Shown: positions 1 through 39,578, numbered from the stretch's first letter. The stretch: DNA of 39,578 nucleotides from an uncultured Ignavibacteria bacterium (GCA_937944105.1 CALDZP010000007.1:133423-173000), one strand, 5' to 3'. Notes: generated by a model from the letters alone, not told the origin. A program made the numbers and translations.

Positions 1-381
1 TTCATAGATACCAACCTCTGATTTGAAATTTAATCCATTACCTTCAATGGAAAGATAAATACGATTTGACTTCGAATCGTATACAATTTCTTCAAAATCT
101 TTTTTTATAAATCTATTAAGAAAGTTTTCCACTGATTTATTAAATTTAATCGTTTCGATCTTTAGGTGATTATTTTTTAAACTTATTCTATGAATTTTGC
201 CAATATCATCGCAAACCAGAAAATATTTTTTATTATTTTTTTCACCAATAAACGTAATTCCTGATGTTTGATCAGTGTGGATTTCTCCATCTTTTAACCA
301 GATAGGAAAACCATCAATTAATTCCAATTTATTTGTTGTTAAAAACAGTGTAATTAAAAATGTGATTATAAATTTTTTCAT
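1..381 (-). CDS. Secreted protein, N-terminal 127 residues (gene cut by window edge)
   Basis: An open frame runs without a stop from an ATG at 381 to the left edge, so the C-terminus lies outside the window. The first ~15 residues (MKKFIITFLITLFLTT) form a short basic then hydrophobic signal peptide, so the product is probably exported. The visible part contains SGITFIG, YFLVCDDIGKIHRI and IYLSIEGNG, a pattern of short beta-strand segments reminiscent of the esterase-like-activity-of-phytase / SMP-30 type propellers. That resemblance is weak and only a suggestion. It is divergent from glmM across an AT-rich gap. No Shine-Dalgarno is visible before the ATG, which is common among the genes of this window. 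Confidence 0.6.
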   Translation of the reverse strand, partial: MKKFIITFLITLFLTTNKLELIDGFPIWLKDGEIHTDQTSGITFIGEKNNKKYFLVCDDIGKIHRISLKNNHLKIETIKFNKSVENFLNRFIKKDFEEIVYDSKSNRIYLSIEGNGLNFKSEVGIYE

Positions 382-766
382 GATGAAACTAATTTACGAA
401 GAATGATTCTTGTATCCAATATAAAATGTTGCAGATTAATATCCGCTAATTATTTATTTACTCTTATTATGAATCGTTGATGACTAGAAAGTGAAGATAA
501 TGTAACTTTAATAGAACTATTTTTCATTTTGAAGTGAAAATAACTTTCATACTTTTTGATTATTCTAAAATTTAGAAATTTATTATAAGTTAATAATTGA
601 ATTAGATAATTTATAAAAAAGTCCACAAATCATTTATTATTTTTGTCAAACTAAATAATAAGTTTTAATCAAAATAAAACAGTTTCTTTAATAAATGAAT
701 ATAAATTTTGAAATTCATTCACCCATTTAAAAATAATTGTATTGTTAAAAAAAAAGTGAGATTAGT
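382..766. other. AT-rich divergent intergenic region
   Basis: This 385-bp stretch separates the leftward partial gene from glmM and must hold both promoters. I see no gene, tRNA or strong hairpin. A TATTTTTG box at 638-645 (+) fits the Bacteroidota -7 consensus TAnnTTTG but would leave a leader of more than 100 nt before glmM, and such boxes occur often by chance in DNA this AT-rich. An 11-codon ORF at 695-730 ends before glmM and looks fortuitous. Confidence 0.4.
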
Positions 767-2128
767 ATGCCCACACTTGTAAAAAGTATTTCGGGAATCA
801 GAGGAATTGTAGGAGATGGATTAGATCCACAAAATTTAGTTCAATTGTCTGCAGCATTTGCACAATTCTGTAAATTTGGAAAAATAGTTGTTGGTCGAGA
901 TTCAAGGATAACTGGTGAGTACATTTCCAGAATTGTTACGGGAACACTTATAGCTTCAGGTTGTGATGTAGTTGATGTTGGAATTGTTCCAACTCCTACA
1001 GTTCAAATTTATGTCGAAGAACTTAAATCTTCTGGCGGAATTGTTATTTCTGCAAGTCATAATCCTAATGAATGGAATGCTCTTAAACTTTTAAATTCTA
1101 ATGGAACATTTCTTTCACCTCAAGAAGCAACTGAGTTTTTTGAACTCGAAAAAAACTTTAATCCAAAATTTAAGAAGTGGAATCAAATTGGGACTTATCA
1201 ATTTATCAATGAAGCGTACAATTTACACATTGATAAAATTATTAATCTTGATTTAATCAATATTGAACAAATTAAAAGGAAAAAGTTCAAAGTTTTAGTT
1301 GATTGTGTAAATGGAGCTGGAGTTGATGTTGTTCCTAAGTTACTTGAAAAATTTGGCTGTGAAGTAACAAAGCTTAATTGCGATCATTCAGGAATCTTTC
1401 CCAGAAATCCAGAGCCAATTCCAGAGAATTTAAGTGATACAATCAAGGTGGCAAAAGAAGGAAATTTTGATCTGACGATCATAGTAGATCCAGATGTAGA
1501 TCGACTTGTTTTAATTCAAGAAAATGGTGAGCCCTTTATTGAAGAATATACAATTGTATTAGCAACTGACTTTGTTCTAAGTAAACAAAGAGGAAGTGTT
1601 TGTGTGAATCTTTCCACAACAAGAGCTGTTGAAGATATAGCTTCAAAATATAATTGTTCTGTTTTTAGAACTCCTGTTGGGGAAATTAATGTAGTGGAAG
1701 GGATGAAAAAATTTGGAGCAGTAATTGGTGGTGAAGGAAGTGGTGGTGTTATTTATCCCAAACTTCATTATGGGAGAGATGCTCTAGTTGGAATTGCATT
1801 TACACTCCAATATTTATCAGAAAAAAATAAAAAACTCTCTGAAATAAAAAAAGAATTACCGTCATACTTTATTGTCAAAGATAAATTCGAAACTAAAAAT
1901 GTTTCACCTGATTTAATCGTGCAAAGATTTAAAGATGAATTTAAAGATCAGAGAACAAATGAGGATGACGGTTTAAGGATTGAATTTGAAGACCATTGGG
2001 TTCATCTCAGAAAATCTAACACAGAACCAATTATAAGACTAATAGTTGAAGCAAGGACTGAATCACTGTCACGAGAACTAATGGCAAACTACAAGGAAAA
2101 ACTAATTAAGATCATCAAAGAATTTTAG
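767..2128 (+). CDS. glmM: Phosphoglucosamine mutase / phosphohexomutase (GlmM type)
   Basis: This is a 453-residue alpha-D-phosphohexomutase, the usual length for the family. It should convert glucosamine-6-phosphate to glucosamine-1-phosphate for UDP-GlcNAc, peptidoglycan and LPS synthesis. The catalytic phosphoserine is S97 in SASHNP. The metal-binding loop is DPDVDR (241-246), the sugar-specificity loop is GEGSGG (322-327), and the phosphate-binding loop RKSNTEP lies at 415-421. The form GEGSGGVIYP with a short domain I is closer to the archaeal-type GlmM and PMM/PGM relatives than to E. coli GlmM, so phosphomannomutase activity cannot be excluded. The ATG is preceded only by a weak GTGAG. 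Its TAG overlaps the TAA of the convergent DUF58 gene. Confidence 0.85.
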   Translation: MPTLVKSISGIRGIVGDGLDPQNLVQLSAAFAQFCKFGKIVVGRDSRITGEYISRIVTGTLIASGCDVVDVGIVPTPTVQIYVEELKSSGGIVISASHNPNEWNALKLLNSNGTFLSPQEATEFFELEKNFNPKFKKWNQIGTYQFINEAYNLHIDKIINLDLINIEQIKRKKFKVLVDCVNGAGVDVVPKLLEKFGCEVTKLNCDHSGIFPRNPEPIPENLSDTIKVAKEGNFDLTIIVDPDVDRLVLIQENGEPFIEEYTIVLATDFVLSKQRGSVCVNLSTTRAVEDIASKYNCSVFRTPVGEINVVEGMKKFGAVIGGEGSGGVIYPKLHYGRDALVGIAFTLQYLSEKNKKLSEIKKELPSYFIVKDKFETKNVSPDLIVQRFKDEFKDQRTNEDDGLRIEFEDHWVHLRKSNTEPIIRLIVEARTESLSRELMANYKEKLIKIIKEF

Positions 2129-3027
2129 TGCAACGCTTTTCTTTTTTTAAGGAAAGATAACAATGCTTTGTCAAAGAATTCATCTGTTAAAACAAGATTG
2201 TAATCAATTTGATGGTTAAGCAAATTTTTTTTCAATGATTCAATAAAATTTTTGATAAGCTGTGAATAATCATTCTTTATTTGATGAGGTTGCGTTAATA
2301 ATTCTTCTTCAGATTCAAGATCCCTAAAAATTGCATCCTTATTAAAGTTAAAATTTATCTCCTGCCTATCAAGAATCTGAAACGTAATTACTTCATTTTG
2401 CTTAAATCGAAATTTTTTCAACGAGTTTTCAACTTTTTCTGGCAAATCAAGAAAATCAGAAATAATTATAATTAATCCCCTTTTCTTAATTTTTTCCGCA
2501 ATTTCAGCCAGACATTCTGCAGTTTTTGTTTTTCCTTGCGGTGAAGACTTAACCAATGTTTTATAGATTTCAATTAAATTTACTTTAGAAGTTTTGGGTT
2601 CAATGATTTTTTTTATTTCATCAGAATAAAGAACCAATCCAATTGCATCTTTTTGATCAAACAATAGGTATGCTATAGCTGCACCAAGAGTAATAGCATA
2701 TTGAAACTTAGTTATACTATCACTTGAATAATCCATTGATTTACTGCAATCGATTAAAATATAACTTTTAAGATTTGTCTCTTCTTCATATTGTTTAATG
2801 TAGAATCGATCCGTTTTGCCATAAACTCTCCAATCAATTCTTGAAATTTCATCACCGGGCATATATTGACGATGCTCTGAAAATTCAACACTAAAACCGT
2901 GATATGGGCTTCGATGCAATCCAATTAAAAAACCTTCTACAATATAACGAGCTCGCAAATCTAATCTAGAAATTTTAGAAATAATTTTCGGATCAAGTAG
3001 TTGTCGATAATCGGATCTATATTTCAC
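2125..3027 (-). CDS. DUF58 / von Willebrand A-like protein
   Basis: The 300-residue product is a DUF58 protein. The N-terminal half has the family signature HRSPYHGFSVEFSEHRQY followed by PGDEISRIDWRVYGKTDRF. Then comes a von Willebrand A-like fold whose metal-site motif is DCSKS (DxSxS, about residues 93-97). DUF58 proteins are usually soluble and are encoded beside a MoxR AAA+ ATPase and BatA/BatB-type proteins; no MoxR gene is present in this window. The start is GTG, supported by AAGGGG a few bases upstream. It begins one base after the TPR lipoprotein stop, so it is the last gene of the eleven-gene run. The substrate or complex it serves is unknown. Confidence 0.85.
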   Translation of the reverse strand: MKYRSDYRQLLDPKIISKISRLDLRARYIVEGFLIGLHRSPYHGFSVEFSEHRQYMPGDEISRIDWRVYGKTDRFYIKQYEEETNLKSYILIDCSKSMDYSSDSITKFQYAITLGAAIAYLLFDQKDAIGLVLYSDEIKKIIEPKTSKVNLIEIYKTLVKSSPQGKTKTAECLAEIAEKIKKRGLIIIISDFLDLPEKVENSLKKFRFKQNEVITFQILDRQEINFNFNKDAIFRDLESEEELLTQPHQIKNDYSQLIKNFIESLKKNLLNHQIDYNLVLTDEFFDKALLSFLKKRKALH

Positions 3028-3028
3028 G

Positions 3029-3553
3029 TTATTCCCCTTTTGTGCTCAATTCAACGCCTTTTTGTTTCAAAATCTCCTCTGGAGATTTACCAAGATTTTC
3101 TAATTCTAATTTTGCTGAAGCAGCAAGTTCGTGTTCAGGATAAGCTTTTAATAATTTTTTATAGTAAAAACTTGCTTGCTGATAATCATGTAAATACTCA
3201 GCCGAAATAAAACCAGCCATAAAAATTGCCTGTGGTGTTTTTTCGTGATTCGGGAATTTTTCGATTAATTGTTGATAATATTCAATAGCTTTTCGATAAT
3301 TAATCGTTTTGTGAATTGAATCCATTTCCTCAACTTGGTAGATCGAGGCTAATGTAAAATATGCATCAGGTGCAAATTCAGAATACGGGTTTTCTTCAAC
3401 AAGTTTTTCTAAATTATTAATTGCCTCTTTAATGTTACCATTTTTTATATCTTCAAGAGCTGTTTTATAAAGATCTTCTTCCTTTTGTTTTTGACATGAG
3501 ATAAAACCTAAAAAAAGACCAATGATTAAAAATTGATAAATTAATCTTTCCAT
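3029..3553 (-). CDS. TPR lipoprotein, BamD-like in style
   Basis: The 174-residue product starts with a lipoprotein signal peptide whose likely lipidated cysteine is C20 (FLGFISC). The rest is tetratricopeptide repeats: GNIKEAINNLEKLVEENPYS, then YYQQLIEKFPNHEKTPQA, then YYKKLLKAYPEHELAASA. The PxxxxAPDA and YPEHELA spacing is that of the BamD / YbgF-type periplasmic TPR class. At 174 residues it is clearly shorter than BamD (about 245), so it is at best a BamD-like scaffold. A good ribosome site (AGGAG, 7-nt spacing) precedes the ATG. It lies 17 bp after the PEGA gene and 1 bp before the DUF58 gene. Confidence 0.8.
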   Translation of the reverse strand: MERLIYQFLIIGLFLGFISCQKQKEEDLYKTALEDIKNGNIKEAINNLEKLVEENPYSEFAPDAYFTLASIYQVEEMDSIHKTINYRKAIEYYQQLIEKFPNHEKTPQAIFMAGFISAEYLHDYQQASFYYKKLLKAYPEHELAASAKLELENLGKSPEEILKQKGVELSTKGE

Positions 3554-3570
3554 TTTTATACTCCTGTTGA

Positions 3571-4296
3571 TTAATTATCGAATAACATATATACAAAAAT
3601 ACCAAAACTTATTTCCATTCCGATGGTAAATGCAGCTGAATAATTATCATATTTTTTAACAAGATTAAGATCAGATTGTGTTCTATCTGGTTTAAAGTAA
3701 AATTTATCAGCTTGCTTTTTATAGTAGACAGATAGTATTCCACTTAAGATTGTAGATGTAAGGGCTAAGTATTTAAAATCGAAGTAACTTCTCTTCACCA
3801 ATTGTGACTCCCGCTTAAACTCGACAAAAAAATCATATTTTTCAAAATTTGAAAGATCAAAAATCTTTTTATTGAAATTAAAACTTTCGACGGTTAATGA
3901 AGCTGGCTTAAAGAGCAAATAAATACTTAAAGGAGTATAACCAAAAAAAATTGAGTCAATATAAACTTTTGCATCTTCAGGTTTGCTTCTAACTCTTAAG
4001 TCGTAAATTTTATTTAATTCAATTAAAGTATCTGAATTAAGATGAACGAATTGTTTATAAATAAAAATTTTGGGTTCATCTTGAATTAAATAAGCTTCAA
4101 TTAAATATTTTCCGGAAATTAGAAGTGTATCAAAATTTTTCCCCTTGTAAACTGAAGAATTATTAATAAATAATTCAAATTCATTTTCCGAATAAATTTT
4201 TATCCGATGGATATCGGATTGCGGAAGCAACAAATCAAAAACAAAAAGTAATATTACATACACTTTAATTAGAAAGACAAATAATTTTCTTATCAT
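3571..4296 (-). CDS. Membrane-anchored PEGA-domain protein
   Basis: The 241-residue product has an N-terminal hydrophobic segment (about residues 4-24) and a central PEGA-type surface domain near residues 99-136, with LRVRSKPEDAKVYIDS and GYTPL as signatures. Two further hydrophobic stretches follow (about 171-189 and 220-239), so it probably sits in the inner membrane with a periplasmic domain. I chose the ATG at 4296; a GTG directly in front of it would add one residue. The start overlaps the end of the BamB-like gene by 32 bp, implying translational coupling. No enzymatic motif is seen. PEGA domains are thought to bind other envelope or surface components. Confidence 0.65.
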   Translation of the reverse strand: MIRKLFVFLIKVYVILLFVFDLLLPQSDIHRIKIYSENEFELFINNSSVYKGKNFDTLLISGKYLIEAYLIQDEPKIFIYKQFVHLNSDTLIELNKIYDLRVRSKPEDAKVYIDSIFFGYTPLSIYLLFKPASLTVESFNFNKKIFDLSNFEKYDFFVEFKRESQLVKRSYFDFKYLALTSTILSGILSVYYKKQADKFYFKPDRTQSDLNLVKKYDNYSAAFTIGMEISFGIFVYMLFDN

Positions 4297-5413
4297 CACA
4301 ACCTAAAATTAATTTATGATCTATGTAAACTGGGGAAAATTTAATTCTTCCATCTAATTCAATTTCCTGTAGTATTTCACCATTAAATTTATCAAGGATA
4401 AAAATTTTCTTCTGAAAATTTGGAACAACAAGTTTATTACCCACAATTAATATTGCATTATTAATCAAACCACCAAGTAGTTTTTTCCATTTAAGATCAC
4501 CTGTTTGTTTTGATAGTGCATATACATTGCCCTTTAAATCACCAATATAAATATTCTCTCTATCAATTGATGGAATAGCGAGAATTGGTGCATCCAGTTT
4601 TTTTGTGAAAAGAAATTTTTCCTGACCATAATCATAACAATACATAAAACCAAAAGCATCACCGAAATAAATTTTTGATTCATCAATTGAAAATCCAGAT
4701 TTCAACGAATTATTAACTTTAAATTTTTTATTGATTTTACCATCGTATGAAATTATATACACCCATCCATCGATTGTTCCAGTAACTAAAAACTTATCAC
4801 CAGCAGCAGGATGCGAATAAATTTGAGAGCCTGTTTCTATTTTCCAGTCTTCAACTAAGTCTTTTCTAATTTTATAAATAATTCCACTTGTAGTTGCTAA
4901 AAAAATGTCACCATTGACAATTAAAATTTCTTTTTCAACTGATCCTTCTAAAGGTATTCTTTTCTTCTCTTCACCTTTAACTAAATCATAACTTATCAAG
5001 TAAGACATTTTTTCTTTCGTCGCTGCCAGAGGAATAAACAGTTCATTTTCTTTAATCATTATATTAGTGAGTATTGGTTGTTTGAAATTATTATAATTTT
5101 CAATTTTTCCTGAGTTCAAAGCTATTTTATAAACATTACCTTTCAAGTCTCCCACAAACAAGAACTTGTCCATTGTCGTTACACTGGAATAATTAAGTCC
5201 AGCCTTTAATTCTGTTCTATAAAGAATCTTTAATGGTAGATGTAAAGAATCATCAACAAAAAATCTTCTTTCAGAATCATATCCGTAATGAGACCAAATA
5301 TTATCAGGTTTAAGGTAATTTGGAATTTGAATTTTTTTCCCACAAGAATTGAAAAGAGTTATGTAAACAATAAACAATACGAGTGAAAAAAGAAATTTCA
5401 AATATTTAACCAT
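4265..5413 (-). CDS. BamB-like PQQ beta-propeller lipoprotein
   Basis: From the ATG at 5413 the product has 382 residues, with a lipoprotein signal peptide ending at LFNSC (C24). The body is a run of about seven PQQ/quinoprotein-type propeller blades. Typical blade turns are GDLKGNVYKIALNSGKIE, GTIDGWVYIISYDGKI, GDAFGFMYCYDY and GDLKGNVYALSKQTGDLKW. This is the architecture of BamB, the propeller of the beta-barrel assembly machine. No PQQ-dehydrogenase catalytic residues are apparent. A GTG at 5428 would extend it by five residues into the upstream gene; the ATG lies just after that gene's TGA and gives a cleaner signal peptide. It directly follows a gene with an Omp85-like barrel. Confidence 0.75.
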   Translation of the reverse strand: MVKYLKFLFSLVLFIVYITLFNSCGKKIQIPNYLKPDNIWSHYGYDSERRFFVDDSLHLPLKILYRTELKAGLNYSSVTTMDKFLFVGDLKGNVYKIALNSGKIENYNNFKQPILTNIMIKENELFIPLAATKEKMSYLISYDLVKGEEKKRIPLEGSVEKEILIVNGDIFLATTSGIIYKIRKDLVEDWKIETGSQIYSHPAAGDKFLVTGTIDGWVYIISYDGKINKKFKVNNSLKSGFSIDESKIYFGDAFGFMYCYDYGQEKFLFTKKLDAPILAIPSIDRENIYIGDLKGNVYALSKQTGDLKWKKLLGGLINNAILIVGNKLVVPNFQKKIFILDKFNGEILQEIELDGRIKFSPVYIDHKLILGCDDKKIICLSN

Positions 5414-5415
5414 CT

Positions 5416-8256
5416 TCAAAAATCCCACCCAAAAAAGAATTGGTAGAATAAACCATCCTGAAATCTTCTAAATCCGTCTTCTATTCTTTTACCAATATCA
5501 TACCTAAGAACTAACACTCCAAAAAGATTCATTCGAATACCAAAACCAACACTGCCAAGAGTCTGATTATATTTAATATCCCATGCATTCCCCATATCAA
5601 AAAAAGTTGCTCCTCTAAATTCAAATAAATTCATAGTTAGAAAAGGAAATCTTACAGTAATTTGATCAATTAGTGGAAAACGGAATTCAAAAGATGTTAA
5701 CCATAATTTTTCGCCTCGAATTGACCACCGAGGGTAACCTCTTAGATCCCAATTGCCTCCCATAAAAAATCTTCTTGCTTCTTTTCCTTCATTAAAGAAG
5801 AATTGAAATCTTGTTGCAAAAGCACTTTTCAAACCTAATCTAAGATAATTTCTATAGTCAAGCATAAAACTAAAGTAATTTACATTCGAAAATTTTATAT
5901 CATTTGTTAGTCCCAATAATACCATAAACCTTGAACCATCAATTGGTCCTGATGATGCCCAAAGACTATTATCAAAAACATATGAAACTGAATTAGTTAA
6001 TAAAAGAGCTTTCCTGCTTTTTGAAGTGAAAAAAACTTCTTTATCAGAATTCGCTAAAGAAAATGTAGCTTCAAGTCTCCTGAAAAACGAGAATGGATAA
6101 CTCAGCCCAAAATATATTCCAAAACTTCTTTCAAAAAAATATTCATCAGAGTCACGAATATCATACCTCCTACCTGAGAAATGAAAAACACCATAAGCAT
6201 AATTGGTTTTCTGAGCGAGAGAAATTCTTGTTATGGCAATATTAAAACTTTTAAGAAACTCATCTCTGCTTTGTGCGGTATTGAAAATTAGAAATTGATA
6301 ATGGTCATCGCTCATTAAATCACTGATTGAAAACAATGCTCCCCCACTTGTACCATAAACTGGATTGGTAGTTATATGGCTTTGAGCAAAATCAAGAGTA
6401 TATTCTCTTTCATAACGAATTCTTTCTTTTACCTTGAACCCATCTATTCCCTTTATTATCCAATTAACTCTCAAGGAATCATTGGATATAGAAATTTTTT
6501 TATTAAATCTCTGTGATTCTCTTATGTAATTGTCAATCTCATAAATCTGAAAACTAAAATTTTCAAATGAACAAAAAATTAATGCACTATCTTTTAAGTT
6601 TGGATCATAAACTGATGAAGTAAATGCGGTTAATTGTTCAATTTTGTTGTCAACAATAATTGAATCTGCTCTGGAAATATTTACTTTAATAAACCACAAA
6701 TTCGAAACACCATTGATATTCGAAGTAAAAATTATCTTTTGTCCATCTCTTGAAAAAATTGGATAAGCTTGATCTGAATTAATGGAAGTGATTTTTTTTA
6801 TTTCGAAATCATGTAAATCAATTAAGAAAAGATTATAGTAAAAATTTTTGTTTTGAGAAGTTCGATCAGAACTAAAAACAACAAATTTCCCATCAGGTGA
6901 AAAGGAAGGGTTTCTATCATCATAATAATCGTTTGTTAATCGAATTAATTTATCTCTTATTAGGTCAAAAACATAAAGATCGCGGAAACCCTTTAAATCA
7001 ATTCCACTAAAAACTAACTTTTGAGCATCAAAAGAAAATTTAGGATTGGATATGCTTAAAATATTTTCAAACGATTTTGAAAAACTTAACCTATTGTTCC
7101 TTAAGTCAAAAAAATTGATATTATCTCTACCTTTTGATTTTGACACAAATGCAATAATACCATCATTAGAAACATCAATACTACTTCTAAATAAATGCAA
7201 AGACTCAAACTCATCAGTCTTTTCTCCTTGAAGAATTAATTCAGGTTTTGATGTTTTTCCTTCTCCAACTTTGATTTTATAAATAGATGAATATCCATCA
7301 CGATTTGCAAGAAAGATTATCCAGTTTTCTTTATTATCGTTATAATAAACGGGACTGAAGTTAAATCCAAAATCTGTGATTTTTTTTGCAGAGAAACCCG
7401 GTAGATCTTCATCTTTTACAACTGGAAAGTATTTTTTCCTTAAATAGTATTTCCATTCTTTGTCGAACTCTGAATAATTTACACCAAGTGTAATTTTCCA
7501 GATATCTTCAAAGTTTGATGATTTCCAGAAGTTTTCAATGAGTAAAAGAATTTTATCTTCACCATATTTTTCAGATACAAATTCCAATATTTTCTGACCT
7601 ACTTTATACATCAAAAATGTACCTGAAATTTTATCAATTTCACTCAAACCAGGGATATAACCATTAAGAACACCATCTCGCAGGATCATCTCCGCCTGAT
7701 CATCCCATTCAGTAGACCAAAATTCAGCAAGACCTTCGACAAACCATAATGGCGGTAGATTTTCTGAAGTTAACCTGAAATCATTCTGTATTCGTCTAAT
7801 TTTGTTTGTCATAAAAACATGAACAAGTTCGTGTTTTATAACATGCTTAAATTGCTTTAAAGAACCATCATATGGTAACACAACCCTACCTTTCATAAAC
7901 TCAAAAAAGCCACCAACTCCTTCAGGTAATATTCCAGGAACAGTATTAGTTTGCTGGAAATGAAGATGAGTGTTATAAAAAATTAATGGAATTCTTTGAA
8001 GAACAACATGATTAAATTTAAATTTCAAATCATCATAAGCTTCTTCTGCAAATTGAGCACCTATTTCAGCTATTTCAGAAAATTGGGGATAGTAATAAAT
8101 ATCGAAATGCTCAGTTTTTAGAACCTGCCAATCGAATACCTCATATTGAACCTTATTTCTTCCGAAATAAGTAAACTGAGCATGTAAAGTAATGTTAAAT
8201 AAAAATATAAATAAACATGACTCAATTAATTTTTGATAAAGCTTCTTTGAGCGCAT
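5416..8256 (-). CDS. Metalloprotease-propeller-Omp85-barrel fusion protein
   Basis: This 946-residue outer-membrane protein has three parts. After a signal peptide (to about residue 26) comes a peptidase-MA-like gluzincin domain with HELVH at 142-146 and, about 30 residues on, WFVEGLAEFW, which supplies the glutamate ligand. A TolB/PD40-type propeller follows (about 290-600), with NPSFSPDGKFVVFSSDR and YPIFSRDGQKIIFTSN blades. The last ~300 residues are an Omp85/BamA-like barrel, with GGNWDLRGYPRW, FRGATFFDMGNAWD and the terminal LRYDIGKR strand. No POTRA domains are seen; the protease and propeller take their place in the periplasm. The ATG overlaps the end of the isomerase gene by 35 bp. 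It may process or fold outer-membrane substrates, but the substrate is unknown. Confidence 0.8.
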   Translation of the reverse strand: MRSKKLYQKLIESCLFIFLFNITLHAQFTYFGRNKVQYEVFDWQVLKTEHFDIYYYPQFSEIAEIGAQFAEEAYDDLKFKFNHVVLQRIPLIFYNTHLHFQQTNTVPGILPEGVGGFFEFMKGRVVLPYDGSLKQFKHVIKHELVHVFMTNKIRRIQNDFRLTSENLPPLWFVEGLAEFWSTEWDDQAEMILRDGVLNGYIPGLSEIDKISGTFLMYKVGQKILEFVSEKYGEDKILLLIENFWKSSNFEDIWKITLGVNYSEFDKEWKYYLRKKYFPVVKDEDLPGFSAKKITDFGFNFSPVYYNDNKENWIIFLANRDGYSSIYKIKVGEGKTSKPELILQGEKTDEFESLHLFRSSIDVSNDGIIAFVSKSKGRDNINFFDLRNNRLSFSKSFENILSISNPKFSFDAQKLVFSGIDLKGFRDLYVFDLIRDKLIRLTNDYYDDRNPSFSPDGKFVVFSSDRTSQNKNFYYNLFLIDLHDFEIKKITSINSDQAYPIFSRDGQKIIFTSNINGVSNLWFIKVNISRADSIIVDNKIEQLTAFTSSVYDPNLKDSALIFCSFENFSFQIYEIDNYIRESQRFNKKISISNDSLRVNWIIKGIDGFKVKERIRYEREYTLDFAQSHITTNPVYGTSGGALFSISDLMSDDHYQFLIFNTAQSRDEFLKSFNIAITRISLAQKTNYAYGVFHFSGRRYDIRDSDEYFFERSFGIYFGLSYPFSFFRRLEATFSLANSDKEVFFTSKSRKALLLTNSVSYVFDNSLWASSGPIDGSRFMVLLGLTNDIKFSNVNYFSFMLDYRNYLRLGLKSAFATRFQFFFNEGKEARRFFMGGNWDLRGYPRWSIRGEKLWLTSFEFRFPLIDQITVRFPFLTMNLFEFRGATFFDMGNAWDIKYNQTLGSVGFGIRMNLFGVLVLRYDIGKRIEDGFRRFQDGLFYQFFFGWDF

Positions 8257-9253
8257 TTATATTCTTAATTGGTGTTGGATCGACTTTTCTTGTAACAGCA
8301 AGAAAGAAACTTACCCAATCAACAAAATATAGAAGATCAAAAATTCGCAAATAGAATTTTGGTTGATTGCTCTGAAGTCTTAAAATTTCAACTTTTACTT
8401 CACTTAATATTTCTTTTGTTATATCGAAACGTAATTTGTTCCTTGGATGATCATCCTGATCAATAATTTGTATTAAAACCGCAGGGAAAAATTTTTCATC
8501 GTATTTTTCCCAGGCAATTATTTCGTTATGATTAAGTTCTGGAATAATACCCGAGTAAGATAAGACTTTCGAGTTTTCTGCAAGTTGTGATCTAAAACGT
8601 ACATTTATAGATTGCAATAACTCTGTGGAATGAATAACCGGAAACTTACCAATTAATTTTAGAGCGAATTCATAAGGATCACTTTTTTCCGATGAATATT
8701 CTTTAGATTTTTCTAAAAGTAATGAAATAACATTTTCATAAAATCCATTTTCAAAAAAAACAAAACCGCTTTCTTCTAAAAATTTGATTAGTGTTGTTAA
8801 CATCAATCCAATTGCGCATCTAGGATGATACCCTGAAGTTACTTCAAAATGAAGTAAATTATTCTCATTAGCTATTTCTTTTAATTTTCCACCTGAACTG
8901 ATTGTGATTACTTCGCATTTTCTATTTAGAGCATCGTTTAGACTTGATAATGTTTCTTCAGTATTTCCAGAATAGCTACAAGCTATAACAAGTGTTTTAT
9001 CATTTGCAAAGTTTGGTAAATTATAATTTCTATTAACAAAAAATGGCATTGATAGTTGGTTTTGAAATAAAGTATAAACAATATCACCAGATATTGCCGA
9101 ACCTCCAAGTCCAGTAACAATTATTTTTTCTATCTTAGAAAATCTTGTTCTATCAATTTCCATTCTTTTACTGGCAACTTCACTAACTTGTTTATGATAA
9201 TTGAGTAATACATTAAACATATCACCCGAATCATACTGTTTATAGGGATTCAT
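8222..9253 (-). CDS. Bifunctional phosphoglucose/phosphomannose isomerase (SIS domains)
   Basis: The 343-residue product has two SIS sugar-isomerase domains. The first carries GLGGSAISGD (48-57) and the phosphate-binding loop SYSGNTEET (93-101). The C-terminal half has ELNHNEIIAWE with the conserved catalytic His/Glu region. The length and layout match the archaeal/bacterial bifunctional PGI/PMI family, which interconverts fructose-6-phosphate with glucose-6-phosphate or mannose-6-phosphate in the cytosol. An upstream in-frame ATG at 9286 would add 11 residues, but a perfect AAGGAG sits 6-7 nt before the ATG at 9253, which decides the start. The gene overlaps the end of enzyme I by 14 bp. With GlmM and phosphofructokinase it forms a sugar-phosphate set. 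Confidence 0.85.
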   Translation of the reverse strand: MNPYKQYDSGDMFNVLLNYHKQVSEVASKRMEIDRTRFSKIEKIIVTGLGGSAISGDIVYTLFQNQLSMPFFVNRNYNLPNFANDKTLVIACSYSGNTEETLSSLNDALNRKCEVITISSGGKLKEIANENNLLHFEVTSGYHPRCAIGLMLTTLIKFLEESGFVFFENGFYENVISLLLEKSKEYSSEKSDPYEFALKLIGKFPVIHSTELLQSINVRFRSQLAENSKVLSYSGIIPELNHNEIIAWEKYDEKFFPAVLIQIIDQDDHPRNKLRFDITKEILSEVKVEILRLQSNQPKFYLRIFDLLYFVDWVSFFLAVTRKVDPTPIKNINALKEALSKIN

Positions 9254-11012
9254 TATTTTCTCCTTTATATTTTTTATTAAAATCACTGATTATTTTTTCT
9301 ATTTCAGTATTACTTGTGCTCTGTAAACATTTAACTGCTAATTTTTTACAATCACTCAGTTTGTAGTTTAATATTAGTCTTTTTATTTCTGGCAAAAGGT
9401 ATTCATTTACACTTAAATTGTTGTAACCAAGTCCAATAAGTAACGGAACCGCATAAAGATTTGATGCAAGTTCACCACATATACTAACTTCAACTTTGGT
9501 TCTATATAATTCTTTAATGATTTGCCTTAATACTCTGATTAAGGCAGGATGAAATTCCTGATAGGATTTAAATACTTTTTCGTTACCACGATCAACCGCA
9601 AGTAAATACTGAGTTAAATCGTTTGTACCAACACTTACAAAATCAACATACCTTGAGATTTCTTTCAAACAAAAAACAATTGAAGGTACCTCAACCATAA
9701 TACCAAATTTAATGTGTTCATCGAATCTTATTTTAGCTTCTTTTAATTCCTCCTTACATTGATTAAAAATTTCTTTAGCTTTAATTACTTCATCAATAGA
9801 TGAGACCATTGGTAGCATTACTCTAATGTTTTTATAAACTGACGAAATCAAAATTGCTCGAAATTGTGTTTTAAGTACATCCGGTAAATCTAACAATAAT
9901 CTGATCCCTCTCCATCCAAGAAATGGATTAGCTTCCTTATAAGCTTCATCAAACTTTATTTTATCACCACCTATATCAAAAGTTCTTATTGTCACAACAT
10001 TTGGATAAAATTTAGATGCAAGATCAAGGTAAGCTTCAATTTGTTCTGTTTCAGTTGGGAATGTTCCTTTCTCAAAAAATAGATTTTCCGTTCTAAAAAG
10101 ACCAACACCTTCAGCACCTGAGGCAATAGCAAAAGGAATTTCATCAAGAAAGTCAATATTCGCTAAAAGTTTTATGTGATGATTGTCTTTAGTTTTGCAT
10201 ACAACATTTCGTAACTCCTGGTATTTCTTTTTTCTAAGGTCGTAAGATTCAATCTGTTTATTGTAATAATTAAGAATCTCCTCATTTGGATTTTTGATAA
10301 TAAGACCAGAAAAACCGTCAATAATTATAATTTCATCATTTTTAATCTGATTAACTAATCCTTTTATTCCAACAACTGCTGGAACATTTAAAGCCCTTGC
10401 AAGAATCGCTGTATGAGAAGTTAAACCTCCAACTTCAGAAACATAAGCAAGAACATCATTCCGAGTAAAAAGGACTGTGTCAGCAGGAGTAAGATTTTTA
10501 GCAACAATTATAACAGAACGAGTTAGTTTCGATTCCCACCTTTTCCGTCGTAAATTTCTTACGATTCTTAATTTAATATCCTCGATATCATTTGATCTTT
10601 CAATCATTGCTGGATCATTTGTCAATCTCATTTGATCAATATGTTTCTTAAAAGCTATTTCAACTGAATATTCAGCACTATGTCTGTTTTCAATGATATT
10701 TTTCTTAATCGATTCAATTAACAACGGATCTTCAAGAATCATCAAATAAGCTTTAAAAATTCCAGCAAATTTTTCATTGAGTTTTTCTTTTGCAAATTCT
10801 ATTACTTTCGTTAATTCTTTTTTAGATCGTTCAATTGCAAAGTTTAAAGCTTCAATTTCAAACTCTGTAGATAATGAAACCGAAGGGTATACTTCAATTT
10901 GCTCTTTCTGGTATATAAAAGCAGGACCAATAGCATAACCTGGTGCTGCAGGAATACCTTCGTAAATAATTGTTTCGGGTCCTTTTAATTTGTTAATAAT
11001 ATCAAAGCTCAT
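9240..11012 (-). CDS. ptsI: PTS enzyme I (phosphoenolpyruvate-protein phosphotransferase)
   Basis: At 590 residues this is a full-length enzyme I, which takes phosphate from PEP and passes it to HPr in the cytosol. The swivelling domain has the phosphorylated histidine at H200 in GGLTSHTAILARAL. The PEP-binding barrel shows GLFRTENLFF, NPFLGWRGIR, SVGTNDLTQYLLAVDR and the C-terminal ICGELAS with the catalytic cysteine. The N-terminal HPr-binding helical domain is intact, and there is no GAF domain of the nitrogen-PTS kind. The start codon lies inside the end of the HPr gene (11-bp overlap) with GAGGG upstream. No EIIA, EIIB or EIIC gene is present here, so the downstream phosphate acceptor is unknown. 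Confidence 0.93.
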   Translation of the reverse strand: MSFDIINKLKGPETIIYEGIPAAPGYAIGPAFIYQKEQIEVYPSVSLSTEFEIEALNFAIERSKKELTKVIEFAKEKLNEKFAGIFKAYLMILEDPLLIESIKKNIIENRHSAEYSVEIAFKKHIDQMRLTNDPAMIERSNDIEDIKLRIVRNLRRKRWESKLTRSVIIVAKNLTPADTVLFTRNDVLAYVSEVGGLTSHTAILARALNVPAVVGIKGLVNQIKNDEIIIIDGFSGLIIKNPNEEILNYYNKQIESYDLRKKKYQELRNVVCKTKDNHHIKLLANIDFLDEIPFAIASGAEGVGLFRTENLFFEKGTFPTETEQIEAYLDLASKFYPNVVTIRTFDIGGDKIKFDEAYKEANPFLGWRGIRLLLDLPDVLKTQFRAILISSVYKNIRVMLPMVSSIDEVIKAKEIFNQCKEELKEAKIRFDEHIKFGIMVEVPSIVFCLKEISRYVDFVSVGTNDLTQYLLAVDRGNEKVFKSYQEFHPALIRVLRQIIKELYRTKVEVSICGELASNLYAVPLLIGLGYNNLSVNEYLLPEIKRLILNYKLSDCKKLAVKCLQSTSNTEIEKIISDFNKKYKGENNESL

Positions 11013-11268
11013 CGAACCCTCTATTAAAATATTCTACTATTTCTTTCGCAGCTTCTTCTTCATCTATACCTTCGAACTTAAGTTTTAATTTGCTCCCTTG
11101 GGGCGCAAGTAATGTCATAACGCTTATGATGCTTTTACCATTCACTACTAAATCATCATGAATAATAAAAAAGTCACTTTTGTATTTTGAAGCAAGTTGA
11201 ACCAGTATAGCAGCAGGTCTGGTATGTAATCCTGCTCTATTTAAAATTGTTACTTCTTTCTCGATCAT
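11002..11268 (-). CDS. ptsH: PTS phosphocarrier protein HPr
   Basis: The 88-residue product has the normal HPr length and fold pattern. The active-site histidine is H15 in RAGLHTRPA, phosphorylated by enzyme I. The regulatory serine is S46 in NGKSIISVMTLLA, the site that HPr kinase/phosphorylase modifies in other bacteria. It overlaps ptsI by 11 bp and starts 2 bp after the prenyl-synthase gene ends, so the three are surely co-transcribed. Presence of both H15 and the S46 region suggests it can act in phosphotransfer and in regulation; no hprK is visible in this window. Confidence 0.93.
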   Translation of the reverse strand: MIEKEVTILNRAGLHTRPAAILVQLASKYKSDFFIIHDDLVVNGKSIISVMTLLAPQGSKLKLKFEGIDEEEAAKEIVEYFNRGFDEL

Positions 11269-11270
11269 AT

Positions 11271-12260
11271 TTAATTTTTACGAGTAATTATAAGTCTTAA
11301 AAATTCTCTTAATTCTTCAACAAAAATCTTTTTATCTAATTCATTTAGAATATCTAAAATTTTTTGATGAAATTTTTGAATTTCTTTTTGTGTAAAATCT
11401 ATAATCCCAAGTTTTTTATAAATATCAATGTATTTAATAATTTGATCGGGATTAATTCCTTTATTTTCAATAAGTTTGTTTAATTTTTTTAAGTCATTTT
11501 CTCGAGCTTTTTTAAGAGCGTTTACTAATAAGAAAGTTTTCTTACCTTCAACTAAATCACTGCCTAATTTTTTACCAAAAAGTCTTTCATTGCCTACAAC
11601 ATCAAGTAAATCATCTTGAATTTGAAATGCAATGCCAATTAATTCACCAAATTCACCGAGTTTATCAATTATATATTTATCGTTTGTCTGAGTTAATGCT
11701 CCTATACGGCATGTTGCTTTAATCAATGCTCCTGTTTTTTTTGAAATCATTTCATAATAATCATTCACAGAAACTCTTTTTTTATTTTCATATTCTTTAT
11801 CAAGTGCTTGTCCTTCACAAACTACTGTAAGGGCTCTTGTAAATTCAGAGAATATTTCTTCTAAATTTTGCGTTAATCCTTTATTCAAAAATTCATATGC
11901 CAGTGCAAGCAGTGAATCCCCAGCAAGAATTGCAGTACTTATATCATATTTTAAATGTAAAGTTTTTTTGTTATGTCTTTTTACAGAATTATCCATTATA
12001 TCATCATGAATTAAAGTAAAGTTATGTAGCAATTCGATTGCAATAGCTTGATTGATAGGTTCTGAATATTTATCATTATTTATTGATCTTGCGCATAATA
12101 AAAGTAAAATCGCTCTAAGTCTTTTACCGCCAGAATTAAAAAAATAAATTAGTGGATTATACAAAGATTTAGGTCTTCGATTTTTTAATTCTCTAATTAT
12201 AAGTTCATTTATTTTGATTTTATAATTTGATAGTAGATTATTGAATTCTTGATTAGCCAT
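11271..12260 (-). CDS. Polyprenyl (farnesyl/geranylgeranyl-type) diphosphate synthase
   Basis: The 329-residue product is a trans-isoprenyl diphosphate synthase. It condenses isopentenyl diphosphate with an allylic primer in the cytosol, feeding quinone, carotenoid or undecaprenyl precursors. The first aspartate motif is DDIMD (86-90) after GGKRLR (44-49), and the second is QDDLLD (215-220). The first motif has no two-residue insertion, unlike bacterial IspA. A phenylalanine (F81) stands five residues before it, a position that limits chain length, so a short-chain product (C15-C20) is more likely than octaprenyl; this is inference. It lies between the epimerase gene (20-bp gap) and HPr. Confidence 0.87.
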   Translation of the reverse strand: MANQEFNNLLSNYKIKINELIIRELKNRRPKSLYNPLIYFFNSGGKRLRAILLLLCARSINNDKYSEPINQAIAIELLHNFTLIHDDIMDNSVKRHNKKTLHLKYDISTAILAGDSLLALAYEFLNKGLTQNLEEIFSEFTRALTVVCEGQALDKEYENKKRVSVNDYYEMISKKTGALIKATCRIGALTQTNDKYIIDKLGEFGELIGIAFQIQDDLLDVVGNERLFGKKLGSDLVEGKKTFLLVNALKKARENDLKKLNKLIENKGINPDQIIKYIDIYKKLGIIDFTQKEIQKFHQKILDILNELDKKIFVEELREFLRLIITRKN

Positions 12261-12280
12261 TTTGAAATGTAACTTTTTTA

Positions 12281-13408
12281 TTACTTTATTTTTCTGACAC
12301 CGATACCGGGTAGATTGGACAATACAACCTTACCATCAATAATTTTTGTGCCTTCAAAAAGATCATTACTAATTAATTCAGCACCATCCAGATCTGCCCA
12401 GTCGACTAAAGGAGAAAGTTGTGCAGCAGCTGATATAGCACACGATGTTTCAGTCATACATCCAAGCATAACTTTCATATCCAGTGATCTTGCAAGTAAA
12501 ATCATTTTATAAGCTTCTCTCATCCCAGTGCTTTTCATTAATTTGATATTAATTCCGTCGTAAGCCCCATAAGCTTTTCTAATATCCGGTAATCTTTGAA
12601 CACTCTCATCACCTATAATTGGTAAAGGACTTCTTTCTCTTAACCATGCATGTTCATCGTACCATTCTTTTGGCATTGGTTGCTCTACGAATTCAACTCC
12701 TTTAGTTGCAAGCCATTCAATCATTTTTAAAGCTTCTTCTTTATTTTTCCAACCTTGATTAACATCACACCTAATTGGTTTATCTGTGACCGAACGTATT
12801 GTTTCTATCATTTCTTTATCATTTTCAAGTCCAAGCTTAACTTTTAATATTTTATACTGTTCTGCTTCTTTTACTTTCTGCCTAACAACCTCGGGTTTAT
12901 CAATTCCAATTGTAAAAGAAGTATAAGGAGTTTTATCAGGATTCAATCCCCATATTTTATACCATGGTTGATTAATCAATTTACCAACTAAATCATGAAG
13001 AGCAATATCAACCGAAGCTTTTGCTGCCGGATTACCTGGTGCAATTGAGTCAACATAAGATAATATCTCTTCTAAATTAAATGGGTCTTCAAATTGTTGT
13101 AAATCGACTTTGGATAAGAAATCATTTGCAGTTTGATGAGATTCACCAAGATAAGGAGGCATCGAGGCTTCACCATAACCAGTAATACCATCATATTCAA
13201 TCTCAACCATCATAACGGGAGTTGTTTTTCTTGAAGCAGTAGCAACTGTAAAAACATGTTTTAATTCAAGTGTATAAGGATAAAATTTCAAATTCATTTT
13301 TTTACCTGAGCTTGTTAATTTTTTAGAAAAAATCTCCGGTACTCCACTAATAAAAGTGGGACCAATTGCTGCAAGTGTTCCTAACTTTAGAAACTCTCTT
13401 CTTTTCAT
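12281..13408 (-). CDS. Dipeptide (L-Ala-D/L-Glu) epimerase with Tat-type signal
   Basis: The 375-residue product belongs to the enolase superfamily, dipeptide-epimerase group. The N-terminal Tat motif is KRREFLKLG, followed by a hydrophobic run, so the folded enzyme is likely exported. The barrel shows the catalytic KVK (K189/K191), metal ligands D215 (CDVNQ), E242 (VEQP) and D267 (GDES), the second base K289 (NIKLMK) and the terminal DLDG (339-342). It should epimerise L-Ala-D-Glu from murein peptides. Its ATG overlaps the TGA of the NlpC/P60 gene by 4 bp. In Bacillus the homologous pair YkfB/YkfC performs murein-peptide breakdown in the cytosol, so a periplasmic version is unusual. Confidence 0.85.
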   Translation of the reverse strand: MKRREFLKLGTLAAIGPTFISGVPEIFSKKLTSSGKKMNLKFYPYTLELKHVFTVATASRKTTPVMMVEIEYDGITGYGEASMPPYLGESHQTANDFLSKVDLQQFEDPFNLEEILSYVDSIAPGNPAAKASVDIALHDLVGKLINQPWYKIWGLNPDKTPYTSFTIGIDKPEVVRQKVKEAEQYKILKVKLGLENDKEMIETIRSVTDKPIRCDVNQGWKNKEEALKMIEWLATKGVEFVEQPMPKEWYDEHAWLRERSPLPIIGDESVQRLPDIRKAYGAYDGINIKLMKSTGMREAYKMILLARSLDMKVMLGCMTETSCAISAAAQLSPLVDWADLDGAELISNDLFEGTKIIDGKVVLSNLPGIGVRKIK

Positions 13409-14592
13409 TTGTAAAAATCTTCCTGATAAAATTTATTGTTTAATATTTTTAATGAATCTAACAATTTTCTGTTGTCAAGAATTCTTTTAATTCTAACAAT
13501 TGTATTTAATCTATATTCATTATAATTAGGATCTTCTTTATCAAAACTATCCAACCTAACTCGTCCAGAACTATGAAGAAATTTTTTATTGCCAAGATAA
13601 ATACCAACGTGTGTAATTCTTTCCGGTCTTACTTCATTACCTTTTCGACCAAAAAATATTAAATCACCAGCTTTCAACTGAGAAAATTCTGAATCAAGAA
13701 GAATTTCATCTCCAATTAATGCTTGCTGATTTGCATCCCTCGGAAGAATTAATCCATTCATAAAATGAATAACCTTCATAAATCCAGAGCAATCAACTCC
13801 CTTGATGGAGGTTCCACCCCATAGATATGGAAAACCCAACATTTTCCTTCCAAACAATGTAATCGATTCAGCTTCAAAACTTAAAGAATTAATCCATTTA
13901 AGATAATCCATAGCTTCCTCGGATTTAACAAATCCCGCTCTTCCATCTGGTAATCTTACTTCAAAAAATTTTTCTGTCGTTCTTAAAAGTTCGAATATAT
14001 TCCCGGCAATTGCATCACTTAAGACTTCAGTAAAATTACTATCAGAGTAAACAAATCCAAAGAAATTTGTATAAATTATTTTATTTGACCTGACCCAATT
14101 AATCATTTCGTCAGAAAATTTCAGAGAAATACCATCGTCATCAACCCATCCAAGGTATTCATCAGGTGTTTGAATTAAATACCATCCATCTTGTTCTTTA
14201 TATACTTTTACAGGAGTACCTAAAATAGCCTGAGTTGAAAGCTCAGCTGCGTGATCAGGATTGGAACGAATATTACATACGCTTAAATTAACTAATCCAT
14301 AAATTTTATTACCAAGTTTATTTGAAGGGAGAATTTCTATTTTATCGATTATTTTTGTTTTAAAATGTTTTTTTAAGCTATTTAAGAGTTCATTCTTAAA
14401 GGAAGCATCGGAGACTTCACCACTTAAAATTAATTCATCTTTTTCTTGTTCAAATTTGACATTAAATATCGCTGTTCTTTTATCAGGAGCTAAAATTTTT
14501 TTTGTATCATCAATAATTTGTTGAACATTCTGACCCATGGCCGAAATTCCTATGATAAAAATTGATATAAATATGTAAAGTAATGTTTTCAT
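13405..14592 (-). CDS. Exported NlpC/P60 murein-peptide endopeptidase with SH3 domains (YkfC-like)
   Basis: From the ATG at 14592 the product has 395 residues; a TTG at 14628 would add 12 but spoils the signal peptide (about 1-20, ending SAMGQ). After a BON-like segment (about 25-90) come two bacterial SH3 domains, the first with VNLSVCNIRSNP and GWVDDDG (about 100-155), the second about 170-225. The NlpC/P60 peptidase domain follows, with catalytic C268 (VDCSGF), H328 (ITHVGIYLG) and H340 (FLHSSG). This is the YkfC layout, gamma-D-glutamyl-L-diamino acid endopeptidases that cut murein tripeptides. It is the first gene of the eleven-gene run and is coupled to the epimerase by an ATGA overlap. 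Confidence 0.83.
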   Translation of the reverse strand: MKTLLYIFISIFIIGISAMGQNVQQIIDDTKKILAPDKRTAIFNVKFEQEKDELILSGEVSDASFKNELLNSLKKHFKTKIIDKIEILPSNKLGNKIYGLVNLSVCNIRSNPDHAAELSTQAILGTPVKVYKEQDGWYLIQTPDEYLGWVDDDGISLKFSDEMINWVRSNKIIYTNFFGFVYSDSNFTEVLSDAIAGNIFELLRTTEKFFEVRLPDGRAGFVKSEEAMDYLKWINSLSFEAESITLFGRKMLGFPYLWGGTSIKGVDCSGFMKVIHFMNGLILPRDANQQALIGDEILLDSEFSQLKAGDLIFFGRKGNEVRPERITHVGIYLGNKKFLHSSGRVRLDSFDKEDPNYNEYRLNTIVRIKRILDNRKLLDSLKILNNKFYQEDFYK

Positions 14593-14621
14593 ATAAAACA
14601 AAATAACTAAATAGCTTTTTA

Positions 14622-14649
14622 ATTTCAATTAATGAAAATCAATTGAAAT
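14622..14649. promoter_or_regulatory. Perfect 9-bp inverted repeat upstream of the NlpC/P60 operon
   Basis: ATTTCAATT at 14622-14630 is matched by its exact reverse complement AATTGAAAT at 14641-14649, with a 10-bp centre. The near edge is 30 bp upstream of the operon's first ATG. The spacing of about two helical turns between half-sites fits a dimeric repressor or activator site. It could also be chance in AT-rich DNA; no second copy was noticed. Confidence 0.3.
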
Positions 14650-15068
14650 CCTCATCAATAAATTGACTTTTATTTTCTCTTGAATTTAATTACAAAATAT
14701 GTATTTCTTATTTTTAGTTCGATTGAAATTTTAAAGAAAGATTTACATCAATCACCAAAGATTGATAATAGAATACTCATTAAAATCATCTTTATTATCA
14801 AAATTACAGCATTCTATTTTTGTAAAGTACTTTTTATTAAACTCAATAAATTTAGAATCCAAAATTTTAATCATCAAATACTAAAATTAAATTTAGTCTT
14901 TTAGTTATTCAGATTGAATTTATCAAAAAATTTGGCACCTAAATTTTTTTTAACAAATAGAATCCAAAACCAAAAGGATAGTAAAAAATTAAGAATTTTT
15001 ATTTAAAATATTATAAATTAGTTGAAAGTATATGTTGATAAAAAAATTTAATTAAATGGAGAGAATAT
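14650..15068. other. AT-rich divergent intergenic region
   Basis: About 420 bp separate the NlpC/P60 operon from the divergent NSS transporter gene. A 74-codon frame at 14680-14904 begins with TTG, has low-complexity Lys/Ile/Phe-rich translation and no ribosome site, so I do not call it. AAAAATT-AAG-AATTTTT at 14984-15000 is a trivial A/T hairpin. A GGAGAG lies a few bases before the transporter's ATG. No RNA gene is seen. Confidence 0.4.
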
Positions 15069-16643
15069 ATGTCACAATCGAAAAAATCAAGAGAGCAGTG
15101 GGGAAGTAGAATTGGTCTAATTCTGGCAGTTGCAGGAAATGCAATTGGACTCGGAAACTTTCTACGATTTCCTGTTCAAGCTGCACAGAATGGAGGTGGA
15201 GCTTTCATGATTCCCTATTTTATTGCTTTCCTTCTTTTGGGAATTCCGCTAATGTGGATTGAATGGGGAATTGGAAGATATGGAGGTAAATTCAGACACG
15301 GCAGTGCACCAGGTATGTTTGATGTTTTATGGAATCACCCACTTGCTAAGTATTTAGGCGCAACTGGTTTATTCATTTCGTTGACTATAATGATTTATTA
15401 CACATATATCGAATCCTGGACTCTTGGTTACAGCATCTTTTCAATTACTAAATTATACTTTGTTGACAATCCAACTTTTGAAAACATGAAAGGTTTCCTT
15501 CATTCTTATCAAGGCATTGTAGAAGGACATTCATTTGACTCATTATGGACAGCGTATATTATAATGTTAATAACATTTACAATTAATTTTTTTGTTCTTT
15601 ATAAAGGGATTTCTGCAGGTATAGAAAAACTCGCAAAAATTGCAATGCCTTTGTTATTTATTTTTGCAGTCATACTTGTAATAAGAGTTTTTACGCTTGG
15701 AACACCTGACCCTTCAAAACCTGAATTTTCTGTTTGGAATGGATTCGCATTTATCTGGAATCCTGATTTTTCTAAACTTGATGATCCAAAAATTTGGCTG
15801 GCTGCTGCAGGCCAAATTTTCTTCACATTAAGTGTGGGAATGGGAACAATACACGCTTATGCAAGCTACTTGAAACCCAAAGACGACATTGCATTATCTG
15901 GATTGTCAACTGCTGCAACAAATGAATTTGCAGAGGTAGTCCTGGGTGGAAGCATTGCAATTCCTGTTGCGGTTGCATTTTTTGGTGTTACTGCAACTCA
16001 AGAAATAGCTCAAGGTGGAGCATTTAATTTAGGATTTGTTTCTATGCCAATTATCTTTCAAAAATTACCTTTGGGCGAAGTTTTTGGCTTTTTATGGTTT
16101 TTATTATTATTCTTTGCTGGTATAACTTCGTCTGTTGCTATGGGGCAACCTATAATAGCATTTTTAGAAGATGAATTTGGATTTTCCAGAAAAAAAGCAA
16201 CAACAGTTCTGGCTGTATTTACTTTAATATGTGTCCAATTTGTTGTATTCCTATTAAAATTTGGATTTTTAGATGAAATGGATTACTGGGCAGGGACTTT
16301 TGGTTTAGTAGTTTTTGCATTAATTGAAACAATTCTCTTTATGTGGGTTTTTGGTGCCGATAAGGCATTTGAGGAAATTAATTCTGGTGGTGATATCAAA
16401 ATCCCGGTATTCTTCAAATATATAATGAAATATGTTACTCCTTTAATACTTATGGTAATTATGATTTGGTGGCTGATTAATGATGCTATTCCAACTTTAT
16501 TACTTTACAATGTATCTGATGAAAAAGTACCTTATATCTGGGGGGCTCGGATATTGATGTTAATCATTCTATTTGTAATTCTTTTTATGATTCACATAGC
16601 ATGGAAAAATCGTGAATTAAATAAACATATGGAGGTAAAATGA
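15069..16643 (+). CDS. Sodium-dependent amino-acid transporter, NSS/SNF family
   Basis: The 524-residue protein is a neurotransmitter:sodium symporter of the LeuT/MhsT/MetP kind. TM1 carries the family signature GNAIGLGNFLRFP followed by NGGGAF, where the unwound helix binds Na+ and the amino-acid substrate. About 11-12 membrane segments follow, including GIPLMWIEWGIGR at TM2 and, later, FFTLSVGMGTIHAYASY, the TM6 region. It should import an amino acid driven by the Na+ gradient; the substrate cannot be read from sequence. GGAGAG precedes the ATG. Its TGA overlaps the ATG of a 41-residue membrane protein, the layout seen for MetP/MetS pairs. Confidence 0.92.
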   Translation: MSQSKKSREQWGSRIGLILAVAGNAIGLGNFLRFPVQAAQNGGGAFMIPYFIAFLLLGIPLMWIEWGIGRYGGKFRHGSAPGMFDVLWNHPLAKYLGATGLFISLTIMIYYTYIESWTLGYSIFSITKLYFVDNPTFENMKGFLHSYQGIVEGHSFDSLWTAYIIMLITFTINFFVLYKGISAGIEKLAKIAMPLLFIFAVILVIRVFTLGTPDPSKPEFSVWNGFAFIWNPDFSKLDDPKIWLAAAGQIFFTLSVGMGTIHAYASYLKPKDDIALSGLSTAATNEFAEVVLGGSIAIPVAVAFFGVTATQEIAQGGAFNLGFVSMPIIFQKLPLGEVFGFLWFLLLFFAGITSSVAMGQPIIAFLEDEFGFSRKKATTVLAVFTLICVQFVVFLLKFGFLDEMDYWAGTFGLVVFALIETILFMWVFGADKAFEEINSGGDIKIPVFFKYIMKYVTPLILMVIMIWWLINDAIPTLLLYNVSDEKVPYIWGARILMLIILFVILFMIHIAWKNRELNKHMEVK

Positions 16644-16765
16644 GTCTAACAATCGAAGGAATTATTTTCTGGATTTTTGGATGGGGCATGGTAATAGGCT
16701 TGGTTACTTACTGTTTTTATAAAATTCTGAAAAATCAAAAAGGTACAAATTTCAATCAAGATTAA
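16640..16765 (+). CDS. MetS-like NSS transporter small subunit (41 residues)
   Basis: A 41-codon ORF starts with ATG at 16640, overlapping the transporter's stop as ATGA, and has an excellent ribosome site (GGAGG at 16631-16635, 4-nt spacing). The product has a single transmembrane helix (IIFWIFGWGMVIGLVTYCFY, about residues 8-27) followed by a basic cytosolic tail (KILKNQK). Small single-pass proteins of this kind follow NSS genes in many bacteria; in Corynebacterium glutamicum MetS is needed for methionine uptake by MetP. Position, overlap, ribosome site and hydrophobicity support the call. It is followed directly by a terminator. Confidence 0.82.
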   Translation: MSLTIEGIIFWIFGWGMVIGLVTYCFYKILKNQKGTNFNQD

Positions 16766-16771
16766 TTTATA

Positions 16772-16810
16772 AAGCTAATCGGCATTGAAGCCGATTAGCT
16801 TATTTTTTTA
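16772..16810. terminator. Intrinsic terminator after the NSS transporter pair
   Basis: AAGCTAATCGGC (16772-16783) and GCCGATTAGCTT (16790-16801) form a perfect 12-bp stem around the loop ATTGAA, followed on the + strand by ATTTTTTT. It ends transcription of the transporter and its small subunit. It abuts the stop codon of the convergent phosphofructokinase gene. Read from the other strand the stem is followed by only a weak U-tract, so it may be partly bidirectional. Confidence 0.9.
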
Positions 16811-17854
16811 TCCGAAAAATACTTCTGCAACTTCAAATAATTTTAGATCAACTAATTTTAATTCACCAACTGCTTCTTTCAATGAAACATCTACAATATC
16901 ATTCCCTTTAAGCGCAACCATTCTTCCATATTTCCCATCCTTAATTAAATCAACTGCAGCTACTCCAAAACGTGTACCAAGAACTCTATCATATGCTGTT
17001 GGACTACCACCTCTTTGTATGTGTCCAAGAATAGTTGCTCTTGTTTCAAATCCAGTCCTCTTTTCAATTTCTTCAGCTAAAACATTACCAATTCCACCAA
17101 GTCTGACATGTCCAAATTCGTCTTTCTTTAAACTGCTAATAATTAATGAACCATCTTTATCCACAGCTTCTTCAGTTTTAATTTTAGCACCTTCACTTAC
17201 AACAACAATGCTAAAATTTTTACCTCGTTCATGTCTCTTCTTGATTATATTTGCAACTTCATCTAAATCAAATGGTTTTTCGGGAATGAGAATCACATCT
17301 GCGCCACCAGCCAGACCGGCATAAAGAGCAATCCACCCAGCGTGACGACCCATTACTTCCACAACTATTACTCTATTATGACTTTCAGCTGTTGTATGAA
17401 GGCGATCGATTGCTTCCATTGCAATATTTACAGCTGTATCAAAACCGAAAGTGAAATCCGTTGCATTTAAGTCATTATCAATAGTTTTTGGGATACCTAC
17501 AACTTTAATTCCTTTTTCGGATAGTTTGTAAGCAACTCCCAATGTATCTTCACCACCGATGGCACAAATTACATCGATATTAAATTTTTCGATATTTTCT
17601 TTAAGCTTTGCTTCACCGTCTGGAACTTTAAATGGGTTAGTTCTGGATGTCCCTAAGATAGTTCCACCACGATGAAGAATTCCACTAATTGAATTTAAGT
17701 CAAGTGGTTCGATTATTCCATCGGTTAAGCCTTTCCAGCCATTTCTTATGCCCAGACAATTATAATTATAACTTAATGCACGTCTAACCACAGCTCTTAT
17801 AACTGCATTAAGCCCTGGGCAATCGCCACCACCTGTTAAGATTCCAATGTTCAT
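16808..17854 (-). CDS. pfkA: 6-phosphofructokinase, mixed-substrate (group III) type
   Basis: The 348-residue product is a glycolytic phosphofructokinase. GGGDCPGLN (8-16), PKTIDND (122-128), MGRHAGWIA and GHIQRGG are the phosphate- and fructose-6-phosphate-binding motifs. At the two donor-determining positions, equivalent to E. coli G104 and G124, it has D103 (GGED) and K123 (PKTIDND). This is the pattern of PPi-dependent and mixed-substrate enzymes such as the actinobacterial group, which can nonetheless use ATP. The phosphate donor is therefore uncertain. AAGGAG stands about 10 nt before the ATG. It lies 32 bp downstream of the helicase gene and is probably co-transcribed with it. Confidence 0.9.
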   Translation of the reverse strand: MNIGILTGGGDCPGLNAVIRAVVRRALSYNYNCLGIRNGWKGLTDGIIEPLDLNSISGILHRGGTILGTSRTNPFKVPDGEAKLKENIEKFNIDVICAIGGEDTLGVAYKLSEKGIKVVGIPKTIDNDLNATDFTFGFDTAVNIAMEAIDRLHTTAESHNRVIVVEVMGRHAGWIALYAGLAGGADVILIPEKPFDLDEVANIIKKRHERGKNFSIVVVSEGAKIKTEEAVDKDGSLIISSLKKDEFGHVRLGGIGNVLAEEIEKRTGFETRATILGHIQRGGSPTAYDRVLGTRFGVAAVDLIKDGKYGRMVALKGNDIVDVSLKEAVGELKLVDLKLFEVAEVFFG

Positions 17855-17886
17855 AATTACTTACTCCTTTTTTATTATACATTAAA

Positions 17887-20088
17887 TCATTTTATAACTT
17901 TCAGGTTAGCATATTTAACCATTAAGTGTTTCCTGATTCCGCTTTTAAATTCGACTATAACTTTTTGATGATCACCATAACCATCTAAGTAAATCACTTT
18001 ACCTCTACCAAAGACATCATGTTCAACTATTGAGCCTGCTTTCAAATTCTTTGAAATATAATTTGTATCTAAGTTTTCATGTCTATCTAATTGACTGTAT
18101 TCATCAGTAATTATACTTCTTAAATCAGAATTTTTCTTCAAATAAATTTCTGCAAGTGGAGTTGAATCAAAAATTATATGAGATTTATCAATCTCTTCTA
18201 TAAATCTTGATGGAACCTGAGGATATGAATTCCCAAATCGATTACGATTTCTTGAATATGTCAAATGGAGATGTTTCATTGCACGAGTACATCCAACATA
18301 AAAAAGTCGTCGTTCTTCTTCTATATCATCAATATCACCATCTCTTCGCAATGGTAAAAGTCCATCTTCACATCCAACTATAAAAACAACCTTAAATTCA
18401 AGTCCCTTTGCGGAATGTAAAGTCATTAAAACAACTGAATTTTTCCTATCTTCCCAATTATCAACATCTGCAATTAAAGAAATTTCCGAAAGATAATCTG
18501 TTAATGTACTTTCCGGGTTATTCACCTGAAATTCTTGTATTGAATTTAAAAGTTGTATTATGTTCTCATATCTTTGATTAGATTCTTCTGTCCTTTCCTC
18601 TTTATATAATTGTAATATATTTAATTCATCAATAAATGTTTTAACAATCTCATAGAAATTCTTATCATTAACTAATGATCTATATTTGCTGATAAATTCG
18701 TAAAAGTTTTTGAAATTTTTTTTGATTCTATCCTGTATATTAGGTGATTCAATTAAATCGGGAATTGCATTAAACATCGATTTCTCATTATTTCTTGCTA
18801 TTGTTCTTAATGTCTCTATTGAAACATCTCCTATTCCTCTTGGAGGAAAATTTACGATTCTTAAAAAACTCTCATCATCTTTTGGATTTACCAGTAATTT
18901 TAGATAGGCAAGTATATCTTTTACTTCCTTCCTTTTATAAAATTCAACACCTCCAACAATAATGTAAGGAATTGAACTTTTGATAAAAACTTCCTCGAAA
19001 TTTCTTGATTGAGCATTTGTTCTATAAAGTATTGCAATTTCTCGAGGCTTATATTTATTTGAGTTAATTAATGAGCTAACTATTTTTGCAACATAATTTG
19101 CTTCATCTCTTTCGTCAAAACATGTAGTGACTGTAACTTTTTCACCCTGTTCATTACTTGTCCATAATGTTTTTGGAATCTGATAGATATTATTTTTTAT
19201 AACAGAGTCTGCAACTGCTAAAATTGATTTTGTAGAACGATAGTTTTGTTCGAGTCTAATAATTTTTGTTTCAGGAAAATCTTTGTTGAATTCAATTATA
19301 TTTCTAACTTCTGCTCCTCGCCATTTATATATGCTCTGCGCATCATCACCTACACAACAAATGTTTTTATTTTGATTGACCAACATTTTGAGTAGAAAAT
19401 ATTGTGCTGTATTTGTATCCTGATATTCATCAACCAAAATATAATTAAACCTTTCACGATATTTGCTTAACAATTCTTCACTCACTGTAAACAATTCAAT
19501 TGGTTTTATTAATAGATCATCAAAATCCATAGCATTCGAGTCTTTAAGCCTTTTATTATACTCTTCATATATTGCTAATAATTTTTTATTGTACATATCA
19601 AAAAAATTATTAAGTCCATTTTCTTTAAATATTAGTTTATTTTTAGCTTTAGATATTAAACCTTGAATAAATCTTGGAGTAAAATGATTCTCCGATATAT
19701 TAAAGTCTTTTAATATTCCTTTTATGACATTTTCAGATTCATCAGTATCATAAATTGAATAGTCGCGAGTATAACCAATTAAGTGAGCTTCCTGCCTAAG
19801 AATTCGAGCAAAAATAGAATGAAATGTCCCCATATAAATATAATCTGCTCTCTTTCCCACAAGGTTTCTAATTCTTTCCTTCATCTCGCTTGCAGCTTTA
19901 TTTGTGAAGGTAAGAGCTAATATTGAAGATGGTGAAATTCCAAGTGAGATTAGATAAGCGATGCGATATGTTAAAACCAGTGTTTTTCCACTCCCTGCTC
20001 CAGCGACAACTAACAATGGACCTTCAATCGTAGTAACAGCTTCCCTTTGTTGAGGATTAAGTTTATTTAAGTCTAACAATTCTTCCAC
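17887..20088 (-). CDS. pcrA: UvrD/PcrA-type superfamily 1A DNA helicase
   Basis: At 733 residues this is a full-length 3'-5' helicase acting in nucleotide-excision and replication-fork repair. Motifs run in order: Q-motif LNPQQREAV, Walker A GAGSGKT (30-36), Walker B VDEYQDTN, motif III GDDAQSIYKWRGAE, motif IV LEQNYRST, motif V TLHSAKGLEF with CEDGLLPL, and motif VI ERRLFYVGCTRA. The C-terminal Tudor-like domain (VEHDVFGRGKVIYLDG) that binds RNA polymerase in PcrA is present. The start is a GTG at 20088 with no clear Shine-Dalgarno; the next residues run straight into the Q-motif, so little can be missing. UvrD and PcrA are hard to tell apart without a tree. Confidence 0.92.
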   Translation of the reverse strand: MEELLDLNKLNPQQREAVTTIEGPLLVVAGAGSGKTLVLTYRIAYLISLGISPSSILALTFTNKAASEMKERIRNLVGKRADYIYMGTFHSIFARILRQEAHLIGYTRDYSIYDTDESENVIKGILKDFNISENHFTPRFIQGLISKAKNKLIFKENGLNNFFDMYNKKLLAIYEEYNKRLKDSNAMDFDDLLIKPIELFTVSEELLSKYRERFNYILVDEYQDTNTAQYFLLKMLVNQNKNICCVGDDAQSIYKWRGAEVRNIIEFNKDFPETKIIRLEQNYRSTKSILAVADSVIKNNIYQIPKTLWTSNEQGEKVTVTTCFDERDEANYVAKIVSSLINSNKYKPREIAILYRTNAQSRNFEEVFIKSSIPYIIVGGVEFYKRKEVKDILAYLKLLVNPKDDESFLRIVNFPPRGIGDVSIETLRTIARNNEKSMFNAIPDLIESPNIQDRIKKNFKNFYEFISKYRSLVNDKNFYEIVKTFIDELNILQLYKEERTEESNQRYENIIQLLNSIQEFQVNNPESTLTDYLSEISLIADVDNWEDRKNSVVLMTLHSAKGLEFKVVFIVGCEDGLLPLRRDGDIDDIEEERRLFYVGCTRAMKHLHLTYSRNRNRFGNSYPQVPSRFIEEIDKSHIIFDSTPLAEIYLKKNSDLRSIITDEYSQLDRHENLDTNYISKNLKAGSIVEHDVFGRGKVIYLDGYGDHQKVIVEFKSGIRKHLMVKYANLKVIK

Positions 20089-20125
20089 CGAATAATTTTA
20101 CAGTTAATTTTCCAATAAATTCTTG

Positions 20126-20133
20126 CAAATATA
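20126..20133 (-). promoter_or_regulatory. Possible -7 box (TAnnTTTG) for pcrA-pfkA
   Basis: TATATTTG on the minus strand fits the Bacteroidota -7 consensus TAnnTTTG and would start transcription about 30 nt before the pcrA GTG. It sits directly behind the terminator of the upstream operon, where a new promoter is required. No convincing -33 element is seen. Confidence 0.3.
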
Positions 20134-20173
20134 AAAAAATGTTGTCACCCTTAGAGAGACTAAGAGTGACAAC
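20133..20173 (-). terminator. Intrinsic terminator of the 12-gene envelope operon
   Basis: On the minus strand GTTGTCACTCTTAG pairs with CTAAGGGTGACAAC (arms at 20160-20173 and 20141-20154), a 14-bp stem with one U:G wobble and a 5-nt loop, followed by seven T. The same pair would be a C:A mismatch in a + strand RNA, so the structure favours leftward transcription. It lies just beyond the golvesin-like T9SS cargo gene. Confidence 0.92.
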
Positions 20174-20225
20174 ACAAAATAAATAATAAAAAATTATTAA
20201 TTACACAACTAAAGAACGTAATTAA

Positions 20226-22961
20226 TTATTTAAGCATCATCATCTTCATAGTTTTTACATATTTACCAGCCACTAAGCGATAAATATAAATACCACTTGA
20301 AACCCTAGCACCTACATTATTAGTTCCATCCCATTCAACTGAATGATAACCTGGTCTTAATTCTTCGTTTATTAATGTTCTAACTTCTCTACCAAGTATA
20401 TCATAAACTTTCAAAGTGACCTTTTCTGTAACAGGTAATCCAAATCTAATTATTGTTGAAGGATTGAATGGATTAGGGAAGTTTTGACTTAAGAAATATG
20501 TACTTGGAATAGCATCTGGATCAAAAATACCTACTGGTGCTGATGCTTCCTGTAAAATAATTGCATCTGCTCTTGTTACGAAACTATCTTGAAGTGCTCG
20601 ATTGACAACACTATCCTGATAATAAATATTTACTTCATTGTGATCGTTTATCAATCTTATATTACCATAGATAGTTCCACCGCCATAAATATCCTGACCA
20701 CCTCTTAAGAAAATATATCTTCCGAGGTAAATTCTTCCACTTGATGGAACATCGCCACCATAAGCTGTTGAATTCTGATTTTTCTTTACGATAGTTGTTC
20801 CACCAGTATGATTTATTTCATAAACCGCTACAGGATTTCCAGTACTTGATCCAGCTGGAACAACTGCCCAAACATCAAAGCTATCCGGTTCGACTGGTGG
20901 ATGACCAGGTTTTGATGGAAATCTCGGGAACCACTGAATAAATCTTAATGGATCATTTGGTGTTCCATTATATTGGCTACCATAAATGTAAGTAATTAAC
21001 CTATTGTTATTTGTCCCACTTCCTGTAATTCTTTGCCACCAGTTAAGATTAGTTAAGTTATTAGGATTCCAGTCAACAATTTGAGTACTTACATAAGTTG
21101 TTGGGTCTGAATCATCAACCAAAATATTTGTTCCAACTCCCTGACCTGATAAAGTAATATTAATATATCTATTGTTGACGGTATCATTTGTCCACATTCT
21201 TAAAGTTGCTGTGTGTAATCTAATTGAATCTGGTAAAAATGAAATTGTTAAATTAAAGACACCATCAATTGCGGGTAATGTTAATGGTAATGGAGGCATA
21301 TTTTCAATACGGAAATACATGCTATCTCGACCAATAATCATAATTGAATCTACAATCAAAGGAGTTTCACCATTGCTTCTAATTTGCAATCCTCTTTGAT
21401 AATTAAATTCTGCTAGTCTTATTGAATCATAAATAGAAACTGAACCAAAGCTTAAAATTCTATTTGTTGCATCTGCTGATGTAGAAGCTGTTGGAGCAAT
21501 TGGTAATAATCTAACTCTCAAAAGATCTGTTCTTAAGAAATTACCACTTGCTTGACCAGGATTTTCAAATTTAACATAGGTTACGCCACCACCGTTTAAG
21601 TCAAAAACTCTAGTATTATTATCTTGTATTTTTGCCCAGATAACTGAGCCTGTAACTTGCCTTTCATTAAAATTATAAACTCTTTGTGTATCAGCCATAA
21701 ATGGTGTAACAACAGAAATCGTTGCATTTGTCGCTGCATTTGGAGAACCAGATGGACCAGAATATTCCATTAAGTATTTACCTGCTAGAGTATCAGGTAT
21801 TTGAAAACCATATGTAGCACTTGGAAAGTCAGTTGTTCCAGTATAAACCCTACTATATTGATTTCCACCTGGTATTGGAAAGACAAAATTAGATTTAACA
21901 GAGTTCAACCATGCCTGATTACCAGTCTCAACATATGATGTTGGTTCAGGTGCATTCCAGTGAGGTTCATTTCCACTTGAGGCATTCATTATAAAGTTAT
22001 AATTAATACCTTCACCTCTCACAGGTAAGAATGCTTCCGGTTCCCAGGGATCATTACTATGAATTACCATAGAATCCTGAGTAATTTCCTCTCCCTTTGG
22101 AGAAAATCTAATTGTTAGCTCAGATTTACCGCCAGGTGGAATTACTAATGGCAAGTTTGTCACACATGAAAATCTATTGGTAGAAAAAGTAACATTTGAG
22201 ATTACAAGATCAGAGTCCCCAAGATTCCAAACTGGAATTTTCCTTTCAGTGTATTGATCCCATTTGAATGTTGTAACTGGAAAATCTTCGATCATTCTTG
22301 TAGTGTCAAAAGCCGTCATATGACGACGCCCGAATTCAAGATCGGGACCTGGACCGGGGCTTCTTAAAACTCGAATTGCATCAACACGCATAAATGCTGG
22401 TGTTAATGTATCTGCTCCAATTGTCACAATTAGACCTTTATCCGCTGCAGGGACATTTATAATTCCAAGAGGTTTCCAACTACCAGTTGAACCTGTCAAA
22501 ACATTATTACTCTGAATGTCATATCGAAAACTATCGGCTGTAACGCCCTCACCAAAACGTTTGAAAGTAACATAAGCATTGCTTGTTGCATTTCCAGTAA
22601 ATCCCATATAATGATATACTAAGTAATAGTCCGAAACTGGAATGTTAACATAGTAAGTTGCAGTAGCTCCATTTGGTGATCCTGCCGTTCTTGGTGTTCT
22701 ACGATGCGAGCCACCATACCAGGCAGATCCAATATTTGACCACCAACCATCTGTCTCGTTAGGAGTGCCTGCAATTGGTGGTGTCTCGCAATATGTAGAA
22801 TCATCACACAAAATTGTTCCTGGAGCGTTTGCTGTATGGTTGTCGTTAAGGTTATCGACAGTTATATAATTAGATGGATTTAGAATCTGCTGTGCCTTTG
22901 ATGGCATAGCGTAAAATGCAATTATTAAAGTTGCAAGAAAAATGTACTTCAATTTTAACAT
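20226..22961 (-). CDS. Golvesin-like secreted protein with T9SS sorting domain
   Basis: The 911-residue product has a signal peptide (about 1-23, PSKAQ). A golvesin-C-terminal-like domain follows (about 60-200, with DGWWSNIGSAWYGG and FMRVDAIRVLRS). Then come two choice-of-anchor/ASH-type immunoglobulin-like repeats with SNDPWEPEAFLPVRGEGIN and WTNDTVNNRYINITLSGQG, each preceded by a second golvesin-like or spacer segment. The last ~89 residues are a type A T9SS sorting domain: SQNFPNPFNPSTIIRF, VYDILGREVRTL and SSGIYIYRL. It is thus exported across the outer membrane and probably anchored at the surface. The ribosome site AAGGAGGT is the strongest in the operon, which suggests high expression. 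The precise role is unknown. Confidence 0.85.
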   Translation of the reverse strand: MLKLKYIFLATLIIAFYAMPSKAQQILNPSNYITVDNLNDNHTANAPGTILCDDSTYCETPPIAGTPNETDGWWSNIGSAWYGGSHRRTPRTAGSPNGATATYYVNIPVSDYYLVYHYMGFTGNATSNAYVTFKRFGEGVTADSFRYDIQSNNVLTGSTGSWKPLGIINVPAADKGLIVTIGADTLTPAFMRVDAIRVLRSPGPGPDLEFGRRHMTAFDTTRMIEDFPVTTFKWDQYTERKIPVWNLGDSDLVISNVTFSTNRFSCVTNLPLVIPPGGKSELTIRFSPKGEEITQDSMVIHSNDPWEPEAFLPVRGEGINYNFIMNASSGNEPHWNAPEPTSYVETGNQAWLNSVKSNFVFPIPGGNQYSRVYTGTTDFPSATYGFQIPDTLAGKYLMEYSGPSGSPNAATNATISVVTPFMADTQRVYNFNERQVTGSVIWAKIQDNNTRVFDLNGGGVTYVKFENPGQASGNFLRTDLLRVRLLPIAPTASTSADATNRILSFGSVSIYDSIRLAEFNYQRGLQIRSNGETPLIVDSIMIIGRDSMYFRIENMPPLPLTLPAIDGVFNLTISFLPDSIRLHTATLRMWTNDTVNNRYINITLSGQGVGTNILVDDSDPTTYVSTQIVDWNPNNLTNLNWWQRITGSGTNNNRLITYIYGSQYNGTPNDPLRFIQWFPRFPSKPGHPPVEPDSFDVWAVVPAGSSTGNPVAVYEINHTGGTTIVKKNQNSTAYGGDVPSSGRIYLGRYIFLRGGQDIYGGGTIYGNIRLINDHNEVNIYYQDSVVNRALQDSFVTRADAIILQEASAPVGIFDPDAIPSTYFLSQNFPNPFNPSTIIRFGLPVTEKVTLKVYDILGREVRTLINEELRPGYHSVEWDGTNNVGARVSSGIYIYRLVAGKYVKTMKMMMLK

Positions 22962-22974
22962 AGTACCTCCTTGG

Positions 22975-23406
22975 TTATTTAAGTTTTTTAACTGTTACAA
23001 TCAATGTGTCCGAAGGTGGTCCTACAAAAGACACTTTCACCCCCGTTCTAGAATCTGTTTTAGTTCCAATTGGAAAAACAAGGTAATATAACTTCAAAGA
23101 ATCACTTATAGTTGGTAATGCTGAATCTGAAAATGTAAAAGCTTTATAATTAGAAACAATAATTTTATAGTTATCAGGATTCTTTTGAGATCTATAAATT
23201 TCAAAATATCTAAGATTTGATGTATCGGCTAATTCCCAGCTCATTCTTACCCTTCTTTTTCCAGTAAATGTTGTATCGATGGCATCGAGTTTAAAATTTG
23301 AAACTTTTGGAATTATTGAGTAATGGTAAGGTGAAATTAAATCTTCGGTTTTTGAACAACCAAATAAAAATAAGAAAAGTAGATTTATTAATAATATTTT
23401 TTTCAT
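22975..23406 (-). CDS. Small lipoprotein with a fibronectin-III-like domain
   Basis: The 143-residue product begins with a lipoprotein signal ending at FLFGC (C17). The rest resembles one fibronectin type III domain: RRVRMSWELADTSNLRYFEI, then YRSQKNPDNYKII, then FSDSALP and a final strand SDTLIVTVKKLK. No enzymatic motif is seen. It lies 13 bp before the golvesin-like cargo gene and 10 bp after the DUF5683 gene, so it is part of the large operon. It may be a surface or periplasmic binding partner; I do not recognise a named family. Confidence 0.65.
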   Translation of the reverse strand: MKKILLINLLFLFLFGCSKTEDLISPYHYSIIPKVSNFKLDAIDTTFTGKRRVRMSWELADTSNLRYFEIYRSQKNPDNYKIIVSNYKAFTFSDSALPTISDSLKLYYLVFPIGTKTDSRTGVKVSFVGPPSDTLIVTVKKLK

Positions 23407-23416
23407 TTCTTCATCA

Positions 23417-24001
23417 CTAATTTATTGGGACAGAAATTTTCAATAATGTATAAAAATTATTATTCTGATAATTTGAAGAAAATTCTATTGGACCTTTGTC
23501 GTTTGTAAAGAAGAGATAATCAATCAGATTTGTAGACCAGATAATTGCTGTTGCTATTGCAAATATATTTCGAGCCCGTTCATGAATTTTCTGTTCATTG
23601 TGAACATCTAACATCTGTTTCCAGTAGTATTCTGCAAGGGTGTATCTATCAGCATTTAAATAATCAAACTTTAAAGTTTCAAGTCTTTCTCTATTACCTA
23701 CAAAATTATTTTGGGAAACAATTGATCCAACAAGACCTGTGAAAAAACTCACAGCAAATAATGCCCCCTTTGTTTTGTGACCAAGATAAATCTGACCACT
23801 TCCAGGTACAAAACTGCTATAAACTAAACCATTTATCCTTCTCGAATCAAATTTTGGTAACTTAAAAAAGTCGCTAAATAACTTTTCATCTCTTAACAGA
23901 TCATTATCTTTAATATTCTGAGACGTTTGAGCAGCTAAAAAATTCGATAAGAAAATTAAAGCGAGAATCGTAATTAATCTTAGTTTCATCTTTCCACTCA
24001 T
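23417..24001 (-). CDS. DUF5683-type membrane protein
   Basis: The 194-residue product has a signal peptide or first membrane segment (about 8-24) and the pattern YSSFVPGSGQIYLGHKTKGALF, typical of DUF5683 proteins of Bacteroidota and relatives, where the P-G-x-GQ-Y motif precedes a membrane helix. A second hydrophobic segment lies near ARNIFAIATAIIWSTNLIDYLFF. The ATG at 24001 overlaps the stop of the glycosidase gene as ATGA; a second ATG four codons in, behind GTGGAAAG, is an alternative. The family has no established function. Confidence 0.65.
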   Translation of the reverse strand: MSGKMKLRLITILALIFLSNFLAAQTSQNIKDNDLLRDEKLFSDFFKLPKFDSRRINGLVYSSFVPGSGQIYLGHKTKGALFAVSFFTGLVGSIVSQNNFVGNRERLETLKFDYLNADRYTLAEYYWKQMLDVHNEQKIHERARNIFAIATAIIWSTNLIDYLFFTNDKGPIEFSSNYQNNNFYTLLKISVPIN

Positions 24002-25863
24002 TTGATTAAAACTAATGTTTTGATTGAGGACCTACCGGTCGTTTTCAATTTATAGAAATAAATTCCACTCGAAATATTATAAAGTGTTGAATTAAATTCA
24101 ACTTCATACTCACCCGAATGTTGATATTCGTTAACTAAATCACAGACTTTTTGACCTAATAAATCATAAACTTCAAGTTGAACTTTTTCTGGATAAAACA
24201 ATCTATATCGAATTTTAGTTATACCATTAAACGGATTTGGATAATTTTGATATAAAACAGCTGTTTGAGGTAACTGAGTGAAATCGTACTCAATATTGGT
24301 TGTAACTACATTTGACAGCCCACTTTCATTATCCAGTTTGTCAAGTGCTGAAACCGCATAGTAATATATTTGATTTGTATCAGGAACTGTATCAAAGAAA
24401 AATGTATCAGCAGAGGCGGTTATTTTATATAAATGGGTATGATTATTCTGATCTACTGGTTGTGTTGCGCGGAATATATTATAATATTCAGCAGTCTCAC
24501 CGTCACTTGCAACCTGAGGTCTATTCCAGATTAATTTGTATCTATCAACACCAATTTTTTGAACGATTAAATTCGATGGATTATTTGGCGGAATATTATC
24601 CTTCCATGGCATTGGAGGAATATTCGCTGGATACTTAAATAAATCTAAAGCAAGAGAATCAAGATAATTAATTGAACTAACCATGCTTCTAAATCTAAAA
24701 AAATTAACACCAGCACCACCAATTAATCTTGTATATACGATTTGATTCTTCACTTCATTAAAATCCCCGAAGTTAGGTTCACCAATTCTATATGCAGCAA
24801 TTCCCATCCATGCTTGTCTACCACTTAAATTATTTTTCCACCAGGAAGCTATTTTTGTAAATTCAGGACATGTAGACATATTCCAGTAAATTTGTGGATT
24901 ATGGTAATCAATATAACCCTTAGAAGCCCATGCTTTAGGATCAGACCTCAGATGTGAATATAATTCCCAGACACTACAATTTAATCCCATTGCCGCAGCA
25001 GTATAGACACCTGGAGTTGTTGTTCCTATCTTTACCCATGGTTTATATTTTTTAACGGAATCAGCAACCATTTTCAACAAACGCTCAATGTTTAATCTTG
25101 CAAAATCATTTCGATTTAAATTCCACGGATTTCCATTTGCTGAATCAGTTCGATTAGTAAACCAGTAATTTGAAGCATCACCATAAAGTAAAACTTCATT
25201 GCCAAGATCAGTGTAACGGATAAAGTCAAAATGAATTCCATCTACATTATAATTTTTAACGATCTCAGTTGCCACATTTGCTATATGAGCTCGGACTGCA
25301 GGATTTCCTGGATCAAAGAAAAATCCACCATCACTTTTCATTTGTCCAGAGAGTGTTTTAGCAAACCATTCTGTTTTCCAGTATCTTTTACCAGCCGAAT
25401 CTTTAATAGCAGGATGTGGTGGATAAGTAATAACATTTAAATAAGCAGGCAAGGTATCCTGCAAAACATAAAAAGTATTAATCCATGCATGAACTTCTAT
25501 ATTATTTTGTTTTGCTCGCGTTATCAACTCAGATAATGGATTATACCCCGGACTCAATCCAAGATTATTTGGATCCTGACAGGGACTAAAACAAGTCAAA
25601 TTAGAAGCCCATGGTAAAAAATTCGATGAGTAATAAGCATCACCTCTTGCACTAACTTGAAAAACTATTGTATTAATGTTGGCTCTTTTGCAAGCATCTA
25701 CAAAAGATTGAATTTCTGCTCTTTGAGCCTGAACACCTTGAACGGTAGGAAAATCCAATCTTCCAGCTGTTGCAATCCAAACAGCTCTTACCTCTCTTCT
25801 CTGAGCATTCAGTTGAAAAGACAAAATCAAAATTAATCCAATAATGTAAACTATTCTATTCAT
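23998..25863 (-). CDS. GHL10-type glycoside hydrolase with FN3 and T9SS sorting domain
   Basis: From the ATG at 25863 the product has 621 residues; TTG and ATG codons further upstream overlap the previous gene and would spoil the signal peptide (about 1-20, FQLNAQ). The catalytic part (about 20-350) matches the GHL10/DUF187 family, which includes the peptidoglycan glycosidase DigH/YddW: REVRAVWIATAGRLDFP, ANINTIVFQVSARGDAYY, VHAWINTFYV and VDGIHFDFIRY. A fibronectin-III domain follows (about 430-515), then a T9SS type A tail with YQNYPNPFNGITKIRY, VYDLLGQKV and SSGIYFYKL. A cell-surface glycan hydrolase is likely; whether it cuts peptidoglycan is not shown. Confidence 0.85.
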   Translation of the reverse strand: MNRIVYIIGLILILSFQLNAQRREVRAVWIATAGRLDFPTVQGVQAQRAEIQSFVDACKRANINTIVFQVSARGDAYYSSNFLPWASNLTCFSPCQDPNNLGLSPGYNPLSELITRAKQNNIEVHAWINTFYVLQDTLPAYLNVITYPPHPAIKDSAGKRYWKTEWFAKTLSGQMKSDGGFFFDPGNPAVRAHIANVATEIVKNYNVDGIHFDFIRYTDLGNEVLLYGDASNYWFTNRTDSANGNPWNLNRNDFARLNIERLLKMVADSVKKYKPWVKIGTTTPGVYTAAAMGLNCSVWELYSHLRSDPKAWASKGYIDYHNPQIYWNMSTCPEFTKIASWWKNNLSGRQAWMGIAAYRIGEPNFGDFNEVKNQIVYTRLIGGAGVNFFRFRSMVSSINYLDSLALDLFKYPANIPPMPWKDNIPPNNPSNLIVQKIGVDRYKLIWNRPQVASDGETAEYYNIFRATQPVDQNNHTHLYKITASADTFFFDTVPDTNQIYYYAVSALDKLDNESGLSNVVTTNIEYDFTQLPQTAVLYQNYPNPFNGITKIRYRLFYPEKVQLEVYDLLGQKVCDLVNEYQHSGEYEVEFNSTLYNISSGIYFYKLKTTGRSSIKTLVLIK

Positions 25864-25867
25864 TTTC

Positions 25868-27331
25868 TTATTTTTTGTTATTAGCAACATATTCAACAAT
25901 ATTTAAACCAAAATTTAAAGCTTCAGCGCTTTCCGATTTTTCTGGCCAGAGTGATACATAACCCTTGTTTGAAATTATCGCAACCAACTTCCCATCGACA
26001 AATAATCCATCCAGAATATCATTTTTACCAACTTTAGGATTAACATCATCAAAACCTTTTGGCAATTGATAAAATGTGTTGGGTTTTTTAAATATGGGAT
26101 GATCAATTGATATGCGTTTTAATTCTTTTTTCCCCTTAAGGCGATTGGAAATTTGATTAACTATATCTATCATCGATTGATAATATGGCCAATCGACAGT
26201 GACAAATGTGTTATCAAAATATAATAATCCCCCATTTTGAATTACACTTGCAAGCTTATCAAACATAACAGAACTAACATCTGGTTTACCGTAGCCACCA
26301 ATAATCATAACAATATCTGTTTTATTTACATCAAGAGCATCAATTGTTGAGCGATTAAATATACAATTCACCTGTCCCTTTGAATTAATAAACCTCACAA
26401 GTTCAGGAATTGCTTCAGGTAATGGATTCCATGTCTCAAGAGCTTGGTATCTTGACTCCGACGAGGTGTACTGCAGTTGCACAATATTCAATTGCTTCAA
26501 TTTTTTTAATGTATCGATCTTTACAACTCCAGTGGTATCAAAAACTCTTACTCCAGCAATCCAGTTTTTATCAAGTTTTGTTTTTCTGAAATAGAAGGAA
26601 TAATTAGCAAACTTATCTGGTTCATTATTCTCATTGTAACCTAAAACAAATTTTCTTAATGTCAGTTTTATTCTTTCAACAGATTCATCAACTGGATCAA
26701 AAACGATAAAACCTTCCCTGTAATCACCTGCATAAATTGGTTTACCATAAGTTAGCATTGTTCTCCTCACAATTCCCATTCGTGATTCAAAAACATCATC
26801 ATCAATCCCGCTTGAACCTTTCCTTTTCAAGAAATATTCTTCAATACTTTGATAACGAGCATCTTTTTTCTCTCGACCGTAGGCATTTAGTTTATCACCT
26901 CTATCTGTCTCAAGTAAAGCTTCCTCAGGGTCAATATTTATTTTAGAACTTGAATAATTATAAACTGTTACTTTGAAAACAGTAAATCTTTGGGGAGTAA
27001 ATCCTTTTTCAGGATCAACCCAATCACCATAAGTGTATGGATTCTTTGAATAGAAGCCTCCTTTCGAATCTTCAGGAAACTCAAAAGTATTTAATTGATA
27101 ATCTGTCATGTATTTGACTTCAATTTTAAAATCTTTTTTATCCATTATCAGTGTTAAACTATCTTTCGAAAAACGATAGGTAGAATCACAAAAGAATAGA
27201 GTATTTTCTTTGTCTGGAATAAACATAAATTCGACTCTCTCTGGAGGCATAAAAATATATCGGTAAATTGAATCACAACCATAAAGAAAGAATAAAGAAA
27301 GCAAAACGAATAATATGATTTTATTTTTCAT
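25868..27331 (-). CDS. DUF4159-domain lipoprotein
   Basis: The 487-residue product has a lipoprotein signal ending at FLYGC (C19). Residues ~30-270 form a beta-rich domain I do not recognise, with FTPQRFTVFKVTVYNYSS and AGDYREGFIVFDP. Residues ~281-483 are a DUF4159 domain: LNIVQLQYTS, TDIVMIIGGYGKP, QNGGLLYFDNTF, HPIF, LDGLFVDGKLVAIISNKGY and NFGLNIVEYV. Each block lines up with the neighbouring DUF4159 protein encoded just upstream. DUF4159 resembles class I glutamine-amidotransferase-like folds, but no Cys-His-Glu triad is visible. The ATGA overlap with the upstream gene implies coupled translation and perhaps a heteromeric pair. Confidence 0.8.
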   Translation of the reverse strand: MKNKIILFVLLSLFFLYGCDSIYRYIFMPPERVEFMFIPDKENTLFFCDSTYRFSKDSLTLIMDKKDFKIEVKYMTDYQLNTFEFPEDSKGGFYSKNPYTYGDWVDPEKGFTPQRFTVFKVTVYNYSSSKINIDPEEALLETDRGDKLNAYGREKKDARYQSIEEYFLKRKGSSGIDDDVFESRMGIVRRTMLTYGKPIYAGDYREGFIVFDPVDESVERIKLTLRKFVLGYNENNEPDKFANYSFYFRKTKLDKNWIAGVRVFDTTGVVKIDTLKKLKQLNIVQLQYTSSESRYQALETWNPLPEAIPELVRFINSKGQVNCIFNRSTIDALDVNKTDIVMIIGGYGKPDVSSVMFDKLASVIQNGGLLYFDNTFVTVDWPYYQSMIDIVNQISNRLKGKKELKRISIDHPIFKKPNTFYQLPKGFDDVNPKVGKNDILDGLFVDGKLVAIISNKGYVSLWPEKSESAEALNFGLNIVEYVANNKK

Positions 27332-28644
27332 TTGTTCAACTCTGCCGCAACTTTTTGTTTGTTTTTATCTATTATACCACCTTTTTGGGTAGCTGCAAAT
27401 ACAATAATATTTAAGCCAAGTTGTAATTGCCTTGTATTATCTTGAGGACCACCAAAACTCGCAGGATTTTTTAGCCAATCGCCCCAGGCTCTTGAGTATC
27501 CTTTACTTGACAATACTACAGCTAATCTTCCATTTAGAAAAACTCCCTCAAGATATTTATATCGTTCAGGAACAGGTTTTAATCTTTGAGCAGGATTTGG
27601 GTTAGCCAGTGCCATTCCATTTGGTCTTATGTTATCATCACCAGCAGGGGGACCATCAAAATCTTCCCATGCATGATAGATTGGATGATTGTTTGGAATT
27701 CGTTCAAATACTGCATCAAATCCGAGTGCATCTTTGATTAATTGTCGAGCTTTTCTATTAAATGATCCAGACTCGTAGGCAAAAGCATCATCAATAAAAA
27801 GAAATCCACCTTCTCTAAGATACTTTCCTAAATTTTGTGCTTCTTCTTTTGTGTAAATTGGTTCAGCTCGATAACCAATCATAAAAATTATTGGAATATT
27901 CAATAATTCTTTTGAGTCAAGTCGAATACTTCCCTTTAATGTAACCTTAATTTTTGTATTATTATTAATGAAATCTGCGAGATTTTGTAAAGCTTGAGGA
28001 ATACAATTCCAACCTGGTTGATTATTATCTTCTACTTTACTACCACGATATTCAAGTTGATAAAATTCAATAAATCCACTCACATCTTTTTTATTAGCTC
28101 CTTGATCAATCATACCTGAAAATCTATCCTGAAAATTCATCCAATCAATTAAATTATCTTTTAACCCCGATACACCACGTTTAGAGGACATTCTTGTATT
28201 TTCAACTTCCATTTGAATGTTGGGACCATAAAATTGAGCTTGCTGAGGTGACCAGGATCTATCAACATAATCGCCAGGTCTGCCAAGCGAAGCCAATGCA
28301 CTTCCACCATGAGTTACCGCTGTAGTCATTGTCCTTGGCATTGTAGCCATTCGAGTTTTTTGAGGCATCAATCTTTGCATTGTTCTTTCAACAATTTTCG
28401 GTGACTTCTGTAACTCAAGCTGTTTCTGAAGTCGTGGTGCTCTTTGTATAAATTTTACAGTTGTTGGTGGACGCTTAACTTCTTTAATGCTTTCTACATA
28501 TTTAATATTCAATATTACAGGGAGAAAGTGAATTAAAAATGAAATCAAAATAAAAATAAGTAAATGTTTTCTGTAATATTTCAGAAAAGCTTTTAGTTTA
28601 CGACTTATTTCTGAACCTGGAATACTTATCGAATTAATTGGCAT
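27328..28644 (-). CDS. TonB-like membrane-anchored DUF4159 protein
   Basis: The 438-residue product has the architecture of an energy transducer. There is a short cytosolic N-terminus, one membrane helix (about 27-47, LLIFILISFLIHFLPVIL), then a basic/proline-containing linker (about 50-130, KEVKRPPTTVKFIQRAPR) as in TonB or TolA. The periplasmic C-terminus (about 188-417) is a DUF4159 domain: GFIEFYQLEYRGS, PIIFMIGYRAEP, REGGFLFIDDAF, HPIYHAWEDFDGPP, LEGVFLNGRLAVVLSSKGY and LGLNIIVFAAT. No TonB C-terminal domain is present. It follows exbD by 12 bp and overlaps the second DUF4159 gene by 4 bp. I infer it is the partner driven by ExbB/ExbD. Confidence 0.82.
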   Translation of the reverse strand: MPINSISIPGSEISRKLKAFLKYYRKHLLIFILISFLIHFLPVILNIKYVESIKEVKRPPTTVKFIQRAPRLQKQLELQKSPKIVERTMQRLMPQKTRMATMPRTMTTAVTHGGSALASLGRPGDYVDRSWSPQQAQFYGPNIQMEVENTRMSSKRGVSGLKDNLIDWMNFQDRFSGMIDQGANKKDVSGFIEFYQLEYRGSKVEDNNQPGWNCIPQALQNLADFINNNTKIKVTLKGSIRLDSKELLNIPIIFMIGYRAEPIYTKEEAQNLGKYLREGGFLFIDDAFAYESGSFNRKARQLIKDALGFDAVFERIPNNHPIYHAWEDFDGPPAGDDNIRPNGMALANPNPAQRLKPVPERYKYLEGVFLNGRLAVVLSSKGYSRAWGDWLKNPASFGGPQDNTRQLQLGLNIIVFAATQKGGIIDKNKQKVAAELNK

Positions 28645-28656
28645 TCGATTACTCTT

Positions 28657-29070
28657 CTACTCTTTCTTTTCTTCTTCTTTATCAGTTGCAATTGCCAACT
28701 GATCTATACCTACAATTTTTGCTGCATCCATTACATCAACAACAATTCCATGAGGAGTTTTCTTATCTGCTTTGATAATTAAAACTTTACTTCCAAAAAT
28801 ATCTTTCTGAATTCTTAACTGTTCTTCAAGATTATCAAGAGTGACTGGTGTTCCATTTAAATCCATTTCACCTTTTTCAGAAATGGTGATGCTCAAATCT
28901 TTTTCAGGAGGTGCATCCGAAGTAGCAGCTTGTGGTAAATCTACTTTCAAACCGCTTTGAACAGCAAAAACAGTAGTAACCATAAAAAATATTAACAATT
29001 GAAATACACAATCAATCATTGGGGTCATGTCAATCCCCCGTTCTTCCCAGGTTTTTTTCTTTCTAGCCAT
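28657..29070 (-). CDS. exbD: ExbD/TolR-family proton-channel subunit
   Basis: The 137-residue product is a normal-length ExbD/TolR protein. A cytosolic N-terminus (ARKKKTWEERGIDMTPM) leads into one membrane helix with the essential aspartate D20 (MIDCVFQLLIFFMVTT), which carries protons through the ExbB pore. The periplasmic domain follows, with ISEKGEMDLNG and VLIIKADKKTPHGIVVDVMDAAK, the usual ExbD ending. An acidic tail (DKEEEKKE) closes it. It starts one base after the exbB stop codon, so the two are translated together. Confidence 0.93.
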   Translation of the reverse strand: MARKKKTWEERGIDMTPMIDCVFQLLIFFMVTTVFAVQSGLKVDLPQAATSDAPPEKDLSITISEKGEMDLNGTPVTLDNLEEQLRIQKDIFGSKVLIIKADKKTPHGIVVDVMDAAKIVGIDQLAIATDKEEEKKE

Positions 29071-29071
29071 T

Positions 29072-29941
29072 TTATTTATATCCCAGTGATTTTAATACTT
29101 CTTCTTCTAATTTTTTACCTTCTTCGTCGGATATATTTAGTTCAATTCTCTTTTGTTTCAAAAATTCTTCCTCTTCTTTATTAAGGACACCATCACGATA
29201 AGCAGTCTTTAGCATTTCTTTGTAAGTTGAAAATCTTGCTAAATCTTTTAAAATCAAATTGACAAAATGATTTGTAAATGGTTCAACATACTTAACTAAT
29301 TTCATCGCTCTTCGTTTTAAAAAACTATAACCTATCACTGATGGAATAGCCACGATTAAACCACCAGCAGTTGTTATCAAAGCAACTGAAATACCACCCG
29401 CAACTACTGCTGGATCACCTTTACCGCCTTTGGCAATCTCGTCGAATGACATAATCATTCCAAGAATAGTTCCTAACAAACCAAGAAGTGTTGCCACACT
29501 CGCAATTGTATTTACTACTGGCAAAAATTCCTCAAAATATTCTTCTGCTGCTTCATCACCAGTATCGAGCAACTCGTTTCTCATATCTAATATTGGTCTT
29601 TTTTCCACAACTAGAAAATTAAATCTCTTCAAAATCTGCAAGAAAACATAACCAAGAACACCTTTATTTTTTTCACACCACTGAATAATTGGTTCAACGC
29701 TACCAAACCTATTTAATAAATCCTGAAGTTCATCTAAGATTTGATTAGCCTTATTCTCTTTTGGCACTGAATAATAACGATAAAGTCTTTCAATTATAAT
29801 TCCCAGCGATACTATTGAAAAAAATAAAAGTGGATACATTATATACCATCCACCTTTATTTAAAATTTCAACTAACCAGTTTTCGGTTAACCAGCTTTGT
29901 ATTGTATTTTCAGCCTGCAGAATTATTAGCAATGTTTCCAA
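29072..29941 (-). CDS. exbB: ExbB/TolQ/MotA-family proton-channel subunit with C-terminal extension
   Basis: The start is a TTG at 29941, fixed by a GGAGG 7 nt upstream (29949-29953); an earlier TTG overlaps the TPR gene and lacks a ribosome site. The product has 289 residues. Helices lie near residues 32-52 (YIMYPLLFFSIVSLGIIIERLYR) and in the paired MotA/TolQ/ExbB segment (VNTIASVATLLGLLGTILGMI, then VVAGGISVALITTAGGLIVAIP). Beyond the last helix, a charged extension of ~50 residues runs to the end (YRDGVLNKEEEEFLKQKR, then LNISDEEGKKLEEEVL). Such a DG-x-x-x-x-E-x-x-x-L pattern recalls TerB or EF-hand-like helices. It powers ExbD-linked rotation by the proton gradient. Confidence 0.92.
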   Translation of the reverse strand: METLLIILQAENTIQSWLTENWLVEILNKGGWYIMYPLLFFSIVSLGIIIERLYRYYSVPKENKANQILDELQDLLNRFGSVEPIIQWCEKNKGVLGYVFLQILKRFNFLVVEKRPILDMRNELLDTGDEAAEEYFEEFLPVVNTIASVATLLGLLGTILGMIMSFDEIAKGGKGDPAVVAGGISVALITTAGGLIVAIPSVIGYSFLKRRAMKLVKYVEPFTNHFVNLILKDLARFSTYKEMLKTAYRDGVLNKEEEEFLKQKRIELNISDEEGKKLEEEVLKSLGYK

Positions 29942-29964
29942 GGTTATTCCTCCATTAAAAATTT

Positions 29965-32900
29965 TTATTGATTTTCTAACCAATCTTTATGTTCTTTAGC
30001 AAAGAAATAAGCAGCTCGTTCATTTTCATCTTTGCTGTTTTCATATAATTTTATTACTTCATTATACCATTGAATTGCTTCCCTCTTCTTATTCAACATT
30101 TCATAAGAAGCGGCGATATTAACTCTACATCCAACAGCAACACTAGCATCTGGATATTTCTTTAGAACTTTCATTAATTCTTCAATTGCTTTTTCATAAT
30201 TCCTTTCATCAAAATATTTCATTGCTTTTTCATACTCCAGGTAAGAATTAATCTGACTCAAATCATATAATAATTCATCAACTTCTTGTATTTTTTCATA
30301 ATTTGGAAATCTCTTCTTTAACTCCGAATAATAAACTGCTGCATTTTGATAATCTTTTATGTTATAATAATAATCCCCAATTGTAAATAATCCGTGTGGT
30401 GCGTATTCACTATTTGGATATCTTTGAGCTAATGTTTTAAATGTTTCTATCATACTTTCAGGTTTTTGTAATTCGTAATAACACCATCCTTCATTGTACA
30501 TGGCGGCTGCAGCAAGATCAGATTTCGGATAACGCCTGTAAGTTAACTGATATTCCCGAATAGCTTGTTCAAATTTTTTTAAGTTAAACATGCATTCACC
30601 AGCATAATATTGCATCTCAGGCGATCTTAAATCTTGTGGATAAAGCGATACAAAAGTTTTCATTGAGTTATAAGCTCCTTGCCAATCTCCAATCTCATAC
30701 TGAGCATAAGCTCTGAACATTATCGCATCTTTTTTATGAATACCTTCTGGATATTGACTCAAGTATTTGTTAAACACTTTGATAGCCTGTTCGTATTCTT
30801 GATTGTCATAATAAAGTGCTGCCAGCTGAAATAATATGTCTTGGATTTCTGGAGCATTCGGAAATTTGTTTGCCGCTTCAGACAACAATTCACCAGATTT
30901 TTTCAAATCTCCAAGTTCTTTATAACTATTTGCAAGATTTATATAATTAGTAATAATTATGGAAGTATCAATTCCTGCAACTGCCAGTGATTTGTTAGCA
31001 AAATCAATACTTTCTTTATACTTTCCGCCTTCGAAATAAACTGTTGATAGAATTGAATAATACTTCCCTTTTTGAATTTCATCTGAAGTTTGGTTAATTA
31101 AATTATTAAAGATAGAAATTCCCTTTTCGAGATTTCCAACTTTTGCATACGAAAGTGCAAGCTTTTCATATGCGTTATCTAAATTCTGAGAAAAAATATT
31201 TTTAAAAGTCTGACTTGATAAAATTTTCTCCAGATCTACAATTGCATCTTCAAATTTTTCCACTTGATATGAAATTATACCTTTTACATATAGAACCTGT
31301 AAAGCGAAAGTTTCTCTTTTATCAAATAGAGATGAATCAGATAAAATTTTGTTCAAATACTCCAGAGCAAGTTTATAATCACCTTTGTTAATATATAGAT
31401 CAGCAAAATTGAAATAAATATCATTAATGATATTAACAGAATCTTTTTGCTTTTCTGCAAGCTCAAGAATACTTTGCAAAAATTTTTCACCACTATCAAA
31501 TTCTGAACGAGCTGAATAAATTTTGGAGATTTTATTAACAGCCCCAGGAAAATAAGGTGATAAGAAACTTATATTATCAAAAATCGCAATCGCCTCATCG
31601 TATCTTTTCATGTCTGCGAGAGTAATCAACTTATAATAAAATGCTTCATTTCTGTCAATTTTATCTTTATAATTATTCAAGGCTTCATCGATAACTTCAA
31701 GAGCTGAGGAATAATCACCAAGCTTATAAAAAGTAAATCCAAGTTGAACTTTTGCACTTGCCACTTCGTCTGATTTCGGGAAATTTGAAATAAGAGCTTC
31801 CAGCGTTTTTCTTGCTCCCTGATAATCTCCTGCAAAATTCAATGCTGATGCTTTGATATTAAAAACTGAAGGAATTAAATCTGAATAAGCATACTTTGAA
31901 ATAAAGGAATCACAGTGCGCAATTGCTCTGTTAAAATCTTTTCCATTATAATAATTAAGAATAACAGCCATTTTTGCTTTATCGACACTAAAATCAATTG
32001 CTTCAGCAACAGATTCATAACTATTTATATAAAAATCATATTCTTCCGCTGCCTTCTTAAACATTTTTGCATTCTGATATGTCTCTGCAATTTTATACTG
32101 GAGTTTTGCTTGAAGCTTCTTATTTGCAAAATTCAAATCAATCGCATCACGATAAACATGAATTGCTTCTTCAAGTCCTTTCTCTTCCAATGTATAATCT
32201 GCAATTTTAATCCATGCAACTTCCTGTAAGCTCGGTATAAGCGTGAAAGTAGTAATAATTTTTCTGTAATAAGAAATTGACGCTTCAAAATTTCGAAGCT
32301 TCCTGTATGAGTCACCAATTTTGATATACGCTTTAGCAACCAATTCAAGATCTGTAGTTTCAACATCTCTTCCTTCTGTAACCTCAAATAATCTTCTCTC
32401 TTTTTCAGCTTTTAATTCAATCTTTTCCCAATCAGTTTTAGTAAATATTTCAGGTTGGAATTTGTCAATTAAATGAAGCCAGTGCTTAAGTGCCTCGTTA
32501 TAATTCCCCATATCAAAATAATTCTGAGCAATCTGATACAAAGCACGAGCATAATATTCTGTATTTGGATATTTGATCAGTAATTTCTCAAATATGACAG
32601 TTGAACTATCAAGTTTATTCAATTCTCGATACGCCCAGGCGGCATCATAAAGTGCCTGCTCAGATTTCTTTTCACCTGGAAACTTTATAAATAACTTAAA
32701 AGCTTCTTCTATCGCTTCATCATAGCGACCAATTTTATAGTAAATGTCATAAATCTGAAATTGTGCTAAAGCTGCCAGTTTTGGTTCATCTTTTCTCAAA
32801 GAAACTAATTTGAAATAATAAATAGCCGAATCGGGATTGTCCATTTGCTTGAATGCATTCCCTTTCATATATGTAGCAGCAGCTCTTACGCTTATAATAA

Positions 32901-33111
32901 ACTCATTATTTAATATCCCTACTTTAATTGAGTCTTCATTAACAAATTTGCTTTCAGTATAAAGAATATAATCATACATTCTGATCGCATTTTTATAATC
33001 CCGAGAAACAAAATAATTCTGTCCCGCTTGAAATGCATTCTTAAATTCCTGCGGTGTTGGAATAAAAAGACTTGCAACTGTCGCAACTAAAAATACAATT
33101 AACTTCCACAT
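29965..33111 (-). CDS. Very long TPR protein, probably periplasmic
   Basis: From the ATG at 33111 the product has 1048 residues (a TTG two codons earlier is possible). A hydrophobic N-terminus (about 3-18) serves as signal or anchor. Almost all the rest is tetratricopeptide repeats, about 20-25 of them. Examples are YDEAIEEAFKLFIKFPGEKK, NEALKHWLHLIDKFQPE, YKLALEYLNKILSD and YEQAIKVFNKYLSQYPEG. The last third has the TolA-Pal/YbgF-like spacing with RYPKSDLAAAAMYNEGWCYY and RYPNSEYAPHGLFTIGDYYY. Such proteins act as protein-binding scaffolds. It sits between an outer-membrane protein gene and exbB, so a bridging role across the periplasm is a reasonable inference. Confidence 0.8.
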   Translation of the reverse strand: MWKLIVFLVATVASLFIPTPQEFKNAFQAGQNYFVSRDYKNAIRMYDYILYTESKFVNEDSIKVGILNNEFIISVRAAATYMKGNAFKQMDNPDSAIYYFKLVSLRKDEPKLAALAQFQIYDIYYKIGRYDEAIEEAFKLFIKFPGEKKSEQALYDAAWAYRELNKLDSSTVIFEKLLIKYPNTEYYARALYQIAQNYFDMGNYNEALKHWLHLIDKFQPEIFTKTDWEKIELKAEKERRLFEVTEGRDVETTDLELVAKAYIKIGDSYRKLRNFEASISYYRKIITTFTLIPSLQEVAWIKIADYTLEEKGLEEAIHVYRDAIDLNFANKKLQAKLQYKIAETYQNAKMFKKAAEEYDFYINSYESVAEAIDFSVDKAKMAVILNYYNGKDFNRAIAHCDSFISKYAYSDLIPSVFNIKASALNFAGDYQGARKTLEALISNFPKSDEVASAKVQLGFTFYKLGDYSSALEVIDEALNNYKDKIDRNEAFYYKLITLADMKRYDEAIAIFDNISFLSPYFPGAVNKISKIYSARSEFDSGEKFLQSILELAEKQKDSVNIINDIYFNFADLYINKGDYKLALEYLNKILSDSSLFDKRETFALQVLYVKGIISYQVEKFEDAIVDLEKILSSQTFKNIFSQNLDNAYEKLALSYAKVGNLEKGISIFNNLINQTSDEIQKGKYYSILSTVYFEGGKYKESIDFANKSLAVAGIDTSIIITNYINLANSYKELGDLKKSGELLSEAANKFPNAPEIQDILFQLAALYYDNQEYEQAIKVFNKYLSQYPEGIHKKDAIMFRAYAQYEIGDWQGAYNSMKTFVSLYPQDLRSPEMQYYAGECMFNLKKFEQAIREYQLTYRRYPKSDLAAAAMYNEGWCYYELQKPESMIETFKTLAQRYPNSEYAPHGLFTIGDYYYNIKDYQNAAVYYSELKKRFPNYEKIQEVDELLYDLSQINSYLEYEKAMKYFDERNYEKAIEELMKVLKKYPDASVAVGCRVNIAASYEMLNKKREAIQWYNEVIKLYENSKDENERAAYFFAKEHKDWLENQ

Positions 33112-33117
33112 AATCAA

Positions 33118-36081
33118 TTAGAAACCAGTATAAATTGAGAAGTAAAGAGTTGATTCTTCTCGTCCTTTAAATCTATCTTCTTCACGTTTGAAATCTCTCG
33201 TTGTATATTTATATCCAAAATCAATAACTATGTTATACCCAGCATATTGAGATTTATTACTCACAGAAAAAGCAACCGTTCTTCGATCTTCACTCTCAAA
33301 ATTATCTTTGAGATTTCTTATTCTATAAGCTAAAGGAGAAACACCTTTTAAGAATGTGATTCCTTGCATTCCAAAATGTAATGTAGTATTCTGAGTTAAC
33401 CTGTAATCAACTCTAATTATTGGTATTGTCTCTTGAAGATGTTTGTTTATTATCGTTATCTTCTCTCCATCTCTATTTTCAGTAAACTTAGATGATTTTT
33501 CGGTCCTAATTTTAAATTGTGGTGTAACTTTCAATAAATTATTTAGAAATGAAAACTCATACTCAATTTTATTGACCATTCCAAAGAAAGATATTTTACC
33601 TTCAACCTGATCATTTAATAATCTGCTTTCATTTGCAAATGCAAGCAATCTATTTCCCTGAGGAAATTGACGATTTAATTGTAATCTTAAATTGTTTTCA
33701 ATTCTAAGACCTGGAATTTGTGTATAACTTGTTCCAATATATAAATTATTAACAAGACTATTTTTATAAAGAAGTGGATCAAGAACATAATCAGGGAAAG
33801 GATCAGCTGTGGTAATAACCCCTGGAAATTGATAACAATCATTTGGAATATTGTCTTTAACTTGTTTCAGTACATAAAAAATCCTTAATGACCCAAATTT
33901 CGGAGTTTCTGTATAGTAAGTTAACTTGAAATAGTTAACATAATTTTTACCACCTTTTAATAAACCTTCTTCTCTTAAAAGTCCAAAACCTAAATTTAAA
34001 TTTTTAATCAATTCTAAAGTGGTAAATAAATGATAGCCTTTCTGGTCAGGTGTATAAGGATAATCAGGTAAAATGTCATTCTCCTGTTCATCAATAACAT
34101 CATTATTATTCCAATCATCACCATAATCAAGACTTGGTGGATCGGAATAGAAAGTTAAAAAGTCTTGAGCATAATCAGGAATACCATCAGCATTTTTATC
34201 ATCATCAGGAATTCCATCTCGATCACGATCTTTGCCAGGAAAAATTCCAGTATCTGGCCTCCTCAATATAGTAGCTAAACTTACAAGTTCATTTGTATTC
34301 TGTCGATAACCCAATAAGAAGAAATCACCTACTTTGTTCAGAACATCTCTATTCTTACCACGAGAATCTGTAGTGAAAACATTATAATGATAAAATCCAT
34401 CTTCCCATCGATCGTTATCGTCATTATCATCTACTAAAGCATAATAAGCACCACCAGGAATTATTGCACCACTGCTTGATACATCATAACCAAGAAAATC
34501 AGGGAAAATTGGATTTGGTATTAAATTATCTGATGGTGAACTGTAAAAACTATTTTCGAGAGTATAAATATTCAAAGCAGTAGTGTATGTTCCATCGATT
34601 CGATAAATTTCACCACCTAATGTCAATCGCCCTAACTTTTTCTTTCCTCTTAGAAACCAGGCTTGACCAATAACATCCTGCTCTTCGCCTGATTTACCAG
34701 TAAACCTTCTGTCACGAATTATTGGATATTTGAAATGTTCAACACTTCTGTTAAACTCACCTTCAATTTCAAAACCTTTCCAATTAAAAGTAAAATTAAA
34801 TCCATAAACTTCCATTCCTGTCACAAGTCCATAAGAAAAAGTAACAATTTGTTTGTTTGATGCATCTGTTACATTTCCTTCGGCTCGTCGAATTGTCCTA
34901 AAAGGAGTTGGTGTTGCATATAAATCAGGATCAGTATGAGATTGAAATCTTGCATCGCCTGTATATTCATCAAGTCTATTCAACCAGTCATGCGCAATAT
35001 CAATCCTGTAATCATTTGCAAGAACAAGTTGAAATTGAACCGATGTTGCACCTTCGGGAATTACAAATGCATAAGTTATATTCTCACCATCTCTACTGCC
35101 AATTTTAACTGGATAAGTTGGTGGAAAAGTAGAATAACGATCACGATAATTTATATATCTTGTAAAACTTGTCGTATCTGCACCAGCAAAAAAATCTTTA
35201 GCATTGATCCAGAAATTTTTAAATACCCAATATTGAATGGGATCGTTTAAGGTGGTTGCACCAGAACTTGGAACACTTCCATGAATATTTTTAATTGGTC
35301 GAGCTACTCCATTTATTATTACGGTTGGTGGCTGAAATAAAATTGGTCCCGATAGATCACCCGGGCTATCATCGCTGATTCTAATAAAAATAACCCTTGG
35401 AATTGCATTTGAAACTACACCCTTAATTGACGATTCTCTCGAATCAATACTTGCTCTTCTCTGATGTTGATTAATATAAGTTATTCCAACAGTTAAAATA
35501 TCACCAATATCAGTTTCAAAATGTCCACCAAGTAAATATTGTGTCCAATCTCTAATTCTTCTAACACCATCCGAATAAAAGCCCTGATCGAATCTAAATC
35601 TAATTGGATCACTAATTCTTGAAAGCAAAATCGTTCCACGATTCTTAGCAGTCGCTCCATCCCATCGAATTCCATTAAATCTTGCTTTATCTAAAGTAAG
35701 GCTTGTAAATTTTGTTCTTATCGCATCACCAACCATTAATCTGGTTGTAAATCCGCCGTAGCTATCATTTCCAATGACTAAATTGCTAAAATAATTTTCA
35801 TAGTACCTCGATTTTAAGAAATTACTTTGACCACCAGGAATGTTCTGATCGATTGCTTGCTTCTGTTGCTCATTAAACTCAATTACAGGATAACCCTCAA
35901 TTAAGAAATTACCAAAATTATCAAAAAACTTTTTCTTCTCAATTTTAGAGCTGTAGTTTTCGTAATTCCTTCCAGAAAGATTTATATATTTTTCTTCTTC
36001 CTTGCCAAGATTTGAAATAAATTGCGCTTTAATATTTGTAATAAGGCTAAATAAAATCATCAAAGTAAATATTCTTTTCAC
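33118..36081 (-). CDS. Large outer-membrane protein with calcium-binding-like loop
   Basis: The 987-residue product starts at a GTG with GGAGG 5 nt upstream and has a signal peptide (about 1-19, ITNIKAQF). The body is rich in alternating amphipathic strands with aromatic ends and closes with LYFSIYTGF, a C-terminal phenylalanine typical of outer-membrane barrels. A segment near residues 613-640 holds DRDGIPDDDKNADGIPD, a thrombospondin-type-3 / EF-hand-like calcium loop, and DDNDDNDRWEDG lies upstream of it. I do not recognise a named family. The size and context suggest a surface platform, perhaps distantly like SprA-type T9SS translocons, but this is only a guess. Confidence 0.65.
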   Translation of the reverse strand: MKRIFTLMILFSLITNIKAQFISNLGKEEEKYINLSGRNYENYSSKIEKKKFFDNFGNFLIEGYPVIEFNEQQKQAIDQNIPGGQSNFLKSRYYENYFSNLVIGNDSYGGFTTRLMVGDAIRTKFTSLTLDKARFNGIRWDGATAKNRGTILLSRISDPIRFRFDQGFYSDGVRRIRDWTQYLLGGHFETDIGDILTVGITYINQHQRRASIDSRESSIKGVVSNAIPRVIFIRISDDSPGDLSGPILFQPPTVIINGVARPIKNIHGSVPSSGATTLNDPIQYWVFKNFWINAKDFFAGADTTSFTRYINYRDRYSTFPPTYPVKIGSRDGENITYAFVIPEGATSVQFQLVLANDYRIDIAHDWLNRLDEYTGDARFQSHTDPDLYATPTPFRTIRRAEGNVTDASNKQIVTFSYGLVTGMEVYGFNFTFNWKGFEIEGEFNRSVEHFKYPIIRDRRFTGKSGEEQDVIGQAWFLRGKKKLGRLTLGGEIYRIDGTYTTALNIYTLENSFYSSPSDNLIPNPIFPDFLGYDVSSSGAIIPGGAYYALVDDNDDNDRWEDGFYHYNVFTTDSRGKNRDVLNKVGDFFLLGYRQNTNELVSLATILRRPDTGIFPGKDRDRDGIPDDDKNADGIPDYAQDFLTFYSDPPSLDYGDDWNNNDVIDEQENDILPDYPYTPDQKGYHLFTTLELIKNLNLGFGLLREEGLLKGGKNYVNYFKLTYYTETPKFGSLRIFYVLKQVKDNIPNDCYQFPGVITTADPFPDYVLDPLLYKNSLVNNLYIGTSYTQIPGLRIENNLRLQLNRQFPQGNRLLAFANESRLLNDQVEGKISFFGMVNKIEYEFSFLNNLLKVTPQFKIRTEKSSKFTENRDGEKITIINKHLQETIPIIRVDYRLTQNTTLHFGMQGITFLKGVSPLAYRIRNLKDNFESEDRRTVAFSVSNKSQYAGYNIVIDFGYKYTTRDFKREEDRFKGREESTLYFSIYTGF

Positions 36082-36106
36082 TTTAACCTCCAGCGAGTTT
36101 CAAGTA

Positions 36107-37012
36107 TTAAAATTGATAGGTAAAGGAAATTTTATGACTATCCCCAAAACCAACAATTTGAAGATTGGTTACATAAGCATAATCAATTTTTAATTTATTA
36201 ATGAATACACCAAATCCACCATTCAAAGCACTTTGTTTAAAAGGAGTATTATTAATAAGCCCATTATATCCACCTCTCAAATATAATCCCGATTCAATTC
36301 CAAATGTTTTTGTTTTTAATCCAAGAAATTCTGAGCCTGCCCTTAGAATAAAGTTTTCATTTTCTTTTGTCAAATCTAATGCAAATAAATAGTCATAAAT
36401 TGTTGAATAATAAGAAATACCAGCTGTTAATTTCATTGGTAATCTGGCATCATCAGAACCATTTACTGCAATACTTGGTTGTGTAAGATCTTGAACTACC
36501 GCTCCAAATTTTAAGACTCCCGAACCAAATACTTGCTCTATTTTATAAAACAATCCTGCATCAAATGTATAGCCAATATAACTTTGATTTGTTTCACCGG
36601 GTGCAGCTTGTGCTCCCCATCTTAATAATTTAAAGCTTCCTCCAATCCCTAAATTTCCAATGTCCTTAGCATAACTTAAAATTAGCGTATTTTCTTGCCA
36701 TGCACCAGCTTTCAAATGAGTTATACCAGCACCAAATCGACCAAAATTAAATAAAGGAATAGTAGATGAAAAAATTAAAAAGTACAATTGATCGTCAAGA
36801 CCACTATATAACTGGTTGTAAGTAGAAGCTATCTCAAATTTATCAATATTAATTAAACCAGCAGGATTATAAAAAACGGTGTATGAAGCATCTCCAACAC
36901 CAGTATAGGCTCCTCCTAATGCTATCACTCTACTGTGATATCCTAAATTATCGAATCCACCAGCCATTAAAATTGATGAAGCTAAAATTAAGAAAAACAA
37001 TATTTTATTCAC
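36107..37012 (-). CDS. PorV/PorQ-family outer-membrane protein
   Basis: The 301-residue product has a signal peptide (about 1-17, ILMAGG) and a FadL-like beta-barrel of the PorV/PorQ family. The signature at the N-terminus is RVIALGGAYTGVGDASYTVFYNPAGL, here in two overlapping parts (ALGGAYTG, then FYNPAGL). Strands continue to LKIDYAYVTNL and the final ISFTYQF with a terminal phenylalanine. PorV of Porphyromonas and Flavobacterium shuttles T9SS cargo to the attachment complex at the outer membrane. The start is GTG behind GAGGT. Its place in an operon with two T9SS cargo genes fits that role. Confidence 0.82.
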   Translation of the reverse strand: MNKILFFLILASSILMAGGFDNLGYHSRVIALGGAYTGVGDASYTVFYNPAGLINIDKFEIASTYNQLYSGLDDQLYFLIFSSTIPLFNFGRFGAGITHLKAGAWQENTLILSYAKDIGNLGIGGSFKLLRWGAQAAPGETNQSYIGYTFDAGLFYKIEQVFGSGVLKFGAVVQDLTQPSIAVNGSDDARLPMKLTAGISYYSTIYDYLFALDLTKENENFILRAGSEFLGLKTKTFGIESGLYLRGGYNGLINNTPFKQSALNGGFGVFINKLKIDYAYVTNLQIVGFGDSHKISFTYQF

Positions 37013-37026
37013 TTTTACCTCAAAAA

Positions 37027-38739
37027 TTAATAAACTACTGTTACAATTTTTGCGACCTGTTCTGTTTTTGTATCAGCTTCTACAATGACCTGCACAATAT
37101 ATGGACCTGGCTTTACCATTTTTCCCTTCTGATCTTTACCATCCCATTCAAATGAATTTTGTGCTATAAAAGCAGCTGCTCCCGATTCAGAGTTATAAAT
37201 CTCTCTTATCAATCTACCTTGAAGATCATAAACGTGTATCCTTAATTTCCTTAATTCTCCACCAACTAAATTTTTTGGTTCAGCTATATTCGCTAAGAAA
37301 AATGTAAGAGATGTTTTATCATTTAAACCATCTCCGTTTGGAGTAAATGGATTTGGTTCTGCCTTAAAATCAATTATTAATCTGGGAGGAACACCAGTCG
37401 TCAGAACGCTCCAGCTCTCAATCCCACCAGATTTTTTTGTATCGACCCTCTGAGGATTATCTGCACTTTGTTTACTGTGTAAGTAAGAAACAAATCGATT
37501 GACTCCAAGAAATGGAGTACATCTTAATAATGCTTCAAATGTCGATGTCGTTGTAATTGGATTTTGTGGTATTATTATAATTTTATTGGAATAAATAATG
37601 GACGAGTAAGTTATTGGATTTCCGTTTAATTTTACACCAAGTAATTGAGTTGGTGTTGGAGTAAAAATTGTGATCGTATCAATCGGAAAATCATTTGCAC
37701 TTTTTTGTATTTCTATTTTATAAGTAAAATTATTCTCCTGAAGAATCGGTGAATATTGAGGTTCTATTGAAGCATCAGTACTTTGAGCAATTAATGTTTT
37801 GTCGTAAAAAACTTCTACCTCTTCGATTTTCGGAGTAAGTAAAGTTAATGTACCTAATCTAACTTGATATTGCATATACCTTCTCGGTTCATAAACTGGT
37901 AATTGAGCACCACTAATTGTAGTTGAATCTTCGGACCAATCACTCCATGTTGAATCAGGTTTGGGAGTATTACCAGTTCTCATTTTAAATGAAATCTGAG
38001 TTCCTTCCGGTTGCTCTGCTTTCCAATTTATTTTATACCAGTTTACTGGTTGACCAGCATCTTTAACATTTGAAGTGAAATAACCTTCGGGCAAATAACC
38101 TTTTCCAAAAACTTCTATCTCCGAAATTACAGTACTTTGAACCTGATCAATTACATCAATTGTAATTTTAAGAAATCTTATTTCCACAACTCGTTCAAAA
38201 TAATCATCAGTAACCCCAAGAGTGTTTTCCGGAACTTGAACCAACTTTTCCATAGATAAAGTATCAAGTCCACCATATATTGTATAAGCTCTAACTCTAA
38301 GGTTGGTAGGAATATTTGTAGGTCCTCCAGGATAAAACCCAAGTTGCCAGATCCTAACTCGGTTTACTGCTCTAACAGCCTGCAAATCAATAACTATATA
38401 AGTTCCTTCACCACCAGGTCCAGCATTTAATGAAAGAATCTGAACATAAGAAGGTGAAAAGAATTTTCCATCAATTAATTTAAGAGCATTCCTTGCACCT
38501 GTATCAGGTGGTAAAATTCTGCTTTTATAAACTATGTAAGCAAATTTGTTTCTTGCTAAGTTTTCATTTTCACCTGTTTGCAATAAAAGTTTCCCACGTT
38601 CTGTTTTCCAATCAATTGCTGTTGTCAGTGATGAATCAACAGAATTGTCATTCCATGTTGTATCTTTTATTGAAAATTGTGAAAACGCTGTGCATGAAGT
38701 GAATAAAATTATAAGTAAGGATAAAATATTTCTTTTCAT
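37027..38739 (-). CDS. Secreted discoidin-domain protein with FlgD-Ig-like C-terminus
   Basis: The 570-residue product has a signal peptide (MKRNILSLLIILFTSCTAFSQ); C16 might be lipidated, but the lipobox is poor and cleavage after AFSQ is also good. Residues ~60-215 look like an F5/8-type C (discoidin) domain, with YIVIDLQAVRAVNRVRIWQ and ISEIEVFGKG. A middle Ig-like region follows. The last ~110 residues, from PNPFTPNGDGLNDKTSL through VYDLQGRLIREI and GPYIVQVIVEA, match the FlgD-Ig / gliding-associated C-terminal fold used by exported proteins of T9SS bacteria. It is the first gene of the 12-gene operon. Discoidin domains usually bind glycans or lipids. Confidence 0.75.
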   Translation of the reverse strand: MKRNILSLLIILFTSCTAFSQFSIKDTTWNDNSVDSSLTTAIDWKTERGKLLLQTGENENLARNKFAYIVYKSRILPPDTGARNALKLIDGKFFSPSYVQILSLNAGPGGEGTYIVIDLQAVRAVNRVRIWQLGFYPGGPTNIPTNLRVRAYTIYGGLDTLSMEKLVQVPENTLGVTDDYFERVVEIRFLKITIDVIDQVQSTVISEIEVFGKGYLPEGYFTSNVKDAGQPVNWYKINWKAEQPEGTQISFKMRTGNTPKPDSTWSDWSEDSTTISGAQLPVYEPRRYMQYQVRLGTLTLLTPKIEEVEVFYDKTLIAQSTDASIEPQYSPILQENNFTYKIEIQKSANDFPIDTITIFTPTPTQLLGVKLNGNPITYSSIIYSNKIIIIPQNPITTTSTFEALLRCTPFLGVNRFVSYLHSKQSADNPQRVDTKKSGGIESWSVLTTGVPPRLIIDFKAEPNPFTPNGDGLNDKTSLTFFLANIAEPKNLVGGELRKLRIHVYDLQGRLIREIYNSESGAAAFIAQNSFEWDGKDQKGKMVKPGPYIVQVIVEADTKTEQVAKIVTVVY

Positions 38740-38769
38740 ATTATTATCATTTTTTTAAATCAACTATCA

Positions 38770-38777
38770 CAAAGATA
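38770..38777 (-). promoter_or_regulatory. Probable -7 box (TAnnTTTG) for the 12-gene envelope operon
   Basis: TATCTTTG on the minus strand fits the Bacteroidota -7 consensus exactly, and a TTTC lies 19 nt upstream in place of the -33 TTTG. Transcription would start about 25 nt before the ATG at 38739. Its position ahead of the first gene of a closely packed operon supports it. Confidence 0.42.
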
Positions 38778-38915
38778 AAAACTTAAATTATTTAATGAAA
38801 TTAATATTTATCAATCAATGCAAATTAGTTAATAATAGATATCTTGATCTTGTATCATAATTATTATCCGAATTAAAATTAGCAATAACAAACCCTAACC
38901 ATTCAATTGTTTTAA

Positions 38916-39257
38916 TTAAAGATACTTTACAAATCGATTATTTTCATCAACGAGAATATTATTTGCTTCTATTGGTTTATCCGAGAGTTCAAATCCCATG
39001 ATAATAATTTCTTCACCTTTCTTTATAACATGTGCTGCTGCACCATTCATACATATCATTCCTGAACCTCTTTCACCTGGTATTACATAAGTTTCCAGTC
39101 TTTCTCCACTTGTATTACTTACCACAAGGACTTTTTCACCAGGTAATAATCCTGCTTTTTCAATTAAATCTTCATCAATTGTAATGCTACCAATGTAATC
39201 TACATTTGCTTCTGTTACTCTTGCTTTGTGAATTTTTGATCTTAAGAACCAACGCAT
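38916..39257 (-). CDS. panD: Aspartate 1-decarboxylase (pro-enzyme)
   Basis: From the ATG at 39257 the product has 113 residues, close to the 117-127 usual for the family. It decarboxylates L-aspartate to beta-alanine for pantothenate and coenzyme A. The self-cleavage site is G23-S24 in [10 protein letters not shown], where the serine becomes the pyruvoyl cofactor. Other family motifs are [22 protein letters not shown] and NGAAAHV, the latter lining the active site. A TTG at 39278 would add seven residues, but it would overlap a likely promoter box and no known PanD needs them. No other pantothenate gene is nearby. Confidence 0.93.
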
Positions 39258-39275
39258 AATTAAACTCTTTTTTTT

Positions 39276-39283
39276 CAAAAATA
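39276..39283 (-). promoter_or_regulatory. Possible -7 box (TAnnTTTG) for panD
   Basis: TATTTTTG on the minus strand fits TAnnTTTG and would begin transcription 10-15 nt before the panD ATG at 39257. A TTTG upstream is 27 nt away, too far for the usual -33 spacing, so support is limited. Confidence 0.3.
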
Positions 39284-39316
39284 ATGTATTTAAAAATAAA
39301 CATTAATTGCCAAAGT

Positions 39317-39578
39317 GTCACTCCGAACTCGTTTCAGAATCTAAAATCCCTCTCAACTATCATCCTGAATTTATTTCAGGATCTAAAAAACTACTTCGAG
39401 TGTCATTCTGAACTCGTTTCAGAATCTAAAGAATATACTTTAGTGTCATCCTGAATTTATTTCAGGATCTAAAGAACATCCTCTAGCGTCATCCTGAACT
39501 CGTTGCAGGATCTACAGTCAAATAGTCATTCCGAACTTGTTTCGGAATCTAAAATTCATCTCAACCCGTCATCCTGAA
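39317..39578. repeat. Tandem array of 29-bp palindromic (REP-like) repeats
   Basis: Six full 29-bp units start at 39317, 39359, 39402, 39445, 39488 and 39525; a seventh starts at 39568 and is cut by the window edge. Five of the six intervals between starts are 42-43 bp, one is 37. Each unit is GTCA, an arm, a 5-nt loop, the opposite arm and CTAAA. Arms vary but stay paired: ATCCTGAA/TTCAGGAT, ATTCTGAA/TTCAGAAT, ATTCCGAA/TTCGGAAT. Loops are CTCGT, TTTAT or CTTGT. This is a hairpin-forming interspersed repeat of the REP kind. It lies upstream of panD and no transposase is in view. Confidence 0.88.

Follow-up and report, generated by a model that had tools for sequence, protein, structure and literature searches.

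Transducers for ExbBD and TolQR motors have, to our knowledge, long been regarded as limited to TonB and TolA. TonB-like transducers tipped with a vWA domain have been described more recently; these proteins are encoded beside TPR, tolQ-like and tolR-like genes, and their function is unknown (Williams-Jones et al. 2025; PMC12204202). In TolA, residue H22 is essential for motor binding, as evidenced by the H22A substitution (PMC12965293), and the H20A variant of TonB is inactive (PMC11658791). Here we analysed a 39,578-nt stretch of DNA from an uncultured Ignavibacteria bacterium (GCA_937944105.1, CALDZP010000007.1:133423-173000; the window). It suggests that a class of Bacteroidota has a version of TonB, the protein that ordinarily conveys power from the inner membrane to the outer, whose end has been exchanged for the uncharacterised domain DUF4159, and that this version is accompanied by a proton motor of its own and by several outer-membrane proteins. 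The original prediction made from this sequence, that no system of this kind had been described, was too strong in view of the vWA-tipped transducers described in 2025 (PMC12204202).

The locus is a run of 12 genes on the minus strand, extending from 38739 to 20226 with intergenic gaps of -32 to +25 nt (Table 1), compared with the four genes recognised originally. Two of them, here called P1 and P2, lie directly 3' of exbB-exbD and overlap each other by 4 nt; the coordinates first assigned to them (28644-27328 and 27331-25868, respectively) were exact. In profile searches the motor proteins matched Pfam MotA_ExbB (E 1e-27) and Pfam ExbD (E 2e-34), and ExbD retains the essential Asp of its helix, as ExbB does its pore Thr motifs; the TTG start assigned to ExbB overlaps the TPR gene and is uncertain. 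The GHL10 gene between P2 and the DUF5683 gene was seen in the window's own family only, the same place being without GHL10 in the other families seen.

Table 1. Features of the gene cluster in the window, in gene order from first to last, with parts of P1 and P2 listed below their genes.
Feature	Position	Strand
570 aa protein with C-terminal Ig/T9SS-sorting-like domain; first gene of cluster	37027..38739	-
PorV/PorQ-like outer-membrane protein, 301 aa	36107..37012	-
Strongly conserved 987 aa protein outside known families, ending in Phe; probable outer-membrane barrel	33118..36081	-
TPR protein, 1050 aa; in every locus with sufficient contig	29965..33117	-
ExbB; TTG start uncertain, pore Thr motifs kept	29072..29983	-
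ExbD; proton-carrying Asp kept (MTPMID)	28657..29070	-
P1, TonB-like transducer with DUF4159 end, 438 aa	27328..28644	-
P1 transmembrane core, residues 27-47, Ser35-xxx-His39	28504..28566	-
P1 disordered basic/proline linker, residues 52-165	28150..28491	-
P1 DUF4159 domain, residues 207-417	27394..28026	-
P2, lipoprotein (Cys19) with N-terminal beta-sandwich and DUF4159, 487 aa	25868..27331	-
P2 DUF4159 domain, residues 298-482, poorly conserved	25886..26440	-
GHL10 glycoside-hydrolase-like protein with T9SS tail	23998..25899	-
DUF5683 protein	23417..24001	-
Small lipoprotein-like cluster protein	22975..23406	-
Secreted protein of 911 aa bearing a T9SS sorting tail; cluster's last gene	20226..22961	-
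Terminator-like hairpin, 16 pairs, 3' of last gene	20139..20175	-

P1 has the TonB/TolA-like layout originally proposed for it, namely an anchor made of one helix, a linker that is basic and disordered, and DUF4159 at the C-terminal end. Its first 26 residues, with a net charge of +5, precede the hydrophobic core, and in the AlphaFold model a helix spanning residues 11-50 is followed by a low-confidence linker that carries a net charge of +12 and 9 prolines. DUF4159 was the sole domain detected in P1 by Pfam scan, with no match to the TonB C-terminal domain (PF03544). The assignment of both C-termini to DUF4159 (PF13709) was confirmed by Pfam profile search, with scores of 98.3 bits for P1 (E 6e-28) and 39.0 bits for P2 (E 8e-10) against a curated cut-off of 25.9 bits, and the proposed paralogy of the two domains was recovered by BLASTP (E 4e-17, 23% identity over 229 columns). 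P2 is a lipoprotein, as had been predicted, with an invariant G18-C19 lipobox and a beta-sandwich N-domain ahead of the weaker DUF4159. For both DUF4159 models, which were built on shallow alignments of 17 and 12 sequences, the best fold match in Foldseek was crystal structure 4i66 (P1, E 7.5e-12, TM-score 0.80; P2, E 6.4e-8, TM-score 0.77, normalised by target length), followed in the case of P1 by weaker similarity to folds of the GATase/ThuA/IFT52 type. A vWA domain was not found in P1 by Pfam family match, and the 50 best fold matches included no evident vWA. Neither DUF4159 nor Hoch_4089 turned up in the papers searched. Elsewhere in the genome a third, ordinary DUF4159 gene encodes a stand-alone protein of 218 aa with a signal peptide; it lies upstream of a large membrane protein, away from ExbB/ExbD (L001, 1429-2085).

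A transmembrane His preceded at -4 by Ser or Ala, (S/A)xxxH, was present in 27 of 27 distinct P1 anchors. The full SHLS motif was not kept in these anchors, only the His and the -4 residue being retained and the +7 Leu and +11 Ser not being conserved; most genuine TonBs of these genomes likewise lack the +7 Leu and +11 Ser. When the type II anchors (those of gene orders B, C and D, below) were compared with the N-terminus of genuine TonB, the best pair reached 40% over 55 aa, and a profile comparison of P1 and TonB anchors gave a short match (84% probability, 30 columns). One TonB N-terminus used as a query retrieved P1s from among 8,273 ORFs at E 4.5e-4, as against 0.35 for the reversed set, and the other two of the three queries did not find P1 with significance among the same ORFs. 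Because these searches were only modestly significant, we count them as supporting rather than decisive.

Linkage of P1 to ExbB-ExbD was found at 21 distinct loci, in four gene orders and with at least two unrelated ExbB lineages; the genomes used were mostly metagenome assemblies, and contigs that by length and position repeated those listed (L107, L116-L118, L120 and L123) were left out of the count. Order A, TPR-ExbB-ExbD-P1-P2, was seen seven times (the window, L045, L046, L047, L048, L104 and L106), and order A2, the same but for an added lipoprotein gene (280 aa) separating P1 from P2, six times (L110-L115). In order B (n = 6; L056-L059, L121 and L053, the last with its cluster split over two contigs) ExbB-ExbD-ExbD heads the cluster and P1-P2 lies behind the TPR gene, and in order D (n = 2; L108 and L109) the arrangement is TPR-P1-ExbB-ExbD-ExbD-PstS-like-P2. 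Six further P1 loci have no motor in the locus (order C; L049, L050, L052, L054, L055 and L060), although only 2 of the 6 have enough flank for its absence to be judged. The extra lipoprotein of order A2 (L110, 14714-15553; corresponding position in L111-L115) had no Pfam match and resembles, by eye, the P2 N-domain without DUF4159.

The neighbourhood recurs in many genomes, but within our sample it is confined to one class. Full-length relatives of P1 were found on 16 contigs of the genome collection, labelled Ignavibacteria, Ignavibacteriales, Ignavibacteriae, Bacteroidota or 'Bacteroidetes bacterium'. With the 987 aa protein as marker, 29 of the 294 genomes sampled from the class were found to have the locus (~10%; 16 of 152 genera), as were 5 of 395 genomes drawn from the phylum, all five belonging to the same class. 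In a phylum sample of 247 genomes, DUF4159 matches outside these loci cover the DUF4159 part of P1 without the anchor, and ordinary DUF4159 loci from the phylum, 20 of which served as a control, never had ExbB or ExbD within about 5 kb. Outside the phylum, no exbB-exbD-DUF4159 arrangement occurred among plasmid records, where DUF4159 was present on two (Gemmatirosa and Corynebacterium) and beside a motor on neither. The second of these, pCRULAC1 of Corynebacterium crudilactis, is an unexpected host for the domain; its DUF4159 gene (L064, 5917-6534) lies amid resistance genes and insertion sequences and encodes a protein 49% identical to the window genome's ordinary copy.

The motors at these loci have different ancestries. 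In the ExbB tree the ExbBs of orders A and A2 form one lineage, and those of orders B and D fall among the ExbBs of TonB operons (fork 100/100). Genuine Ton operons of these genomes read ExbB-ExbD-ExbD-TonB-PstS-like lipoprotein (L065, L066, L068 and L072). Order D has this PstS-like gene after ExbD but no TonB, and its P1 gene adjoins ExbB. In order B, which likewise lacks TonB there, the complete module fills the interval from ExbD to the PstS-like gene, the latter closing it. TonB_C genes were present elsewhere in every genome tested, and none was found in the locus in those genomes, nor was there a TonB_C match in the window. The window genome has one TonB behind its own ExbB-ExbD and a second that is an orphan, which by elimination would pair with an orphan tandem ExbB-ExbD-ExbD set. 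The original prediction that P1 takes the role of TonB for the adjacent ExbB/ExbD is thus supported by the recurrence of the linkage, the docking His, the placement of the other TonBs with other motors and the occupation of the TonB slot. The PstS-like lipoprotein itself often adjoins ExbB-ExbD-ExbD, with TonB or without it (L065, L066, L068, L072, L108, L109, L053, L056, L057 and L059).

The two order D loci carry P1s of mixed affinity. In the DUF4159 tree order D falls inside order A (91/86), and the DUF4159 domains of L108 and L109 are 72-74% identical to those of L046 and L048, whereas the anchor and linker of the same proteins align poorly with those of L046 and L048 (score 71-86) and far better with the anchors of orders B and C (score 215-287). 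Since order D thus has a tip like that of order A, an anchor and linker like those of orders B and C, and a different type of motor, the motor and the anchor changed together and the tip stayed. Such an exchange comes close to a natural domain-swap test, and the joint exchange of anchor and motor is the strongest sequence evidence that the P1 anchor works with the adjacent motor. It also makes the specificity between anchor and motor directly testable.

Among the other cluster products, the 987 aa protein is 52-62% identical across families and gave no match in Pfam, PDB sequences or PADLOC. It contains an Asp-rich stretch of the DxDxDGxPD type with many invariant residues (about residues 617-668) and ends in Phe in the fashion of outer-membrane barrels; a barrel is the probable structure, and the protein becomes a candidate for a proton-driven outer-membrane machine. 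Its identification as SprA was not supported, a separate SprA being present in the genome. Assignment of the cluster to a defence system (Zorya or other) was also rejected, PADLOC returning 0 families for five cluster proteins.

Taken together, the architecture of P1, its His signature, the linkage to motors in four orders, the co-exchange of anchor and motor and the occupation of the TonB slot, all of them read from sequence, make it likely that P1 acts as a TonB/TolA-type transducer driven by protons, in which DUF4159 replaces the usual C-terminal domain and ExbB-ExbD would supply the proton motive force. The (S/A)xxxH face of its single helix would be the site of docking on ExbB, with the disordered linker crossing the periplasm, and the DUF4159 domain, as the working tip, would receive the transferred force and pull on, or remodel, an outer-membrane assembly encoded by the same cluster, for which P2, the TPR protein, the putative 987 aa barrel and the PorV-like protein are the candidates. 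The evidence for coupling to the motor is good. The evidence on purpose is that of gene order, from which the target would be the outer-membrane proteins of the cluster and not a nutrient receptor, with the partner of the tip probably among the cluster's products. The order C lineage would have to share a motor encoded elsewhere. A broader reading, to which we give slightly less than an even chance, is that periplasmic force transducers have a third major branch, next to TonB/TolA and to the vWA type, in which a DUF4159 tip energises a dedicated outer-membrane surface machine, made up of the 987 aa barrel, the PorV-like protein, a TPR scaffold and the lipoproteins, and does not serve nutrient import.

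A transducing role for P1 has to be weighed against the view that P1 is a binding protein or enzyme anchored in the inner membrane, whose only tie to the motor is co-transcription, the motor itself serving another TonB encoded elsewhere. The presence of TonB_C proteins elsewhere in all genomes tested, the one lineage without a linked motor and the resemblance of the DUF4159 fold to GATase/ThuA-like folds fit such a view, but linkage to two unrelated motor types, the exchange of the anchor along with the motor, the invariance of the transmembrane His and the absence of TonB at precisely that slot make it very unlikely. A separate issue is what the P1 tip touches. The original prediction had an anchored DUF4159 contacting a lipidated one, that is, a heterodimeric handshake of P1 and P2 that would carry force across the periplasm to the outer membrane. 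The two domains are indeed paralogous and share a fold, and P2 is present in every locus with sufficient contig; however, P2 varies most in its DUF4159 domain (32.4% mean identity, 8 of 188 positions invariant, versus 59.9% and 67 of 233 for the N-domain), several genes separate P1 and P2 in one lineage, and in another the intervening lipoprotein resembles, on visual inspection, a bare P2 N-domain. Because the conserved part of P2 is its N-domain and its DUF4159 is the least conserved, P1 is at least equally likely to partner with the N-domain or with some other protein, and contact between the two DUF4159 domains is possible, not favoured; we regard the handshake as unlikely.

The purpose of the P1 transducer could also lie in type IX secretion, with the motor and P1 energising cargo release or surface attachment by way of the PorV-like protein and the putative 987 aa barrel, and this reading can be held together with the transducer mechanism, as it concerns purpose. 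A T9SS link is plausible because the cluster encodes a PorV/PorQ-like protein and T9SS-sorted cargo at both of its ends and because SprA is encoded elsewhere (7 of 7 genomes tested). The known T9SS motor is, however, GldL-GldM, not ExbB-ExbD, and the PorV-like protein scores below the curated cut-off. Pfam and NCBIfam scans found no GldK, GldL, GldM, GldN or SprA in the locus, SprA_N being found elsewhere in the genome. Moreover, with 29 of 294 genomes of the class carrying it, the locus is too rare for a core T9SS part, and an accessory role in type IX secretion seems to us somewhat unlikely.

When set against established systems, the P1 locus shares with TonB-ExbB-ExbD the motor genes, an (S/A)xxxH anchor helix, a proline-containing linker and, in two lineages, the same operon slot, but P1 is without the TonB C-terminal domain and no TonB-dependent receptor was recognised in the cluster. 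As in Tol-Pal (TolQ-TolR-TolA, TolB, Pal and CpoB), a motor, a transducer, a TPR protein and a lipoprotein are encoded together, although no Pal/OmpA or TolB domain was found among the cluster proteins and the tip is unrelated to that of TolA. The AglRQS-Glt gliding machinery of Myxococcus likewise combines an ExbB/ExbD-type motor with a TonB-like transducer, GltG, and with TPR and outer-membrane proteins; it differs in that GltG keeps TonB_C and adds FHA and in that the motor and Glt genes occupy separate clusters (PMC3169522). Stand-alone DUF4159 proteins (PF13709; 4i66, Hoch_4089) have the domain and fold in common with P1, whereas the ordinary copies sampled are short and none is near ExbB/ExbD (0 of 20); the role proposed here for P1 would be the first functional hypothesis for DUF4159. 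An exchange of the tip with the motor interface intact would further point to a modular system with tips beyond those already described. The vWA-tipped transducers have a TonB/TolA-like His helix, a disordered linker of ~100 residues and a Rossmann-like tip that is not that of TonB, and are encoded next to TPR, tolQ-like and tolR-like genes (PMC12204202), all of which they share with P1 and its locus; the paper nowhere uses the word 'DUF' (PMC12204202). They differ in the tip, which in P1 is a 4i66-like DUF4159 and not vWA, and in the neighbourhood, to which the P1 locus adds a paralogous lipoprotein and conserved genes for the PorV-like protein and the 987 aa putative outer-membrane protein. 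Since P1 lacks vWA, it is not a member of that family, although it follows the same plan. The closest precedent of P1 is the vWA-tipped transducer family, and what is new here is a different tip, DUF4159.
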